From Prosthecobacter sp. (lineage in GTDB: Bacteria; Verrucomicrobiota; Verrucomicrobiia; Verrucomicrobiales; Verrucomicrobiaceae), in assembly GCF_014879935.1 (NCBI RefSeq), contig NZ_JACSRD010000143.1, forward strand, positions 1 through 64,000: 64,000 nucleotides of DNA, read 5' to 3'. The translations under genes were made by a program, and so were the position numbers. The notes beneath the pieces are model-generated. The model saw nothing but the letters and a program-made list of their open reading frames with translations. It searched no databases and had not been told where the DNA came from. Position 1 is the first letter of the stretch; the number at the start of each line of letters is the position of its first letter. Positions 1 through 64,000 of this stretch are shown one piece after another.

Positions 1-105
1 CCCAATCGAAGCCACCTGAAACATCGAGTTCGGCGACTTCGCGCTCAAAATGGCAGGCGCGGAAACATAGGCGGCAGTGTGTTTGAGAAAGGAGCGGCGG
101 TTCAT
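1..105 (-). CDS. N-terminus of a Tat-exported protein, possibly a Gfo/Idh/MocA oxidoreductase (truncated by window edge)
   Basis: Only the first 35 codons are inside the window. The reverse complement from 105 reads MNRRSFLKHTAAYVSAPAIL, a twin-arginine signal (RRSFLK) followed by a short hydrophobic stretch, then reaches FQVASIG at the window edge. A Tat signal followed by a VxxIGxGG-like start is typical of secreted Gfo/Idh/MocA dehydrogenases, which are numerous in Verrucomicrobiota and Planctomycetota. The Rossmann glycines themselves are outside the window, so the family is a guess. An in-frame ATG three codons upstream (114) is an alternative start. It lies upstream of, and on the same strand as, no other gene visible here. 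Confidence 0.6.
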   Translation of the reverse strand, partial: MNRRSFLKHTAAYVSAPAILSAKSPNSMFQVASIG

Positions 106-190
106 GGACAGCATGAACGTGGTCACACGGATTGCTCTCTCACGCGACAGCGTCCAGACGCAACGCTATCGCGCGTGCGATTGCCCGCAG

Positions 191-2032
191 CTATCGCTTC
201 ACCCACGGCAAGACGATGTGCGAGGGATGCTCGCCGCCGTAGTAAATCGTGTTGGTGGCGATCACGGTGCGGCGCTGCTGCTGGAGCGGTTCGCCGGTGT
301 TCGGGTTCACGTCAAAGCGCGGGAAGTTGCTGCTGCTGATGTCCACGCGGATGCGGTGGCCTTTTTTGAAGACGTTGCTCGTGGGATACAGCTTGATCGT
401 GAAGGGATACACCTTCCCGGGCTCCATGAGCTTTTCCTCCTGCAGCGACTCGCGAAAACGGGCGCGCACGATGCCGTCGGTGAGGTTCAGATCGAAGCCA
501 TGCGGCCAGTCGGCGCTGGGTGGGTAAACGTCGATGAGCTTCGCGGTGAAATCGGTGTCCAGGGCCGATGACGAAGCCCACAGCTTCACTTCGATCTCGC
601 CGGTGACCTCGATGTCCTCGCCCAGCGGTGGGGTTTCGAACACACAAACGTCCGGTCGGGCCGAAAGCGGGATCGGCTTCTGCCAGTTCCAGAATTTTTC
701 GCCGCCGCGTTGATCCCAAGCGCCCTGCTGCATGATGCCGTCGCCGGAGGAAATGTTGCCGCCGAGTGTGGGCACTGGATTTTTCGGATCGAAGTCGTAG
801 CTGACCGACCCGCCATCGTTTGTCCGCCTCACATCACTCAAGAGGCCGTCGGCATGCAGGTAGAACGGCGTCCGTTTCGCACGGGCCAGCGGCCATTCGT
901 TTTCATCACGCCAGCTTCCGCCGTGATTGAGCAGACCGTCTTTCGTTTTGCCACCGTCACCCGTGCCCATGACGAAGAGGCGCACTTTCGAGGCGAAGGG
1001 CGCGGCTTTGCCGACGCTGTTGTCGATCCCCTTCATCCAGTGGTCGAACCACTCCTTGCGCCAGGCGAGTTCGTTCGCGATGGCGGCCTCGGCACCGAAA
1101 TCGACCTGTCCGTGCTTCGATTTGCCCTGCGCGCCGTGAATCCACGGCCCCATGATGAGATAGACATCACTTTTCAGCGTCTTCGACAAAGCGGTGAAAT
1201 TCGCCGCAGTGTTGCCAGCCCACGAATCATACCAGCCGCCGACGAGATAGACGGGCATGTCCTTGTAGCGTGAAGGATCGGCCAGGATGTTGTTCTGCGC
1301 CCAGAAGGCGTCGTCCTTGCCGTGGCGCATGGCCTGGATGAGCCAGTCCTCGTATTCGGGCGCCAGTTTCAGCGGCGTGGAGCCCGGACGCAGCGGCAGC
1401 AGCGAAAGATAGTCCCAGCGATGGTCTGCCATCTCCTTCAATTCAGCCTGCGTGGCCGGATCGAGCGCCGCGTTGCTGCCTTTGCCGGCGTTCAGCATGA
1501 TCCAATTCCAGAAGCGCATCTCAAACGCGCCCGCGTTGCGCATGCTCTGCCGTCCCATGTTGGACACGGCATCGACGGGAATGACCGTGGTGAGCTGCGG
1601 CACTTTTTCGAGTGCCATCGCGTGCTGCGTGCCGCCGACATAGGAGGTGCCCACCATGCCGATCCTGCCGTTCGACCACGGCTGCGCCGCGATCCATGCG
1701 GCGCAATCAGCGCCGTCCTTGCCGTCGTCGGTCATCCAGTGCCAGATGCCTTCGCTGGCGTAGCGACCCCGCGTGTCCTGCGCAACGAACGCGTAGCCGT
1801 TCGCGGCAAAGAACTCGCCGTAGCGCTTGTTGCCGTCCTTGTTGTAAGGCGTGCGCGTGAGGATCACCGGCAGCTTTTCCGCGTTTCCGGCGGGAAGGTA
1901 AACGTCCGTGGCCAGCTTCACCCCATCTCGCATCGGCACCATGATGCTTTTCTCGACCTTGATGGCCGGTTCCTGGGCGTGCAGGCCGAAGACGGCCAGG
2001 AAAACCGTCGCGAGTGCGATGCGCTGGATCAT
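191..2032 (-). CDS. CocE/NonD family hydrolase (X-Pro dipeptidyl-peptidase S15 type), secreted
   Basis: A 613-residue alpha/beta hydrolase. Starting at the ATG at 2032 gives a clean signal peptide (MIQRIALATVFLAVFGLHA) and places the start 4 bases after the stop of the upstream thioredoxin gene, so the longer in-frame start is unlikely. The nucleophile motif GTSYVG puts the catalytic Ser at about residue 130. GGWYDSW and GPWIHG further on carry the expected Asp and His, and the C-terminal third is the jelly-roll of the PepX_C type. The family cleaves esters or acyl-peptide and beta-lactam-type substrates; the substrate here cannot be told. It is co-transcribed with the TlpA-like gene. Confidence 0.88.
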   Translation of the reverse strand: MIQRIALATVFLAVFGLHAQEPAIKVEKSIMVPMRDGVKLATDVYLPAGNAEKLPVILTRTPYNKDGNKRYGEFFAANGYAFVAQDTRGRYASEGIWHWMTDDGKDGADCAAWIAAQPWSNGRIGMVGTSYVGGTQHAMALEKVPQLTTVIPVDAVSNMGRQSMRNAGAFEMRFWNWIMLNAGKGSNAALDPATQAELKEMADHRWDYLSLLPLRPGSTPLKLAPEYEDWLIQAMRHGKDDAFWAQNNILADPSRYKDMPVYLVGGWYDSWAGNTAANFTALSKTLKSDVYLIMGPWIHGAQGKSKHGQVDFGAEAAIANELAWRKEWFDHWMKGIDNSVGKAAPFASKVRLFVMGTGDGGKTKDGLLNHGGSWRDENEWPLARAKRTPFYLHADGLLSDVRRTNDGGSVSYDFDPKNPVPTLGGNISSGDGIMQQGAWDQRGGEKFWNWQKPIPLSARPDVCVFETPPLGEDIEVTGEIEVKLWASSSALDTDFTAKLIDVYPPSADWPHGFDLNLTDGIVRARFRESLQEEKLMEPGKVYPFTIKLYPTSNVFKKGHRIRVDISSSNFPRFDVNPNTGEPLQQQRRTVIATNTIYYGGEHPSHIVLPWVKR

Positions 2033-2036
2033 GACC

Positions 2037-2996
<960 letters not shown>

Positions 2997-3036
2997 GCGG
3001 GCAGCCTAAACGGCGGCAAAGGCTGCTGGCAATCTT

Positions 3037-4491
3037 TTACGCGAAGATTTCCGTCACCGCTTTGCCCTTGCCGTCCTCGGTCACGTAGAAGGGCCGGCCT
3101 TCGATCTCGAACTCGGTTTTCGGACTGATGCCCATGGCGGTCATGATGGTGGCGTGCAGGTCCATGACGCTGACGGGGTTCTTCGTGGCGATGAGCGGGC
3201 GTTCATCGGCGGTTTCGCCGTAGAGGTAGCCCTTCTTCACGCCGCCGCCGAACATGACGACGCTGGTGCCGCCGGTGAAGTGGCGATGCAGGCCGTAATG
3301 CTGCGCTTCCTGGATCTTTTCGACTTTGAAGGTCGCCTGGTCCGCCGCGTTGGAGCCGGGTTTGCCCTCGATGAGCGCATCGCGGCTGAATTCGCTGGCG
3401 ATGACGATGAGCGTGCGGTCGAGCAGGCCCTTCTTTTCGAGATCGAGCACGAGTTGGGCGATGGGCGCGTCGATTTCCTTGTGCAGGCCTTCCACGGTAT
3501 CATGGCCGCTCTTGTGCGTGTCCCAGTAGAGGAAGGGCACATATTCGGTGGTGACCTCGACAAAGCGTGCGCCGGCCTCAACGAGTCGGCGTGCGAGCAG
3601 GCAGCCGCGGCCAAAGCGGCCGGTGTCGTATTTTTTGCGGCTCTCCTCGGGCTCGAGTGTGATGTCGAAGGCCTCGCGCTCCTTCGCGCTGAGCAGGCGG
3701 TAGGCGTTGTCCATGCTGCGGAGCATGGACTGCTGCTGGTAGTCGCTCATGAAGTCACGCTGCGGACTTTGATCGACGAGTTTGCGGAAAAGGCGGTCGC
3801 GATTGGCGAAACGGTTCGCGTCCATGCCCTTCGGCGGCTTCACGGACTGCGCGGCGTCCTCGGGGAAGGGGAGATTCATCGGGCCGAACTCGCTGCCGAA
3901 GAATCCGGCGGTGGTGAAGGCCTTCAGCTCCTCGCTTTCGCCCACGCCTTCGAGACGCTGGCCGATGTTGATGAACGCGGGCATCACGGGATTGCGCGGG
4001 CCGAGCACCTTCGCCATCCATGAGCCGATGTGCGGGCACGCGACGGTTTGCGGCGGCACGTAGCCGGTGTGCCAGTGGTATTGATGCCGCGAGTGCAGAA
4101 TGCTGCCGAGATCCGGCTGCACGGCGCTGCGGATCAAAGTCGCGCGATCCATCACCTTCGCGATGTTTTCGAGACCCTGGCAGATTTTGATGCCATCGAC
4201 TGCGGTGTCGATCGCAGGGAAGGTCGAGAGCATGCGTTTCACTTCGAGGCCCTTCTCGAAGGGCAGGTAGCCTTTCGGATCAAAGGTGTCCGGCGCGGCC
4301 ATGCCGCCTGCCATCCACAAAAGGATGCACGCATCGGCCTTCGCAGGCGGATGGGTGACTTTTTCCCCTGTTTTGGCCCAGATGGCCCGCGGCTCGCCGG
4401 TCATCCACGCGGCGGTGGAGGCGGCGGCGAGCTTCTTGAGGAAATCGCGGCGGACGAGGTGCTCGGGGAGGCTGGGATCAAGATCGGACAT
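3037..4491 (-). CDS. DUF1501 domain protein with Tat signal
   Basis: A 484-residue DUF1501 protein. I chose the ATG at 4491 because it places a twin-arginine motif (RRDFLKK, residues 14-20) and Ala-rich hydrophobic stretch near the N-terminus; the longer reading has no signal. LLWMAGGMAAPDTFDPK and the sulfatase-like segments (RTLIVIASEFSR, DLHATIM) are typical. DUF1501 proteins are alkaline-phosphatase-superfamily relatives that are hallmark genes of Planctomycetota and Verrucomicrobiota and are usually paired with a DUF1549/DUF1553 cytochrome-containing protein. No such partner is next to it here. Enzymatic activity is unproven for the family. Confidence 0.88.
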   Translation of the reverse strand: MSDLDPSLPEHLVRRDFLKKLAAASTAAWMTGEPRAIWAKTGEKVTHPPAKADACILLWMAGGMAAPDTFDPKGYLPFEKGLEVKRMLSTFPAIDTAVDGIKICQGLENIAKVMDRATLIRSAVQPDLGSILHSRHQYHWHTGYVPPQTVACPHIGSWMAKVLGPRNPVMPAFINIGQRLEGVGESEELKAFTTAGFFGSEFGPMNLPFPEDAAQSVKPPKGMDANRFANRDRLFRKLVDQSPQRDFMSDYQQQSMLRSMDNAYRLLSAKEREAFDITLEPEESRKKYDTGRFGRGCLLARRLVEAGARFVEVTTEYVPFLYWDTHKSGHDTVEGLHKEIDAPIAQLVLDLEKKGLLDRTLIVIASEFSRDALIEGKPGSNAADQATFKVEKIQEAQHYGLHRHFTGGTSVVMFGGGVKKGYLYGETADERPLIATKNPVSVMDLHATIMTAMGISPKTEFEIEGRPFYVTEDGKGKAVTEIFA

Positions 4492-4541
4492 GATGTTAAA
4501 ACGGAGCGGCTTGCAGGCCGTGTTGCAAGCAGTTCGAGGAA

Positions 4542-5273
4542 TTGCCTCCCCTCCCCAAGATTCCTCGTTTGACGTGCGTCTCGCTGTCGCCATTTCCATA
4601 CACCGTGCACATCGCCCACCAACTGCTGTTCGTCCTGCTGCCCCTCGCGCTCGCCGTGCGTCTGGCGCTGCGGCCATGGCCGCCGGCTGCGGATGTGGCG
4701 GGTGGGGTGATGCGTTTCAGCCTCGGCATTGGCAAAGCCGTGCTGCTGGTTCACCCTCTGCTGCATCTGAGTTCGATGGTTTTGCGTGGCGGCCCGGACA
4801 GCCTCAGCACCAGCGTGGCATGGACAGGCTTCCTGGCGCTGATGCTGGCGTTGCATTTCCTGATCACATCCGCGGGAGACCTGATCGCCGGTCTTTGCGG
4901 GCTGGCTGGAATCAAGCTGACGGACAAGGTGGAAGACGCCTTCAGTCTGCGCAGGCTCAACCACGGCAATCTTGCGCGACATCTGCCGCTGCTGATCTTT
5001 CTGGCAGCTGTCGGCACGCTGGCGCACGGCACCTGGCTGCCCTTGAAGGCGTTGTTCAGTCCGGCACCGCGCAGCATTGCCACGGTGTTCCAGGAAACGC
5101 GTGTGTGGACGGACTTTCACGTCGTCACGATGATCGCAGGGTTTGCCTGCCTGCTGGGCCTGCCATGGTCCCGGGACTTTTTGCGCGCCCCGCTGCCGTG
5201 GAAGGGCGTGATCTGCCTCTGCGTCTTCTTCCTCGCCGCCGTGATGCTCTGGACTCGTGTCTCCCCGATGTGA
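4542..5273 (+). CDS. Uncharacterised multi-pass membrane protein
   Basis: I do not recognise the family. The protein has about six hydrophobic segments (for example AHQLLFVLLPLALAV and AWTGFLALMLALHFLIT) and ends WTRVSPM. The start is uncertain: TTG at 4542, TTG at 4569 or GTG at 4605 all fit, and none has a clear ribosome binding site; the GTG would give a protein beginning directly at the first membrane segment. Its stop overlaps the start of the next gene (TGATG), so it is translationally coupled to the AlgJ/AlgX-like protein. That neighbour usually works with an MBOAT membrane acyltransferase, so this protein may be a divergent partner, but I could not find the MBOAT His motif with confidence. 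Confidence 0.7.
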   Translation: MPPLPKIPRLTCVSLSPFPYTVHIAHQLLFVLLPLALAVRLALRPWPPAADVAGGVMRFSLGIGKAVLLVHPLLHLSSMVLRGGPDSLSTSVAWTGFLALMLALHFLITSAGDLIAGLCGLAGIKLTDKVEDAFSLRRLNHGNLARHLPLLIFLAAVGTLAHGTWLPLKALFSPAPRSIATVFQETRVWTDFHVVTMIAGFACLLGLPWSRDFLRAPLPWKGVICLCVFFLAAVMLWTRVSPM

Positions 5274-6301
5274 TGAAACCGACCACGCCTCCCATCGATC
5301 CGAAAAAGCGCTCGTTCATTCCGCCACCGCCGGAATTGAGCGAAAAGGCGGCGTTGAACCTCATCCGTGCCTTCGCCTGCCTCCTCGCGTTGCCGTTCGT
5401 GTTCGAACTCGCGTCGTGGTTCACGGCGTCAAAGACGAACATGGCCGCCGCGACGGTGCGCAGCGGCATGCAGTGGCTGCTGACGCATGCACTGGGTGAA
5501 GGGAACCTCGCGGTGCATCTCGGCCGCGAAGGCTGGTTGTTCGATCAGCGTGAAATCGACCGCCTGGTGCATGCGAAACGCGATGAGGCCAGCCTGCAGG
5601 CCCGTTTGATCAAGCTGGCGGCCGATTTGAAGGCACAGGACGCGTCTTTGATCGTGGTCGCCATTCCATCACGAGCCGCCTTGTATCCGGAGCAGATTCG
5701 TTCCGGCAACTACCTGTCGCCCGTGCGGCTGCCGGAAGAAAACGCGAAGCTGGAAGAGCTGCAGGCCGCAGGGATCGATGTGATGGACACGACCGACGCG
5801 CTGTGGGAGTTCCGGGACCGGAACATGGTGTTCTTCGCCCAGGACAGCCACTGGACGCCCGATGCCATGAAGGCGGTGGCGCTGGCGGTGAACAAACGGG
5901 TGCGGGAAAAGTTCCCCCGCCTCGTCAGCAGCGAAACACCGATCATCAACGCCACGATCCTCGAACACACGGACAGCGGCGATCTGGCGGACCAGCTCGA
6001 TCCGCTTCATGCGGACAGCCTCCTCGGACACGAGGAAGCAAGCCTCATGGCCATCAAAGGCATCGAACCGGACGCCAAATCGCCCGTCGTGCTGCATGGC
6101 GGCGAATGGATCCGCGTGTTTGATGAGGCTGGACTCAGCTTTGGCGGTGGTGAAAAGCCGCCGCTGGCGGGTTTTTCCACGCACCTCGGCATGCTGCTGG
6201 GCAAACCGGTCGATGTCCGCGGCATGCCTCAGCCGGGCGAGAGCTACGAGGGGAAAAAACTCGTCATCTGCGTGCTGGCAATCCCGGAACTGGTGCCATA
6301 G
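5273..6301 (+). CDS. AlgJ/AlgX-like SGNH hydrolase-fold protein, probably serine-less
   Basis: A 342-residue protein with one N-terminal membrane anchor (~residues 27-48) and an exported AlgX/AlgJ domain. The family O-acetylates exopolysaccharides such as alginate using a Ser-His-Asp triad. The Asp-x-His-Trp-Thr block is present (AQDSHWTPDAM), as is GREGWLFDQRE near the start. However, the block that should carry GDSF/GTSY is read as VVLHGGEWIRVFDEAGLSFG, so the nucleophilic serine appears to be missing. The downstream segment (LLGKPVDVRG) still aligns in order, so the gap is local. The start overlaps the preceding stop by one base. It may be a non-catalytic, polysaccharide-binding relative. 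Confidence 0.8.
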   Translation: MKPTTPPIDPKKRSFIPPPPELSEKAALNLIRAFACLLALPFVFELASWFTASKTNMAAATVRSGMQWLLTHALGEGNLAVHLGREGWLFDQREIDRLVHAKRDEASLQARLIKLAADLKAQDASLIVVAIPSRAALYPEQIRSGNYLSPVRLPEENAKLEELQAAGIDVMDTTDALWEFRDRNMVFFAQDSHWTPDAMKAVALAVNKRVREKFPRLVSSETPIINATILEHTDSGDLADQLDPLHADSLLGHEEASLMAIKGIEPDAKSPVVLHGGEWIRVFDEAGLSFGGGEKPPLAGFSTHLGMLLGKPVDVRGMPQPGESYEGKKLVICVLAIPELVP

Positions 6302-6313
6302 TCCGCGCTTTCC

Positions 6314-6724
6314 ATGCTGCGGCTGCTTCTCCATTTCTTCTTTGGCGGCGTCTTCGTCTATGCAGGCCTGCTGAAGGTGGCCGACCCGATGTCATTCCTC
6401 GACGACATCCGCAGCTTTGACCTGCTGGGCGATCCGTGGGCCGCGTGGCTGGCGATGGGCCTGCCGTGGCTCGAAATCCTGGCCGGACTGGCCGTGATGA
6501 GCGGCTTCCTGCGCTCCGGCGGCATGCTGATCCTGAACGGCTCGCTGGTAGTCTTCCTGATCGCGATCTGCCTCGCGTGGTGGCGCGGCATCGACATCCG
6601 CTGCGGCTGCTTCGGCCACTCCGACGCCACCTCCAGCTATCGCGACCTCATTCTGCGCGATGTGCTGCTGCTGCTCGCCGGGATCGTGCTGGTCTGGCAT
6701 GGCAAACCCAGGGTGCGTTCCTAG
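6314..6724 (+). CDS. MauE/DoxX-family membrane protein
   Basis: A 136-residue protein with four predicted membrane helices. The N-terminal FGGVFVYAGLLKVADP and the GIDIRCGCFG segment between helices 3 and 4 are typical of the MauE/DoxX-like family (small quinone- or thiol-associated membrane proteins, some needed for disulfide formation or methylamine dehydrogenase maturation). The CGCFG motif supplies a cysteine pair suitable for redox chemistry. It lies 12 bases after the AlgJ-like gene and on the same strand, so it is probably in the same operon. No obvious partner for its redox role is adjacent. Confidence 0.85.
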   Translation: MLRLLLHFFFGGVFVYAGLLKVADPMSFLDDIRSFDLLGDPWAAWLAMGLPWLEILAGLAVMSGFLRSGGMLILNGSLVVFLIAICLAWWRGIDIRCGCFGHSDATSSYRDLILRDVLLLLAGIVLVWHGKPRVRS

Positions 6725-6851
6725 AATTTCGCTCAACTCAGCTTGCCTGAAACGCCTGACTCGGCTAAGCCCGATTCCATGGAGGCGGCTGAACAAAAGC
6801 ACGGCAAACGCCGGCACAGTGGTTGTTTCATCCACGGGAGGCCCATTGAAC

Positions 6852-9731
6852 ATGGCCTCTGATCAAGCATCTCCTGGATCTGACCCGGCCGGATGGGCAC
6901 CGCCCGAGCCGCAGGAGCTCCAGGCCATGCTGCCGAAGTATGAAGTTTCCTCGCTCATCGGACGTGGAGGCATGGGAGCCGTGTATCTCGGCCGGCAGGA
7001 TGCGCTCGACCGGCCGGTGGCCATCAAAATCCTGCCGCCAGGGCTGGAGGAGATCGATCCGGCGTATGGAGCCCGCTTCCGGCAGGAGGCGATGGCTTTG
7101 GCAAAGCTCAACCATCCCGGCATCGTGGCCGTGTATGACTTTGGCCGCACGGAGCAAGGCCTGTGGTACATCGTCATGGAGTATGTGGACGGCACGGATG
7201 TGGCGCGCATGATCCAGGAGCGAGGCCGGTTGAGATCGAAGGATGCCATGGCCGTCACCGCCCATGTGTGCGATGCGCTGGCCTATGCGCATGCCAGGGG
7301 CATCGTGCATCGCGACATCAAACCGGCGAACATCCTCATCGGCGTCAATGGTGCCGTGAAGGTGGCGGACTTCGGGCTGGCGAAGGCCTGGCAAGCAGGA
7401 GGCCACAGCCTGACGATGAGCGGCATGGCGATGGGAACACCCGATTACATCGCTCCAGAGGCGCTGGCGGCGGAGGGAGAGGTGGGGGCGCAGGCCGATG
7501 TGTATGCTCTGGGAGTGATGCTTTACCACATGCTCACAGGTGATTTACCGCGTGGGCTGTTTGAGCTGGCATCCAAGAAGATCAACGGCCTCGACCCACG
7601 CTTCGACGACATCATCGCCCAGGCGATGAAGAATGATCCCGCACAGCGTTATCCCGGGGTGGAGGCACTGCGGCGTGATCTGGACGCGTTGTTCACGACG
7701 CCTGCGGTGAAGGTTGATCCCGCCGCCTCTCAGGCCCCCGCCGCCTTGAACACGGTGCCTCAACCAAGAAGGCCCGCGCCACCACCGGCGCGCCAGCCGA
7801 CCCGCCCACAGCCCCGGAAAAAATCCTTCGATTGGAGCTTCTGGGGGCCTGTGGGGGCGATGGCAGTGGGTTTAGTGTCGTTCGTGGCGTCGCAAAACCT
7901 TCCGCCGTCCGAACGGAAGACCATTCAGCGCCTCGAAGGCGAGGCATTGCAAGTCGAGGAGGTTACCGCGGGCCGGGCGGCGACGCAGAAGACCGGGGCC
8001 TTCCACGCAGGCGTCTGGAGCGCTGATGCACATCTCTGGTGGGTGGGCGGAAAGCTGGGCGAGCGTCTCAAGCTCCAGTTCTCCGTATCCGAGCCAGGAT
8101 TACAGCGTGTGAAGGCCGTGCTGACGGGGGCTTATGACTACGCAGTCGCTGAAGTGTCATTGGATGGCCGTGTCGTTCAGGGATCGCCTTTTGACATGCA
8201 GGTGGAGGCCATCGTCACCTCGGACATTTTGGATTGGGGTGTCTTCGATCTACGCGGCGGCGATCATGTTCTGGAAGTCAAGCTGGTGGCCAATCACGGC
8301 AAGGTGTGGAAAGACCGCGATGGGTTCTGCTTCGGGCTGGATTACCTCCAGTTCGAACCACAGGAGGTCCGAACGACGCCCGCCGTCGCAGGCACCGATG
8401 TGGCCCCGCAGGCGCGGCCAAGCAGTTCGCAGTGCTCTGGAGATCATGTGCGGCACATGAATGACGGCAAAGCCATCACGAGGCCAGATTCCGGCCGTGC
8501 TCAGCGCATGACCTGGCACCCGCATCGTGGTGGCATGGAATGGGTGCAGCTCGAATGGGAGACACCGCAAATCCTTGGAGAATGCCAGGTCGTCTGGTTT
8601 GTGGATGCGGCTTCGGCGCTGCCAGAGTTTTGGCGGTTGCTTTACCGGGAGGAATCCGGTGCCTGGGTGCCGGTGGATGCAGCCATGCCTGCCGCAGAGC
8701 AGAACAAATGGTGCGTGGTGAAGTTCCCTCCCATCAAGACCACCGCGCTGCGAATTGCTGCGCAATGCAAAGAAGGCTTTTGGGCGGGCATCTGCCACTG
8801 GCGGGCCATCACCGCGGATCCGGCTGATGCCATCCCAGCGCCCGTCAAACGTGATCTCCTGCTCTCAGAACTGTCGCCACTGCATGCGCAGTCCGGGTGG
8901 GGGCTCTACCGGGCCAACAACTACGGTGCCGTGGATGAGCGTCATGGACGCGGCGTCTTCCTCGGCGGGGTTCGCTGCACCCATTACCTGTGGGCGCATC
9001 CGATGAGCCGCACGGTGTTTGCCATCCCCAGCGGCTGCACCAGCTTCACCACCACCGGGATCGGGCCATCCGATCTGAGGACTGGCAAGCCCTCAGGCGG
9101 TTATGGGAGCTGGAAGCACATCATCGAAGTGGACGGGAAGAAGTTGTTCGAATCGAAGGAGCTCAAAACCTATCCCGGTCAGGAACTGCCCATCGCCATC
9201 AGCTTCCCGGCAGGTTCCAGACAGCTCACCCTCATCACCGACAATTGCGGTGATGGGAACAGCGATCACGCCTTCTGGGCGTATCCCACGCTCCAGGCGT
9301 CCGATGATTCCATCAAGCCGTTGGCCGCCGACGCTCAAAACCCGCCTGTGATCACGCTGCGGCTTGCCAGTGATCCCAAGAAAGCCTTCGGGGCTCAGCC
9401 GGGCGGAGATTTGAGGCACGGCACACAGCCCGTGGCATTCAGAGTTGTTCCAGGCATCGCCGACCGCAAACTCGTCTCCTTGGAAATGGTGGGCAGTCCG
9501 GGGCATTTCGTCCGGCATTCCTGGGCGGTGGCTCGTGTGCAAAAAAAAGCAGGCCCGGAGGATGATGTCTTCGACCTCGATGCCACCTGGAAGATGACTT
9601 TGATCGGAGATGCCAGGGCGCGTTTCGAGTCGCTGAACTACCCCGGCACCTTTTTGGTGGCCAAGGACGATGGCAGTGTCGTCCAGGTCAATGCCGCCCC
9701 TCTCAGCCATTCCGTTTTTCTTTTGAAGTAA
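6852..9731 (+). CDS. Transmembrane Ser/Thr kinase with carbohydrate-binding-like ectodomain (discoidin, NPCBM, AbfB)
   Basis: A 959-residue Hanks-type kinase. Residues ~30-285 form the kinase: GRGGMG at 37-42, VAIK with Lys59, HRD at 153-155, DFG at 173-175 and APEA near 201. A Pro-rich linker (~290-325) leads to one membrane helix (~330-347). The outside part has four modules: a beta-rich domain (~370-505), a discoidin/F5-8C-like domain (~530-655, WVQLEWETPQ, PEFWRLLYRE), an NPCBM-like domain (~667-815, ELSPLHAQSGWG, FAIPSGCTSF) and an AbfB-like beta-trefoil (~862-959, RFESLNYPGTFLV). These modules usually bind glycans on secreted hydrolases, so the protein reads as a glycan-sensing receptor kinase. 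The ATG at 6852 is preferred; the longer frame has no domain. Confidence 0.88.
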   Translation: MASDQASPGSDPAGWAPPEPQELQAMLPKYEVSSLIGRGGMGAVYLGRQDALDRPVAIKILPPGLEEIDPAYGARFRQEAMALAKLNHPGIVAVYDFGRTEQGLWYIVMEYVDGTDVARMIQERGRLRSKDAMAVTAHVCDALAYAHARGIVHRDIKPANILIGVNGAVKVADFGLAKAWQAGGHSLTMSGMAMGTPDYIAPEALAAEGEVGAQADVYALGVMLYHMLTGDLPRGLFELASKKINGLDPRFDDIIAQAMKNDPAQRYPGVEALRRDLDALFTTPAVKVDPAASQAPAALNTVPQPRRPAPPPARQPTRPQPRKKSFDWSFWGPVGAMAVGLVSFVASQNLPPSERKTIQRLEGEALQVEEVTAGRAATQKTGAFHAGVWSADAHLWWVGGKLGERLKLQFSVSEPGLQRVKAVLTGAYDYAVAEVSLDGRVVQGSPFDMQVEAIVTSDILDWGVFDLRGGDHVLEVKLVANHGKVWKDRDGFCFGLDYLQFEPQEVRTTPAVAGTDVAPQARPSSSQCSGDHVRHMNDGKAITRPDSGRAQRMTWHPHRGGMEWVQLEWETPQILGECQVVWFVDAASALPEFWRLLYREESGAWVPVDAAMPAAEQNKWCVVKFPPIKTTALRIAAQCKEGFWAGICHWRAITADPADAIPAPVKRDLLLSELSPLHAQSGWGLYRANNYGAVDERHGRGVFLGGVRCTHYLWAHPMSRTVFAIPSGCTSFTTTGIGPSDLRTGKPSGGYGSWKHIIEVDGKKLFESKELKTYPGQELPIAISFPAGSRQLTLITDNCGDGNSDHAFWAYPTLQASDDSIKPLAADAQNPPVITLRLASDPKKAFGAQPGGDLRHGTQPVAFRVVPGIADRKLVSLEMVGSPGHFVRHSWAVARVQKKAGPEDDVFDLDATWKMTLIGDARARFESLNYPGTFLVAKDDGSVVQVNAAPLSHSVFLLK

Positions 9732-9775
9732 ACTGCAACCGCCGCCCGCACTTTCCGAATCTGTTCTTGAACTGT

Positions 9776-12193
9776 ATGTCCTCTGAAGACTCCCCCACGT
9801 CAAACGACCCGCTTTTCGGCAATGCCGCCAGCGACCTCCTCCGAGGTGCCGCAGGCGGCGATGCACAGCCGCCTTCCGATCCACGTTACTGGCAGCCGCC
9901 AACGCCCGAGGAACTGCAATCCCGCCTCGAGGGCTACGTCATTGAGGCCTTCCTCGCCCGAGGCGGCATGGGCGCGGTGTATCGCGGCATGCAGGCCTCG
10001 CTGGAGCGGGCGGTGGCCATCAAAATCCTGCCGCCTTCGCTTGGTGAGCACGATCACAGCTTCGTCCTCCGCTTCAAGCAGGAGGCCCGCGCCATGGCGC
10101 AGCTCAACCACCCCGGCATCGTGAAGGTCTATGACTTTGGTGAGATGAGCGATGGCACGCTCTACTTCGTGATGGAGTTCATCGAAGGCACCGATGTGGC
10201 GCGCATGATCGCCAGCCAGGGGCGGCTGCACTCAGCGCATGCGATGGCCATCACCGCGCATGTGTGTGATGCGCTGCAATACGCGCACCAGCTCGGCATC
10301 ATCCATCGCGACATCAAGCCGGCCAACATCATGGTGGGAAGTGACGGCACGGTGAAGGTGGCGGACTTCGGCCTCGCGAAGTCCTTCAACAGCGGGCACA
10401 CCACGCTCACCATGACCGGCCATGTCATGGGCACGCTCAATTTCATGGCCCCGGAGGCGCTCATGCTCGGCAGCGCGGTCGATCACCGTGCGGACATCTA
10501 TGCCGTGGGCGTCATGCTTTACCAGATGCTCACGGGAAGGCTGCCGCAGGGCCTGTTTGAGATGCCCAGCCTCCTCGTGCCGGGACTCGACCCGCGCTAC
10601 GACGCCATCATCGCCTATGCGATGCGTGAGAATCGGGATCATCGCTATCAGAGCATCTATGACATGCGCTGCGCGCTGGATTCCATCCTCACGCAGCCGG
10701 TCTTACAAGTTGCCACGCTGCCTCAGGTCACCGAACTGCAGCAAACGACGGCGGCAACTGCCAGCGCCACGGCACCGGCCCGCACCAGTTCGCCACCGCC
10801 ACCCCGTCCTGGCCAGCCGCGTTCTCCACAGGGCCCACGCCCTCCGCAGGGCAGCAAGGCGGCACCCGTGGTGAAAAAATCATCGGGCTCCGGCGTCTGG
10901 CTCGTCGTCGCCATCATGGTGCTGGGTCTGGGCGGCTTTGCGTGGATGCAGATGGGCAAATCGCACACGGATTCACCCAGAACGAATCTCCAGAAGATCG
11001 GCGATACCGTCATTCCTCAACTCAACTTTTACAAAGCCAGCCTCGCGGAAGCCTGTGAATTCGTGCGGGTCAAAGGCAGGGAAATCTCTGGCCAGCATGT
11101 GAACATCATCATCGGACCTGAGTTTGCGGAGAGCAGGCATGAGATCACCTGCAACTTCGCCCAGGTCTCACTCGCTGACGCGCTCGCCTACATCGCGGAC
11201 ATCTGCGATGCCGAGGTCGCCACTGCTCCGGAGTCATTTCGCCTCCGGCCCAGATCGACCAGGTCGCAGGCGCTCGATCCCTGGGCCGTCCAGTCCTTCG
11301 GTGAAGCAGGCAAGATCGTCATCCCCAGCGTTCGCTTCCAAAACGCCACCATTGAGGAAGCGGTCGAGTTCCTGACACTCAAGAGCCGTGATCTGGATCC
11401 CCAGAAAAAGGGCCTGGTGATCCTCCTGGACGAGACTGCCATCAGCGCCGCCGGAAAAGTCACCTACGACAGCCACAACATCACCGCAGCCAACGCTGTC
11501 GCACAGGTCGCCGCTGCGGCAGGGCTCGAGATCCACCGTGTGGGAGACGCCGCACGCCTGCGGGCATCGGCAAAGCCGAAGCAGCTGGCAACAGCGCCTT
11601 CACCTGCGCCAGCTCCCGCTACCGCGCAGCCTGTCACGCCACCCGCTGGCCCCATCAAGCTCCGCCCCTCCCGCGAGGACGGCGAGCCTTCGATCCTCCG
11701 CTTCGTCAACAAGCTCTCCGAAGAGGTGAAAATCCAGCTCGTGGACAGTCGTGGGCGACTCATCAAGGCATCAAACCTCAGAGCCGGTGCCACGAGCGGA
11801 AGGCACACCTTGATCGGGCAGGTATGGCTCATCACGTCGAAGAGCGGGGTGCAGCTCGGACTGGTGGAATCACGCACGGCGAAAAGCATCATCACCATCA
11901 GCACGGCAGGCATCGAGGAGAAGGTGGATCAGACGCCGGATCGCGAACTGGTCACCATGGTCCAGTTGACCGGTGCCAGCATCGGCGATGCCGTTTCCCT
12001 CCTGCGCCAGCGTGTCGCGGCTGCCGGACTCGCCACCAGGATCGAACTCGATCCGCGGGTCGATCCAAAGGCGGGCAGCATCCACCTGGATGCCCAGACG
12101 ACAGCGCTCGAAGAAATCATCGAGATATGCGCCTACCATGCTGGCATGAGACCCAGCAAAGATGGCGTCAATTATCGCATCGTCCCTCGCTAA
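9776..12193 (+). CDS. Transmembrane Ser/Thr kinase with secretin/STN-like repeats
   Basis: An 805-residue kinase starting at ATG 9776, 44 bases after the previous kinase. Kinase domain ~54-305: the glycine loop reads ARGGMG (first Gly replaced by Ala), AIK Lys83, HRD 177-179, DFG 197-199. A Pro/Ala-rich linker follows, then one membrane helix (~372-391). The extracytoplasmic part holds three related units: ~412-490 (PQLNFYKASLAEACEFV), ~515-597 (PSVRFQNATIEEAVEFL) and ~725-803 (VQLTGASIGDAVSLL). Such 'xLxxxxxxEAxxFLxxKS' units match the secretin N-domain/STN type repeats that are common in Verrucomicrobiota. Next to it lies a small secretin-domain protein, suggesting that they interact. The kinase core is a paralogue of the preceding gene. 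Confidence 0.88.
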   Translation: MSSEDSPTSNDPLFGNAASDLLRGAAGGDAQPPSDPRYWQPPTPEELQSRLEGYVIEAFLARGGMGAVYRGMQASLERAVAIKILPPSLGEHDHSFVLRFKQEARAMAQLNHPGIVKVYDFGEMSDGTLYFVMEFIEGTDVARMIASQGRLHSAHAMAITAHVCDALQYAHQLGIIHRDIKPANIMVGSDGTVKVADFGLAKSFNSGHTTLTMTGHVMGTLNFMAPEALMLGSAVDHRADIYAVGVMLYQMLTGRLPQGLFEMPSLLVPGLDPRYDAIIAYAMRENRDHRYQSIYDMRCALDSILTQPVLQVATLPQVTELQQTTAATASATAPARTSSPPPPRPGQPRSPQGPRPPQGSKAAPVVKKSSGSGVWLVVAIMVLGLGGFAWMQMGKSHTDSPRTNLQKIGDTVIPQLNFYKASLAEACEFVRVKGREISGQHVNIIIGPEFAESRHEITCNFAQVSLADALAYIADICDAEVATAPESFRLRPRSTRSQALDPWAVQSFGEAGKIVIPSVRFQNATIEEAVEFLTLKSRDLDPQKKGLVILLDETAISAAGKVTYDSHNITAANAVAQVAAAAGLEIHRVGDAARLRASAKPKQLATAPSPAPAPATAQPVTPPAGPIKLRPSREDGEPSILRFVNKLSEEVKIQLVDSRGRLIKASNLRAGATSGRHTLIGQVWLITSKSGVQLGLVESRTAKSIITISTAGIEEKVDQTPDRELVTMVQLTGASIGDAVSLLRQRVAAAGLATRIELDPRVDPKAGSIHLDAQTTALEEIIEICAYHAGMRPSKDGVNYRIVPR

Positions 12194-12222
12194 CCCCTTT
12201 CTCATCCCCTCCTCTCAAAGAC

Positions 12223-13035
12223 ATGAAAACACACACCATCCTCATCGGCTTTTTCCTCACCCTCAGCGCCGCCGCGTTTGCCCAGGTGAAAGACATCCAG
12301 ATCAACGCCAAGGTCGTCAGCGTGCCGCTGGACCCCGCCGCGCTTCGTGACGCCGGCCTCACGCTCGACAGCACGGCTGCCGTTTCAAAGCTCGGCGTCA
12401 TTCCGGCGGAAAAAGTCGCCGAAGTGCTCGCCAAGCTCGAGAAAATGCCTGGCCACACGTTGCTGAACGCCCCCTCCGTCACGACCAAAAGCGGCACACG
12501 GGCTACGAGCCAGAGCACGCGCGAATTCATCTACCCAACGGAGTTCGTGCCGCCACGTTTCTCACCCGCAGCAGGTGACAAGCCAGTCACCTTGGCATCT
12601 GGTCAGGCCGTTACTGCCATTCCGTCCACCCCGGAGAGCTTTGAGATGCGAATGACCGGCTTCCGTCTGGAAATCGAACCTGTCATCGGTCCCGATGGCA
12701 ACACCCTCGATCTGAATCTCGCCCCGGAACTGGTCACCTTTGAGGGCTTCGTCAATTACGGCTCCCCCATCAAGGCCGCGGCGCTCGACAAGGACGGCAA
12801 ACTTCAGGAGGTCGTTCTGACGGAAAATCAGGTGCTCCAGCCAGTCTTCAGCACCGTGAAGAGCACCACCGGTGCCACGATGCCGAGCGGCCACGTGCTG
12901 GTCCTTGGAGGGGCCAGCAGCGGAACGCTGCCCTCCGCCACCAACAAGCCTGATCTCAAGCAGGAAGCCAAGCTCGACGGCAAGCCCACTCACGCCGTCT
13001 TTTTCTTCATTCAAGCCAAGGTGTTCACACCTTGA
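12223..13035 (+). CDS. Secretin-domain-like exported protein
   Basis: A 270-residue protein with a signal peptide (first ~20 residues, ending AAAFAQ) that starts at ATG 12223, 29 bases after the second kinase gene. The core matches the type II/III secretion secretin domain: NAPSVTTKSGTRA around residues 80-92, FRLEIEPVIGPDGNTLDLNL around 145-165 and the Verrucomicrobiota-typical TFEGFVNYGSPI. It is much shorter than a real PilQ/GspD and lacks recognisable N-domains, so it cannot form a complete secretin channel alone. Together with the STN-type repeats on the adjacent kinase it may form a split secretin-like assembly. Function is not known. Confidence 0.8.
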   Translation: MKTHTILIGFFLTLSAAAFAQVKDIQINAKVVSVPLDPAALRDAGLTLDSTAAVSKLGVIPAEKVAEVLAKLEKMPGHTLLNAPSVTTKSGTRATSQSTREFIYPTEFVPPRFSPAAGDKPVTLASGQAVTAIPSTPESFEMRMTGFRLEIEPVIGPDGNTLDLNLAPELVTFEGFVNYGSPIKAAALDKDGKLQEVVLTENQVLQPVFSTVKSTTGATMPSGHVLVLGGASSGTLPSATNKPDLKQEAKLDGKPTHAVFFFIQAKVFTP

Positions 13036-13157
13036 AAAAGGTATCCAATGACATCCAACATCGCGCCGTTGGGACAAAGAGTTCCATTTGAGGCAATACC
13101 GAAGCAATTCACAGGAAAGCTTGGCTTGCTGCCTTTCCTGCGCAGACATGCGCGGCG

Positions 13158-14192
13158 ATGAGCATCGAACTGAAATACCATTTCGCTTCTGACAACACCT
13201 CCGGCGTGTGTCCGGACGCGTGGCATGCGCTGGAGGAAGCCAACAGGGGCTATCAGCCGAGTTATGGCGCGGATTCGATCACGGCGGAGGCCTGCGAAAC
13301 GTTCCGGCGGTTCTTTGAGACGGATTGCGATGTGTATTTCGTCTTCAACGGCACAGCCGCGAATTCACTCGCACTGGCGACGCTGTGCCGCAGTTACAAC
13401 AGCATCATCACCGCGCACGAGGCGCATGTGGAAACGGATGAATGCGGCGCGCCGGAGTTTTTCAGCCACGGGTCGAAGATCCTGCTCGCACGCAGCCCGC
13501 TGGGCAAACTGGACCCGGCGGATGTGGAACGCATCGTTTTGAGCCGCAACGACCTGCATTTTCCCAAACCGCGGGCGCTGAGCATCAGCCAGAGCACGGA
13601 ACTGGGCACGGTGTATCGCCCGGGTGAGATCAAGGGCCTCGGGGCGGTCGCCAGACAGCACGGACTGGCGATCCACATGGATGGCGCGCGGTTCTTCAAT
13701 GCGCTCGCTGGCTCCAACTGCACTCCGGCAGACATCACCTGGCGGGCGGGGGTCGATGTGCTGTGCTGCGGCGGCACCAAACTGGGCATGGCTGTGACGG
13801 AGGCTGTGGTGTTCTTCAACAAGGAGCTGTCGCAGGATTTTCAGTATCGTTGCAAGCAGGCCGGACAGCTCTGCTCGAAGATGCGGTTCATTTCCGCGCA
13901 ATGGCTGCGCATGCTGACGGACGAGACCTGGCGCAGGCATGCGCAGAATGGCAACACGCTGGCAAGGCGGCTGTCAGATGCGCTTGGTCACCTGCCGGGC
14001 GTGCAAATCTTGTATCCGGTGGATGCGAACGCGGTGTTTGCGAAGCTGCCGGACAAGATGAAGGCCGGCCTCAAGGAGCGTGGCTGGGTGTTTTACAGCT
14101 TCATCGGCGGCGGCACGCGCCTGATGTGCTCCTGGCGCACCACGGCGGAAGATGTGGACGCGTTTGTCGCGGATGCGACAGCCTTTGCGTGA
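13158..14192 (+). CDS. ltaE: Low-specificity L-threonine aldolase (beta-eliminating lyase family)
   Basis: A 344-residue PLP enzyme of the fold-type I beta-eliminating lyase/threonine aldolase family. It cleaves L-threonine or allo-threonine to glycine and acetaldehyde. The PLP-binding Lys is Lys208 in CCGGTKLGM, and the conserved HMDGARFFNA segment provides the cofactor-contacting Asp. Start and length match the family (about 340 residues). There is an 8-bp hairpin (13112-13140) just ahead of the start. The gene converges on the CNNM gene with a 6-base gap, and does not appear to belong to the upstream kinase cluster. Confidence 0.9.
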   Translation: MSIELKYHFASDNTSGVCPDAWHALEEANRGYQPSYGADSITAEACETFRRFFETDCDVYFVFNGTAANSLALATLCRSYNSIITAHEAHVETDECGAPEFFSHGSKILLARSPLGKLDPADVERIVLSRNDLHFPKPRALSISQSTELGTVYRPGEIKGLGAVARQHGLAIHMDGARFFNALAGSNCTPADITWRAGVDVLCCGGTKLGMAVTEAVVFFNKELSQDFQYRCKQAGQLCSKMRFISAQWLRMLTDETWRRHAQNGNTLARRLSDALGHLPGVQILYPVDANAVFAKLPDKMKAGLKERGWVFYSFIGGGTRLMCSWRTTAEDVDAFVADATAFA

Positions 14193-14198
14193 GGTAAA

Positions 14199-15575
14199 TC
14201 AGTCTTCCACCGCCTCAGCGACCACTTTGCTCGTGCGTTTGAAGTTCAACTGCTGCACGCGGCGCAAATCGGCCTTGGTGGTGGTGACTTCGTAGTCCTC
14301 GATGGTCACGGTCTCGCCGACCTTCGGCAGATGGCCGAGCAGGTGCGTGACGTAACCGCCAATGGTGGTGACTTCATCACTTTCGAGCTCGATGCCGGTC
14401 TGTTCGGTGAGTTCGTAGAGGTTGAGAGTGCCTTCGACGACGAACTCGTCATCGCTGATGCGCCGCAGTTCGCTGGTCTCGTGGTCGAACTCGTCTTGAA
14501 TGTCGCCGACGATCTCCTCAAGGACGTTGTCGAGCGTGACGACGCCGACGGCTCCGCCGAATTCATCGACCGCGAGCACGAAGTGGACATGCTTGTCGAG
14601 GCAGAAGCGCAGGAGCTTGTCGATGGGCATCAGTTCCGGAACCATGTGCAGCTCGCGTTTGATTTTGCGCAAGTCAGGCTGCGGTTTGCCGACGAGGGCG
14701 AGCAGGTCCTTGATGTGGATGATGCCGATGGCGTGGTCGAGGTGGCCTTCGACGAGCGGGTAGCGGGTGTGCTTGCTATCGATGGCGACTTTGAGGTTCG
14801 CCTCGAAGCTGTCATCCGCGTCCAGGGAGACGACGGAATTGCGTGGCGTCATGACATCGCGGACGCAGCGGTCGTTGAGGGCGAGCGCGTTGAGCAGGAT
14901 GTCCTTTTCCGTCTCCGTCACCTCCTTGGACTTCTGGCTTTCGGCCACGATGTGGCGCAGCTCCTCTTCCGAGTGGGCGATCTCGTGCTCGGAGACGCTG
15001 GTGATGCCAAACAGGCGAAGAACGAGGTTGGTGCTGTTGCTGAGCAGCCAGATGGCCGGACGCGTGCAGACGTAAAAGAGGTGCAGCGGCCGGGCGATCC
15101 ACAGCGTGGCGGTGAGGCTCTTGCGGATGGCGAGCACCTTCGGCGCCTGTTCACCAAACACGACGTGCATGTAGGTGACGAGCGCGTAGGCGGCCAGGAT
15201 CGAGATGAGACTGACCGCCGCCTCACTACTGACGCCGATTTTGAACAGCAACGGCTGCAGCACGGTGGACACATACGGCTCGCCAAAGATGCCAAGCGCG
15301 ATGCTGGTGAGGGTGATGCCTAGCTGCCCGGCGGAAAGGTAGGCGTCGAGGTCACGTGTGACGCTGCGGGCGAACTTGGCACCACGCACGCCGTCCTCGA
15401 TGGCGGCCTGGAGCTGGCTGTCCCGCACTTTGACGATGGCAAACTCCGCGGCGACGAAGAAGGCGTTCAGCAGCACGATGGCGAGGATGATGACGACCCG
15501 CCAGAAGTGGTAGGAGGCGTCCGGTTGCCATTCGTGGGCCAGTTCGACGGCGGCGTTGGCGAGCAGGAGGGTCAT
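14199..15575 (-). CDS. CNNM/TlyC-family membrane protein (DUF21, CBS pair, CorC_HlyC)
   Basis: A 458-residue protein. After a short N-terminus come the DUF21/CNNM membrane helices (~25-200), two CBS motifs (~215-345, containing RDVMTPRNSVVSLD and FVLAVDEFGGAVGVVT) and a C-terminal CorC_HlyC transporter-associated domain (~365-445, ending with the acidic GYVTHLLGHLPKVG segment). Members are linked to magnesium and cobalt efflux; the old name 'hemolysin' is not supported by function. It follows the FmdB gene by 18 bases on the same strand, so the two and rpsN may share a transcript. Confidence 0.92.
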   Translation of the reverse strand: MTLLLANAAVELAHEWQPDASYHFWRVVIILAIVLLNAFFVAAEFAIVKVRDSQLQAAIEDGVRGAKFARSVTRDLDAYLSAGQLGITLTSIALGIFGEPYVSTVLQPLLFKIGVSSEAAVSLISILAAYALVTYMHVVFGEQAPKVLAIRKSLTATLWIARPLHLFYVCTRPAIWLLSNSTNLVLRLFGITSVSEHEIAHSEEELRHIVAESQKSKEVTETEKDILLNALALNDRCVRDVMTPRNSVVSLDADDSFEANLKVAIDSKHTRYPLVEGHLDHAIGIIHIKDLLALVGKPQPDLRKIKRELHMVPELMPIDKLLRFCLDKHVHFVLAVDEFGGAVGVVTLDNVLEEIVGDIQDEFDHETSELRRISDDEFVVEGTLNLYELTEQTGIELESDEVTTIGGYVTHLLGHLPKVGETVTIEDYEVTTTKADLRRVQQLNFKRTSKVVAEAVED

Positions 15576-15593
15576 GAGGGGACGCGGCAGGCT

Positions 15594-15845
15594 TTAGAGC
15601 TTCTCGTAGTTCCCATCGCATCGTTTTTCGAGGATGGTGAACCCGGCGGCCTTGGCGTCGGAAACAGATAGAGGTTTGGTGACTTTCGGCGTGCTGAAGC
15701 TGGAGATGAGCTTCTTCACGGGCTGTTTGCACAGCGGACACACTTCCAACGCGGGCCTGCTCATGGGACGCCGCAGGTCAAAACCTCTGCGGCAGGCAGG
15801 ACAGCCCTTTTCGGGATCTTCCGCGATGTAGGAGTAGGTCGGCAT
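15594..15845 (-). CDS. FmdB-family zinc-ribbon protein
   Basis: An 83-residue protein of the FmdB regulatory family. It begins MPTYSYIAED and carries two CxxC pairs (CPAC at about 16-19 and CPLC at about 37-40) that would bind one zinc. The C-terminal half is a short Lys/Ala-rich tail. Homologues were named after a formamidase operon regulator, but most have no assigned target, and the family is widespread. Located between rpsN (upstream, 74 bases) and the CNNM gene (downstream, 18 bases) on the same strand. Confidence 0.88.
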   Translation of the reverse strand: MPTYSYIAEDPEKGCPACRRGFDLRRPMSRPALEVCPLCKQPVKKLISSFSTPKVTKPLSVSDAKAAGFTILEKRCDGNYEKL

Positions 15846-15919
15846 GAAGAATGATCAACGCTCCGCCTCTCCGGGCGGCCAGCATCAGACGTGCTGGGCC
15901 GCCAGTTCGGACGTGGGGA

Positions 15920-16189
15920 CTACCAACTGGACTTCGTCACGCCAGGAATCATGCCCTGGGAGGCGAGTTCACGGAAGGTCATACGGGACATCTGGAAACG
16001 ACGAATGAAGGCACGACGGCGGCCGGAAACGCGGCAGCGGTTGGTGAGGCGCGTCGGGCTTGCGTCACGGGGAAGCAGGGAGAGGCCGACGAAGTCGCCC
16101 TTCGCCTTCAATTCAGCGCGAAGCTTTGCGTACTTTTCGACAGTTTTACGTTTGCGCTTTTCGCGCTCGAGCCAGCATGTTTTTGCCAT
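15920..16189 (-). CDS. rpsN: 30S ribosomal protein S14 (zinc-independent form)
   Basis: An 89-residue S14. The body [20 protein letters not shown] and the C-terminal [18 protein letters not shown] are diagnostic. It lacks the paired CxxC of the zinc-binding type, so it is the longer C-minus form. It stands alone rather than within the usual spc ribosomal operon, with FmdB and CNNM following on the same strand. Start at ATG 16189 gives the standard [15 protein letters not shown]. Confidence 0.95.
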
Positions 16190-16278
16190 AGGGGCGCGGA
16201 GTCTGCCCCAAAGCTTTCCGTTGGCAAGTTAAATTTCCGCTGGCAGACCCGGCGTTTCGCGCTAAAAACCGCCGCACT

Positions 16279-16362
16279 ATGGTCATCTTTTCTGGAATGG
16301 TTCTCGCCGCCGCCCTGCTGTTTCTCGGCGTCCTTGTCTTCACCTATCTGGTGAAGGGCTGA
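16279..16362 (+). CDS. Possible 27-residue single-membrane-pass microprotein (KdpF-like size)
   Basis: A short ORF running from ATG to TGA encodes MVIFSGMVLAAALLFLGVLV and then FTYLVKG. It is a single hydrophobic helix with a short Lys-Gly end. Its size and layout resemble KdpF and other tiny membrane subunits, but no kdpABC genes are near. It sits between rpsN and thiG, divergent from rpsN and convergent with thiG. There is no clear ribosome binding site, and a hydrophobic ORF of this size can arise by chance. Confidence 0.35.
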   Translation: MVIFSGMVLAAALLFLGVLVFTYLVKG

Positions 16363-16383
16363 GCCGGCAAAGCGCCGCGGCGC

Positions 16384-17199
16384 TCACTTGTAAAGAAAGG
16401 TCGTCAGCGGACTGGTGGCCGATGCCTCCTCCGTGCCCTGCCCCAGGCCAGTCTCATAGGCACTACGGCCGGCTTCCACGGCCATTTTGAAGGCCACCGC
16501 CATGCGCACCGGGTCGGATGCGACCGCGATGGCCGTATTAACCAGAACCGCGTCCGCCCCCATCTCAAACGCCTCCGCCGCATGACTGGGAGCGCCGATC
16601 CCAGCGTCCACCACGACCGGAACGGTGGCCTGGGTGAGAATGATCTCGATCTGCCGCCGTGTGGTGATGCCCTGATGCGAGCCGATGGGCGAACCGAGCG
16701 GCATGACCGTCGCTGTGCCCACGTCCTGCAAGCGGCGGGCCAAAACGGGGTCCGCATTGATGTAAGGCAGCACGGTGAAGCCTTCTTTGACGAGGATCTC
16801 CGCCGCCTTCAGCGTCTCAATCGGGTCCGGCAGCAGGTAGCGGGGGTCGGGATGAATCTCGAGCTTCACCCAGTTCGGCAACCCGGCCGCCACGGCCAGA
16901 CGGGCGAGGCGCACGGCCTCCTCCGCGTTCATCGCTCCGCTGGTGTTTGGCAGCAGGAGCACTTCCTTGGGTATGAAATCGAGGATGTTGGCAAAAGGAT
17001 CCCCCTTTCCCGTCAAATCGGCCCGCCGCAGGGCCACGGTGACGATTTCCGTGCCAGAAGCGACAATCGCGTCGCGCATGAGTTCGCCGCTCGCAAACTT
17101 CCCGGTCCCAAGCATGAGCCGGGAATTGAACTGACGATTGGCGATGGTGAGGGGCTGATTCGGCACGGGGCGTGAGCAATGAACCAAATCGAGCCTCAC
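16384..17199 (-). CDS. thiG: Thiazole synthase ThiG
   Basis: A 271-residue TIM-barrel enzyme that builds the thiazole ring of thiamine from 1-deoxy-D-xylulose 5-phosphate, dehydroglycine and ThiS thiocarboxylate. The Schiff-base Lys lies in WVKLEIHPD, and the phosphate-binding [20 protein letters not shown] is intact. A GTG at 17199 overlaps the stop of the upstream gene (GTGA), implying translational coupling; a second GTG a dozen codons in ([11 protein letters not shown]) is an alternative start nearer the domain boundary. No thiS, thiF or thiO is in the window, so the rest of the pathway is elsewhere. Confidence 0.93.
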
Positions 17200-18053
17200 G
17201 CAAGCATCACCCGCTGCAGCAGCTCGGCCGTGGGCGTCTGGATGCCGATGTAGAAGTCGCCGAATTCGCCATACTGCGCCGTCACCTCGTCAAAGCGCAT
17301 CTCATAAACAATGCTTTTGATCTGGAACACATCGTGCGCGAACAGCGTCACGCCCCACTCGTAGGCGTCGAGGCCGGTCGAGCCGGTGATGAGCTGGCGG
17401 ACCTTGCCGGCATACTTGCGGCCGGTCTTGGCGTGACCGCCCATGAGTTCGCGTCGCTTCGCAAACTCGTTCGCATACCAGTTCGCGCCCACGTTGCGGC
17501 GCTTGCTCATCGGGTAAAAGCACATGACCTGCCAGTCCGGCATGTTCGGATACAGGCGGTCGTTGAAATACTTCGTCATGTGGCCCTTCCACTCGGCGAG
17601 ACGCTTCTCGAAGGCTTCGGAACCCGGCGTGAGATTCTCCGTCTTCTCGAGCTGCGCCTTGAACTCATCCTCGCTCTGCGAGTACTCGGTCCATTCAGTC
17701 ATCGAAAGGTAGCTGTAGCTCGGGGTCAGCACGTCCGGGCCGAGCGCCAGGCTGATCTGCTTTTCAAACTTCTGCGAGTCATGCAGGTCCGGCGTGAGGA
17801 GCATGAAGCCCAGCTCGGACTTCGGCGAAACCATCGCAAAGGCCAGCAACTGCGTGCCAGGGTGTTTGCGGATCGCTTCGACAGTGCGGGCCAGATTCTC
17901 ACGACGTTCCTGCCGCTCCTCCGGCGTCAACGCGGCCCAGTAGCCATGATCGATCGTGTAAAACAGGTGCTGCACGATCCAACCCTCCTGGGAGATGAGC
18001 GGCTTGGATTCAGCGGGGCCGTTGGACGTGGGAAACGAGGTCGGGATGAGCAT
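17196..18053 (-). CDS. hemQ: Coproheme decarboxylase/chlorite dismutase family protein (HemQ-like)
   Basis: A 285-residue member of the chlorite-dismutase family, closest by eye to HemQ/ChdC, which converts coproheme to heme b in the last step of the coproporphyrin pathway. The block [14 protein letters not shown] carries the likely proximal His207, and [15 protein letters not shown] and [21 protein letters not shown] are characteristic. The stop overlaps the thiG start (GTGA). Heme production next to a heme/iron acquisition region some 11 kb downstream is suggestive but not linked by transcription. Chlorite dismutase activity is unlikely on these motifs, though the family cannot be split with certainty by eye. 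Confidence 0.85.
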
Positions 18054-18145
18054 GGTCGGTGGTCAGGATGGGGTTGGGTTCCCCTTACGCTGAATTTTTG
18101 GCGGCTCAATGGACGATCCTTGGCTTTTGTTGGGATCGCGACAGC

Positions 18146-18550
18146 TCACTCACAGCCGATGTCATAGACCTGCACCTTCTTCGCCAGCGGCATGAGCGTC
18201 TGCTTCACAGCATTCACATGCACCGGGTGCTTCTCATAGGCGTCCATGTCCGCCTTACTGGCAAAGCGCATCACAAAGCCGACATCGAAGCTGTCATCCA
18301 CGATCGGGCGCTCGCTCGGCACCGCCGTGCCAACGCTGAGGTGCTGGATCTGCTTGATCTCCGCCAAGAACTTCCTCGCCGTGGCGATCAGTGTGGCCCG
18401 GTCAGCGGCATTGCCCGGACGTTTCAGCCAGACGAGCACGATGTGCTCCACCTTGCCCTTGGCCGTCGTCTTGCAACCCAACGGACACGTGGTGCAGGAG
18501 CTGAAAATCAGGGAAACGAGGGCGGCGAGGATGAGATTGGCGTTCTTCAT
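18146..18550 (-). CDS. Dabb (stress-responsive alpha/beta barrel) lipoprotein
   Basis: A 134-residue protein. The signal peptide ends SLIFSSC with a lipobox-like cysteine, so it is probably a lipoprotein. The remainder is a Dabb dimeric alpha/beta barrel (HIVLVWLKRPGNAADRA at the start, RFASKADMDAYEKHPVH in the middle, then VYDIGCE). Dabb domains are small ligand-binding or stress-response folds with no single known role. The gene is divergent to a PQQ propeller gene (23-base gap between starts) and downstream-facing to hemQ. Confidence 0.85.
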   Translation of the reverse strand: MKNANLILAALVSLIFSSCTTCPLGCKTTAKGKVEHIVLVWLKRPGNAADRATLIATARKFLAEIKQIQHLSVGTAVPSERPIVDDSFDVGFVMRFASKADMDAYEKHPVHVNAVKQTLMPLAKKVQVYDIGCE

Positions 18551-18573
18551 GACGTTCGGTAGTCTGGCACCTC

Positions 18574-20064
18574 ATGAAAAATCCGTCGAGACTGTTTCTG
18601 CTCGTTTTCACCGCCTGGACCTGCGTGACTGCGCAGGAACCTCAGCCGTTTGACCGTCTCGTTTATCACGGAAAACCACGTCCGCTGGCCAAGGATGCCG
18701 TCACCAGCGACTGGCCGCGTGTTCTTGGCCCGACGGACGATGCGAAGTCGCCCGAGACCCACCTTTTGAAAAAGTGGGCCTATGGCGAACCACGACCCGT
18801 GTGGGAAGTCCAAATGGGCGAAGGCTACAACTCGCCCGCGATCAGCGGCGACTCCTGCGTCATCTTCCATGCGCTGGACGGCAAGGAGACCATCGAGTGC
18901 CTGCATCGCGAGACCGGCAGTCGGTTCTGGGACCATGCTTACCCGATCTCCTATCAGGATCGTTACGGCTTCGGCAGCGGCCCGCGCGGCAGTCCCGTGA
19001 TCGCCGATGGCATCGTGGTCACCTATGGCGTCACCGGTGAACTGCGTGCACTGGAGCTGAAGACCGGCAAACTGCTGTGGAAACACGACCTGCTGGCCGA
19101 AATGCACGTGCCGCAGGATTTCTTCGGCGCTGGCGGCACACCCCTCATTCTCGATGGGAAGGTCATCCTGAACGTTGGCGGCAAAAAGAACGCCATCGAT
19201 GATGCCGAAGGCCTGCGCGATCGCAAAGAACGCCTCGCCGAAGCCGGCGTGAGCGTGGCAGCCTTCGATCTGAAGAGCGGCGAGATCGTGTGGAAGGTCG
19301 AAGACGCGTGGGGAGCGAGTTACGCGTCTCCCATTCCCGCAATGCTGCACGGGCAGCTTAAAGTGCTCGTTTATGCCGGCGGCGAAAGCGATCCGGCCAC
19401 CGGCGGCCTCATGTGCATCGATCCGGCCAGCGGAAAGCTGCATTCGAAGTTCCCGTGGCGTGACGACGAGTACATCCAGGCCATCGGCACCTCGCCCGTG
19501 GTCATTCCCGACAAAAATCGCGCCTTCATCACCACTGCGTATCCGAAAGGCCGGCCACTCGGCGGTGTGATGGTGGAATACGACGCTGACTTTCAGCCCA
19601 AGGAAGTCTGGCAGTCGAAAAAGCTCGGCGTCCACTGGATGAACCCGGTTTACCACGACGGCCACCTCTACGCCATCGATGGCGAGACGGAGCCCAAGTC
19701 CCGCCTCGTCTGCGTGAATGCCGACACCGGCAAGGAAGTGTGGGAGCAAAAGGTCGAGTGGGAAGACCCTGCCCTCTCACGTGAACTCGGCCGGGCCAAT
19801 CCGGTGCGCCTGAGCATCCTGCGCGCGAGTTTGATCCATGCCGACGGCGCCTTCCTCTGCCTCGGCGAGGTCGGCTCACTCCACTGGCTCGATCTCAGCC
19901 CCGAAGGAGTCAAAATCATCTCCGAAGCCCAGCCGTTCTACGCCCTGAACACCTGGAGCCTGCCCGCCCTCAGCCACGGTCTGCTTTACGTCCGCCAGCA
20001 GGCCAAAGACCTGATGCAGAAAACCGGCGAGCGGATCATCTGTTTGGATTTGAGAGGGGACTGA
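18574..20064 (+). CDS. Exported PQQ-type beta-propeller protein
   Basis: A 496-residue protein with a signal peptide (first ~20 residues, ending TAQ) and a single seven- or eight-bladed PQQ-like propeller. The repeated motif 'xxGKxxWK/E' occurs across the length, for example LELKTGKLLWKHD, FDLKSGEIVWKVE and VNADTGKEVWEQK. Such proteins are abundant in Verrucomicrobiota, and many lack quinone-binding residues. There is no dehydrogenase catalytic signature that I can find, so an enzymatic role is uncertain. It is not in an obvious operon. Confidence 0.85.
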   Translation: MKNPSRLFLLVFTAWTCVTAQEPQPFDRLVYHGKPRPLAKDAVTSDWPRVLGPTDDAKSPETHLLKKWAYGEPRPVWEVQMGEGYNSPAISGDSCVIFHALDGKETIECLHRETGSRFWDHAYPISYQDRYGFGSGPRGSPVIADGIVVTYGVTGELRALELKTGKLLWKHDLLAEMHVPQDFFGAGGTPLILDGKVILNVGGKKNAIDDAEGLRDRKERLAEAGVSVAAFDLKSGEIVWKVEDAWGASYASPIPAMLHGQLKVLVYAGGESDPATGGLMCIDPASGKLHSKFPWRDDEYIQAIGTSPVVIPDKNRAFITTAYPKGRPLGGVMVEYDADFQPKEVWQSKKLGVHWMNPVYHDGHLYAIDGETEPKSRLVCVNADTGKEVWEQKVEWEDPALSRELGRANPVRLSILRASLIHADGAFLCLGEVGSLHWLDLSPEGVKIISEAQPFYALNTWSLPALSHGLLYVRQQAKDLMQKTGERIICLDLRGD

Positions 20065-20069
20065 GCGGC

Positions 20070-20390
20070 TCAAAACCGGATCACGCAGACACCGTAATCC
20101 AGCAGCGGCCTTCCCGTGTCCGTCATCGCACGGAAGCGTTTTGGAATCTGGTCATACTGAACCCGAGAAATTGTTTGAGCCGCTGAGAGTGCGGATTGGG
20201 AGATGGCTTTGAGTGCTCTCCCACCTCGTCCCAGCCATTCCTGAGGCTTCAGGAAGAAACAGCCCAGGTCATCGCGGATGCCGCTGAATCTGACAAGCTT
20301 CGCGCCTTCCGACTGTCTTTGCAGTCCGGGCAGCGAGTGGCTGAGCCGGTAACGAAACAAGAGGCAGGCTGCGGCAATAACGCGCCACAA
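20070..20390 (-). CDS. Doubtful small ORF downstream of the VapC-like gene
   Basis: This 106-codon reading frame begins at a TTG seven bases after the stop of the PIN gene and would encode a protein with a short hydrophobic start (VIAAACLLFRYRL). I do not recognise any domain. It is the only thing filling the roughly 330-base stretch between the PQQ propeller gene and the PIN gene. It may be a chance ORF, and I saw no ribosome binding site or repeat in the stretch. Confidence 0.25.
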   Translation of the reverse strand: MWRVIAAACLLFRYRLSHSLPGLQRQSEGAKLVRFSGIRDDLGCFFLKPQEWLGRGGRALKAISQSALSAAQTISRVQYDQIPKRFRAMTDTGRPLLDYGVCVIRF

Positions 20391-20397
20391 CGGCTGA

Positions 20398-20817
20398 CTA
20401 CTCCAGCCAATCCTCGAATTTCAAACCGGGAACCTTGGTGAAGTCCCGTGTGTTGCGGCTGAGCAGCGTGGCATCATGTGCCATTGTGATGGCGGCGATT
20501 TTGAGGTCGTTGGTGCCGATGCGGACGCGCTTTTTCTCCAGCGTCTCGAAAACGGCCGCCGAATCGTCGTCCAACATCAGAATAGGCCAGCGTGCGTGAG
20601 ACTCGATGGTGCGGATCAGCCGTGCGTAAGCGGCGATCTGATGGCGGGGGCGGGTGTGGCGTTTGATCTCTGCCAGCCAGCCGCGGAGCTGCTCCTCACA
20701 TGTAATTGCAGTGATGAACGCATCGTCACGGGCCTGTTCCAGACGTGAAAGCAGCCGCATCCCGGCCGTGGAACCCACTTCAAGCTCGCTCAGATGATCT
20801 GTGTCGAGCACCACCAT
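20398..20817 (-). CDS. vapC: PIN-domain toxin, VapC-like
   Basis: A 139-residue PIN domain. The acidic quartet is visible: Asp5 in VVLDTDHLSE, Glu near 42 in TCEEQL, Asp near 104 in GTNDLKIAA and Asp near 125 in NTRDF. VapC toxins are magnesium-dependent ribonucleases that often cut initiator tRNA or rRNA. The gene follows a small probable antitoxin by six bases on the same strand. Catalytic residues appear intact, so it is likely an active toxin-antitoxin pair. Confidence 0.88.
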   Translation of the reverse strand: MVVLDTDHLSELEVGSTAGMRLLSRLEQARDDAFITAITCEEQLRGWLAEIKRHTRPRHQIAAYARLIRTIESHARWPILMLDDDSAAVFETLEKKRVRIGTNDLKIAAITMAHDATLLSRNTRDFTKVPGLKFEDWLE

Positions 20818-20823
20818 GGGAAG

Positions 20824-21033
20824 TCAGTCTGTTTTCCTGCCTTTGCGCCACTGAGCCCCCAGCCGGAAGGCCCGGCGGGTCATTTCATCATCCGGCAGTC
20901 CACCAACGGTGCTGCGCCAATCCTTGGTCACAGGTGCGAGACCCAGCACCTTGTCACGCAGCGCGGCAAACTCGCTTTCGAGCGCGGCGAGACGCTTTCC
21001 GACTGTGGGGCGCTTGGTGAGTGTTTTGCTCAT
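20824..21033 (-). CDS. Probable antitoxin partner of the VapC-like toxin
   Basis: A 69-residue basic protein just upstream of the PIN gene (six-base gap). It has a helical centre (RLAALESEFAALRDKV) and ends DDEMTRRAFRLGAQWRKGRK. No DNA-binding fold is obvious, but its place and size are those of a VapB-like antitoxin, which would bind its promoter and block the toxin. Assignment rests mostly on gene order. Confidence 0.7.
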   Translation of the reverse strand: MSKTLTKRPTVGKRLAALESEFAALRDKVLGLAPVTKDWRSTVGGLPDDEMTRRAFRLGAQWRKGRKTD

Positions 21034-21086
21034 GGATGGCGGAGATTAGCAGTCAGGAAGGCGCTGCTCCACTTTTTTCATGCGGT

Positions 21087-21929
21087 TTACAGGCCTCGCT
21101 TCTTCACCGCCTCCGTCACAAACGGGGCGAATTCGCGGAAGCTCCAGGCGCTTTTGCTGAGGCCCCAGGCGGTGTCTTGTTTGTGATTCGGGTCGATTTC
21201 GGCGGTGATGAAGTCTTCCTGATGGCGGCGGCTTTGGACGAGGATCTCGCCGTGCGGGTCCATGACGTAACTGTCGCCGTAGCCGATGCCGGGATTCTTG
21301 GTGATGCCGGATTTCGCAGGATCGAGCACGACGTTGTTGCCACGGACGAAATAGACGCTGTTTTCATTGGCACGGGCGGCGTGATCGGCACGGACTTTCA
21401 TGAAGTGGGAGATGAGGCCCTTGTCGCCGATGTAATTGAAGTGCGGGGCGAAGATGACGCGGGCCCCTTTGAGCGCGAGAATGCGGGCGGGCTCGATGTA
21501 GCCGCCGTCGGCGCAGATGAGGACGCCGAACTTGAGGCCATCGATCTCCCAGACGGGGAAGTCGCGGCCTTGCTTGTGAAACTTCATGTAGGCGGCGCAT
21601 TTGCTGTAGAGGCCGAGTTTCTGGCCGTGATGGGCGACGACGACGGTGTTGTAGAGATCGCTGCCGCGCAGCTCGTTGAAGCCCGCGATGGCCACGGCGG
21701 CGTGACGGGCGGTGATGTCGCGGATGCGCTGCATCTGCGGTGAATCGGCGGCGAAGGCGCCTTTCCGGGCGAGTTCCTCGGTGTCGGGGTAGCCGGTGAA
21801 GAAACATTCGGGGAAGGAGACGATCTTCGCGCCCTCAGCATCGGCACGTTTGAGGCCTTCTTCGAAGCGGGCGAGGTTGTGCTCAAAATCCCCAACCCAG
21901 GGCTCGAACTGGCAGTGCGCGATCTTCAT
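21087..21929 (-). CDS. Carbon-nitrogen hydrolase (nitrilase superfamily)
   Basis: A 280-residue protein. I chose ATG 21929, where the sequence opens MKIAHCQFEPWVGDFEHN, typical of the family; the longer frame has no domain before it. The catalytic triad fits Glu41 (FPECFFTGYP), Lys116 (YMKFHK) and Cys139 (VLICADGGY). The family contains amidases such as N-carbamoylputrescine amidase, omega-amidase and formamidase, and I cannot name the substrate. It is divergent to a membrane TPR-type gene with about 100 bases between starts. Confidence 0.88.
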   Translation of the reverse strand: MKIAHCQFEPWVGDFEHNLARFEEGLKRADAEGAKIVSFPECFFTGYPDTEELARKGAFAADSPQMQRIRDITARHAAVAIAGFNELRGSDLYNTVVVAHHGQKLGLYSKCAAYMKFHKQGRDFPVWEIDGLKFGVLICADGGYIEPARILALKGARVIFAPHFNYIGDKGLISHFMKVRADHAARANENSVYFVRGNNVVLDPAKSGITKNPGIGYGDSYVMDPHGEILVQSRRHQEDFITAEIDPNHKQDTAWGLSKSAWSFREFAPFVTEAVKKRGL

Positions 21930-22030
21930 GGGCTGTGAACGCCGGGCGGACCGGGGATTTGGCAGAATGAATGAACTTCGCGCTTGGCGGAAAGAGGGCG
22001 GTTTGATAGCGTCTCGCACTCTTTTGCCCA

Positions 22031-22687
22031 ATGAACATCGACCGCACCCTCATCATCCGCGCCTGCCTAGCGATCCTGGCCGTCCTGCTTGTCATGATCC
22101 TCTGGAACATGGTGCAAGACGCCAGCGATGGCATGAAGCTGGTGTTTGTGATCGTGGTCGGCCTCATCGGCGGCATCCTGAGTGTGAAGTATCTGATCCC
22201 ATGGATCGGCGACGCGATGGGCGAGGCGATGTTCTCCTCCGGGGAGAAGGTGGAGCAGGATGAGATGACGAAGGCGGCCGTCAGTGTCTCCCAGGGAGAC
22301 TACGAAGGGGCGATCGGCCACTACGAGAAGATGATGGAGGAGAAGCCCGAGGACCCCTTCCCCGTGGCTGAAATCTCCAAGATTCACGCGGAACGCCTGC
22401 ATGACACCGACGCCGCCCTGCGCGTGCTGGAGGAGCATCTGCAAAGCCGCGACTGGCCGGTGGATGACGCCGCCTTCATCATGTTCCGCATCGCCGATGT
22501 GCAGTTGAAGCACCGCCATGACTTCGATGCCGCCCGTGACATGCTGGAGCAGGTGATCGGAAACTTCCCCAACACGCGCCACAGCGCGAATGCCCACCAC
22601 AAGATGACCGAAATCGAGCAGGCGCAGTACAAGCTGCTCATGGACCAGCGGGCCAGGGCCGCCGCCTCCGGTGGGACGGCCGCTTGA
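22031..22687 (+). CDS. Membrane-anchored TPR-like protein
   Basis: A 218-residue protein with two N-terminal membrane segments (roughly 8-26 and 34-57) and a C-terminal helical half with TPR-like repeats (KAAVSVSQGDYEGAIGHYEKM and HDTDAALRVLEEHL, DFDAARDMLEQVI). TPR proteins act as scaffolds. Starting at 22031, it lies 24 bases before comEC on the same strand, and may be co-transcribed with it. No catalytic signature is present. Confidence 0.75.
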   Translation: MNIDRTLIIRACLAILAVLLVMILWNMVQDASDGMKLVFVIVVGLIGGILSVKYLIPWIGDAMGEAMFSSGEKVEQDEMTKAAVSVSQGDYEGAIGHYEKMMEEKPEDPFPVAEISKIHAERLHDTDAALRVLEEHLQSRDWPVDDAAFIMFRIADVQLKHRHDFDAARDMLEQVIGNFPNTRHSANAHHKMTEIEQAQYKLLMDQRARAAASGGTAA

Positions 22688-22711
22688 GGATGCATTCACC
22701 TTCCCGGGGCC

Positions 22712-25057
22712 ATGTTCGCGAAGTTCCAGTCCTGGCCGCGAGCGAACCCCTTGATGGTTCTGGCCCTGGCGGCTGTCGCGGGCATTCTCGCTTCCGAGTT
22801 CCGCTGGCTGACTGGCGGCAGCACGTCGTTCGTGATCACGACGGCCGCCGTGCTCGGCCTGGCCTGCCTCTGCGGGCGTGCCTGGCTCCTGACCGCCGGT
22901 GTGGCGATGCTGTTCGCCTTCATCCATGACACGCGGCTGGAGGAGACCTTCCGCCATCCGCTGCGGCTGGCGTTGCAATCAGCCGACAAACCGCTGCCGG
23001 CGACGATTCGCGGCAGTCTGCTGCCGGATTTCGACACCACAGCGGATGGACGCGCCCATGCGGTCTGCACCACGCAGCATGTGGAGATTCCCGCACGGGC
23101 GAGTTCCTTCGCACAAACGGCCACGGTGCTGGTGCGCCTGCCCTCCGGCATGCCTTTTCCCGGCGCAGGTGTGTATGAACTGACGGGCGAGATCTACCTG
23201 CCGCGCCCCGCATCCAATCCCGGCACCTTCGACGCGCAGGAGTTCGCGTTGCGCAACGGACGCGTGGCCCGGTTCGAGGCGCGGCACATGCACTTCATCG
23301 GCCACAGCGGCGAGTCATGGTACTGCGAGTTTCTGGAGACAGCGGAGCGCTGCCGGAAGTGGATCAGCGCACGCCTCAGCGAGGATCTGGAGGATGATCC
23401 TGAGACTGCGGCCGTCATCCGGGCGATGGCGCTCGGAGTCTCCGCCGAGGCGGACGATGAGATCGAGGACGCATTCCGGAACAGCGGCACGCTGCATGTG
23501 TTCGCCGTCAGCGGTCTTCATGTCGGCCTGCTGGGCGTGATCGTGCTCGCCCTGATGCGGCAGAGCGGCATCCGGCGCGGTGTTTCGCTGCCGCTGATGA
23601 TCGCGCTGGTGTTTGTGTATGCGTTCATCACCGGCTGGCGGCCATCCGCGGCACGTGCGGCGTTCATGGTGGCCGTGTTTTCGGGCGGGGGACTGGTGGA
23701 TCGTGAATCCTCGCTGCAAAACAGCCTCGGAGCCGCGGCGCTGCTGCTGCTGGGCTCGGACACGCACCAGCTCTTCATGCCGGGCTTCCAGTTGTCCTTC
23801 GGCGTGCTGTGGATCAGCTCCGCCGGTTCCGGGCCGCTGCTGGAGCGCATGATTCCCTTCACAAGGCTGGATCCCTTCCTGCCGCCGCAGCTCGCGAACG
23901 GGCGGCAGCGGCTGTGGAGCCAGTTCCGCCTGTGGCTGGCAGGCACTCTGAGCGTCTCCATCGCCGCGTGGATCGGCAGCCTGCCGTTCATCCTCGGTCA
24001 TTTCCAATCAGTGACGCCTGTCGCCGTCATCGCCAACTGCGTGCTGGTGCCGCTGTCGTTCTTCTGCCTCGGAGCCACGTGCTTGAGCCTGTGCGCGGCC
24101 GTTTTGCATCTCTCGGGCGTGCAGATCGTCCTCAACAACATCAACTGGGCGCTGGCGAAGGCGATGATCGCCAGCGCCGCCTGGTTCGCAAACCTGCCGG
24201 GCGGGAATTTTCATTTTCAGCCGGCATCCGGCAGCGCCGTGACTCCAGCCGTCTGGCGGGTGCTCGACCTGCCGCATGGCGGCGCGGCCAGCCACCTTCA
24301 TGCCGGTGGCAGGCACTGGCTGTTCGACACAGGCGATGAAACGAGCTTCCGCCGCGTTTTGAGGCCCTATCTGCACTCGAACGGCATTGACCGGATCGAA
24401 GGCGTCTTCCTCAGCCACAACGACGCGGATCACGTGGGAGCCATCGAGAAGGTCATCGAGACGTTTGGCGTTCCGCGGTTGTTCTGCAGCACGCAGGAGC
24501 CGGGGCGGCTCGATTCATCGCTGTCGTCATTGCGCCGCCTTGCGGAAAACGCGCGTGCGCCGGCATTGCGGAAGTTGCGCATTGATGAACGTGTCACACT
24601 GGCGGAGCAGGGCGGCCTCAAGATCACGGCACAGGTGCTCTATCCGGCGATGGAGGTGGAGAATGCGCGTGGCGATGATCGTGCGGCCGTGTTGATGGCC
24701 CACATCGGCCCCTGGCGTGTGTTGTGGATGAGTGACGCCGGCTGGAGGGCGGAAAAGGCGCTCGTGAACAGCGCCGCCGACCTTCAGTGCGATGTGCTCA
24801 TCCGCAGCCAGAACGAGCACGATGTTTCGATGAGCCGCGAGTTCCTGCTCAAGGCCCGGCCACGCGTCCTGGTGTGTGGCAGCGACCCGCGTGAGGCAGA
24901 AACGACCCTTCCGCAGTCGCTGGTGGATTTCGCCCGTGAGCAGCACGTTCCGCTGCTCGACACCTGGAACGATGGCAGCATCGCCCTGGAGTTTGGCGAT
25001 GTACTGCGAATCGTCGCCGCAGGAAGCGGGAGGACGGAAATTTTGCGCAAGCCTTGA
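22712..25057 (+). CDS. comEC: ComEC/Rec2-type DNA uptake channel protein
   Basis: A 781-residue protein with an N-terminal DUF4131-like part, the multi-helix Competence domain (~250-500; SGTLHVFAVSGLHVGLLGV is the signature) and a C-terminal metallo-beta-lactamase-like domain (~515-775) whose motif reads SHNDADHVGA near residue 570. ComEC carries single-stranded DNA through the inner membrane and is required for natural transformation. No other com genes are in the window. The gene ends convergent with the third kinase gene, only 16 bases apart. Confidence 0.92.
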   Translation: MFAKFQSWPRANPLMVLALAAVAGILASEFRWLTGGSTSFVITTAAVLGLACLCGRAWLLTAGVAMLFAFIHDTRLEETFRHPLRLALQSADKPLPATIRGSLLPDFDTTADGRAHAVCTTQHVEIPARASSFAQTATVLVRLPSGMPFPGAGVYELTGEIYLPRPASNPGTFDAQEFALRNGRVARFEARHMHFIGHSGESWYCEFLETAERCRKWISARLSEDLEDDPETAAVIRAMALGVSAEADDEIEDAFRNSGTLHVFAVSGLHVGLLGVIVLALMRQSGIRRGVSLPLMIALVFVYAFITGWRPSAARAAFMVAVFSGGGLVDRESSLQNSLGAAALLLLGSDTHQLFMPGFQLSFGVLWISSAGSGPLLERMIPFTRLDPFLPPQLANGRQRLWSQFRLWLAGTLSVSIAAWIGSLPFILGHFQSVTPVAVIANCVLVPLSFFCLGATCLSLCAAVLHLSGVQIVLNNINWALAKAMIASAAWFANLPGGNFHFQPASGSAVTPAVWRVLDLPHGGAASHLHAGGRHWLFDTGDETSFRRVLRPYLHSNGIDRIEGVFLSHNDADHVGAIEKVIETFGVPRLFCSTQEPGRLDSSLSSLRRLAENARAPALRKLRIDERVTLAEQGGLKITAQVLYPAMEVENARGDDRAAVLMAHIGPWRVLWMSDAGWRAEKALVNSAADLQCDVLIRSQNEHDVSMSREFLLKARPRVLVCGSDPREAETTLPQSLVDFAREQHVPLLDTWNDGSIALEFGDVLRIVAAGSGRTEILRKP

Positions 25058-25077
25058 ACCACACGACTGCGGTTCAA
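25054..25077. terminator. Short inverted repeat at the comEC/kinase convergent junction
   Basis: TTGAACC at 25054-25060 pairs with GGTTCAA at 25071-25077 across a 10-base loop. It sits across the stop codons of two convergent genes and could end both transcripts. There is no T-run, so this is a weak call. Confidence 0.3.
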
Positions 25078-27983
25078 CGGAACGGCGAGAAGTGAATGAC
25101 ATGGATGCGCAGCTTCATGTCCGCCGCGCCCGGCTTGGACGGTCCCAGCACCTCGAGGATGCCTGACACACGATGGGTGACGAAGGCTAGGACAGCCGGG
25201 GAACGCTCATGGATCAGCGTGAAGCCACCGCGTGCAGGTCTGGTGTCGCGTGCCTGGCGCAAGGCTGCTGCGAGCTGTCGATCATCAATGGTCATCCAAT
25301 CGAAGCCGGAAGGCTGGTCACGCGTGATCACGGCCGTGCTGCCGTCGAAAAGCTTCAAGCCACCCTCCGGACCGGGCAGCAGCATCAGGTTCGCGTTGTT
25401 TTCACGCAGCCAGTCCTGATCATCGGATGACAAGAGGGCATTCGGATCACGCAGTTTCTGCAGGAGGATGGCTGGAGGCGTGGGCGTGTCCAGCGGCCAC
25501 AGACGGAGCAGGCAATCGCCGCCCTGTTCGGGTGATTCCAGCACCACCTCCCGGCGAATCGGGACCTGGGCGATTCTGTAGATGGTTTCATGCACCCTGA
25601 ACTCGGTATCCGAGCCAGACATGAGCACGCCATTCTTGGTCCACTGGAGGTAAGGACCCGAGGTGAACTTCCGACCTGCAGAACCTTGGAGGTCCTGAAG
25701 AACGAGTCGTTTCATGCGTCCCTCAGGAGGCAGTTCCAGGGTGTTCTGCGGCTGGGAATGCGTGTAGCCATTGGCGATCAGCCAGAGATTGACGTGCCTT
25801 TCGACGAGCCGTGGGAAGTGTTTCTCCAGAAACTCCGCTTTGGGAGGCGCGGGCCGGGTGGTCAAAATGTAAAACAGGCATGACATGCCGGCGAACGGCA
25901 GGACCAGCGGGAGAACCCATCGACGGCCCGCATATCGGCTCACAGGCGGCCGCTGCGGTGGCGGCGCGATCTGGCGCAGCCTTTTCCAGAACCACAGCCA
26001 GACCACGATGGAAACGGCCGCAGCCGTCCATCCGACGGCCGCGATGATCGGCCCTGAATCAGGCGGAATGGTCGTCACCGTTCCGTCCTCCAGGTAGCGC
26101 TGCGTGCCGAGCTTTCCCATCAAGGCGACGAAGAGCACCACTGCGAGCACCAGGTTCCCCAGAAACAGTGGCAGGGCGAGCGCGGCAGCAGCAGCCAGTC
26201 CGAGGCCGGTCAACCTGCCCGCGGAGGACCGGATGATGTTCACCGACCCGATGCCGATGAGAGTGACAACGGTGGCCAGCAATGTGGTCACCACCGATAC
26301 AGCCAGATTCCCGCTCCACCGGTCAAAGCTCCACTCCGGGGATTCGGCTGCACGCCGCATCATGATGCCGCCGGCGAAAAACACCCACCAGCCCAGCAGT
26401 GCGAACATGGCGGCCCCCGCCAAAGCATGGCGGGAGACTTTTTTCCGGCCGGCCGGCACAGCGTCTGGCAGAAACGGCGGCGTACCCGGCTTCGGCAAAT
26501 GATGGAGAATGGGAGAGAGCGTGTGCTCGAAACGGAAAAGCACCGCTCCTGTGAGCAAGGCCGCCAGGCCGCTGATGAGCCCACCCCAGCGCAGTGACTC
26601 ATAGGCATACGGACTGGTGTCGGACCAGGCATTCCAGAGCCGCGGCGTGAACTCGATCAGGTAGCTGGCTCCGAGAACGACCAGCCACAGGCCCAGCAGC
26701 CTCAGCGCGATGCCGAAGACCTCCCTGACTGGCGATGGCGGCAAGATAAGCGTGCGGTAACTCAACCGGATCAGCAAGCGCGTGCGCCAGATCAATATCC
26801 AGGCTGCCACGAGGCCCAGGAGATTCGGGATCTGCTTCTCGAAGAAACCAGCGGTCAATCGTTCAGGCTGCAGGGTCCATTCACGCCGGTCGAACAAGGG
26901 CAAAACCAAGCATAACAGGCCAAACAGCAGCCACGGCCAGCCGACGGTGCGAAGCAGACGGCCAAACCAGCGCTCGTAGCTTTCCCGTGGGTAGATTTGT
27001 GGCTCTGGCGGCGTCTTTGCCAGCGTGTCCAGATGCGTACGAAACTCGGCGACGGTCTGAAAACGCTGCTCGGGATCCTGCTGCAGCGCACGGCGCACGA
27101 TCTCGTCGATCTGCGTGCTCATGGACGTGCGTTCCGCCAGCACCGGTAGCTGGCCGGAAGGCAGCTCGCCCGTGAGCAGCTCATACAGCACCACACCGAG
27201 CGAGTAGATGTCCGCGCGATGATCGGAACGAGCTGCCGCGTCCCGTTGTTCGGGCGCCATGTACTGCGGTGTGCCCGCCACGATCGTCGCACGAGACCTG
27301 CTGGCATCCGCAGCGGCCGTTCCGGCCTCCACCGGGCTGCCGCTCATCATTTTGGCGATGCCGAAGTCGGCGATCTTCACACGGCCGGCCTTGTCGATGA
27401 GAAGGTTCTCCGGCTTGATGTCGCGATGCACGATGCCGTGCTCGTGCGCGTATTGCAGCGCATCACAGATCGGTGGCACGATCGCCAGTGCCTGTTCCGG
27501 GCTGAAATGCGAGCCCTGCATCGCCTGACGGAGGTTCACCCCATCGACAAACTCCATCAGCAGGTAGTAGAAGCCGCCGGACTCCCCGAAATCGTGCACC
27601 GTGACGATGCTGGGATGGTTCAGCGCGGCGAGCGCCCGCGCCTCGTGTGCGAAGCGTGCGGCGAAGGCCGCGTCCTTCTTCTGCTCGGGCGCCAGCAGCT
27701 TGAGGGCCACGATGCGGTCCAGCGCCTTCTGCCGCGCCTTGTAAACCACGCCCATGCCACCACGGCCGATGCAGGCGAGGATTTCGAGGTGCGGGAAGTG
27801 CGGGGCGAGGTCCTCCGGCGTCAGCGGCGGCTGGGGCGGTGCCACAGGCCCCGTGGCATCCTGCGTGGGGCTCATGGCCACATCCATCAGGCAGACGGGG
27901 CAGAGTCCCGGCTGAAAACCGGCGGGAAGCAGGTCATTGCAGCGCGTGCACCGGGTGCTGGAAGGAGGGGAAGGCGGGCTCAT
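25074..27983 (-). CDS. Ser/Thr kinase with zinc ribbon and multi-pass membrane C-terminus
   Basis: A 969-residue kinase. A short zinc-ribbon-like start (CTRC about 12-15, CPVC about 28-31) precedes the kinase domain (~65-325): GRGGMG near 73, VALK Lys95, HRD near 186-188, DFG near 206-208. Then come about eight hydrophobic segments between roughly 345 and 705, and a C-terminal soluble part of unknown fold (~720-969). It lies downstream of an ECF sigma factor gene on the same strand with a 51-base gap. This pairing is known in Planctomycetota and Verrucomicrobiota, where the kinase is thought to activate the sigma factor by phosphorylation, since there is no anti-sigma gene. Confidence 0.88.
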   Translation of the reverse strand: MSPPSPPSSTRCTRCNDLLPAGFQPGLCPVCLMDVAMSPTQDATGPVAPPQPPLTPEDLAPHFPHLEILACIGRGGMGVVYKARQKALDRIVALKLLAPEQKKDAAFAARFAHEARALAALNHPSIVTVHDFGESGGFYYLLMEFVDGVNLRQAMQGSHFSPEQALAIVPPICDALQYAHEHGIVHRDIKPENLLIDKAGRVKIADFGIAKMMSGSPVEAGTAAADASRSRATIVAGTPQYMAPEQRDAAARSDHRADIYSLGVVLYELLTGELPSGQLPVLAERTSMSTQIDEIVRRALQQDPEQRFQTVAEFRTHLDTLAKTPPEPQIYPRESYERWFGRLLRTVGWPWLLFGLLCLVLPLFDRREWTLQPERLTAGFFEKQIPNLLGLVAAWILIWRTRLLIRLSYRTLILPPSPVREVFGIALRLLGLWLVVLGASYLIEFTPRLWNAWSDTSPYAYESLRWGGLISGLAALLTGAVLFRFEHTLSPILHHLPKPGTPPFLPDAVPAGRKKVSRHALAGAAMFALLGWWVFFAGGIMMRRAAESPEWSFDRWSGNLAVSVVTTLLATVVTLIGIGSVNIIRSSAGRLTGLGLAAAAALALPLFLGNLVLAVVLFVALMGKLGTQRYLEDGTVTTIPPDSGPIIAAVGWTAAAVSIVVWLWFWKRLRQIAPPPQRPPVSRYAGRRWVLPLVLPFAGMSCLFYILTTRPAPPKAEFLEKHFPRLVERHVNLWLIANGYTHSQPQNTLELPPEGRMKRLVLQDLQGSAGRKFTSGPYLQWTKNGVLMSGSDTEFRVHETIYRIAQVPIRREVVLESPEQGGDCLLRLWPLDTPTPPAILLQKLRDPNALLSSDDQDWLRENNANLMLLPGPEGGLKLFDGSTAVITRDQPSGFDWMTIDDRQLAAALRQARDTRPARGGFTLIHERSPAVLAFVTHRVSGILEVLGPSKPGAADMKLRIHVIHFSPFR

Positions 27984-28034
27984 GCGGGCTGCTTGACGCG
28001 TGTCGGCGGAATCGTTGCGAAAAAAACGTCCGCT

Positions 28035-28751
28035 TCAGCGGTTTCTCAAAGCATCGAAGAGCACCTGCATCTCCTCATTCACCGCAGACTCATCCTCCAG
28101 CGTCGAGGCAATCTCCCTCCGCACGAGAGTCCTGAAACGCTGCCGCAGACGGCTGGTGATCGCCTTGAGGGTGTTCACATTCACGCCCAGAGATGCGGCG
28201 AGCGCTGCTTGTTCGCCATGAACCGCGTCGCCGTTGAGCCAGGGACGCAGTTGCTCGAACACCGCGCCCTTTTCTTCGGCGTGCTGCTCCTCACGCAGGG
28301 CCTCCATCGCACGATTCAGCACGGTGAGCGCCCATTCGCGGTCAAAAGCCGCGTCCGGGGACATTTGGGAGGCGTCTGCCAGCGTGGGTGCGTCCTCCCC
28401 ATCCAGTGAGACCGGGCTCTCACCGCCGCCACGCCGCAGACGCATCGCCGCCTCGCGTCGATGGGAGAGAAAATGCTTCACGGCACCGAGCAGGTAGGAG
28501 CGGAACCGCCCGCGTGACTGCTCCGCCTGCGTGATGCTGCTGCCTGCCAGCACCGTGGCGAAGAAATCGTGCGCCAGATCGCGGGCCTCATCCTCCGCAC
28601 GGCCCTCGCGACGCAGAAAGGCGATCACCGGCGCATAGTAGGCCGCGCAGAGCTGCCGCAGGGCCTCCTGGCCTTCGGTGGAGGATTCGCGTGCCAGCAC
28701 CACCCGGCTCCAGCGGGTGGTGTGAAACGTGAACGAGGTCGGCAGGGACAT
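28035..28751 (-). CDS. ECF RNA polymerase sigma factor (kinase-associated type)
   Basis: A 238-residue sigma-70 family protein starting at ATG 28751; an ATG at 28763 is four codons further upstream. The opening FTFHTTRWSRVVLAR is the signature of the ECF group that is genetically linked to Ser/Thr kinases. Region 2 (ALRQLCAAYYAPVIAFLRREG, DLAHDFFATVL) and region 4 (LAASLGVNVNTLKAITSRLRQRFR) are visible, and a variable segment lies between. It precedes the kinase gene by 51 bases, and probably both form one transcript. No zinc-binding anti-sigma gene is near, consistent with kinase-controlled activity. Confidence 0.88.
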   Translation of the reverse strand: MSLPTSFTFHTTRWSRVVLARESSTEGQEALRQLCAAYYAPVIAFLRREGRAEDEARDLAHDFFATVLAGSSITQAEQSRGRFRSYLLGAVKHFLSHRREAAMRLRRGGGESPVSLDGEDAPTLADASQMSPDAAFDREWALTVLNRAMEALREEQHAEEKGAVFEQLRPWLNGDAVHGEQAALAASLGVNVNTLKAITSRLRQRFRTLVRREIASTLEDESAVNEEMQVLFDALRNR

Positions 28752-28894
28752 GGTGGCGAGCATAACCACCTCCCTGACGGATCGGAAGCCAATCGTTGCG
28801 GCTGAATCGCGATTCACGCACCAGCGGCGGACGAGGCGACACCACTCGCCCCGCCCGCCAGGGAGTCCTGCCCCCTCATGGCGGCGGGACACAT

Positions 28895-31189
28895 TCAAAA
28901 CAGCACTGTCAGCGCCACGCGGCCGCTGATGCCGGGCTGCGTGAAGCGGTCGAGATCCGCACGGGAGGTGTCGAGGCCGCGGACATCCTGATGCCGCCAG
29001 TGTTTTTCATTGGTCAGGTTGTAGATGCCGGCGTTGAGGCTCACGTTTTTCGTGATCTGCCAGCGGCCCACCAGGTCCAGGGTGAAGGCGCTCGGGACTT
29101 CAAACTGCCGGATGCCGCCCGGGATCGATGAACTGCGGTTCTGGCGGGCAAAAAAGGTCGAGACGAGCTCCACCTGCCACGTGTCACGGCGATAGCGCAG
29201 ACCGGTGACCAGCTTGAACGGGTCGATGCTGGCGAGCGGCTGTTTATACTGGCCGTCGTAGCCCTGGACATAGGCGGCATTGCCGAACAGGCCGAAATTG
29301 CTTAGCGCCTCCGAGATGAAACCGAGATCCGCCTCGCCCTTGAACTCGACGCCAAATATCTCCGCCGACGACAGGTTGGTACTCTGGTAGATAAGAGGGT
29401 CGCCAGGGGCACCGGTGCCGCCGACCAGGAGGAAGGTCTCAATGAAGTCGGTGTAGTAGTTGTAGAAGCCTGCCAGGTTCCAGGAGGCATGCTTTCCCTG
29501 CCGGCGCACGCCCAGTTCGAAGCTGTGGCTCGTCTCCATCTCCAGATCTGGATTCGGAATGGTCTGATAGCCGAACGGAATGTTTGTGATCGTGGCGTTG
29601 AGTTCCTCGGCGCTTGGGTTGCGGAAACCGCTGGCATACTGGACGTAAGCGGCGTGCTCCTCATCAAACTTCACGAGGAAAGCCAGCTTCGGGGCGACGG
29701 CGAACTGCTCGAAGTCCTGCGGCGCCCGCCCGCCGCTGGCATTGCTGTAAAGCGGGTCCATCGAAGTGCTCACGCCATAGTACTCTGCACGAACACCAGG
29801 CGTCAGGCGGTAGCGCCCGTTTTCACCCCAGGAGATTTCATCCTGAAGGTAAAGGCCGGCACGTGAGGTGCGTGTGTCCGGCATGTCCTTCAGCGGGTAG
29901 GTGTCCGGGGTGAGGACCTTCGTCTGCGTGTTGGTGGTGAAATTGAACTCCGTGGCATCACGCACACGACGCACGTTCGAGGTCACCAGTTCGGCGCCAT
30001 AGGCGAGGGAGTGCTTCACCGCGCCTGCGTCGAGGTCTTTGGTGAAGTTGAGGTTCAGGCCGACGTGATCCTGACGGTAAAGATAATCACGAATGCGGAG
30101 ACGATCGTGGAACGTGGGCGTCAGCCGGTCGCGATCCTCATAAATGTGCTCGCGTGTCTCCGAGTTCTGGTAGTAGGCGTTCCAAGTCACCTTGTCGAAG
30201 AGCCAGCCGAGTCTGGAAGCGTCGAATTGATGCTCCAGGCTGAAGCGCATGCGATGGAGGTCGTCATTGAGGAGGTGGACATTCGTCCGGAACTGAAAAC
30301 CGGCGCTCAGGAAGGTGCGGCGGGTGCTGACGAGGTCGTTGTCGCTCTCGCGCTCCAGGTACTCGCCCGTGAGCTCAAATCGATGGCGGTCGGAAGGGGT
30401 CCACACGAGCTTCGCCAGCCAGTTGTTCACGTTATAGCTGCTGGGATCGGGCTGGATGGCGCCACGATTGTCGAGTTCGTTGCCGTCACGCCGTGTGTAA
30501 TGCAGCAGCCACTCCACATTGCCCGCACGCTGCGCGGTGCTCAACGTGTGCCCCCATGAATCGTCCGCCGAGTCGTATCGATTGATCACGCGGGTGACGA
30601 AGTCGTTGCCCGTGAGGTCGAGCAGGTCGGACGGATCGATGGTGGTGAAGGAAACCACGCCGCCGAGAGCGTCGCTGCCATACAGCGACGAGGCGGAGTT
30701 CTTGAGGATCTCGACCTGCTTGAGCGAATCCACATCAAGGTAGTCGCGGCCGATGTTGTAAGCGCCTCCAAACGAAAACACATCCGGCTGGCGTGCGCCG
30801 TCCACGGTCATCAGCACGCGGTTGCCATCCATGCCACGGATGTTGATGCTGGAGGTCCCGGCACGGGAATTGGCGCCGGGTCCCGTGCCGCCCACGCCGT
30901 AGGAAAGGCTCACGCCTGGCTCATAGCGCTGGTAGTCCCTCATGCTGGTGGCCAGGGAGAAGACGCTGGCATCATTATCGAGGACGGCGACGGAGGCCGG
31001 CACGTCCATGGCGGAGTGTTCGGTGCGCGTCGCGATGACCACGATCTCCGGCATCACGCCGCCGGTGGGGTTGCCGGTCTTGGTCAGCCTGGTTTCTTCT
31101 GCTTCTGTCTTGGGCACCTCCTGTGCGTGCAGCGAAAGGCAGCAGGCGAACAGGCAGAGAGCGAACGGGAGTACGGTCGATGTTTTCAT
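28895..31189 (-). CDS. TonB-dependent hemoglobin/heme-type outer-membrane receptor
   Basis: A 764-residue receptor with signal peptide (first ~22 residues, ending LHAQ), a TonB box (PEIVVIATR, ~48-56), plug domain and 22-strand barrel that ends in Phe (RVALTVLF). The plug segment NIRGMDGNRVLMTVDGARQP followed by YLDVDSLKQVEILKNSASSL is typical of the hemoglobin/transferrin/lactoferrin receptor family (HutA/HmuR-like). These bind heme or hemoproteins and import heme using TonB energy. The gene lies 124 bases downstream of two tiny genes in the same direction. I do not see the 17-bp box of the other receptors upstream. Confidence 0.88.
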   Translation of the reverse strand: MKTSTVLPFALCLFACCLSLHAQEVPKTEAEETRLTKTGNPTGGVMPEIVVIATRTEHSAMDVPASVAVLDNDASVFSLATSMRDYQRYEPGVSLSYGVGGTGPGANSRAGTSSINIRGMDGNRVLMTVDGARQPDVFSFGGAYNIGRDYLDVDSLKQVEILKNSASSLYGSDALGGVVSFTTIDPSDLLDLTGNDFVTRVINRYDSADDSWGHTLSTAQRAGNVEWLLHYTRRDGNELDNRGAIQPDPSSYNVNNWLAKLVWTPSDRHRFELTGEYLERESDNDLVSTRRTFLSAGFQFRTNVHLLNDDLHRMRFSLEHQFDASRLGWLFDKVTWNAYYQNSETREHIYEDRDRLTPTFHDRLRIRDYLYRQDHVGLNLNFTKDLDAGAVKHSLAYGAELVTSNVRRVRDATEFNFTTNTQTKVLTPDTYPLKDMPDTRTSRAGLYLQDEISWGENGRYRLTPGVRAEYYGVSTSMDPLYSNASGGRAPQDFEQFAVAPKLAFLVKFDEEHAAYVQYASGFRNPSAEELNATITNIPFGYQTIPNPDLEMETSHSFELGVRRQGKHASWNLAGFYNYYTDFIETFLLVGGTGAPGDPLIYQSTNLSSAEIFGVEFKGEADLGFISEALSNFGLFGNAAYVQGYDGQYKQPLASIDPFKLVTGLRYRRDTWQVELVSTFFARQNRSSSIPGGIRQFEVPSAFTLDLVGRWQITKNVSLNAGIYNLTNEKHWRHQDVRGLDTSRADLDRFTQPGISGRVALTVLF

Positions 31190-31313
31190 GCGGCCCGGTG
31201 TCTAGGCTTCCGCGAATCACCGTGCTTCGGCTGGAATGACGAAGACTGCCGTTCATTTGCGCCGCCCGCCGTCTGACGTCATGCCACCGCAAAAACTGCG
31301 CAAACCAGCGTCA

Positions 31314-31598
31314 TCACCCGGCCGCAGGACAGCGCAGCAGCAGGACGTCGGCCTCGGAACGTGCCACGAGGCGCAGCGGACAGGCGGCAGGCACGCGCAG
31401 GCGTTCGCCGCAGCGCAGCATGACTTCCGCACCATCCACAAAAGCTGCGGCGGACCCGTAGGTGACGACGACGGTTGTTTCATCCTGCACACATTCTTCA
31501 AAACACGGACAGCGTCGATCCAGACCCAGCAAGTGGGCCTGGACACACTCATTTCGAAAGAGGCAGCGCTGTGCCGCGCTGGTTTGAAGCCGGTTCAT
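31314..31598 (-). CDS. 94-residue cysteine-rich small protein, unknown
   Basis: Starting at ATG 31598 the product is 94 residues with eight cysteines (about 12, 18, 30, 32, 36, 63, 73, 90). The N-terminal set reads CLFRNEC then RRCPCFEEC, which could bind an Fe-S cluster or zinc. The second half (TTVVVTYGSAAAFVDGAEVM) looks like a small beta-barrel or cupin-like fold. The start overlaps the stop of the 55-residue gene (ATGA). Lying upstream of a heme-type receptor, it could be a redox, regulatory or metal-handling factor of that operon. I do not recognise a family. Confidence 0.6.
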   Translation of the reverse strand: MNRLQTSAAQRCLFRNECVQAHLLGLDRRCPCFEECVQDETTVVVTYGSAAAFVDGAEVMLRCGERLRVPAACPLRLVARSEADVLLLRCPAAG

Positions 31599-31762
31599 GA
31601 TTGAGCGAAGGCGCGGGTTTCGAGCTTGGCCGCCAGCGCGATTTTTTCCGCATGCGTGCGTGCTTTCATGGTGCGGCGGCGGCATTCCTCAATGCGGCGC
31701 AGCAGCGCGGGGCTGAGAGTGGGGCGGAAATTCAGACGTGTGTGGAGATTGGAGTACTGCAT
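31595..31762 (-). CDS. 55-residue basic small protein, unknown
   Basis: A short ORF beginning ATG 31762 encodes MQYSNLHTRLNFRPTLSPAL, then continues LLRRIEECRRRTMKARTHAE and a helical end. The TGA stop overlaps the ATG of the next gene, which implies translational coupling and supports a real gene. It is Arg/Lys-rich and helical and has a single cysteine. No family recognised. It is probably the first gene of the heme-receptor operon. It is too short for common ORF cut-offs, so it may be missed by automatic annotation. Confidence 0.6.
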   Translation of the reverse strand: MQYSNLHTRLNFRPTLSPALLRRIEECRRRTMKARTHAEKIALAAKLETRAFAQS

Positions 31763-31920
31763 GGCGTCTCCACGGATGTCATTGAGCCGGCTTCATGCTT
31801 TGCATGGTTTGCCGGGGACTGTTGATGATTTGAGCACCGTGTGAGGACTCAGCATTTCACCGCCAGTTTTCATCATTTCATCCCAAGCGCCGCGTTCACC
31901 ATCGACGAAAGAAGTGTGTC

Positions 31921-32592
31921 ATGAGACTCACCTCCTTCTCCCTCGTCCTCGCTTCCTTCATTATGATCATGCCGAACTCGGCTCTCGCTCACTCGGTCTG
32001 GATCGAGCCAACGAAGGAAGGCGCTTTGGCCGTCTATTTTGGCGAATGGGGCCACGAGGTGGAGAAGTCCCCCGGCCATCTCGATTCGCTCACCACCACG
32101 ACGGCATGGAGCACGGCGGGCGGTGAAAAGCCGCAGCAACTCGTCGTCACGAAAAAAGACGACCGCTTTGACCTTGGTGGCGTGAAGCCCGCGCAGGTCG
32201 TGCAGGTGGAGACGGGCTTCGGCGTCATGAAATCCGGCGACAAGCCCGCCCGCCGCCCGATTTTTTACGCCCGCTGGCAGCCTGCGGGCGCTTGGGAGGC
32301 ACAGCCGGCCCTCACGCTCGATCTCGTGCCTGCGGGCAAGCCTGGCGAGGTGCGCGTGTTGTTTCGCGGCAAACCCGTGCCGGAGGTGAAGCTCACGCAT
32401 TGGTCGCCGAAAGCCTCCACGGACCTCGTTTCGGACAAAGACGGCCTCGTGAAGCTGCCGGAGGCGGTTCCGGGCCTGCACATGCTCACGCTGGCTCGCT
32501 CTTCGGAGGAGGTGCCGGGCTTTTTCCAAGGCAGCGCCTACGACATCGCCAGTCACAGCGTCTCGCTGACCTGGGTGGTGGAGAAGAAGTGA
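31921..32592 (+). CDS. DUF4198-like exported protein, copy 1
   Basis: A 223-residue protein with a signal peptide ending SALAHSVWIEP. The mature protein starts with His right after cleavage (HSVWIEPT), the hallmark of the DUF4198/NikK-like family, where the exposed N-terminal amine and His are thought to bind metal. The body is beta-rich (DALAVYFGEWGHEVEKSPGH) with an Ig-like second part. It has a paralogue at 40928 with the same opening (HAVWIEPLEEGGL). Placed next to heme/iron genes, it likely handles metal in the periplasm; which metal is unknown. Confidence 0.78.
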   Translation: MRLTSFSLVLASFIMIMPNSALAHSVWIEPTKEGALAVYFGEWGHEVEKSPGHLDSLTTTTAWSTAGGEKPQQLVVTKKDDRFDLGGVKPAQVVQVETGFGVMKSGDKPARRPIFYARWQPAGAWEAQPALTLDLVPAGKPGEVRVLFRGKPVPEVKLTHWSPKASTDLVSDKDGLVKLPEAVPGLHMLTLARSSEEVPGFFQGSAYDIASHSVSLTWVVEKK

Positions 32593-32595
32593 GCG

Positions 32596-32886
32596 TCACG
32601 CGGCGGCGGGCTGCCAGACCATGCTGAAGCCTTCCTTCTTGCTGAAGCGCACGAGATGATCGTCCACGATGTGGCGCATGCGTTCGACGGCCTGAGGCTC
32701 CTCGTGGGCGCAGGTGATGCGCAGCGTGGTTTCATCGGCGTGCATCTCGCAGGCGCCGGGCTTGAAATCGACCACGCCGCGTGTGGCGGTCCATTCGGAG
32801 GGTACTTTGCGGCTGAAGTGGCGGCAGAGCATTTCGAGATAGCGGCTGGCGAGCGGGGTTTGGATGCGGGTTTCGATGCGGGTCAT
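32596..32886 (-). CDS. DUF2218-domain protein
   Basis: A 96-residue protein of the DUF2218 family, recognisable by RYLEMLCRHFSRKVP, the FKPGACEMHA block and the C-terminal VDDHLVRFSKKEGF. Family members are often found next to siderophore or iron ABC transporters, and function is unknown. The start overlaps the stop of the ATPase gene (ATGA), making it the last gene of the FecBCD-type operon. It converges with the DUF4198-like gene 4 bases away. Confidence 0.85.
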   Translation of the reverse strand: MTRIETRIQTPLASRYLEMLCRHFSRKVPSEWTATRGVVDFKPGACEMHADETTLRITCAHEEPQAVERMRHIVDDHLVRFSKKEGFSMVWQPAAA

Positions 32887-33689
32887 GCGGCGGGAGGTGT
32901 GGTGTCTGTCTGCAAAGGGTGATCGATGAGCAGCACGGGATGTCCGAGGCTGCAGCGCTCCACGCGGGCCTCGATGTGCCAGGCGCGGCGCAGGATTTCA
33001 GGCGTGATGACCTCCGCCGTGGGTCCGCAGGCCAGCAGGCTGCCTTCGGCGAGGATCAGGGCGAGGTCGCAATGCCGCAGCGCGAGATTCAGATCGTGCA
33101 GGGCGACTATGGCGATGGTTTCGTGCTCGCGGGTGCTCCGGCGCAGGCTGGCGAGCAGTTCCATCTGCCAGCGCAGGTCGAGCGCACTGGTGGGTTCGTC
33201 GAGCAGCAGCAGCTCCGGCCTGCGCACGAAAATCTGCGCCAGACCGACGAGCTGGCGCTTGCCGCCGGAGAGCTCCGCGACGGGACGCAGCGCGAGTTCT
33301 TGGAGTCCCAGACCACACAGCACGCTGGCGATGCGTTTTTCCAATTCTTCGTCGTGGGCGAGGCCTGCGGCACGCGCTGATCCCAGGATCAATTCATACG
33401 CGAGGAGCGAACTCGGCTGCGGCAGCACCTGCGGCAGGTAGCCGATGCGGCGCAGACGTTCGTGGGAAGGGAGCTGGCTCAATTCGCGGTCGTGCAGACG
33501 GATGCGGGCCTGCGCGGGAATCAGTCCGGCCACGGCTTTCAAGAGCGTGGGTTTTCCCGCCGCATTGGCTCCGAGAACGGCCACGAGGCTGCCGGGCGCG
33601 ATGGGCGGCATGTCGATGTTTTCCAACACACGACGTGCGCCATAACCGGCGTGCAATGCGGTGATGCGCAGCCCTTTCTCCAGGCTCAT
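32883..33689 (-). CDS. Iron/heme/cobalamin-type ABC transporter ATPase, FecE-like
   Basis: A 268-residue ATP-binding subunit of a FecCD-type importer. Signature LSGGKRQLV at about 140-148, Walker B LLLLDEP near 160-166 and H-loop ALHDL with His198 are fine. The Walker A is unusual: GANAAGKPT (residues 40-48), so the Mg-coordinating Ser/Thr after the Lys is a Pro. The usual form is GxNGAGKST. This needs one base (TCC to CCC), so it may be a sequencing error or a natural change. It starts at ATG 33689 and is coupled by ATGA overlaps with both neighbours. Confidence 0.85.
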   Translation of the reverse strand: MSLEKGLRITALHAGYGARRVLENIDMPPIAPGSLVAVLGANAAGKPTLLKAVAGLIPAQARIRLHDRELSQLPSHERLRRIGYLPQVLPQPSSLLAYELILGSARAAGLAHDEELEKRIASVLCGLGLQELALRPVAELSGGKRQLVGLAQIFVRRPELLLLDEPTSALDLRWQMELLASLRRSTREHETIAIVALHDLNLALRHCDLALILAEGSLLACGPTAEVITPEILRRAWHIEARVERCSLGHPVLLIDHPLQTDTTPPAA

Positions 33690-34723
33690 GAGCGCCTCCT
33701 TTGCATGAAGAGCAGCGTCACGAGCAGCGGGATGCCGGCCAGGGCGGTGACGATGCCGATGGGCAGCACCGCGCCGGGCACGAGCGCCTTGCTGGCGATA
33801 GCGGCGAGCGAAAGCACCAGTGCGCCCGCAGCCGCGCTGCCCGGCAGGTAGAAGCGATGATCCTCGCCAAACACGAGCCGCGCCAGATGCGGCCCCACGA
33901 GCCCGATGAAGGCGATGGCACCCGCGAACGACACCGCCAGCGCCGCGAGCAGGCTGGCGCGCACGAGGCAGACGAGCCGCAGCCGCTCCGTGGGGATGCC
34001 GAGGCTGGCGGCGTGTTCTTCCCCAGCACGCATCGCGGTCAGACGCCATGCGTCACGCAGAATCCACGGCAGCAGCAGCGCCAGAGCGGCGGCGAGGATG
34101 CCGTTTTTGATCCAGGAGGCACGGGTGACGCTGCCCATCGTCCAAAACACCACCTGCTGCAGCGCATCGGCGGCGGCGAGATATTGCAGCAGGGCCACCA
34201 GCGCGTTGCAGAGAAAAAACAGCGCGATGCCGAAGAGCACCACCATCTCCGGCCGGGCACCGAACAGCCGGGCGAGCACGAGGATGAGCCACGCCGCCGC
34301 CAGCGTGCATGCAAACGACAGCAACGGGATCATCACATGCTGGCCTGGGCCGCCGGCATGCCATCCGCCGATGATGGCGAGCGCCGCGCCGACGGTGGCG
34401 GCGGCGGTGAGGCCGAGCGAGCAGGGGCTGGCCAGCGGATTGTTCAGGACGGTCTGAAGCTGCGCTCCGGAGAGCCCCAGCGCCGCGCCCACGAGCACGG
34501 CCAGCAGCGCCTGCGGCAGCCGGATGTCCCACAGGATGACTTTTTGCGCCGCCGTGAGCGATTCGCGGTCAAACAGGCCGCGCAGCACATCCTGCCAGGC
34601 AAAGGCGGAAGGTCCCCATCCCACATCCAGCATCAAGGCGGCCACCACGGCGGCCAGAGCGGCCAGCAACAAGACAAAACGGCGCTTCACGATGCCGCGA
34701 TAGCCATCCCCTGAAGCGGTCAT
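33686..34723 (-). CDS. FecCD-family ABC transporter permease
   Basis: A 345-residue membrane protein with about ten helices. The family segments GAQLQTVLNNPLASP (helix 3 region), GIALFFLCNALVALLQYL and GAIAFIGLVGPHLARLVFGEDHR are clear. It forms the transmembrane channel for an iron-siderophore, heme or cobalamin importer. Start ATG 34723 overlaps the stop of the binding-protein gene (ATGA), and its stop overlaps the ATPase start (ATGA), so these three are strictly coupled. Confidence 0.92.
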   Translation of the reverse strand: MTASGDGYRGIVKRRFVLLLAALAAVVAALMLDVGWGPSAFAWQDVLRGLFDRESLTAAQKVILWDIRLPQALLAVLVGAALGLSGAQLQTVLNNPLASPCSLGLTAAATVGAALAIIGGWHAGGPGQHVMIPLLSFACTLAAAWLILVLARLFGARPEMVVLFGIALFFLCNALVALLQYLAAADALQQVVFWTMGSVTRASWIKNGILAAALALLLPWILRDAWRLTAMRAGEEHAASLGIPTERLRLVCLVRASLLAALAVSFAGAIAFIGLVGPHLARLVFGEDHRFYLPGSAAAGALVLSLAAIASKALVPGAVLPIGIVTALAGIPLLVTLLFMQRRRS

Positions 34724-35823
34724 GGCGTGAGCGAAATCCAGAACACACCGGCCTGCGGCAGTTTTTGAAAACGCGTGTGCAGCGTCTTGAGGGTCTCCTC
34801 CGGCCGCAGATCGGCGAACAGCTCCGGATGCAGCCATTTGGCGAAGACCTGCACGGCGACGACGTTGAGCGGCGAGTTGTAGTAATGATGCCAGATGGCA
34901 TGCGCACGGCCGTTCTTCACCGCCGTGAGCTGGTCGATGCCGGTGCGCGTGAGGGCGTGACGGAGCGATTCACGCGCGGTGTTTTCATCCGCCTCCGCGC
35001 CGAGATGAATGCGCATCGTCTGGCCTGCGGCGGTCGCTTTGGAGCCGATGGCGGTGCCGATGTAGATTTCCGGCTGCACGGCGAGGAGGTGCTCCAGGCT
35101 CAGCGTGCCGAACTCGCCCGGGATGAGGGCGTTGGCGATGTTGTCGCCGCCTGCGAAGTCGATGAAGCGGCCCATCATGCCATGAGCCATGGTGCCGCAG
35201 CAGTCATCGCTCAAGCCGACGCGGTTTTCGATGAAGACGGCGGGTTTGTGTTTCACGTCCTTCAGGCGCGAGGCCACGCGTTCCAGCTCCGTCTCGTAAA
35301 AGCGGACAAACTCGTCCGCCTCGGCCTCGCGGCCAAAAATCTGCCCGAGGAGCCGCATGCTCTTCGGCGTGTTCACCAGCGGATCACTGCGGAAGTCGAT
35401 GAAGACGACCTTCACGCCCGCGGCGGTGAGTTTTTCGACCGTTTCCTTCGAATGCGCGGCCGGCCCGTGCCCGCCGAGGCCGAAGACGGCCACCTCCGGC
35501 TGCAAAGCGACCATGCTTTCCACGCTGACCGTGTCCTCGGTGATGCGGCCAAAGGTCGGCACCTTCGCCACCGCTGGAAAGGCGGTGACAAAGTGCCGGT
35601 AACCAGCCGGATCAACCAACGGAAAGTCTCCGAGCATCCCGGCGATCTTCGCCGCCGGGTCATCGCGCTCCAGCAGCGCGATGGCGGATAAAAAGCGCCC
35701 CTCGCCCAGCAGCACGCGCGTGGCGGGCTTTTCGATCTCGACGACGCGGCCCGTGACATCGGTCAGCGAGGCTGAGCGGACGGTGAGTGCCAGCGAGAGC
35801 AGAAGAAGGCAGGTGAGGCGCAT
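34720..35823 (-). CDS. Periplasmic substrate-binding protein of the iron-type ABC importer
   Basis: A 367-residue class III solute-binding protein with a signal peptide (MRLTCLLLLSLALTVRS) and the usual start of mature protein SLTDVTGRVVEIEKPATRVLL. The fold carries the FecB/BtuF type sequence (IDFAGGDNIA, TRTGIDQLTAVKNGRAHAIWHH). The substrate (siderophore, heme or cobalamin) cannot be read from the sequence. It is 14 bases downstream of the receptor gene at 35838-37853, so the receptor and importer are likely one route. Confidence 0.9.
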   Translation of the reverse strand: MRLTCLLLLSLALTVRSASLTDVTGRVVEIEKPATRVLLGEGRFLSAIALLERDDPAAKIAGMLGDFPLVDPAGYRHFVTAFPAVAKVPTFGRITEDTVSVESMVALQPEVAVFGLGGHGPAAHSKETVEKLTAAGVKVVFIDFRSDPLVNTPKSMRLLGQIFGREAEADEFVRFYETELERVASRLKDVKHKPAVFIENRVGLSDDCCGTMAHGMMGRFIDFAGGDNIANALIPGEFGTLSLEHLLAVQPEIYIGTAIGSKATAAGQTMRIHLGAEADENTARESLRHALTRTGIDQLTAVKNGRAHAIWHHYYNSPLNVVAVQVFAKWLHPELFADLRPEETLKTLHTRFQKLPQAGVFWISLTP

Positions 35824-35837
35824 GAGGGGAGGTGATT

Positions 35838-37853
35838 TTAGAACTGGTAGGCCACCGCCAGACGCAACCCGAAGCCCTGCGCGGGCAGGCCGGACACACG
35901 ACCGAGCGTGGCGTTGAAACCGGAGGTGGTTTGATCGACGTAGAAGCGGTCGAACAGGTTGGTGATGGCGAGTTGGAGAGTGAGTTCCTTTGATTTGAGC
36001 GGCTTCCAGTTCGCGTAGAGGTTGCTCACGCAGTAGGGAGACTTGCCGGGAATGCCGGCAGGCACGGCGTCAAAGCCCTCGACATACAGCAACTCGTAGC
36101 CGCAGGTCAGACGCCAGGGCTGGTGCGTGTAGTCCACGCTGGCACGCCAGGCGCGGCCCGTGGCGGTGCCGAAGCCGAAGTCCACGTCCGAAAGCGCCGC
36201 ACCGTTGAAGCGCGGAAAGGACTGCGAGACGCTGAAGCGCGCCTCGAGGCCGTCATGACGCGCTCCGACTTCCGCAAAGTAGCCCCAGCTTTCGAGGCGC
36301 CCGCCGTTGCCACGCGTGGCGCCGCTGGTGACGATGGCATTGTCGATGGCCTGATGGAACACGGAGCCGGTGCCAAAGAAAGTGCCGTCATCGTAGCGGA
36401 AGCCGCCGTCCACATTGTGCGCGGTCTCTCCGCTGGTGCCGGGGCGGTTGGTGGTGCCGCCTTCAGAGCGGGTGATGGAGTCGATCGGCGTGACACCGCG
36501 GAAGGACTGCGCGTAACGCGCATAGAGCGCCAGAGGCCGCGTGACCTGCCAGGTGACGCCCACGTTCGGACTGAAACCGCTGTCGCCAAATTTCTGGCCG
36601 AGGAAATCGGTGAACTCGTAGTTGTCGTAACGCAGGCCGAAGGAGATCGTCAGCGGGTCGAGCACCTGCCATTCATCCTGGAAGTAGAGGCCGAGGATGC
36701 CGAGAACCTCGTCCGGAGCGGTGGTGTAGGTGATCGGCAGGGCAAAGCCGACGCTGCGGCCCTTGCCGGTGAACTCGGTGAAGTCACGGCGGTAGTCCAT
36801 GCCGTAAGTCACGGCGTGGCGGCCGAGCGTGGAGGTGTTCCGCAGGTCGAAGCCCAGGCTTTCGACGCCGAGCTCGTACTGCGTCTCGCGGTCGATGCGG
36901 TAGTTCGAATAAAAGAGCGTGGCCTTGAGGTCCACGAGCTGGCTGTCGGGATCGAGCTCATACTTGAGCGTGGCGGTGTCCCGCAGCGAATTGTTTGCCA
37001 CGGGGATGTTCGAGGCGCGCGGATGGGCGAAGAAGCCGGAAAAGTTCGGCCGGTGGAAGTACACGGCGTCGTCCTCCGCCCGCTCGTAGGTGAGGGTGAC
37101 CTTCTGCTCGTCGGTGAGCTGCCCGTCCACGCGGAGGAAGCCGGTGCGCTGCGTGTGCGCGGTGAGCGGCACGGTGTTGCCGTTGCCGTCTTTGTAGTCG
37201 CCCACGTCGAAGTAGGTGAAGGCGGCGAGGGCGCTCCAGTTCTCGGAGATGCGGCCGTAGAGCGCGGCGGTCTGCTGGAAGCCGTCGCCATTGCTGTGGT
37301 AGCCGCTTTTGAGGAACATGCCGAAATCCTGGCCTTCCTTGAGGAAGTCTGACGCGCCCTTGTGCTCCAGGCGGATGCTGCCGGCCAGCGTGCCGGGGCC
37401 GTTGGTGGCCGCGCCGGGGCCGGCGCTGACGGTGACCTGCTGCATCAGCTCCGGCACGATGATGAACTGGCTCTGATGATGCGTCAGGTAGCCGGCCTGC
37501 GTAGCGCCGTCGATGGAGACATTGAGCAGCTTGTCCTCAAAGCCACGCACATAGATTTTCTGCGCCGCCGGGATGCCGCCGCCGACGAGCACCTGCGGGT
37601 TTCCAGCAAAGAGATCGTCCAGATCCATCGCCAGCGTGTTTTGAATCTGCTCTGCCTTGATGGTGATCTGCGTGGGCGGAGCCTCTTTCTCGGCCTCGAC
37701 GATGACCTCGTCGAGCTTCTTTGGCTCCTCGGTCTTTTTGACCTGCTGCGCCAAGGCGGCGTTGGCGGTGAGGCACAGCAGCAGCGCGGCCATGCGGGCG
37801 GTGGAAGGCTTCATGGAGCCTGTCCTGGCTCGGGAGAGAGTTTGGATTTTCAT
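35838..37853 (-). CDS. TonB-dependent receptor coupled to the ABC importer
   Basis: A 671-residue outer-membrane receptor. The start at 37853 or ATG 37814 both precede the signal peptide (MAALLLCLTANAALAQ). A TonB box (LDEVIVEAE) is near residue 36-44, followed by the plug (QKIYVRGFEDKLLNVSIDGA) and a barrel ending in Phe (VAYQF). It is preceded by an AraC regulator (20-base gap) and followed by the binding protein (14 bases), so AraC, receptor, FecBCD and DUF2218 make up one long operon. The ligand may be a siderophore or heme. FecA-type extension is absent. Confidence 0.88.
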   Translation of the reverse strand: MKIQTLSRARTGSMKPSTARMAALLLCLTANAALAQQVKKTEEPKKLDEVIVEAEKEAPPTQITIKAEQIQNTLAMDLDDLFAGNPQVLVGGGIPAAQKIYVRGFEDKLLNVSIDGATQAGYLTHHQSQFIIVPELMQQVTVSAGPGAATNGPGTLAGSIRLEHKGASDFLKEGQDFGMFLKSGYHSNGDGFQQTAALYGRISENWSALAAFTYFDVGDYKDGNGNTVPLTAHTQRTGFLRVDGQLTDEQKVTLTYERAEDDAVYFHRPNFSGFFAHPRASNIPVANNSLRDTATLKYELDPDSQLVDLKATLFYSNYRIDRETQYELGVESLGFDLRNTSTLGRHAVTYGMDYRRDFTEFTGKGRSVGFALPITYTTAPDEVLGILGLYFQDEWQVLDPLTISFGLRYDNYEFTDFLGQKFGDSGFSPNVGVTWQVTRPLALYARYAQSFRGVTPIDSITRSEGGTTNRPGTSGETAHNVDGGFRYDDGTFFGTGSVFHQAIDNAIVTSGATRGNGGRLESWGYFAEVGARHDGLEARFSVSQSFPRFNGAALSDVDFGFGTATGRAWRASVDYTHQPWRLTCGYELLYVEGFDAVPAGIPGKSPYCVSNLYANWKPLKSKELTLQLAITNLFDRFYVDQTTSGFNATLGRVSGLPAQGFGLRLAVAYQF

Positions 37854-37873
37854 GGGCGGCCAGCATCCGCTTT

Positions 37874-38893
37874 TCAGGCGGGCGGATTCCACCCCGCCAC
37901 GGCATGATTCCGCCCGCCGGCGGTCAATTGCAGCTTTTTCGGGTTCTGTCCGAACTGCTGGCGGAAGGCGGCGGCAAAGTGGCTCGGATTGGAGTAGCCG
38001 ACGCTCAGCGCGGCCTCCATGACGGAGGCCGCGCCGGACTCCAGCAGAGTGCGCGCATGTTCCATGCGCCGTGTTTTCAGATAGCCAAAGGCCGTGGTGC
38101 CGAAAATCTGCTGAAAGCCCCGCTTGAGCTTGCTCTCGCAGAGGCCGGCCGCCTGCGCCAGCTCTGCCAGCGAAGGAGGCTGTTCCATGCGGCGCACCAG
38201 CAGGTCGGCGGCAAAGCGGATTTTTTCCTCATCAGCGCGCAGCAGCCGTGCCTGGCAGCGGCGGCAGTCGTCATCACCGGACAAGGCCTGCACCATCTCC
38301 AGCAGCAGGTCTGCGAACCGTGCCTCCAGCATCAGACCCCGCGCCGGTCCCTGAAAAGGGCACAGGCGCACCTGCTCCACCGCGTTGCGCGCCGCGAGGC
38401 TCAGCGGCAGCGTGATGTCCGGCCGCCCCTCACCCCGCGCCAGACGCATTAGCCGTGCCACGCCTGCGGAGCGGTCTTCCGCGAAATACTCCAGCAGTCG
38501 GTCCTGCCGCAGCGCCACGGTGAGATGGGTGGAGCGCTCGCTGCGCAGGGCGCAATGCATTTGCAGCGAGGGGCCGTGGATGAGGCTCATCTGCCCACCG
38601 GTGCGGCCAAAATCCTGCGTCTGGCCGAGATGCCGCTCCCGCCACGCGCCTTCGATGGCAAAGGCCATGAGCACCGCCGGCGGGGCTTCCTCGTCATCCT
38701 GCACGCACACGTCCGTGTCGAAGCGCCCGCTGCTCCAGTGCATGGCCGCCCAGGAGCGCGCCTGGTGGAAATGCACCGCGCCCGAGGCCCAGGGGCCGCG
38801 CGGCCTGGCCACGGCCTCACGCCCGTCCGGCGTGGAGGCGCAGTCGTAGAGTTCGCCGATTTGGCGGGCGGATATCTGGAAGCGGCTGGGCAT
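37874..38893 (-). CDS. AraC-family regulator (PchR-like), copy 1
   Basis: A 339-residue regulator with a ligand-binding N-terminal region and a C-terminal HTH_18 domain (~240-330), which contains LAELAQAAGLCESKLKRGFQ and ALSVGYSNPSHFAAAFRQQF. It is a clear paralogue of the regulator at 41764 (shared ESKLK, GTTAFGYL, SNPSHFAA). PchR-type regulators sense a ferric siderophore and switch on its receptor. The start at 38893 is preferred; the next gene downstream is a receptor 20 bases away. A 13-bp inverted repeat lies between it and the divergent flavodoxin. Confidence 0.88.
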   Translation of the reverse strand: MPSRFQISARQIGELYDCASTPDGREAVARPRGPWASGAVHFHQARSWAAMHWSSGRFDTDVCVQDDEEAPPAVLMAFAIEGAWRERHLGQTQDFGRTGGQMSLIHGPSLQMHCALRSERSTHLTVALRQDRLLEYFAEDRSAGVARLMRLARGEGRPDITLPLSLAARNAVEQVRLCPFQGPARGLMLEARFADLLLEMVQALSGDDDCRRCQARLLRADEEKIRFAADLLVRRMEQPPSLAELAQAAGLCESKLKRGFQQIFGTTAFGYLKTRRMEHARTLLESGAASVMEAALSVGYSNPSHFAAAFRQQFGQNPKKLQLTAGGRNHAVAGWNPPA

Positions 38894-38945
38894 GGCACTC
38901 TTTCGTAAATGCAGCACGCAGGATGTGCTGCGGTTCTTTTGACAC

Positions 38946-38999
38946 AAACTGGTGGTGAATTGAGCCGCTCCATCACTCGGCGCAAATCACCACCAGTTT
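38946..38999. promoter_or_regulatory. Long-arm inverted repeat in the AraC/flavodoxin intergenic region
   Basis: AAACTGGTGGTGA at 38946-38958 pairs with TCACCACCAGTTT at 38987-38999 over a 28-base spacer. Arms are exact over 13 bases. It lies 53 bases upstream of the AraC start and 53 bases upstream of the flavodoxin start, so it is in the shared control region of the two divergent operons. It is a good candidate operator for the AraC dimer, or a DNA loop/cruciform element. TTGAGCCGCTCCATCA inside the spacer resembles only half of the Fur-like box. Confidence 0.55.
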
Positions 39000-39051
39000 A
39001 CGGCATCCACGCAAAAGCATGGCCCGGCAGCCCATGCCAGGATGGTGTCAC

Positions 39052-39519
39052 ATGGCAAAACCTCTTCTGATTCTTTTCGGCACCGTGACGGGCAATGCGG
39101 AAATCTGCGCGGAACGCGCAGCGGACGCGGCGCGTGCGCGTGGCTATGATGTCACCATCGAAAGCATGGCCTCCACGGAGCCGGAGGTGCTCACCCAGTT
39201 CCCTACCGCGTTGCTCACCACCAGCACCTACGGTGATGGTGACCCGCCGGACGGGACGGAGGCCTTTTACGAGGCCGTGGTGCACTCGAAACGCGTCCTG
39301 TTCACCCGCCTGCGCTACAGCGTGCTTGCCCTCGGCGACTCCTGCTACGACCAGTTCTGCAAGTGTGGCAAGGACTACGATGACGCGCTCGAAAGGCTCG
39401 GCGGCACCCGCCTCTACCCGCGTGCGGACTGTGACACGGACTATGACGACGGGGCTGACCGCTGGATCGAAGGTGTTTTTGCCGCGCTGGAGGAAGAACG
39501 CGCGCTGCTGGCAGCCTGA
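39052..39519 (+). CDS. Flavodoxin-domain protein
   Basis: A 155-residue flavodoxin starting at ATG 39052. The FMN phosphate loop GTVTGNAE is at residues 10-17, with the aromatic and glycine-rich loops (TSTYGDGDPPD, YSVLALGDSCYDQFCKCGK) typical of sulfite-reductase/cytochrome-reductase-type flavodoxins. It lies first in an operon before a HemS/ChuS-like protein, so it may provide electrons for heme handling or siderophore iron reduction. The two cysteines in FCKCGKD are unusual for a flavodoxin. Confidence 0.88.
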   Translation: MAKPLLILFGTVTGNAEICAERAADAARARGYDVTIESMASTEPEVLTQFPTALLTTSTYGDGDPPDGTEAFYEAVVHSKRVLFTRLRYSVLALGDSCYDQFCKCGKDYDDALERLGGTRLYPRADCDTDYDDGADRWIEGVFAALEEERALLAA

Positions 39520-39549
39520 GGCCTCCCGTATTTGAAACTTTTTAACCAC

Positions 39550-40563
39550 ATGGAAAACACCCACAAAACCTCCCGCATCGCCTTCAGTTTTCATCGTGGC
39601 GCACTCGACGTGGATCGCATGTCGCCTGCCTGCTGGACTTTCGATGAAGAAACCGGCTGTGCGCATGCGCAGCTCGATGCCCGGTGGGAGCGGCTGCTGC
39701 CGGCTCTCGAAAAGATCGGCCTCATGATGGCCTGCGCACCCTCCGGGCCGGTGACGACGGCCACGGCGGTGGGGCGGCTGCGTTTTGCCGCCGTGCCGGA
39801 TTCGGCCGAATGGGTGTGCCTGGAGACTGGCATTGAACTGTGCCCGGCGAACCTCGGCGGGGTGCTCGCCGCGATGGAGCCGGTGGAAGGCGGGCGGATG
39901 ACGGCTTCATTGCAATTTTTCGACCGTTCGGGTGAAGGCTGCCTGAAGCTCATGCTCACGAATCACAGTGACGTGGTCGCTTTCGAGGATTTCACGCGCC
40001 GTCATGCCATGCCGCGTCACATCGCGCATTTCGGGCCGTCTGGAGCCGCTGCTTCGCTGCTGTTGGCAGGGGAGCCGGACGCCCGCGAGGTGCGCAGCCT
40101 TTGGTCCGGGCTGCGCCGCACGCTGCCGACGAGTGCCTTCCCGGGTATGGAGGGTGTCTCGCGGCTGCGTGCGCTCGCGGTGGCGGGTCCGCAGCATGCG
40201 TGGCAGGTGCGGGAGAGCGCGGTGCTGCCGCTGGTGCGGGCGATGACGCTGGCGGATGCGCCGCTGGGCGTGGGCGTGCGCAATGAGGCGGTCTTTCTGC
40301 CCGTGGGCCTGTGCCCGGGCAACTGGGCGGACTGCTGCTGCGGCACGACCTTTTTTGCCAGTGCCGCGCAGCTCACGCTGCGGCATGAGCTGAACGCCTG
40401 CCAGTGCTGGGTGACGCGTTTCGAGCTGCGTGGTTCCGAGGTGCTGAGCCTGGAGATTTACGATGCCACCGGCCGCTTCCGCGCCGGTCTGGGCCTGCGA
40501 AATGAGGCGCATCCCATCCAGCGCGAGCAGTGGAACCACTGGCTGCGCGAGGCGGCCTGCTGA
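39550..40563 (+). CDS. Divergent HemS/ChuS/HmuS-like hemin-handling protein
   Basis: A 337-residue protein with the two-half architecture of HemS/ChuS: ASLQFFDRSGEGCLKLMLTN in the first half and SEVLSLEIYDATGRF followed by WNHWLREAA in the second. Homologues bind, store or degrade heme in the cytoplasm. Residues expected at the heme-ligand positions are altered, and a cysteine cluster (WADCCCGTTFF, then CQCW) lies there instead. It follows a flavodoxin gene by 30 bases, which fits heme breakdown needing electrons. Heme degradation activity is only inferred from family. Confidence 0.7.
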   Translation: MENTHKTSRIAFSFHRGALDVDRMSPACWTFDEETGCAHAQLDARWERLLPALEKIGLMMACAPSGPVTTATAVGRLRFAAVPDSAEWVCLETGIELCPANLGGVLAAMEPVEGGRMTASLQFFDRSGEGCLKLMLTNHSDVVAFEDFTRRHAMPRHIAHFGPSGAAASLLLAGEPDAREVRSLWSGLRRTLPTSAFPGMEGVSRLRALAVAGPQHAWQVRESAVLPLVRAMTLADAPLGVGVRNEAVFLPVGLCPGNWADCCCGTTFFASAAQLTLRHELNACQCWVTRFELRGSEVLSLEIYDATGRFRAGLGLRNEAHPIQREQWNHWLREAAC

Positions 40564-40601
40564 GCGCACCGGTTTTCATCCTTTTACCCCATTGATCCAC
40601 C

Positions 40602-40769
40602 ATGAAGACACCCACCCGCCACAAACCGCTCTCCCGCGAAGCCCGGCTCAATCAAGCACGGCGCATCGCCTCCATGCTCGCCGCCTTGTCCGTGCTCATC
40701 GGCCATGAGGTCAGGCCACCCCGCCAGACATCATCCGCCGCGTCCAGTCTCACCGCCCTGTCCTCTTAA
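40602..40769 (+). CDS. 55-residue basic small protein, unknown
   Basis: An ORF starting at ATG 40602, 38 bases after the HemS-like gene. The product begins MKTPTRHKPLSREARLNQAR and continues RIASMLAALSVLIGHEVRPP, Arg/Lys-rich with one short hydrophobic patch and a Ser/Ala-rich end. No family recognised. A second short ORF follows after six bases. Given the tight spacing within an iron/heme operon, a real gene is plausible; small HemP-like proteins are found in such operons, but the HemP motif is not present. Confidence 0.5.
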   Translation: MKTPTRHKPLSREARLNQARRIASMLAALSVLIGHEVRPPRQTSSAASSLTALSS

Positions 40770-40775
40770 ATCCCC

Positions 40776-40895
40776 ATGAAAACCAAACCCGTCCGCCGCT
40801 CCAAGGCCCAAAACACCGTCCTGCTCACCGAAACGCTCCGCCGTTTCCCTCCCGCTCTCGCGGGGCTGGCTTTTCGTCACCTGCTGCCGCGTTGA
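40776..40895 (+). CDS. 39-residue basic small protein, unknown
   Basis: An ORF beginning at ATG 40776, six bases after the stop of the 55-residue ORF. It encodes MKTKPVRRSKAQNTVLLTET, then LRRFPPALAGLAFRHLLPR. Its start resembles that of the preceding ORF (MKT, Arg-rich), suggesting related or duplicated microproteins. It is followed by the DUF4198-like gene after 32 bases. No known domain. Confidence 0.45.
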   Translation: MKTKPVRRSKAQNTVLLTETLRRFPPALAGLAFRHLLPR

Positions 40896-40927
40896 TCCCT
40901 TTCTCTCACTCTCATCTCATATCCCTC

Positions 40928-41620
40928 ATGAACTTTTCCATGCTTTCCTCGCTTCGTTTCGCCCTCGCGGCGCTTTTCATCTTAGCCCTGCCACCAGGAC
41001 GCCTCTTTGCCCATGCGGTGTGGATCGAGCCGCTGGAGGAAGGTGGTCTGGCGCTGCGTTTCGGAGAATGGGGAGAGGAACCGGAGAAATCGCCGGGCAA
41101 TCTCGACCTGCTCATCGCTCCACAGGCCGCCGCTGCGACGGATGGCATGGCAAAACCGGTGACGCTCGAAAAGAAAGCGGATCACTACCTGCTCGCAGGA
41201 CTCATGGCGGAGCAGGCAGCCACGGGGCAGGCGGATTATGAGGTCATGGTGCGTGGTGGCTCGGGCAGAAGGCCGATTTTCACTGCCCGCTGGTGGCCGG
41301 CTGCGCGTCCCGCTTTGAAGCCCTCCGGCGCGGCGCTGGACCTGCTCCCGGCTGAAGGCGTGGCAGGACGTGTTTTTGTGAGTTTTCGCGGGAAAGCGGT
41401 CCCGGCGGGCACGGAGGTGAAGTTTCATGCGCCGGGCGTGGAGATGCTGAAACTCGTGGTGGACGCCACCGGTCATGTGCAGGTGCCTGAGGTGAAAAAC
41501 GCCGGTCTCTGCCTGCTGTATCTCGGCCGCTACTCCGAGGAGGCGCCAGGGGAGTTTCAGGGCAAAAAATATGATGTGGCCAGCCACAGTGCCACGCTCT
41601 GCTGGAGGGTGGAAAAGTGA
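40928..41620 (+). CDS. DUF4198-like exported protein, copy 2
   Basis: A 230-residue paralogue of the protein at 31921. After the signal peptide (ending RLFA) the mature protein begins HAVWIEPLEEGGLALRFGEW, again with the N-terminal His right after the cleavage site, as in DUF4198/NikK-like metal-binding proteins. It shares EPEKSPGNLDLL and ends with YDVASHSATLCWRVEK, which match the first copy. It closes the flavodoxin-HemS operon. The start at ATG 40928 is preferred over the longer frame since it begins the signal peptide. Confidence 0.78.
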   Translation: MNFSMLSSLRFALAALFILALPPGRLFAHAVWIEPLEEGGLALRFGEWGEEPEKSPGNLDLLIAPQAAAATDGMAKPVTLEKKADHYLLAGLMAEQAATGQADYEVMVRGGSGRRPIFTARWWPAARPALKPSGAALDLLPAEGVAGRVFVSFRGKAVPAGTEVKFHAPGVEMLKLVVDATGHVQVPEVKNAGLCLLYLGRYSEEAPGEFQGKKYDVASHSATLCWRVEK

Positions 41621-41763
41621 GGTGCTTACCCCGGTGTCCCCCGGTGGAGCTTTCTTTGGCCGCGGCGCTTGTTTGACGAGCAAAAATGATCCAGACACGA
41701 AATCAGCCCACGCAGGATCGGAATATGGAGTCATCATGAGAAGTTGTCCGTTGTTTCACACCC

Positions 41764-42771
41764 ATGAGCCGCCCAAAGAGCACGAGCCGTATCCGCACCC
41801 ATGAGCTGGAGGAGGTGTATGCCCTGGTGCCGGGCGGCGGGGTGGACGAGGCGGAGGTGGAGTATGCGCCGCAGCTCAGTTGGTTGCGTGGAAACACCAT
41901 CGCCCGGCAGATCCGGGAGGGTTTTTATGTGCATTGGGCCTCGGAGGTGTTTGACCGGGAGGTGCGACTCTGCGGGGTGGAGGGGCAGGGCTTTTTTGTC
42001 TTCACCTTCGCCCTCGCAGGCATGTGGCAGGATGTGGTGGGTGCCCGGCGGAAGCTCTTTGACCGCCCCGGCGGGACGATGGCGGTGCTGCGCTGCGATC
42101 ATATCGTGGAGCACCGGGCGCTGCCGACGCCGGGTGCGATGCACCTCACCATCGCCATCGAGCGGGAGCAATTACTCAAATGGTTCGGCGAGGGCGAGTT
42201 GGAGCAGCATCCGCGGCTCGGCCGCTTTTTGCGCGGGGAAGGGGACGGCTGCCTGATCCTGCCCCTGACCGCCCGTGCCCGTGAAACCGTGCAGCAGATG
42301 CAAAACTGCCCTTTTCGAGGCCTGACGCGTTCCCTGGCGATGGAGGCCCGCTGCATCGACCTTCTCGTCGAGATGATCGAGCAGACGGAAAGGCCGCAGC
42401 AGCTGCCGCAGGCCGGAAAAGGCCGTTTTTTGGCCAAAACCGAGCTGGAGCGTATTCACGCGGCGGCGGAGCATCTTGCCGGGTGTCTGAACCAGCCGCC
42501 TGCTCTCGAGGAACTGGCCCGGCGCTTCCATTTGAGCGAATCGAAGCTGAAAGCCGGGTTTCATCAGGCCTTCGGCACCACCGCTTTTGGCTACCTGCGC
42601 CGCCTGCGCATGCAGGAGGCCCGGCGGCTGCTGGAAACGGGTGCTTCCAGCATTCTGGAGGCCTCCCACCTCGTGGGGATCAGCAATCCGAGCCACTTTG
42701 CCGCCCTTTTCAAAGAGCACTTCGGGGTGAATCCGAAGCAGTTCCAGATGAACGCCATTCGGCGAAAATAG
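41764..42771 (+). CDS. AraC-family regulator (PchR-like), copy 2
   Basis: A 335-residue AraC-type regulator. The C-terminal HTH region ALEELARRFHLSESKLKAGF and LVGISNPSHFAALFKEHFG is clearly paralogous to the regulator at 37874-38893. The N-terminal domain is typical of siderophore-sensing PchR-type proteins. It lies directly before a siderophore receptor (52 bases), and a 17-bp Fur-like box sits between. Start at ATG 41764. Confidence 0.88.
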   Translation: MSRPKSTSRIRTHELEEVYALVPGGGVDEAEVEYAPQLSWLRGNTIARQIREGFYVHWASEVFDREVRLCGVEGQGFFVFTFALAGMWQDVVGARRKLFDRPGGTMAVLRCDHIVEHRALPTPGAMHLTIAIEREQLLKWFGEGELEQHPRLGRFLRGEGDGCLILPLTARARETVQQMQNCPFRGLTRSLAMEARCIDLLVEMIEQTERPQQLPQAGKGRFLAKTELERIHAAAEHLAGCLNQPPALEELARRFHLSESKLKAGFHQAFGTTAFGYLRRLRMQEARRLLETGASSILEASHLVGISNPSHFAALFKEHFGVNPKQFQMNAIRRK

Positions 42772-42794
42772 ACCGTCAGGTGGTGGATTCTCAT

Positions 42795-42811
42795 TTGAGA
42801 TTGCGTCTCAA
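42795..42811. promoter_or_regulatory. Fur-box-like palindrome upstream of the siderophore receptor
   Basis: TTGAGATTGCGTCTCAA, a 17-bp palindrome (TTGAGA...TCTCAA) that ends 12 bases before ATG 42824. The same form occurs before other iron genes in the window. Confidence 0.65.
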
Positions 42812-42823
42812 TCGCGATCTCCT

Positions 42824-44995
42824 ATGAAGCCCCTCCTATCTACCCTCCTCGCCCTTTGCGCGGGTTCTGCCGCCCTTGCGCAGGCTCCCGCCACCCAGCC
42901 GCCTGCCTCTGCCACCACGGAAAATCCGCAAAAACTCCCCGAAGTCGTCATCACGGCGGAGAAGGACAAGGGTTACAAGGCGGAATCCCCCTCCTCGGTC
43001 ACCCGCATGAAGGAGCCAGTCATCGACTCCGCCCGGTCCGTGCAGGTCGTGACGCCGCAATTGATCCAAGACCGTGCGATCGTGAATCCGCAGGACGCCA
43101 TCCAGACCGTCAGCGGCGTGCAGCGCAGCGCCTATAACACCGGCCATAGCGAGACCTACATCGTTCGCGGTTTCCGCCAGCAGAACTATATCAAGGACGG
43201 TTTCCGCGCAGGAAACGTCGCCGGTTCGAATCCCGTCACGATCAATGCAGGTCCGCCAACGGACGTGGCCAATCTCCAGAGCGTGGAGGTGCTCAAAGGA
43301 CCTGCCGCCGTCGAATTTGGCCGCGGAGAGCCCGGTGGGCTCGTGAACTACGTCACCCGTGACGCGGAGTTCGACAATAACCTGGGCATCCAGCAGATGA
43401 TTGGCAGCTTCGGATACTACCGCGCTCAAGTGAACACCAACTGGACAGCAGTGCCGGAGGTTCTGGCCATGCGCCTGGATCTCGGTTACGAGCAGGGCGG
43501 CAGCTTCATCGACCAAGTGGACGGTGACCGCTCCTTTGTCTCCTCAGCGTTGCGCTGGAACCTCGCCGAGCGCACGACCCTGAGCATCAAAGCCGAGTAC
43601 AGCCACGACGACCACATCAACACTCCCGGTCTGCCTTATCAAAATCGCGGTGTGTTCGACGGTGTGCCGACCGACCGGTTCATGGGGGAGCGGGATTTCA
43701 CCCGCATGGGCACCGACAGCTTCCGTTCCCTTGTCAAACTGGAGCACGAATGGAATGACGCGCACAAAACCACGCTTTCGGTGCATGGCGTGGAAACCAG
43801 CCAGGAGGGCGGCTACTTCATCCTCTTCAACTTCGGCAGCCCACCCGTGCCCGCCGGCTTCCCCCGCGCCGCAGCGGATTTGCAACTCACGGAGCAGAAC
43901 TTCACAGTGCGCCTTGATCACCTCTACAAGGCTGAATTCGCCCACGCCATCCAGAACGATCTCCTGGTGTCCCTGGAGTACGACTATCAGCGCAACAACA
44001 CACACCGCTCCCTCTATTCGCACACCCGGCTCGATCCCCTCAACCCAGCCTACACCGGATTCGCCCCCGGACCGATCTTTGGTGCCTTCCCCCTCGACGA
44101 GTTTCTGGACGTCGATGCCGCGTCATGGTCCGCCATGTTCATGAACCGTCTGAACATTCATGAGAAAGTTTTTCTGACCCTGGGAGCGCGAGTCGAATGG
44201 TTCCAGGCATCGATGCTCAGCTTCTATAATTCCCCGTTCTTCCCCACGACGAACACCGAATCCGAGCAGCTGAATTTCAACCCTTCCGCCGGCATCGTGG
44301 TGAAACCCGCCTCGAATGTTTCCCTCTACGCCAGCTTTGCCCAGAGCACGAACTCCTGGCAGAACGTCAACCGTCGCACCGCCAGTGGCGGAGGCCTTGA
44401 CCCGGAATCTTCGCGCATGTTTGAAGTTGGCACGAAGGCGGAGTTCTTTGACGGCAGTCTGCTCGCCAGCCTGGCCTTTTTCCAGATCGACAAGACAAAC
44501 GTCGCTGCTGCTGATCCCGCCAACCCGCTCTTTTCCATCAACGGTGGCAGTGAGCGCAGTCGCGGCTTCGAGTTCGACCTCAATGGTGAGATTGCCAAGG
44601 GTTGGAACGTCTCCTTCAACTACGCCTACATCGACACCCGCATTCGCAGCAGCCAGGCCGCCGGTCTGAGCGGCAGCCGCCGCCCCGGTGTGCCGGAAAA
44701 CAGCGGCGGCATCTTCACCACCTATGAAATCCAGGAAGGCGCGCTCAAGGGCCTCGGTTTCGGCGGCGGCCTGTTCATGAGCGACCGCGTGAACAACTCC
44801 CCCGGCAACGCCGGCACGCTGCCCGGCTATGCGCAGACGGACGCGCTGGTTTACTACAAGCTCGGCAAGGCACGCTTCCAACTCAACGTGAAAAACCTCT
44901 TCGACAACGACATCTATTTCTCGCAAGGACAGGCCACCATGGTGCAGGCCGCGCCAGGCCGCACCTTCCTTGCCAGCGTGCGCTTTGACTTCTGA
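42824..44995 (+). CDS. TonB-dependent siderophore receptor (FhuA/FpvA type)
   Basis: A 723-residue receptor with signal peptide (MKPLLSTLLALCAGSAALAQ), TonB box (LPEVVITAEKD ~38-48) and plug segment SARSVQVVTPQLIQDRAIVN, VSGVQRSAYNTGHSETYIVRG typical of the siderophore-receptor group. It ends with Phe (ASVRFDF). Upstream lie the 17-bp Fur-like box and the AraC regulator; downstream a terminator and the PepSY gene. It likely imports a hydroxamate or catecholate siderophore; the ligand is not readable. Confidence 0.92.
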   Translation: MKPLLSTLLALCAGSAALAQAPATQPPASATTENPQKLPEVVITAEKDKGYKAESPSSVTRMKEPVIDSARSVQVVTPQLIQDRAIVNPQDAIQTVSGVQRSAYNTGHSETYIVRGFRQQNYIKDGFRAGNVAGSNPVTINAGPPTDVANLQSVEVLKGPAAVEFGRGEPGGLVNYVTRDAEFDNNLGIQQMIGSFGYYRAQVNTNWTAVPEVLAMRLDLGYEQGGSFIDQVDGDRSFVSSALRWNLAERTTLSIKAEYSHDDHINTPGLPYQNRGVFDGVPTDRFMGERDFTRMGTDSFRSLVKLEHEWNDAHKTTLSVHGVETSQEGGYFILFNFGSPPVPAGFPRAAADLQLTEQNFTVRLDHLYKAEFAHAIQNDLLVSLEYDYQRNNTHRSLYSHTRLDPLNPAYTGFAPGPIFGAFPLDEFLDVDAASWSAMFMNRLNIHEKVFLTLGARVEWFQASMLSFYNSPFFPTTNTESEQLNFNPSAGIVVKPASNVSLYASFAQSTNSWQNVNRRTASGGGLDPESSRMFEVGTKAEFFDGSLLASLAFFQIDKTNVAAADPANPLFSINGGSERSRGFEFDLNGEIAKGWNVSFNYAYIDTRIRSSQAAGLSGSRRPGVPENSGGIFTTYEIQEGALKGLGFGGGLFMSDRVNNSPGNAGTLPGYAQTDALVYYKLGKARFQLNVKNLFDNDIYFSQGQATMVQAAPGRTFLASVRFDF

Positions 44996-45023
44996 TGGAT
45001 TGGTTGGTTCGAGGATCTATCAG

Positions 45024-45059
45024 GCCGGGGGCGGTCTCATGACCTGCCCCCGGCTTTTA
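45024..45059 (+). terminator. Rho-independent terminator after the siderophore receptor
   Basis: GCCGGGGGC (45024-45032) pairs with GCCCCCGGC (45046-45054), extended by an inner GGT/ACC, then TTTTA. It lies 29 bases after the receptor stop, so the PepSY gene downstream likely starts from its own promoter or from read-through. Confidence 0.85.
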
Positions 45060-45099
45060 TCATCTGAAAACGCCTCCCACGAAACACATCCCCCTTTCC

Positions 45100-46209
45100 A
45101 TGACCGCCAATGCCACCCGCCGCTGGACCACGCTGCACCGCTGGAGCAGCCTGTTTTGCACGCTGAACCTCCTCCTGCTCAGCGTCACCGGCCTGCTGCT
45201 CATCTTTCATCATGAGATCGAGGACATGCTCGGAACCATGCCCGAAATGCATGCGGAAGGGCAGACGATGCAGCCGGCTGAATCCATCGTGCAAACCGCC
45301 TGCGATACGATGCCCGGCTCGCATCCGCTGACCTATTTCGAGGATGAAGACCATCCCGGGCTGGTGTTCGTGAATCTGGCTCCCTCAGGCAGCTTCGACT
45401 TCGCGGCAGGCAAGATCGTGGCCGTTGACGGCTTCACCAACACCGTCTCCAAACTGAAGCTGCAGGAGACCTTCAGCTACTTCGTGCTCATGCTGCACGC
45501 GAACCTCTTCGCGGGCTTCTTTGGCGAGCTTTACCTCGCGCTCGTCGGCGTGGCGTTCTTCGTCGCGCTGATCAGCGGCACCGTTTTGTATGCTCCCTTC
45601 ATGCGGAACTTCCTCTTCGGCATGATCCGGCGAGATCGCGGCAGCCGCATCAAGCAGCTCGACCTGCACAACCTCATCGGCATCGCCACGCTGGCCTGGT
45701 GCAGTGTGGTGTGCCTCACCGGCATCGTCCTGGAACTCAGCAAGCCGATCCTGATGATCTATCAAAGCATGGATCTGGCCGCGATGACGGCTCCCTTCAA
45801 AGACAAGCCGAAGCCGGAGAAAGTCGTGTCGCTCGACCAGGTTCTGGGCGCGGCCAGACAGGCATGGCCGGGCCATCGCGTGTTGTTTGCCGTCTATCCC
45901 GGCACCGCCCTCACCGGCGACCACCACTTCACGGTCTTCATGGCCGCCGAGGAGGGCATCGCCAAACGCGTACCGAAGCTCACCCTGGTCGATGCCGCCA
46001 CGGGTGATCTCACGGTGTCGCAGAACGCTCCGTGGTACATCCAGGCGCTGTTTGTCAGCGGCCCGCTTCATTTCGGCGACTACGCGGGCCTGCCACTGCA
46101 GCTCATCTGGGCCGCGTTCACCGTTTTGACCATCATCCTGTGCATCACCGGCCTGTGGCTCTTCATTTTGAAGCTCAAAAACCGCCAGGAAGCCCCCGCC
46201 GCGTCATGA
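45100..46209 (+). CDS. PepSY-associated membrane protein (ferric-reductase-like), copy 1
   Basis: A 369-residue PepSY_TM protein with four membrane helices: RWSSLFCTLNLLLLSVTGLLL near the start, two in the middle (AGFFGELYLALVGVAFFVALI; TLAWCSVVCLTGIVLEL) and one near the end. It also has the PepSY loop. Such proteins lie next to siderophore receptors and may act as ferric-siderophore reductases in the inner membrane (FoxB-like). The pattern of His residues at the helix ends fits heme binding. It is 105 bases after the receptor gene. Its stop overlaps the start of a small membrane protein (ATGA). Confidence 0.88.
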   Translation: MTANATRRWTTLHRWSSLFCTLNLLLLSVTGLLLIFHHEIEDMLGTMPEMHAEGQTMQPAESIVQTACDTMPGSHPLTYFEDEDHPGLVFVNLAPSGSFDFAAGKIVAVDGFTNTVSKLKLQETFSYFVLMLHANLFAGFFGELYLALVGVAFFVALISGTVLYAPFMRNFLFGMIRRDRGSRIKQLDLHNLIGIATLAWCSVVCLTGIVLELSKPILMIYQSMDLAAMTAPFKDKPKPEKVVSLDQVLGAARQAWPGHRVLFAVYPGTALTGDHHFTVFMAAEEGIAKRVPKLTLVDAATGDLTVSQNAPWYIQALFVSGPLHFGDYAGLPLQLIWAAFTVLTIILCITGLWLFILKLKNRQEAPAAS

Positions 46210-46379
46210 TTGCCAATCTCCGCCAGTCCACCTGGGCCATCCCAGCTCTCCTCGCCCTCGCCACCCTCACCGGCCTCCTCCTCGCCCTCGTCGCCGAAGG
46301 CGTGTGGGACTGGCTCGCGTGGGTGCTGGTGGCGCTGCCGGTGGGCGTGGTTGTGCGGTTCGTTTACATGCGGAAGTGA
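46206..46379 (+). CDS. 57-residue two-helix membrane protein coupled to PepSY protein
   Basis: A small protein whose ATG (46206) overlaps the PepSY gene stop (ATGA). It begins MIANLRQSTWAIPALLALAT and has two membrane segments before a VRFVYMRK end. Small membrane proteins next to PepSY_TM genes are common and uncharacterised; the overlap indicates they are translated together and may interact. Confidence 0.7.
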   Translation: MIANLRQSTWAIPALLALATLTGLLLALVAEGVWDWLAWVLVALPVGVVVRFVYMRK

Positions 46380-46469
46380 TCCTTGATCATCCGCACATCA
46401 TTTCACCGCCAGCTTTGCGCAAACCGCCGCAAGCGCGGCCGCGTAGCCGGAGTATCGCAGAAGTCCCCC

Positions 46470-48677
46470 ATGAAAGCTTTTTCCCTTCTTTCCCTGCTGC
46501 TGGCCGCGTCCCTGGCCTCCGCGGCATCTGACACGCCGCCTGATCTGCCGCTGCCGGTCGCCAGTTTTGGCGCGGCGGGCACGCCGGATGGCTCGCTGTA
46601 TTTTTACGGCGGTCACAGCGGCAAGCGCCACAAGTACAACCGCGACGAGGTGCATGGCGATCTCTTCCGCTGGAAACCTGGAGCGGAGCAATGGGAGGCG
46701 CTGCTTAAAGACGAGCCCGCACAAGGTGCCTCGCTCGTGGTGGCGAAGGATGGCGTCATCCGCATTGGCGGCATGGCGGCGCGGAATGAAAAGGGCAAGG
46801 CGCAGGATCTGTGGTCGAGCGAGACCGCGGCGCTGTATCGCGTGAGTGATGGAAAGTGGCATCCGCTGCCAAAACTGCCGCAGCGACGCTCCAGCCACGA
46901 CAGCATTGTGTGCGGTGACACGCTTTTCGTGATCGGTGGATGGCGTTTGGAAGGTGACAGCGATGCCGTGTGGCATGAAACCTACCTCACGCTCGATTTG
47001 AGCAAGGCGGACGCGGCTTGGGAAAGTCATCCGCAGCCATTCAAGCGTCGTGCGCTCGCGGTGCAGGCCATCGGCGCGAAGGTGTATGCCATCGGCGGCA
47101 TGACCGATGAAGATGAAACAACCACCGCGGTGTCCGTGCTCGATTCCGCGACGGGAACGTGGAGCGAAGGCCCCAAGCTCCCCGCGGACAAAATTGGCGG
47201 CTTTGGGTTCGCTGCTGTGGCGCATGAAGGTCGGCTTTTCGCGAGCGGTGTGAGTGGCGAGCTGCTGGAGCTGCGCGGTGAGGCCTGGGTGAGCGTCGCA
47301 AAGCTGGCGCATCCGCGTTACTTCCATCGCTTGCTGAGTGGCGGAGCCGGAAAAATCATCGCCATCGGTGGTGAGAGCCGTGAAGGCCAAAAAGCGCCGC
47401 CGGAGGTCATTTCATTGCCGGCGAAAGATTCGGCTCCGTTGCTCGAAGAAGCCAAAAAGTCCGCCAGCACGCGAAAAGCCAATCCTGCGCCGGTTTTCAC
47501 CACGACGACGAAAAAGACCGAGAGCGACTGGCCGCGCTATCAAGGCGCTCGCGGCGATGGAACAACGCCGGAGGCCGGTTGGAACACGAAATGGCCCGCC
47601 GATGGTCCGCCCGTGCTATGGAAGGCGGAGCTGGGCAAAGGTCTCGCGAGCTTCGCGGTGGTCGGTGATCGCGTTTTCACGAGTGGAAACGACAGCGCGG
47701 ATCACGACACGGTCTTCTGCCTCGATCTCGAAACAGGCAAGCCGCTGTGGAAGCACTCCTTTGGAGTGCCGACCAAGGCGCACGAAATGAGCATCGTGCC
47801 CTACGGCCCCGCGACGACGCCGACGGTGGCTGATGGACGCGTTTACATCATCAGCCGCGAGGGCGATCTGCTCTGTCTCAATGCGCAAAACGGCGCGGTG
47901 AAGTGGCAGAAGAGCTTTTTGAAGGACTTCGGCGGCAAGCGGCCGGTGTATGGATGGTCCACGAGTCCCGCGTTGCATGACGGCCGGCTCTATCTCGATG
48001 TCGGCGGCGTGGAAGGCTCAAACGTCTGCCTCGATGCCGTCACGGGCGAAACGATCTGGCAGACTGGCAGCGGCGAGGCCGGTTACGCGACACCGTTTGT
48101 GTCCGGCAAGCTGCTCGTGCTCTTCAAAGGCGAAGCACTCGAGCTGCGTGCCATCGCCGATGGCAAACTGCTCGCCCGCCACGCCACGGAGACGCGTGAT
48201 TTTTGCAACTGCGCCACGCCGGTGCGTCATGACGATCTGTTTTTCATCTCGCACACCGGCACGATGGGCAGCCGCGTGCTCGCGTGGGATGAAACGGCCC
48301 TCACCGAGCTGTGGAGCGAGCGTGAGGTGGGCCTGCTTTTCCAAAGCGGCGTGCCGGTGCAGGGCCACCTCCTTGCATTCAACGATGCGAAACGCGGGGT
48401 GAACGACCTGCGTCTCATCGACCTCGCCACCGGCCTCTCTCGTTGGCAGACCGCCGAGATCGACAAAGGCAGCGCGATGGTCTGTGATGACGGTCACACG
48501 CTCATTTTGACGAGCAAAGGCGAGCTCGTGCTCGCGAAGCTCCTCGCGGACAAAATCGACATCCTCAGCCGTGTTCAGGTGCTGGGCGGGAAAAGCTACG
48601 TGCAACCCGTTTTGGCCCACGGCCGCATTTTGTGCCGCAACAACGACGGCAGCGTGGTGTGCCTGGATGTGCGGTGA
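46470..48677 (+). CDS. Kelch-propeller plus PQQ-propeller fusion, exported
   Basis: A 735-residue protein. The start ATG 46470 begins a signal peptide (MKAFSLLSLLLAASLASA). Residues ~25-330 form a kelch-like propeller (DTLFVIGGWRLEG, VYAIGGMTDEDE, IIAIGGES). Residues ~380-735 form a PQQ-like propeller (DLETGKPLWKHSFG, NAQNGAVKWQKS, LDAVTGETIWQTG). Two propellers in one chain is unusual; possibly a gene fusion of two protein types plentiful in this group. It lies alone between the PepSY unit and an AraC gene. Its role is unknown. Confidence 0.82.
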   Translation: MKAFSLLSLLLAASLASAASDTPPDLPLPVASFGAAGTPDGSLYFYGGHSGKRHKYNRDEVHGDLFRWKPGAEQWEALLKDEPAQGASLVVAKDGVIRIGGMAARNEKGKAQDLWSSETAALYRVSDGKWHPLPKLPQRRSSHDSIVCGDTLFVIGGWRLEGDSDAVWHETYLTLDLSKADAAWESHPQPFKRRALAVQAIGAKVYAIGGMTDEDETTTAVSVLDSATGTWSEGPKLPADKIGGFGFAAVAHEGRLFASGVSGELLELRGEAWVSVAKLAHPRYFHRLLSGGAGKIIAIGGESREGQKAPPEVISLPAKDSAPLLEEAKKSASTRKANPAPVFTTTTKKTESDWPRYQGARGDGTTPEAGWNTKWPADGPPVLWKAELGKGLASFAVVGDRVFTSGNDSADHDTVFCLDLETGKPLWKHSFGVPTKAHEMSIVPYGPATTPTVADGRVYIISREGDLLCLNAQNGAVKWQKSFLKDFGGKRPVYGWSTSPALHDGRLYLDVGGVEGSNVCLDAVTGETIWQTGSGEAGYATPFVSGKLLVLFKGEALELRAIADGKLLARHATETRDFCNCATPVRHDDLFFISHTGTMGSRVLAWDETALTELWSEREVGLLFQSGVPVQGHLLAFNDAKRGVNDLRLIDLATGLSRWQTAEIDKGSAMVCDDGHTLILTSKGELVLAKLLADKIDILSRVQVLGGKSYVQPVLAHGRILCRNNDGSVVCLDVR

Positions 48678-48725
48678 GGCCTCGGAGCGAAGGCGAATTG
48701 GCTTCACCCTTTTTTTGCACCCAAA

Positions 48726-48742
48726 TTGAGACTGAGTATCAA
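48726..48742. promoter_or_regulatory. Fur-box-like palindrome before the third AraC gene
   Basis: TTGAGACTGAGTATCAA (17 bp), an imperfect palindrome of the same shape as that before the receptor genes. It ends seven bases before the ATG at 48750. Confidence 0.6.
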
Positions 48743-48749
48743 CTAAACA

Positions 48750-49616
48750 ATGCCCGCCGACATCATCCCGCCGCCTCAACGACTCTGGCACACCGCGCCA
48801 GACCGCGTCGAGAGTGACTGGTCCGGCGCGGTGCTGCCGGAGGCCCTCGTGGCGCATCTCAATCTCCGCGGCGAGGCCGAGCTGCACTGGCAGGATGGCA
48901 CGCAGACGCTTATCCCGCCGCGCACGATTTGCTGGCTGCGGGCCGGCGAGCATGAGCTGCGTCTCGCCCGACGCCTCGCCTCGCGGGAGCGTCACGAGTG
49001 CCTCACGCTCGTCTTTCCCGATGCCTGGCTGCGGCAGACGCTCGGCGGGCTCGACAGCGAACTGAACGAGTCCTTTCGACCGCTGGTGAAGGGGCTCGAT
49101 CGTGCCCTGCTGCGCCTGCCTTTGACCGAGGAAGACGAAGGCTGGGCACGCGGACCGATGCAGCCGCAGCTCTGCGTGCAGGCACGGCAGCTCCTCGAAA
49201 CCGCACGACTCACCGAGTATCTCATCCACGCGCTGTTTCGTCCGGCGAACGAGGCCGATACCGCTGTCAGCCGCACGCTGCGCACCTCGCAGGAACGTGT
49301 GCGAAAGGTGAAGGAAGCGCTGCTGGAGCAGCTCGATGCACCACCGAGCCTAGACGAGCTCGCGGTCATCGCCGGCTGTGCCGCCAGCCATCTCAGCCGC
49401 ACCTTCACACAGGTCGAGGGCCTCACCTTGTCGAACTGGCTGCGCCGTGCCCGCATCGAAAAAGCCGCCTCACTCATCGCCACCGGCCGCTGCAACGTCT
49501 CCGAAGCCGCGCTCGAAGTCGGCTACCAAAGCTTCTCCCATTTCAGCCGCGCCTTCGCCGAGGAAAAAGGCGTCCCGCCGAGCCAGTGGGTGCGGCGGCT
49601 TAACGAGGGCCATTGA
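48750..49616 (+). CDS. AraC-family regulator, copy 3 (distinct subgroup)
   Basis: A 288-residue regulator. The N-terminal part (VAHLNLRGEAELHWQDG, LIPPRTICWLRAGEHEL) is cupin-like. The C-terminal domain has two helix-turn-helix units (LDELAVIAGCAASHLSRTF, NVSEAALEVGYQSFSHFSRAF) and ends WVRRLNEGH. It is not a close copy of the two PchR-like regulators. A Fur-like box lies right at its start, so iron probably controls it. Target unknown. Confidence 0.85.
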   Translation: MPADIIPPPQRLWHTAPDRVESDWSGAVLPEALVAHLNLRGEAELHWQDGTQTLIPPRTICWLRAGEHELRLARRLASRERHECLTLVFPDAWLRQTLGGLDSELNESFRPLVKGLDRALLRLPLTEEDEGWARGPMQPQLCVQARQLLETARLTEYLIHALFRPANEADTAVSRTLRTSQERVRKVKEALLEQLDAPPSLDELAVIAGCAASHLSRTFTQVEGLTLSNWLRRARIEKAASLIATGRCNVSEAALEVGYQSFSHFSRAFAEEKGVPPSQWVRRLNEGH

Positions 49617-49626
49617 CTTTCACCCC

Positions 49627-50832
49627 TCACAAGCCGGCGCTTTCAGGCAGTTCACCGAGACGTGCGATGATATCGCCCAGCCTGCGGTTGCGGATGACCT
49701 CGAGCTTCACCTCACTGCCGGGAGGCTGCATGCGGATGATGTCCAGCAGGTCACGGGGGGAGCGGAAGGCCATGCCCTGAAACCTGGTCACCACGTCCCC
49801 GGGTTTCAAACCGGCCTCCGCCGCCGGTGAATCGGGACTGATGTCGGTGATGAGTGCTCCGCGTCTCGCGGTACCCCACACCGGGTCGATGTCCACCGGC
49901 TCGCTGCTGACCTCCAGTCCGAGGAAACCGCGTCCCGATTTTTTCGTGCCTGCGGTCTTGGCGGCCGTGTCCTTGATCTCCTTCAACACTTCGTCCACCA
50001 CCATTTTCGCGCTGTTCGAAGGCACCGCCAGCCCCACGCCCTGCCAGGCCTGCACCTTGATGTCGCCACGGAAGATCGCCACGTTCACACCGATGATCTC
50101 CCCCTTGATGTTCACCAGCGGGCCGCCGGAGTTTCCTGGATTGATGACCGTGTCCGTCTGGAGGTAATCCATCTGGCTGTCGCTGAGATGCCGGTCGCGT
50201 GCGCTGATGATGCCCTGCGTGACCGTGCCGCTCAAACCGAACGGATTTCCCACGGCAAACACGATCTGCCCCACACGCGCCTCGTCGGAGTTCGCGAACT
50301 TCAGCGGCGGGAAATCCTTGCGATTGCCCTCGATCTTCAGCAGGGCGATGTCGCGGCCCGGATTGGCACCCAGGAATCTGACGGGATACTTTTTGTTGTC
50401 GTTGGTGATGATCTCCACCTCCGCCACACCGTCGATGACGTGAAAATTCGTGAGGATGTGCCCCTCCTTGCTGATGATTGCTCCCGATCCGAGCCCGGGA
50501 ACCAGTTGTGCCCTCTGGCCGACCAGGCCGCGCAGCGGATCCCAGCCGACGCGTCCTGGCTGGAGCGTTTTGGTGCTGACCGTGACCACCGAGGGCAGCA
50601 CGGCGGCGGAAAGGGTCGCAAATTCGTCATTCAGCCGGCTGAGGACCGACATGTCCGCGAGATCGAGCTTGGGTTTCGCAGCCGGCGTGAATGCGGCAGG
50701 CGCACCGGGTTTGTCCCCGCGCAGCAGATTCTTCACCCCATACTGCTTGTCGTCCTTGCGCCAGAACCCGAACAAGACCGCGGCGACGGCGAAGATGAAG
50801 AAGGCAAACAGCAGACGGCGGAGGTTTTCCAT
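49627..50832 (-). CDS. HtrA/DegP-like serine protease with one PDZ domain
   Basis: A 401-residue protein with an N-terminal membrane anchor (~6-24), a trypsin-like domain (~75-280) and a PDZ domain (~300-395). The triad is His131 (TNFHVI), Asp161 (GRDIALLKI) and Ser235 (NPGNSGGPL). HtrA-type proteases handle misfolded periplasmic proteins. Length fits the DegS-type (one PDZ, membrane anchored). It is co-directional with an orphan response regulator upstream (68-base gap). Confidence 0.9.
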   Translation of the reverse strand: MENLRRLLFAFFIFAVAAVLFGFWRKDDKQYGVKNLLRGDKPGAPAAFTPAAKPKLDLADMSVLSRLNDEFATLSAAVLPSVVTVSTKTLQPGRVGWDPLRGLVGQRAQLVPGLGSGAIISKEGHILTNFHVIDGVAEVEIITNDNKKYPVRFLGANPGRDIALLKIEGNRKDFPPLKFANSDEARVGQIVFAVGNPFGLSGTVTQGIISARDRHLSDSQMDYLQTDTVINPGNSGGPLVNIKGEIIGVNVAIFRGDIKVQAWQGVGLAVPSNSAKMVVDEVLKEIKDTAAKTAGTKKSGRGFLGLEVSSEPVDIDPVWGTARRGALITDISPDSPAAEAGLKPGDVVTRFQGMAFRSPRDLLDIIRMQPPGSEVKLEVIRNRRLGDIIARLGELPESAGL

Positions 50833-50900
50833 GGGAAAAAATGCGCCAGCGTGGTGGAACTTCCAAGATCAAACTTCAGCTCCCGCCTCGATCCCGCGCT

Positions 50901-51320
50901 TCAAGCGGCCTTTTGCGGGCAGATGATCACGAGTTTCTGGCGCGGCGCTGGCGGCTCCGCCGGCTCGCTCAACGCCCGGTCCAGCGCGGTGGTGATCTCT
51001 TCCGGCTGGAAGGGCTTCGTCACGTAATCGCAGGCACCACGACGGATCGCCGTCACGATGTCCCGCGTCTCCGAACAGGCTGAAACCATCACGAACCGTG
51101 TGGAAGGTGAGGCTTCACGAGCATCGCGGATGACATCCAGGCCGTCCACATCACCCAGGCGGCGGTCCATCAGCACCACCTCGGGCGTCAGTTCCCGGAT
51201 CGCCGCCAGTCCCGCCCGTCCGTTGTCAAAAGCCATCACCTCATGCCCTTCAGACCGGCAGAGCGTGGACAAGAGCTTCAAGACCGGCTGATGATCTTCA
51301 ATAACGATGAGATTTGCCAT
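50901..51320 (-). CDS. Single-domain (CheY-like) response regulator
   Basis: A 139-residue receiver domain with the start at ATG 51320; the longer frame is not a protein domain. The phospho-acceptor is Asp52 (EVVLMDRRLG), with acidic residues Glu8/Asp9, Ser80 in FVMVSAC and Lys102 in YVTKPF. It has no output domain; the C-terminal tail (~115-139) is Pro-rich. No kinase gene is adjacent. It is close to the HtrA-like gene, on the same strand. Confidence 0.88.
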   Translation of the reverse strand: MANLIVIEDHQPVLKLLSTLCRSEGHEVMAFDNGRAGLAAIRELTPEVVLMDRRLGDVDGLDVIRDAREASPSTRFVMVSACSETRDIVTAIRRGACDYVTKPFQPEEITTALDRALSEPAEPPAPRQKLVIICPQKAA

Positions 51321-51452
51321 AATGAGTCCATTTTTACCACTTCCCGCCCCGCACGGCAAGGCGGCGTGTAAGAAACTTGTAATTCGCCCGCTCTGCCATT
51401 CGGTGCCGCCCCGCATGAACCGCCTTCTCGTGAACTTTCCCCCTTCCCCGCC

Positions 51453-52340
51453 ATGAAAATCGCCTTCGTGGGAGCTTCGGGGTATGGGAATGTCGGAGAC
51501 GACACCTACCCGCTTGTCTTCGCCCAGGAGCTGCCAGGGCATGAGCTGGTGGTTTACAACTCCGACCTGCCCAAGGCACTGCCGGAGGACGTGGGGCTGC
51601 TGGTGCTCGGTGGCGGAGGCATCCTCTACAACAATCCAAAGGAGGGCCCGCAGGACGCGGAGTCGTCGCACTTCCGCTGCATGAAGTTCTACATGGATGC
51701 CGCCATCGCGAGGGGCATCCCGTGGGGCGTTCTTTCCTGCGGATTCCAGTTCCAGATCCATCGGGAAGGCGAATATGCGACCTCACTGAAGCCGTGGGTG
51801 CCCTACCTGCAAAAGGCGGCCTTCATCACGCTGCGTTCGCCAAACTGCGTGCGGCTCGCGCAGGAGATCAGCGGCCGGGATGACGCGCAGTTCTTCCCGG
51901 ACGCCGCTTATCTCTATCGACCGGTGATTGAACCGCCGCCAGAGCCGCCCGAGTTCATCACGCTGGTGCCGGCGGGGCTGGTGAACGCGCGAAATGCGCT
52001 GCTGAACCACCAGATGCGCCAGTTTGCCGCCAGCCGCACGCCGGTGCGCTGGCTGGGCATGGGTGCACCGGTGGATGACGACAAACTGCTCGCGGAAGCG
52101 GCGGAACGTTTTCCGCAGACTCAGATCATCGCCCGTCCGGGACCTCAAACCGCGTTCGCCACCATCGCCTCATCACGTTTCGTCATCTCAGGCCGCTATC
52201 ACGGCATGATCTTCGCCCGCATTCATCGCGTGCCGTTCATCACGCCCGTCGATTCGCCCTACAAGATCCGCATGGAGGATCTGGACGCGGACATCTCCGC
52301 TGCCGCCGGTCATTTTGAGGTGTTGCGGCGTTTCCTTTGA
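51453..52340 (+). CDS. Polysaccharide pyruvyl transferase family protein
   Basis: A 295-residue protein opening MKIAFVGASGYGNVGDDTYP, the nucleotide-binding-like start of the pyruvyltransferase family. Other marks are LLVLGGGGILYNNP, the RSPNCVRLAQEI block and SSRFVISGRYHGMIFA near residue 245-262. It transfers pyruvyl from phosphoenolpyruvate to sugars of exopolysaccharides in known members. It converges on a GT9-like gene, 4 bases away. Confidence 0.85.
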   Translation: MKIAFVGASGYGNVGDDTYPLVFAQELPGHELVVYNSDLPKALPEDVGLLVLGGGGILYNNPKEGPQDAESSHFRCMKFYMDAAIARGIPWGVLSCGFQFQIHREGEYATSLKPWVPYLQKAAFITLRSPNCVRLAQEISGRDDAQFFPDAAYLYRPVIEPPPEPPEFITLVPAGLVNARNALLNHQMRQFAASRTPVRWLGMGAPVDDDKLLAEAAERFPQTQIIARPGPQTAFATIASSRFVISGRYHGMIFARIHRVPFITPVDSPYKIRMEDLDADISAAAGHFEVLRRFL

Positions 52341-52344
52341 TGAA

Positions 52345-53145
52345 TCACCAGCGACGAAGGAACGCCTCCAACTCGCCCATGTCAGTGTCGGCAAACTCGC
52401 GTGCGAAGGTGCTGTCGCGATCCAAACCGAAGGCGTAGCCGGTTTTGCGTGCGGCCTCGATGAACTTTGGCGGATAGCACACGGCCAGCGGCTTGTTTTC
52501 AAACCACGCCGCCTGCTGCAGACTGGACCAGCTGCTGATGCAGGCGCGGCTGGACTTGATGAGGTTCAGCGTGGCCGGAACGCTCAGGTTGTCGAGCACG
52601 GTGACGTTACCGCCGGCGAAGGCCTGCGCGTCCTCGCGATCATGCTGCGCTTTTCCGCGTTCGGAGCGGGGATAGCTGCGGGTGAGGAGGTAAACCGGCC
52701 AGGGCAGCGTTCGCAGGAGCGCGACGATGCGTTCGATCAACGATGAAGGGAACGAGCGCAGCGATGAAACGCCCGCGAAAGGCTGGAAGACGATGTGGTC
52801 CTGTGAATCGACCTCGTCCGGCGCGTCAAACACAGGCACGTGGCCTTCGGCGGAGCCACGGATGAGATCCTCGTATTTCACCCCGGCAAATTCACACAGC
52901 GCCCGGCTGATGTCCGCACCACGCAGCCCGGCGTCGAGGAACTCGGCGTATTTGTGCCCCAGATCGTAGAGGATGAAGTTCTTCGCGTTGCGATGGTGGC
53001 GGAAGATTTCGATCGTGTAGGGATTGTGCGAGGCCACGATCACCGGCAGCGGCGATGTTGTTTCGCTCAGAACCCGATAGCTGGCGTTCAGGTAGCAGGT
53101 GCGGATCACATCTCCGAGTCCGGCGGCGAATAGAGCGACTGACAT
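52345..53145 (-). CDS. Heptosyltransferase/GT9-like glycosyltransferase
   Basis: A 266-residue protein of GT-B-like type resembling a GT9 (heptosyltransferase) member. The ending segment with SSWSSLQQAAWFENKPLAVCYPPK is similar to the sugar-nucleotide-binding end of the family, and HIVFQPFAGVSSLRSFP to the middle. It is shorter than a complete GT9 (~330 residues), so perhaps a divergent or reduced form. It converges with a pyruvyltransferase gene, hinting at a cell-surface polysaccharide task for both. Confidence 0.65.
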   Translation of the reverse strand: MSVALFAAGLGDVIRTCYLNASYRVLSETTSPLPVIVASHNPYTIEIFRHHRNAKNFILYDLGHKYAEFLDAGLRGADISRALCEFAGVKYEDLIRGSAEGHVPVFDAPDEVDSQDHIVFQPFAGVSSLRSFPSSLIERIVALLRTLPWPVYLLTRSYPRSERGKAQHDREDAQAFAGGNVTVLDNLSVPATLNLIKSSRACISSWSSLQQAAWFENKPLAVCYPPKFIEAARKTGYAFGLDRDSTFAREFADTDMGELEAFLRRW

Positions 53146-53187
53146 GTGCCAGCATTCGAGCGGGTCGTCTGACTGACAAGCGGCTTC

Positions 53188-53994
53188 TCACTTGGTCGTG
53201 CCAGCCGGCGAATCCGCAGGCTTGGCAGCGGCTGGAAGCGGTTGTTTGATCAGGTCGTCGCTGATCTGGAAGGCTGCGCCCTTCTGCCAACTGTCAGCAC
53301 CTTCCGCGATCTCGCCCGGCTTGATCTCCTCCGCGCGATCCTTCCGCTTCTCGTTCGAGTCCGTGTCGAAATCCTTGTCGCGCTGCTCAACCATGGCCTG
53401 GTTGACCTGTCCGTCGGCGGTGAAGCCCATCATCAACTTTGGCAGGCCGAGGGGAAGCTTGTCGCCACGATCGATCTGCCAGGTGTGCCACGTCTTGCCG
53501 TAGGTGGTCACGAGCTTTTGCATCAGCTCGTTCTCCGCGATGGCGGGAATGCCGGGCGCGATGAGCTGGCCGCTCATCACCTCGTATTTGTGCGAGTGCC
53601 AGAGCTTCTTCTCGTCCTCCGGCAGCGTTTTGAACAAGGCCTCCGAGATGATGTACTCGATGCCGATGAGCCGGGCGTTCTTGTCATGGGAGTCGTAGAT
53701 CACGCACTGCAGCACCTCCTCGTTCTTGTGGCCGCAGTAATGGTGCGCGCGCACCTGGCGCTTCATGTCGTCCGCGTAGAAGTGAAAGCCGCAGACGTGG
53801 GCGTGGATGCCGTTGATCGGCCCTTCGCCCTGCAGCAGCTCCGCTCCGGCCTCCAGCAGCTTCGTCTTCGTGGTCTTCTCTTTCCCCGGCGTCTGGTGGT
53901 CGTGTTCCTTGGAAGGCGGCTGCTGCGCCACCAGCATGACGCTGCCGATGCAGGCGATGAAGATGAGGGCGGCGGTCAAGGCGGGTGTTTTCAT
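53188..53994 (-). CDS. DUF1264 (oil-body-associated-protein-like) exported protein
   Basis: A 268-residue protein starting at ATG 53994 with a signal peptide (ending MLVAQQ). The DUF1264/OBAP body is clear: HAHVCGFHFYADDMKRQVRA, HHYCGHKNEEVLQCVIYDS, IGIEYIISEALFKTLPEDEK and the HTWQ segment. The family occurs in plant oil bodies and in bacteria, with unknown function. His/Cys-rich N-terminal motifs might bind metal. It lies 42 bases from the GT9-like gene, on the same strand, within the iron region. Confidence 0.85.
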   Translation of the reverse strand: MKTPALTAALIFIACIGSVMLVAQQPPSKEHDHQTPGKEKTTKTKLLEAGAELLQGEGPINGIHAHVCGFHFYADDMKRQVRAHHYCGHKNEEVLQCVIYDSHDKNARLIGIEYIISEALFKTLPEDEKKLWHSHKYEVMSGQLIAPGIPAIAENELMQKLVTTYGKTWHTWQIDRGDKLPLGLPKLMMGFTADGQVNQAMVEQRDKDFDTDSNEKRKDRAEEIKPGEIAEGADSWQKGAAFQISDDLIKQPLPAAAKPADSPAGTTK

Positions 53995-54113
53995 GGTGTT
54001 CGTGAGGTGCGGAAGGCGGATCGCCATCCATCACCCTCAGGGTCTTGCCTCATGCCGCCCTGATGAGCGACTCAGAGCACGGCCGCCGCAACGCATGTGC
54101 CTGTTTGCAGCCC

Positions 54114-54159
54114 AAAAAAACCCTGCGGAGGCGAAACACCACTTTCGCGCCCCGCAGGG
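54114..54159 (-). terminator. Rho-independent terminator downstream of the FecA-like receptor
   Basis: CCCTGCGG (54121-54128) pairs with CCGCAGGG (54152-54159), with a second inner stem GCGAAA/TTTCGC. On the minus strand the hairpin is followed by a run of seven T (A-run 54114-54120). It ends the transcript of the receptor that stops at 54185. Confidence 0.85.
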
Positions 54160-54184
54160 AAGTGACCCAACCTGATTTGAGGGA

Positions 54185-56371
54185 TCAAAAGGTGACGCTG
54201 CCGCCGACGTAGAAGTTCCGGCCGTAGGCGGGGTCGATGCCGTCGTTGCGGACGCGGGCGTAGTAGCTTTCGTCGAAGACGTTGTTGAGGCCGGCCATGA
54301 CGGTGAAGTTCTCATGCACCTTGAACTCGGCGGTGAGGTCCCAGGTCATGTAGGCGGGGATGTCGAACTGCAAAGTGCCGCCGTCCTGGGCGTTGTGGTC
54401 GGCGACGAAGGTGCCGAGGAAGCCGACCTTCACCTTGTCACGGTATTTGTAGATGAGGCCGGTGCGCAGCATGTAGTCCGGCGCGTATTGCGGGGTGGCA
54501 CCATCGGCAGGGCCGCCGTGGAGCTCGGCCTGCAGGAGCGAAAGATTGCCGTAGAGGCTCAGGGAGCCGGCACGATTCGGCTTTTCAGCGCCGCTGAGCG
54601 AGTCGGCCAGACCGATGAGGTCGATGTCGAAGGCACCATCCCAGCCGTAATTGATGCTGCGGCCGACACTGCGAAGCGTGCCGGCGTTGATGCCGAAACG
54701 GTTGTCCATGTCGATGAGGAACACGCTGGTGTCGAAGGTGAACCAGGTGGCCGGCTTCCCGCGAAGGCCGAGTTCATAGCTCCAGGTGAGGCTGGGATCG
54801 GCGTCGGTGGCGATCGTGCCGGGCTGGGCGACGATGGACTCGGTGAAGATGGTGGTGCGGTAGCTCTGGGAGACGTTGGCGTAGAGCGACGTCTCGTGGC
54901 CGAGGTCGTAGGCGATGCCGAGGCCGAACAGCGGCTGCGGTTCAAAGACGCTCTTGCTGCTCTCACCCGTGAAGGCTCCGGTGGCCGGGGCAAAGTTCCG
55001 CGTGTGGACGTTTTGATTGATGAATTCCATGCGGAAGCCGGGCGTGATGGTGAGACGACCGAAGGTGAACTTGTTTTCGAGAAACAGGGAGCCGTAGAAC
55101 AGCTCACGGCGGGAGTCGGCGGTGATGATGCCGTCATTCGCATCCGCCGTGGCTCCGCGTTTGTCCACGCGGGGGGAGAAGTTGTAGTAGAACTGCATGC
55201 CTGCGGCCAGCGTGTGCTCATTCCCCCAGGCCTCCCAGTCGTGGCGGATGCGTGGCTCCAGGCCGAGGGTGTAGAATTCCTGGTTCTCGATCGTGTTGCT
55301 GGCCAGGTCGGGCACGGTGCCGAACTGCGCGAGACCGACGGCGCTGGTGCGCTGGCGCTTGCTCCAGCGCTGGTAGTAGCCGCCCCAGGCCTTCACGCTC
55401 AGCTCGGTGCCGGGCTTGATCTGGTGCTGCAACTCGGCGCTGCCGACGTAGCGGCGGAGTTCGAAGCGGTCATGCACCTTCGTGGTCATCTCCGGAGTGG
55501 AGGCAAATGCCGCCGCCGTGAGGCCGCCAGGCTCGCCATGCTCCTCCTCATACATGTCCACGTTGAAGATGAGGCGCGTGTCGTCATCGAAGTGATAGAC
55601 CAGCTTCACGTTCCCGCCGTCGAGACGGTAGTCGCTGTTGAAATTGCGGAAGCCGTCGCTGCTGCGGTGGTTGAAGTAGCCGTAGTAGCCCAGATTGCCG
55701 ATGGTGCCGTCGGCGGCAGTGTAGCTGGAGAAGAGGTTGTCCGTGCCGAAGATGTTCTGTGTGCGGAAACCGAAGGCTTTGTCACGCCGCGGCATGTACG
55801 TGATGTAGTTGAAGGCTCCACCGGGCTGCGAGCCGTACATCAGGCCGCCGCCGCCACGGATGAACTCGATGCGGTCCACCACATCCAGCGGCGGGGTGTA
55901 ATAAGCCTCCGGGTAACCAAAGGGGTCAGCGTGGATGGGGATGCCATCTTTGAGCACCTGCATGAACTGGAAGCGATGCGGCTCGCCGAGGCCGCGATAG
56001 CCGACGCTGACCAGCGGTGTTGTTTCCTCGGAGAACAGCAGGCCAGGCGTCTGGGCCAGCGCCTGACGGTAGTTGTTGGCCTGCACTTTTGGCAGCGCGT
56101 CGAGGTCGATGATCGTGGCCCGCTTCCCGGCGAAGATCTTCGTGCCTTCCACCGCCTCAGGGAAGACCGGCTGCACGTAGTAGTCGCTCTCGGCCTCACC
56201 ATACACGGTGACGGCTTCGAGTTCGATCGCCCCGCCAGCCGGTTTGGGCTGGGTCACCGGGTCATTCACGGTCTGGGCACGCGAGTGTGAGGCCAGGGCG
56301 AGGAAGAGCACAGCGGCTGCGGCGAGTGCCGGGCCGAGCGCTGCGGGAGAGGCTGGGAGGGATGGCTTCAT
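54185..56371 (-). CDS. TonB-dependent receptor, FecA-like
   Basis: A 728-residue receptor starting at ATG 56371 (signal peptide ending SRAQ). The TonB box is near ELEAVTVYGEAE (~44-55), followed by a plug with the FecA-like segment VGYRGLGEPHRFQFMQVLKD, and a barrel ending in Phe (VGGSVTF). FecA-type receptors import ferric citrate or similar; here no FecR/FecI genes are adjacent. Two 17-bp boxes lie just upstream, and a strong terminator follows. Confidence 0.9.
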   Translation of the reverse strand: MKPSLPASPAALGPALAAAAVLFLALASHSRAQTVNDPVTQPKPAGGAIELEAVTVYGEAESDYYVQPVFPEAVEGTKIFAGKRATIIDLDALPKVQANNYRQALAQTPGLLFSEETTPLVSVGYRGLGEPHRFQFMQVLKDGIPIHADPFGYPEAYYTPPLDVVDRIEFIRGGGGLMYGSQPGGAFNYITYMPRRDKAFGFRTQNIFGTDNLFSSYTAADGTIGNLGYYGYFNHRSSDGFRNFNSDYRLDGGNVKLVYHFDDDTRLIFNVDMYEEEHGEPGGLTAAAFASTPEMTTKVHDRFELRRYVGSAELQHQIKPGTELSVKAWGGYYQRWSKRQRTSAVGLAQFGTVPDLASNTIENQEFYTLGLEPRIRHDWEAWGNEHTLAAGMQFYYNFSPRVDKRGATADANDGIITADSRRELFYGSLFLENKFTFGRLTITPGFRMEFINQNVHTRNFAPATGAFTGESSKSVFEPQPLFGLGIAYDLGHETSLYANVSQSYRTTIFTESIVAQPGTIATDADPSLTWSYELGLRGKPATWFTFDTSVFLIDMDNRFGINAGTLRSVGRSINYGWDGAFDIDLIGLADSLSGAEKPNRAGSLSLYGNLSLLQAELHGGPADGATPQYAPDYMLRTGLIYKYRDKVKVGFLGTFVADHNAQDGGTLQFDIPAYMTWDLTAEFKVHENFTVMAGLNNVFDESYYARVRNDGIDPAYGRNFYVGGSVTF

Positions 56372-56379
56372 GGTTGAAA

Positions 56380-56396
56380 TTGAGATTCTGTCGCAG
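56380..56396. promoter_or_regulatory. Fur-box-like site 1 before FecA-like receptor
   Basis: TTGAGATTCTGTCGCAG (17 bp) begins nine bases upstream of the receptor start codon at 56371. It matches the window-wide consensus. Confidence 0.55.
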
Positions 56397-56445
56397 ATTG
56401 AGGGCGCGGATGATATCGGGATCCCGCTACAACTCAAGTGCTATT

Positions 56446-56462
56446 TTGCGATAGAGTCTCAA
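56446..56462. promoter_or_regulatory. Fur-box-like site 2 before FecA-like receptor
   Basis: TTGCGATAGAGTCTCAA (17 bp), about 75 bases upstream of the receptor start. On the minus strand it reads TTGAGACTCTATCGCAA, the same form as the other boxes. It is followed by more of the intergenic stretch up to the PepSY gene stop. Confidence 0.55.
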
Positions 56463-56501
56463 TTGCAGTTCAGTGCGCCAATTTTGCGGCCGGCGGCCGG
56501 T

Positions 56502-57656
56502 TCAGTGTCTGAAAAAGCGTCTCCAGGCCAGTGCAAAACCCGTCCAGACCAACAGGATGGCGCTCAAGGCACACAACGCGGCCACGGTCTGACCCAGGAG
56601 GCCGAACAGCTCACCCGTGTGGAGAAAGCGGGCGATCATCCGCCACTGTCGGCCAGGGTTTTGGCGGGAGAAGTCGTCGGGGCTCGTGCTGACCTTGTTT
56701 TGAGCCGTGTCGAGGCTCAGCATCGTGCGCCGATGCACCTCGCCACGGCCGCCGAGATCGATCATGACGGGAAATGGATCACCGGGCTTGGCAGGCATGC
56801 GCAGGCTGAGCGTTTGCCAGCCGGGATGCCGCATACGGGCCTGTTCGAGCAAAGGGACAAGACCGCCGAGCTGCGGCGGCGGTGAATTGGGACGGTCGCC
56901 GCCTTCCTTGCCTCCTTTAGTACCGCCGGGGCCGCCCGCGGGCCGCTCACGAGCTGGGGGCGGTTCGGAGCCAGCCAGGGTGAAGAGCAGGTGGTTGGCC
57001 CAGCCGTAGGACATGATCAGCCCGGTCAAAACGATCAGCAGCATGGGGAAGGCGCTCCAGAAGCCGATGACGTTGTGCCAGTTCCAATCACGGGCGCGGC
57101 CTTTGAGACGGCGATTGAAAACGGTGACCGCACGCACGTTCGGCCAGCGCCATTGACGCGGCCACCAGAGATAGAGGCCGCTGACGAGCAGCAGGCCGAA
57201 GATGAGGCAGCCTGCGCCGGTGATCGCTTTTCCGGCGTCACGTGACAGGCCGGTGCCGGTGAGGAAACGATGCCATTCCGTCGCGGCATGGAAGAAATCA
57301 TGCCAGGAACGGTTCCCCTCGCCCAGGAACCCGCCTGTGTAGGGATTGGCGAAGAAGATGCCCTCACGGCCGACCGTGAGCGTGACCGGAGCGGCGGGAT
57401 CGCCTTTCCACGTGATGCCTGTGGGACGAAAACCGGGCTTCGACTCCTGGATTCGGGCCAGCAGCGTCTCCACATCGAGATGCGCCGCGTTTTCCGCCGC
57501 TGGAACGACGCGCAGGTCGCGATTGGCCCATTCGGTGATCTGCACTTCGAAGGCAATCAGCAGGCCGGTGACTGCCAGCGATAGAATGACGAGTCCGGCG
57601 GCCAGACCGGCGATGAGGTGCGCCCAAAACACGGCGCGATGAAAGGTGAGACGCAT
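56502..57656 (-). CDS. PepSY-associated membrane protein, copy 2
   Basis: A 384-residue PepSY_TM protein with helices at about 12-34 (FWAHLIAGLAAGLVILSLAV), ~140-165, ~195-220 and near the end (TVAALCALSAILLVWTGFALA). It has a Pro/Gly-rich loop (~230-255). Paralogue of the protein at 45100. It lies 24 bases downstream of a Fe(II) dioxygenase gene and the siderophore receptor, so the trio receptor, PiuC-type enzyme and PepSY reductase look like one operon for siderophore uptake and iron release. Confidence 0.88.
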   Translation of the reverse strand: MRLTFHRAVFWAHLIAGLAAGLVILSLAVTGLLIAFEVQITEWANRDLRVVPAAENAAHLDVETLLARIQESKPGFRPTGITWKGDPAAPVTLTVGREGIFFANPYTGGFLGEGNRSWHDFFHAATEWHRFLTGTGLSRDAGKAITGAGCLIFGLLLVSGLYLWWPRQWRWPNVRAVTVFNRRLKGRARDWNWHNVIGFWSAFPMLLIVLTGLIMSYGWANHLLFTLAGSEPPPARERPAGGPGGTKGGKEGGDRPNSPPPQLGGLVPLLEQARMRHPGWQTLSLRMPAKPGDPFPVMIDLGGRGEVHRRTMLSLDTAQNKVSTSPDDFSRQNPGRQWRMIARFLHTGELFGLLGQTVAALCALSAILLVWTGFALAWRRFFRH

Positions 57657-57680
57657 GAAAGGAAGGCAAAGCCGCTTAAC

Positions 57681-58373
57681 TCACATTTCCGCCCACTGTC
57701 GCAAAAGATTGTGATACACGCCGGTGAGCTGCACGCCGGTTTGTTCTGCGACGAGGTTTCCTTTCAGGTCACGGGCGAGTCTCTGGATGGAAAGATCGAG
57801 ATCAAAGAGCAGCGAACGCTGCCCGTCGTCACGGATCATGCTTTGCAGCCAGAAGAATGAGCACACACGGGCGCCACGGGTCACCGGCGTCACGTGATGC
57901 AAGCTGGTGGAGGGATACAGGACCATGTGCCCGGCAGGGAGCTTCACGCTTTTCACGCCGTAGGTGTCCTCGACGCGCAATTCGCCGCCGTCATACTCCT
58001 CCGGCGCGGCAAAGAACAAGGTGGCGCTCAGATCGGTGCGGATGCGCTGCTGCGTGCCTGGAATCTGCCGGATGGCATTGTCCACATGCGTGCCGAAGGA
58101 CTGGCCGCCGGAGTAGCGGTTGAACATCGGCGGCAGGATGCGCAGAGGCAAAGCAGCGGCGAGAAACAGCGGGTTCTTGGACAGCGCGGCGAGGATCATC
58201 TCTCCCACCTCCCGGGCGGCGGGACTGCCGTCCGGGAGCTGCAGGTTGTCCTTCGATTTGACGGACTGGTAGCCTGCCGTGCTGCGACCATCCACCCATT
58301 CGGCGGCATCGAGCATCTGGCGGGCCTGGGCGACCTGTTCGGCCGTGAGAACTTCGGGAATGGTGATGAGCAT
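57681..58373 (-). CDS. piuC: Fe(II)/2-oxoglutarate dioxygenase, PiuC/YbiX type
   Basis: A 230-residue protein of the PKHD-type hydroxylase group. The iron-binding facial triad is His96, Asp98 (FGTHVDN) and His159 ([11 protein letters not shown]), with Arg166 as the 2-oxoglutarate anchor. PiuC-like enzymes are conserved beside PiuA/Fiu-type siderophore receptors, where their substrate is unknown. Here it is 25 bases after a frameshifted siderophore receptor and 24 bases before a PepSY gene, matching that conserved context. Confidence 0.92.
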
Positions 58374-58398
58374 GGCGGAGAATGCGGTTCAATTCGGA

Positions 58399-60673
58399 TC
58401 AGAACTTCACGGTGGCCGTCAGCGCCGCGGAGCGGCCCGCCCCGGGGACAAAGTGGCCGCCGCCCACGCGGTCGATGTAGCGTTCGTCGGCCAGATTGTA
58501 GATGTTCAGGCGGAAGCTGAGCTTCTCGTTGACCTTGTAGTTCAGCATGGCGTCGAGCGTCCAGTAGTCCGGCGCGGTGCGTGGAATGCTGGTGCCTGCC
58601 GCGTTGCTGGTGCCGTTGGAGCGGTCGCCGACAAACTGGGCTCCCAAGCCGACCTGCAGGGACTCCAGCAGGTTGTAGGTCGTCCACAGATTGAACGAGT
58701 GCTCCGGGGCATTCGAAAGCGCCTGTCCGATCTCATTGGCATTTGAAGAGGCCTCGGTTTCGCTCTGCATGTAGGCGTAACCGGCGAAGATCTGCCAGTT
58801 CTTCGTCAGATTGCCCGATGCGCCGACCTCGTAGCCCTGGACGATCTGATTTCCCGCCAGCGAGACAAGGCCTGCGGCGTCCGTGGTGCGCGCATTGCTC
58901 TTTTCCGAGCGGAACAGGGCAAAGGAGAGCGACAGGCGCTCGTCGAACAGATCCCACTTCGTTCCCAGCTCATAGCTGCGTGCTTCTTCCGGGTCCAGAC
59001 CAGCCGTGGCGGCGGTGTTGCCGAGCCCGGTGGACACGGCCCCATCGATGGTGGGATTGAACGAGGTGCCGTAGCCGAAATAGACGCTGCCGTGTTCGAC
59101 CGGCTTGAACACCAGGCCGAGCTTCCAACTGAACAAGTCGTCCGAGTTGGCAAATCCCGGCGCGCCATTCGCACCGCGTGCCTCAGCCTGCATGTGGTCG
59201 TAGCGCAGACCGCCGGAGACTTCCCAGTGGCGGCCGATTTTCACCGTGTCGAAGAGGTAAATCGCGATCGTGTCGAGATGCGCCTCCGCCGCGCCCGGAA
59301 GGCCCGGAATGGTGCCCGGGGCGATGTCGCCGGTCGCAGGGACGCCAGAGGGCGGATTGTCCACGGAAGGATCGAAAACATTCGTGACGGAGGCAATTCC
59401 CGCAGCATTCGCGTTCAACTGGCGCTCCCAATACAGTTCCAGACCCGCGACAAGCGTGTGCTTCAGCACATTGGTGTCGAATTCAGCGGTGACATTCGTC
59501 TGGTTGGCAAACACCTCGCTGGTCATCTGCCGCCGCTGCATCTGGCGGTTCAACGCGTCAGAATACTGCACGGCTCCACCTGCGGCGAGATCACGGAAAC
59601 GCGGGGCGGTGTAGAGCGAGTCGCGATGCGTGCGCGAGTAGCGCGTCAGGTTCCGCAGGCGGAGCGATTCCGTGAAGTCGTGCTCGAAGATGCCGGTGAG
59701 GGTGTCGTTTTGCACGTGCTCGTAATCGACCCCGCGCAGACCATACCACGTGTCATAGCTCACGGGTGCCGGCAGATTGGCGTAACTGCCCAGACCCGCA
59801 CCGCCGCCCGTCCAAGGGAGGGTGTTGTTCGTCGGAATCCATGGGATGCCGTAGTCGGGGATGTTGTTTTCCTCCAGACGCTGATAGTTCAGCGTGAAGC
59901 GCGTGTCCGTGCCGAGGCCGAAAGCCAGTGATGAGGCGATGCCGTAGCGCTCCTGGCCGACTTCATCGCGTCCGGGCGTGTCGGCGTGGTGAAACATGCC
60001 ATTGAGGCGGAAGGCCGCATGCTCGCCCAGCGGTTCGTTCACATCCACTGTGGCGCGGTAGAGATTGCTGGAGCCGTAGGAGACGGTGCTCAGGTTCGAA
60101 GGAGTCAGATTGGCCATCTTGCTGGCCATGTTGATCGATCCGCCAGTGGTGCCGCGTCCGCCAGTCGTGGAGGAGGGGCCTTTCGCCACTTCGACCTGCT
60201 CCGTGTTGAAGGGATCGCGGTTGTAGGCCCCGAAATCACGCATGCCATCCAGGAAAAAGTCGCTGCGGGAGCTGAAGCCGCGGATGCTGAGGCTGTCGCC
60301 CGGCAGACCGCCGCCGCCTTCCCCCGCCTGCATGGAAATGCCCGGCGTGTTGCGCAAAACATCGCGCAGGCTGAAAGCTCCACGGTCCTCGATCACCGTC
60401 TGGGGGGATCACCGTGATGGTCTGCGGGATGTTGCGGACGGGTTCAGTGTATTTCGGCGACTGGAGGCGGCTGGGGTTATAGACCTGGCCTTGGGCCTCC
60501 ACGACGACCTCCTGCATGTCGGTGGTGGGTGCGTCGGCGGCCTTTTCGGGCACCGGTTTGGTGCTGGCCGTTTGGGCGGCCAGGCTGCCAGCGGCGCAAA
60601 GCAGGGTGGTGGCTGTGAGAGCATCGGCCCGCGGCAAGCGGCCGACCGGATTCGGGAGGGTGTAGGGTTGCAT
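58399..60673 (-). pseudogene. TonB-dependent siderophore receptor, split by a frameshift in a 6-bp C run
   Basis: Two overlapping reading frames give one receptor. The first (60673 to ~60400) has the signal peptide and TonB box MQEVVVEAQGQ, then runs NPSRLQSPKYTEP and PQTITVIPP. The second (60396 to 58399) starts IEDRGAFSLRDVLRNTPGIS and encodes the rest of the plug and barrel, ending TATVKF. The intact paralogue at 60919-63276 reads VIPKAVIQDRGAF across this point. Here the spacing is one base too long, at six Cs (60402-60407; G on the plus strand). Deleting one C restores VIPQTVIEDRGAF. The rest seems intact, so this is either a recent mutation, phase variation or a sequencing error. Confidence 0.8.
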
Positions 60674-60705
60674 GAGCGGTGAACAGAGTGGTTTCGCAAA
60701 TGATA

Positions 60706-60722
60706 CTGAGATGCCGTATCAA
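60706..60722. promoter_or_regulatory. Fur-box-like site 1 before the frameshifted receptor
   Basis: CTGAGATGCCGTATCAA (17 bp), 33 bases upstream of the start codon at 60673; it shares 13 of 17 bases with the box at 42795. Confidence 0.5.
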
Positions 60723-60730
60723 TAACGATG

Positions 60731-60747
60731 TTGCGATTAAGTCTCAG
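60731..60747. promoter_or_regulatory. Fur-box-like site 2 before the frameshifted receptor
   Basis: TTGCGATTAAGTCTCAG (17 bp) lies eight bases beyond site 1, further from the gene. The two boxes side by side suggest cooperative binding. The remaining ~170 bases up to the next gene hold no gene; a TTGATAATCAA palindrome is at 60833-60843. Confidence 0.5.
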
Positions 60748-60918
60748 TTGCAGAAGACGTCAACGGCTAAATCAAGAAAGTTTCGACCGGGTCCAAAATC
60801 GTCCCACGGCGTCTCCAGCCTCATGCAATTCGTTGATAATCAATCAGTTGAAACACAACGTGCCTGCCCGCATGGCTGCGAACAAGCACGTCGTGCCTTA
60901 ACCACCAACCTACGGGGA

Positions 60919-63276
60919 TCAGAACTTCACACTCGCCGTCAGGGCGATCGAGCGACCAGGACCCGGAATGGCATGATTGGTCGTGCTTGAGGTCTCGATG
61001 TACCGTTTGTCGGCCAAATTGTAGAGGTTCAACCGCAGGGTCAGCTTCGCAGAAACCCGGTAAGCGATCATGGCATCCATCGTCCAGTAGTCAGGAATGA
61101 CACGACTGGAATTGGTGGGGTTGGCGATGACGTTGCCCATATATTGCGTGCCAAAGCCAATCTGCAGCGAGTCAATGACCCGGTACGTCGTCCACAGATT
61201 GAAGGTGTAATCTGGAACGTTGCCGAGAGGTCGGCCAACTTCGGCGGGGTTGGAAGAGCTGTTGAACTCCCCTTCCAGGTGGGTGGCACCGGCGAAGATC
61301 TGCCAGTTCTTGGTGAGCTGGCCGGCGATCCCAAGTTCGATCCCTTCCACGACCTGGTTCCCACCCAGAATGGTGGTGCCGGCGTTGCCTCCGTTCGTGG
61401 TCCGACTGGTCTTTTCGGTGCGGAACACGGCCAGATTCAGCGACAGCCGTTCCTTCAGCAGATCCCACTTGGTGCCCAGTTCATACGTCTCGCTCTTTTC
61501 CGGGTTCAGACCCCGGGCGGTGACCCCCGCATTGTTAAAGCTGGCGATGCCCAGACCGCCACCAACCGAACCGTCCGCGGTGGGGTTGAAGGCCGTCCCA
61601 TAGCCGAAGTAGATCGTGCCATGGTCCACCGGCTTGTAAATCAGCGCGGCCTTCCAACTGAACAGGTCATCCTGGTTGTACACGGCCGGCCCTCCAAACT
61701 CGCCAAAAATGTCATTGGCATTGGTGGGATAACTGCCCCGCTGCTCCGCATCCAAATGGTCGTAGCGGGCGCCCAGACTCAGTTCCCAGTGACGGCCAAA
61801 CTTCACCGTGTCGAAAATGAAGAGGGAGATCGTGTTCAAGTGCGCCTCCGCCGGCCCTGGAAGATCCTGCGGCGAGATCCCGAAGACCGTCGTTTCCCGG
61901 TTGGCGTTGACCGGGGACGCCAGGTACGGCAGCGGCGCATCGAAGCTCGGATCATAGAGGTCCGTGACGCTGGCGTGACCGGCACGGAGCGCGCTGACCT
62001 GGCGCTCCAGGTAAAGCTCCAGGCCCGTCACCAGGGCGTGTTTGACCGGCCCCGTGTCGAAGTCCGCCATGATCAGCGTTTGGTTGGCAAAGAGCTCATT
62101 GGTGACTCTGCGCCGCTGTTCTTCGCGGGTGAGAATGATCGTGTAGGTCGTGGGTGCTCCGGTTCCCCCTGCCGGATCCAGATCTCTGAAGCGCGGTGCT
62201 GTGACACGAGAATCCGAATGAACACGCGAGTAGCGCGTCGTGTTGCGGATGCGAAAGCCCTTCGAGAAGTCATGCTCGAAGATCGCGGTGATCATGTCAG
62301 CCTGATTCCGCTGGAAGTCGAAGTTTCGGCGTCCGTAGAAGCTGTCGTAGCTGACAGGCGCGACTTGATTCCTGTATGCGGCGAGGCCTGCTCCTGAACC
62401 CGCATAGGTTCCGGTGGGCTGCACGTAGGGGATGCCAAAGTCGGGGAGGTTGTTCTCTTCGAAGCGCTGGTAGTTCACCGTGAATCGAGTGTCCGTGCCC
62501 AGACCAAATGCCAGAGATGCAGCGATGCCGTAGCGCTCCTGGAACACCTCATCCCGGCCCGGCGTGTCCGCGTGGTGATACAAGCCGTTGAGACGGAAGG
62601 CGGAGTGCTCGCCCAGTCGCTCATTCACATCGAGGGTTCCGCGGTAGAGATTGCTCGATCCATACGTGAGGTCCATCTGGTTGTAGGGTGTCAGGCTGGC
62701 CATTTTGGTGACCAGATTGATGGAGCCGCCCGTCGTGCCGCGACCCGTGGTTGTTGAGGCCGGTCCTTTCGCGATTTCGACCTGCTCGGTGTTCCAGGGA
62801 TCGCGGTTGTAGTTGCCGTAGTCACGGATGCCATCGACGAACCAGTCGCTCCGGGATGAAAACCCTCGGATGGTCAGGTTGTCGCCGGAACCTGCTCCGC
62901 TGATTCCTTCACCGGCCTGCATGGAGATACCGGGCGTGTTTTTCAGCACATCACGCAGGCTGAAGGCCCCGCGATCCTGGATCACCGCCTTCGGAATCAC
63001 CGTGATCGTCTGCGGAATGTCACGCAACGGCTCGGTGTACTTGGGGGATTGCAGGCGGCTGGGGTTGTAAACCTGCGCGTTGGCCTCCACCACGATCTCC
63101 TTCAGGTTGGTGCTTGAGGGTTTCTCATCGGAGGGAGTCGTGGTGGCAGGGTTTGTTGAGCCCGCCGTTTGCGCCGCGAGGCTGCCGGCGGCACACAGAA
63201 GGGTGGTGACGGAGAGAGCTTCGGTGCCGGTTTTGAGAGCTCCGGGTCGTTTGGGGCGTGGTTGCTGCTTTTGCAT
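60919..63276 (-). CDS. TonB-dependent siderophore receptor, intact paralogue
   Basis: A 785-residue receptor with signal peptide (start ATG 63276; LLCAAGSLAAQTAG), TonB box LKEIVVEANAQ, a plug (SPKYTEPLRDIPQTITVIPK, RGAFSLRDVLKNTPGISMQ, LTIRGFSSRSDWFVDGIRD) and a barrel ending LTASVKF. It is of the FhuE/FpvA/Fiu-like group and is a close paralogue of the frameshifted gene next door, almost certainly from tandem duplication. Unlike the other three, it has no 17-bp box upstream; only a 6+6 palindrome is at 63306-63322. Confidence 0.92.
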   Translation of the reverse strand: MQKQQPRPKRPGALKTGTEALSVTTLLCAAGSLAAQTAGSTNPATTTPSDEKPSSTNLKEIVVEANAQVYNPSRLQSPKYTEPLRDIPQTITVIPKAVIQDRGAFSLRDVLKNTPGISMQAGEGISGAGSGDNLTIRGFSSRSDWFVDGIRDYGNYNRDPWNTEQVEIAKGPASTTTGRGTTGGSINLVTKMASLTPYNQMDLTYGSSNLYRGTLDVNERLGEHSAFRLNGLYHHADTPGRDEVFQERYGIAASLAFGLGTDTRFTVNYQRFEENNLPDFGIPYVQPTGTYAGSGAGLAAYRNQVAPVSYDSFYGRRNFDFQRNQADMITAIFEHDFSKGFRIRNTTRYSRVHSDSRVTAPRFRDLDPAGGTGAPTTYTIILTREEQRRRVTNELFANQTLIMADFDTGPVKHALVTGLELYLERQVSALRAGHASVTDLYDPSFDAPLPYLASPVNANRETTVFGISPQDLPGPAEAHLNTISLFIFDTVKFGRHWELSLGARYDHLDAEQRGSYPTNANDIFGEFGGPAVYNQDDLFSWKAALIYKPVDHGTIYFGYGTAFNPTADGSVGGGLGIASFNNAGVTARGLNPEKSETYELGTKWDLLKERLSLNLAVFRTEKTSRTTNGGNAGTTILGGNQVVEGIELGIAGQLTKNWQIFAGATHLEGEFNSSSNPAEVGRPLGNVPDYTFNLWTTYRVIDSLQIGFGTQYMGNVIANPTNSSRVIPDYWTMDAMIAYRVSAKLTLRLNLYNLADKRYIETSSTTNHAIPGPGRSIALTASVKF

Positions 63277-63305
63277 ACGGGTTGGGTGTGGGGTGAACAG
63301 AGTGA

Positions 63306-63322
63306 CCGATGAATTCCATCGG
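63306..63322. promoter_or_regulatory. Small palindrome upstream of the intact receptor
   Basis: CCGATG (63306-63311) and CATCGG (63317-63322) around a 5-base centre. It is about 30 bases upstream of the start, in the place where the Fur-like box of other receptors is found, but the sequence differs. Confidence 0.3.
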
Positions 63323-63397
63323 CAGCCCAGCGGCATACCCCAGCCCGCGAAAAACCGTCAACGCCCCCGCCCGACGAAACCCGGCCGTGGACAGAAA

Positions 63398-63994
63398 TCA
63401 GCCGTCAATCCGGCGGGTTGGCAGCATTTTGATCCGTTCCGCCGCCTGGTTCAGCGCCTGCAGCACCTCCAGCAGCCGGTCCATCCCGCCCAGCCCAAGA
63501 TCCAGCGGTCCTCGCTGCCGCAGCACCTCCGCAGCCAGACGCAACGCCTCCAGACCGGCCTGGCAAAGATCCTCTGGTGCCGGTGTCTCGTTTTGACCGG
63601 GTGCGAGCACCTCGAGCAGAAACTCCGCCATGAAGTGCGGCTGGTAGGCCAGGTAGATGCGGCAGCCATACTCGAACAGCTCCAGGCGCAGGCGGTGGAA
63701 AGGCCGCGGCATGCCCTTGCCCTCCCACAGCAGGGTCAAAGCCATCGCTTCGTCCACCTTGTCGGTGGCCTGCATGATCCATTCCTCCGCGTGCCGGGCG
63801 TCCACCGGCGGTGTCTCCAGCAGCATCGCCACGGCATGACAAAACGTGTGCCGGGCCTTCAATCCGATCTCAGCAGCCAGCAGGTCGCTCGTTTCATCCT
63901 TCCGGGTCAAGGTCAGCACTGCATCCGCGCCCTGCAAGGCCTCGAGAGCCTTCGGACAGGGCAGCTCCAGCAGCAGTGCGGCGTGATTGGCCAT
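63398..63994 (-). CDS. Helical protein of unknown function
   Basis: A 198-residue protein beginning at ATG 63994 (MANHAALLLELPCPK) near the window end; whether an upstream part exists is not visible. It is Leu/Ala/Glu-rich and mostly helical. I recognise no domain or catalytic motif. It sits 121 bases upstream of a siderophore receptor on the same strand. Its link to iron is only by position. Confidence 0.6.
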   Translation of the reverse strand: MANHAALLLELPCPKALEALQGADAVLTLTRKDETSDLLAAEIGLKARHTFCHAVAMLLETPPVDARHAEEWIMQATDKVDEAMALTLLWEGKGMPRPFHRLRLELFEYGCRIYLAYQPHFMAEFLLEVLAPGQNETPAPEDLCQAGLEALRLAAEVLRQRGPLDLGLGGMDRLLEVLQALNQAAERIKMLPTRRIDG

Positions 63995-64000
63995 CAAAGT

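Follow-up and report, generated by a model that had tools for sequence, protein, structure and literature searches.

A probable glycan-sensing receptor kinase with four carbohydrate-binding-type modules in Prosthecobacter sp.

Related systems

The closest analogues of the protein described here are the RsgI anti-sigma-I factors of Clostridium thermocellum, the hybrid two-component systems of Bacteroides and other receptor-like kinases of the Planctomycetota/Verrucomicrobiota superphylum. RsgI factors are membrane signal transducers with a carbohydrate-binding outer part, and RsgI5, whose architecture is given as RsgI_N-UNK-CBM42 (PMC4711584), provides the best PDB match of the fourth module of our protein. 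However, RsgI signals through a sigma factor that its anti-sigma domain binds, in a Gram-positive cell, whereas the present protein is a Ser/Thr kinase of a Gram-negative organism and carries four different modules; Pfam found no RsgI_N domain in it, its N-terminal part being a kinase instead. The Bacteroides systems BT1754 and BT0366 likewise join periplasmic carbohydrate sensing to a phosphorylation output (PMC3404733) but do so through a histidine kinase, and neither HisKA/HATPase nor receiver domains were found in our protein by Pfam. For one Bacteroides hybrid system a chimeric receptor has been constructed (PMC3404733). The superphylum kinases are single-spanning proteins with varied periplasmic domains (TPR, WD40, sulfatase-modifying and DUF1080), yet NPCBM, AbfB or a four-module carbohydrate-binding ectodomain is not named in the main-text sections on such domains in PMC11032199. 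The PknB/PASTA kinases share a PknB-type kinase domain and one helix with our protein, which lacks a PASTA domain. PASTA domains bind a glycan-containing polymer. Plant lectin and malectin receptor-like kinases and animal discoidin domain receptors also combine a sugar-binding or discoidin ectodomain, one helix and a cytoplasmic kinase, but in the opposite chain order, the kinase being N-terminal here, and an independent origin is presumed.

Among the matches listed from the open-licence literature, none was found to describe a kinase with an ectodomain of this type, which is weak evidence of absence, and the main text of two domain surveys (PMC1262709, PMC2877116) contains none of the words 'carbohydrate', 'lectin' and 'discoidin'. 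NPCBM together with 'threonine protein kinase' gave no match in the open-licence literature. Bacterial receptor Ser/Thr kinases with an established input are a minority. The host phylum is known for polysaccharide breakdown, and the sensor half of the protein consists of modules whose ligands are directly testable on glycan arrays; a demonstrated ligand would define what one bacterial Hanks kinase responds to and would help to explore the superphylum's large repertoire of kinases and sigma factors.

The kinase and its ectodomain

The window analysed is a stretch of 64,000 nt of Prosthecobacter sp. contig NZ_JACSRD010000143.1. It contains an open frame of 959 codons with an ATG at 6852 and a stop codon ending at 9731; GGGAGG lies 10 nt 5' of the ATG, and the N-terminus of the protein of one congener (G041) is like that of the window protein (MAS..SPG.DPA.W.PP.PQELQAMLPKYEV). 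The features of the gene are as follows.

6852–9731, + strand: whole gene, receptor-like Ser/Thr kinase of 959 aa (open reading frame, Pfam, congener alignment)
6939–7652, + strand: Hanks-type kinase domain, predicted cytoplasmic, residues 30–267, catalytic motifs intact (PF00069, kinome HMM, motifs)
7707–7832, + strand: juxtamembrane linker, Pro-rich and basic, residues about 286–327 (sequence)
7833–7895, + strand: predicted membrane helix, residues about 328–348 (hydropathy)
7920–8378, + strand: module 1, CBM84/xanthan-binding-like, residues about 357–509 (profile A4 against the PDB)
8391–8816, + strand: module 2, F5/8 type C (discoidin-like), kin to modules on GH127 proteins, residues about 514–655 (sub-threshold F5_F8, relatives)
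8856–9293, + strand: module 3, NPCBM/NEW2 (CBM51-like), residues 669–814 (PF08305)
9327–9728, + strand: module 4, AbfB (CBM42-like), residues 826–959, one partial pocket (PF05270, PDB match)

A sequence-only reading had proposed a kinase followed by a membrane helix and four modules, and this arrangement was confirmed, with PF00069, NPCBM and AbfB over their Pfam cut-offs and the helix predicted. The PF00069 match (7e-51) spans residues 30–234, a purpose-built kinome HMM extends the domain to 30–267, and the Hanks-type motifs GRGGMGAV, AIK, HRDIKPAN, DFG and APE start at residues 37, 57, 153, 173 and 201. Identity as a PASTA kinase (PknB/Stk1) was rejected, as NF033483 scored 285.2 bits against a cut-off of 450, over residues 29–312 only, and Pfam shows no PASTA domain. 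The helix candidate is weak in the window protein (best 19-mer hydropathy 1.44, below the threshold of 1.6) and clearer in two orthologs (1.90 and 2.21). Because there is a single helix with a basic stretch on its kinase side in a Gram-negative cell, the ectodomain is probably periplasmic, and kinase-linked domains have been reported as periplasmic in the same superphylum (PMC11032199). Sensing outside the cell, as first suggested, is doubtful on the same grounds.

Modules of these kinds normally help enzymes to hold polysaccharides. On sequence comparison all four are homologous to carbohydrate-binding modules, two directly, one by profile and one mainly via relatives. The HMM search of the C-terminal half thus upheld its likeness to carbohydrate-binding folds: NPCBM and AbfB were matched directly, over cut-offs, while the discoidin likeness, also proposed from the letters, was sub-threshold and is borne out mainly by relatives. 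Module 3 is assigned to NPCBM/CBM51 by PF08305 (7.4e-14, 52.4 bits against a cut-off of 23.9); its four-sequence profile matched 2vng marginally in the PDB (E 0.061), and a single phmmer search with the NPCBM stretch gave no PDB match. Module 1 of the window protein matched no Pfam family, and among the 22 module-1 sequences Pfam gave weak, scattered matches, the commonest being CBM_6 (4/22, best E 0.013). A profile of these 22 sequences, the window's included, nevertheless matched 7ehg (4.1e-8) and 6f2p (1.4e-6) in the PDB, which places the module with CBM84 at the profile level; residues 785–895 of 6f2p would be its CBM84, judging from PMC10049358. For module 2, F5_F8_type_C (PF00754) was not found in the Pfam scan of the full-length protein and was sub-threshold when the module was scanned alone (E 9e-4, 19.8 bits against a cut-off of 28.2); among its best 27 relatives outside the kinase group, 21 carry F5/8-C (E ≤ 0.001, anywhere in the protein) and 15 are GH127 beta-L-arabinofuranosidase proteins. 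Its best PDB match by profile, to 8q2h, was marginal (E 0.035).

Module 4 matches PF05270 over residues 859–945 (9.6e-13, 48.9 bits against a cut-off of 22.8), as expected of AbfB/CBM42, and its best PDB match is a chain of the anti-sigma factor RsgI5 (3.5e-9). The arabinose pockets of AtAbf43C are each formed by His, Tyr and Asp (H70/Y73/D89 and H118/Y121/D136; PMC12493170). In module 4 His889 and Asp910 are kept, 21 residues apart (19 and 18 in AtAbf43C), with Ala in place of Tyr three positions after the His, and visual inspection shows no His/Asp pair in the remaining two repeats. At most one partial sugar pocket would thus be retained, and the description of the ectodomain as 'full' was too strong for AbfB, in which one repeat of three keeps the pair, the aromatic partner is lost and one ortholog has no AbfB match. 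The AbfB domain and the GH127 kinship of module 2 are two pointers to arabinofuranose as part of a putative ligand. Many Trp residues are invariant across four aligned sequences of modules 1–3, and our guess is that they face the ligand; module 1 contains an LWW motif at 395–397. A structural reading of the ectodomain is withheld, since the confidence of an AlphaFold2 model of the whole ectodomain from a two-sequence input was too low for use (mean pLDDT 36, pTM 0.24).

Glycan sensing and its alternatives

The fusion of kinase and modules looks rare. It was found in at least three species of one genus among the matches listed from 386 genomes of the order, a lower bound that is based on the loci listed (no more than 30 for any one search, each with roughly 1500 nt of flanking sequence) and on at most four or five scored candidates per genome, with a minority of the partial matches inspected for a kinase. 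Modules 1–3 are conserved behind the kinase in congeners G041 and G048, and also stand behind a GYF_2 domain on one non-kinase protein of the window's genome. In the G041 ortholog, whose catalytic motifs are intact by eye, no AbfB match was found and a VHL-beta-like domain occupies its place; a fixed arabinan specificity is therefore unlikely. The first kinase of G048 is truncated, its Gly-rich loop being missing in every upstream frame. The neighbouring genes of the window are as follows.

5267–6301, + strand: AlgX-like gene, upstream, association not conserved (PF16822, 6.9e-24)
6314–6724, + strand: MauE/DoxX membrane protein gene, upstream, association not conserved (PF07291, 4.3e-28)
9776–12193, + strand: tandem second receptor-like kinase with kinase domain, helix, STN-like repeats and VHL-beta-like stretch (PF00069, 1.8e-48; STN sub-threshold; helix hydropathy 2.08)
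12205–13035, + strand: third gene, secretin-domain protein like part of the Amuc_1098 family (NF042912, partial, 2.1e-51; Secretin 26.6 bits, just under the cut-off of 27.5)

The second kinase follows the first in all three species (at loci L004 and L146 in the congeners); its tail is related between the window and G041 and has no match in G048. The AlgX-like, MauE, upstream membrane-protein and third genes gave no tblastn match (1e-3) at L146, L147 and L004, the neighbourhoods in the two congeners, and we gave little weight to an association with the AlgX-like exopolysaccharide gene because that gene has no counterpart beside the kinase there. No polysaccharide-degrading enzyme was found among the neighbouring genes scanned, which cover the lesser part of the window.

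We hypothesize that the protein is probably a glycan-sensing receptor kinase that lets the cell signal about a glycan, binding being suggested by domain homology. Our working model, held with somewhat less than even confidence, is that of a single-pass receptor with its N-terminal kinase in the cytoplasm and its four modules projecting into the periplasm, where their ligand would be a glycan or oligosaccharide that is branched or carries arabinofuranose. Multivalent binding would gather receptors, so that their kinase domains could trans-autophosphorylate as in PknB-type kinases, and the signal would pass to the co-encoded second kinase and/or, as gene neighbours hint, an ECF-like sigma factor, the output being glycan-responsive transcription. 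The intact kinase motifs, the four consecutive modules, the two pointers to arabinofuranose, the RsgI5 likeness of module 4, the conservation of modules 1–3 and the tandem kinase in both congeners count for the model. Against it we count the incomplete AbfB pocket, the G041 ortholog without AbfB, the marginal PDB matches of modules 2 and 3, the truncated G048 kinase and the want of a degradative enzyme among the scanned neighbours.

The ligand may instead belong to the envelope or exopolysaccharide of the cell itself (matrix, O-acetylated polymer or peptidoglycan strands) and not be a nutrient polysaccharide. The likely periplasmic placement would suit such surveillance, as would the AlgX-like gene upstream on the same strand and the resemblance of module 1 to modules that bind xanthan, a bacterial exopolysaccharide (PMC10049358). 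However, neither G041 nor G048 has a match to the AlgX-like neighbour next to its kinase, and modules 2 and 4 resemble those of arabinofuranosidases; we regard this reading as unlikely, though worth serious thought. We are similarly doubtful that the modules recognize no sugar at all, and bind a protein partner, such as the second kinase or an outer-membrane protein, or merely space the receptor. NPCBM and F5/8 folds are able to bind proteins or lipids too, which also counts against the model; the incomplete AbfB pocket, its VHL-beta-like replacement in G041, the tail of the second kinase, which has no match in G048, and the presence of modules 1–3 on the GYF_2 protein would all fit a scaffold, but modules 1–3 are well conserved across species (62% identity over the ectodomain between the window and G048), with their many invariant Trp residues. 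That the gene is a decaying or non-functional fusion shuffled within a fast-changing kinome, as its restricted distribution and the truncation in G048 might suggest, is very improbable given the open 959-codon frame, the intact motifs in the window and G041, and the two kinases standing in the same order in all three species.

Sigma factor genes and the kinases of the genome

The transcriptional output of the glycan-sensing model draws on the PknS-EcfK and PknT-EcfP pairs (ECF43), in which a receptor kinase gene adjoins an ECF sigma factor gene, and on the phosphorylation of EcfK by the receptor kinase PknS (PMC13147305), which by analogy may count for the model. Similarly, an ECF-like sigma gene ends just 5' of the first kinase in G041, and of 76 places with a kinase in the window's genome, 20 have a homologous gene immediately upstream (3/76 have a same-strand sigma neighbour downstream); both occurrences also count for the model. 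Neighbours were taken on the same strand with a gap of −400 to 600 nt, three 'opp' rows of the 26 flagged being left out as artefacts of the gap rule, and 20/76 may be an undercount, six kinase loci having less than 700 nt of upstream sequence. However, the window kinase is not among the 20, no sigma homolog was found near it (6852), and the G041 sigma reads QAEDLKQA in region 2.2, not the phospho-motif signature QTTA of ECF43 (PMC13147305); a Thr of the ECF43 phosphorylation type was looked for there and not found. Both points weigh against the model, under which any sigma factor involved would, in the window's genome, need to be encoded elsewhere.

It is tempting to speculate, with a little more doubt than attaches to the first two rivals above, on a glycan-sensing network in Verrucomicrobiota, in which receptor Ser/Thr kinases would combine interchangeable carbohydrate-binding ectodomains with a conserved kinase core and be wired to dedicated ECF-like sigma factors. 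Such a network would correspond, with kinases and in Gram-negative cells, to the RsgI/SigI polysaccharide sensors of clostridia, and would give bacteria a parallel to the lectin receptor kinases of plants. The kinases of the window's genome have an ectodomain spectrum similar to that reported in PMC11032199, as judged from 48 of 54 listed tails scanned with Pfam at E ≤ 0.001, part of them at E ≤ 0.01 (L125, L132, L140, L143, L144 and L145 being left out); the list covers proteins in which at most two predicted helices follow the kinase and the tail has at least 150 aa. Among the aligned sigma homologs from kinase loci, 13/31 have a Thr two positions after a conserved Asp, two of the 31 rows representing one gene.

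Domain architecture of the window kinase

The window kinase carries the full set of kinase motifs in its sequence, and three of its domains match Pfam families.

Features of the window kinase
6852-9731, plus strand: window kinase gene, 959 aa
residues 30-234: protein kinase domain (Pfam, 7e-51, over curated cut-off)
residues 669-814: NPCBM (Pfam, 7.4e-14, over curated cut-off)
residues 859-945: AbfB (Pfam, 9.6e-13, over curated cut-off)

The kinase domain is followed by a Pro-rich basic linker, a hydrophobic stretch at about residues 328-348 and then the modules of the ectodomain. The hydropathy of this stretch is modest in the window kinase (1.44) and clearer in two orthologues (2.21 and 1.90), and it is immediately preceded by Arg/Lys, an arrangement which suggests that the kinase is cytoplasmic and the modules periplasmic. 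Pfam domains, motifs and hydropathy bear out the kinase, helix and modules proposed in the sequence-only reading, but its view that the modules sense polysaccharide outside the cell was overstated, given this predicted periplasmic location.

Module 1 (residues ~357-509), whose likeness to xanthan-binding modules that reading did not name, matches no Pfam family in the window kinase. In the PDB, a profile of 22 module 1 sequences matched MiXBM, a module that binds xanthan (7ehg, 4.1e-8), and part of a xanthan lyase from Paenibacillus (6f2p, 1.4e-6; residues 785-895), a region that we take to be CBM84; MiCBMx and PspCBM84, each from a xanthanase, are described as structurally similar by modelling (PMC10049358). 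The ectodomain query matches 63 of the 68 genomes of this bacterial family, nearly always through module 1 only, which forms the terminal part of many other proteins in the family; one such protein in the window's genome, L003, looks like a HEAT-repeat cytochrome-type protein. Module 2 (~514-655) reached F5/8-C only below threshold in Pfam (E 9e-4). Outside the kinase group, its 27 top-scoring relatives include 21 that match F5/8-C in some part of the protein and 15 with a match to GH127 beta-L-arabinofuranosidase. Residues 507-610 weakly match the beta-L-arabinobiosidase HypBA2 in NCBIfam (3.5e-4), and PDB profile searches were marginal for modules 2 (0.035) and 3 (0.061). The proposed homology of the modules to carbohydrate-binding families is thus upheld by Pfam, profile and relatives.

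Among solved structures in the PDB, module 4 (AbfB) is best matched by an RsgI5 chain (9fnk, 3.5e-9); this anti-sigma factor carries CBM42 (PMC4711584). The two arabinose-filled CBM42 pockets of AtAbf43C comprise His, Tyr at His+3 and Asp (PMC12493170). Read by eye, one repeat of module 4 retains His889 and Asp910, with Ala at His+3, and the His/Asp pair is absent from the other repeats. With at most this single partial pocket, module 4 is no more than a putative arabinose binder, and the description of a full ectodomain overstated the completeness of AbfB. The homology of two modules gives a hint of arabinofuranose as ligand. AbfB is rare in the phylum (3/387 genomes) and occurs at one place in the window's genome. 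Membrane signalling proteins with a carbohydrate-binding module are already known from RsgI, as are variable periplasmic domains on kinases in this superphylum; of the four-module carbohydrate-binding combination on a Ser/Thr kinase we found no description in the open-licence literature searched.

Distribution of the ectodomain and the tandem kinase

The ectodomain was found joined to a kinase in three congeneric species: that of the window and those of genomes G048 and G041 (ectodomain identity 62% and 49%, respectively). The proteins of G048 and L004 read identically; L004 lies on CAINGK010000221.1, a contig from an uncultured Verrucomicrobia MAG. The kinase 1 gene of G048 (L147:8331-11126, minus strand) is truncated or misassembled, since the Gly-rich loop is missing from the frame and from all three frames upstream. 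In G041 kinase 1, a VHL-beta-like domain (PF01847, 2.9e-5; the L006 tail) stands in AbfB's place. When 386 genomes of the order were searched with modules 2-4, 88 showed some match; among the matches listed, both modules 2 and 3 were spanned over most of their length in four genomes (the three species and G106), and the 32 loci inspected held no kinase domain beyond the three species' loci. Nor was one detected at further loci in the 101 scanned in a phylum search (387 genomes) with modules 2-3. Both inspections covered the places for which a search supplied a locus. In L002 (G000:C243:32270-33544; 44% identity), a paralogue in the window's genome, a GYF_2 domain precedes modules 1-3 in place of the kinase, and G106, from another family, has modules 2-3 on a protein without a detected kinase. 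As the same modules occur behind these different heads, the stack appears to move as a unit. L002 also has a hydrophobic helix and a sub-threshold SHD1 stretch near its end.

Directly 3' of the window kinase lies kinase 2 (9776-12193, plus strand), and the same arrangement is seen in G041 and G048. Its kinase domain is 78% identical between the window and G048. The window tail is related to that of G041 (61% over 200 residues, with STN-like repeats) and has no match in G048, whose tail ends in a thioredoxin-like domain. The window kinase 2 tail also matches the L006 tail by BLAST (2e-8), with no PF01847 match of its own in Pfam. The VHL-beta-like stretch belongs to kinase 2 in the window and to kinase 1 in G041, a sign that modules are exchanged inside the pair. 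This type of domain takes its name from the human VHL tumour suppressor and is seen here on bacterial kinase ectodomains (L006, window kinase 2).

Possible output through sigma factors

To the observed domains, domain order, conservation and gene neighbours, our scheme adds an inferred location, ligand, activation and set of targets. Several weak modules would bind a periplasmic glycan or oligosaccharide, ligand-bound receptors would cluster, and the kinase domains would phosphorylate one another and partners, possibly kinase 2 and a sigma factor in trans. Phosphorylation of a sigma factor by a receptor kinase is described for PknS-EcfK (PMC13147305) and reviewed for ECF43 and ECF59 (PMC8103513). 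G041 has an ECF-like sigma gene (L146:7220-7972) whose end lies just ahead of kinase 1; Pfam gives no match for it, but it is homologous to genes of the window's genome that match Sigma70_ECF. In the latter genome a homologous ECF-like sigma gene lies on the same strand directly upstream at 20 of 76 kinase places and downstream at 3; none was found beside the window kinase. Within the scanned kinase loci, the G041 sigma has its closest homologue next to another kinase, L077 (E 1.8e-119). The G041 sigma lacks the ECF43 motif, so the putative kinase-sigma coupling need not follow the ECF43 mode; Thr at the conserved Asp+2 of region 2.2, present in 13 of 31 aligned homologues, differs from that motif.

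Two further loci were noted. A third kinase in the window (25077-27983, minus strand) has its kinase domain followed by nine predicted hydrophobic helices, and an ECF-like sigma homologue (28038-29006, minus strand) lies directly upstream of it. At G000:C284:67953-69125 in the window's genome, NPCBM matches in a frame of 1216 codons come directly after an ECF sigma match, possibly a glycan-linked sigma locus.

Kinome of the window's genome

We counted 77 Pkinase matches in the window's genome (75 over cut-off), or 76 places once one split hit is merged. Pfam scans covered 48 of the 54 ectodomain tails listed, and some of the matches fall below curated cut-offs. They gave TPR (10), FGE-sulfatase (9), WD40 (7), LRR (4), C-type lectin (2), DUF1080-type (2), F5/8-C with laminin G (1), peptidoglycan-binding (1) and receiver (1) domains, and nothing in 11; NPCBM or AbfB occurred in none of the 48. 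This spectrum resembles the superphylum picture as published (PMC11032199). Sugar-binding-type ectodomains are also carried by the kinases L102, L105 and L107, and the window kinase is therefore an extreme member of a repertoire, not alone. L105 (G000:C148:52746-53528) combines laminin-G-like and F5/8-C modules (F5/8-C, 1.2e-17) in its ectodomain.
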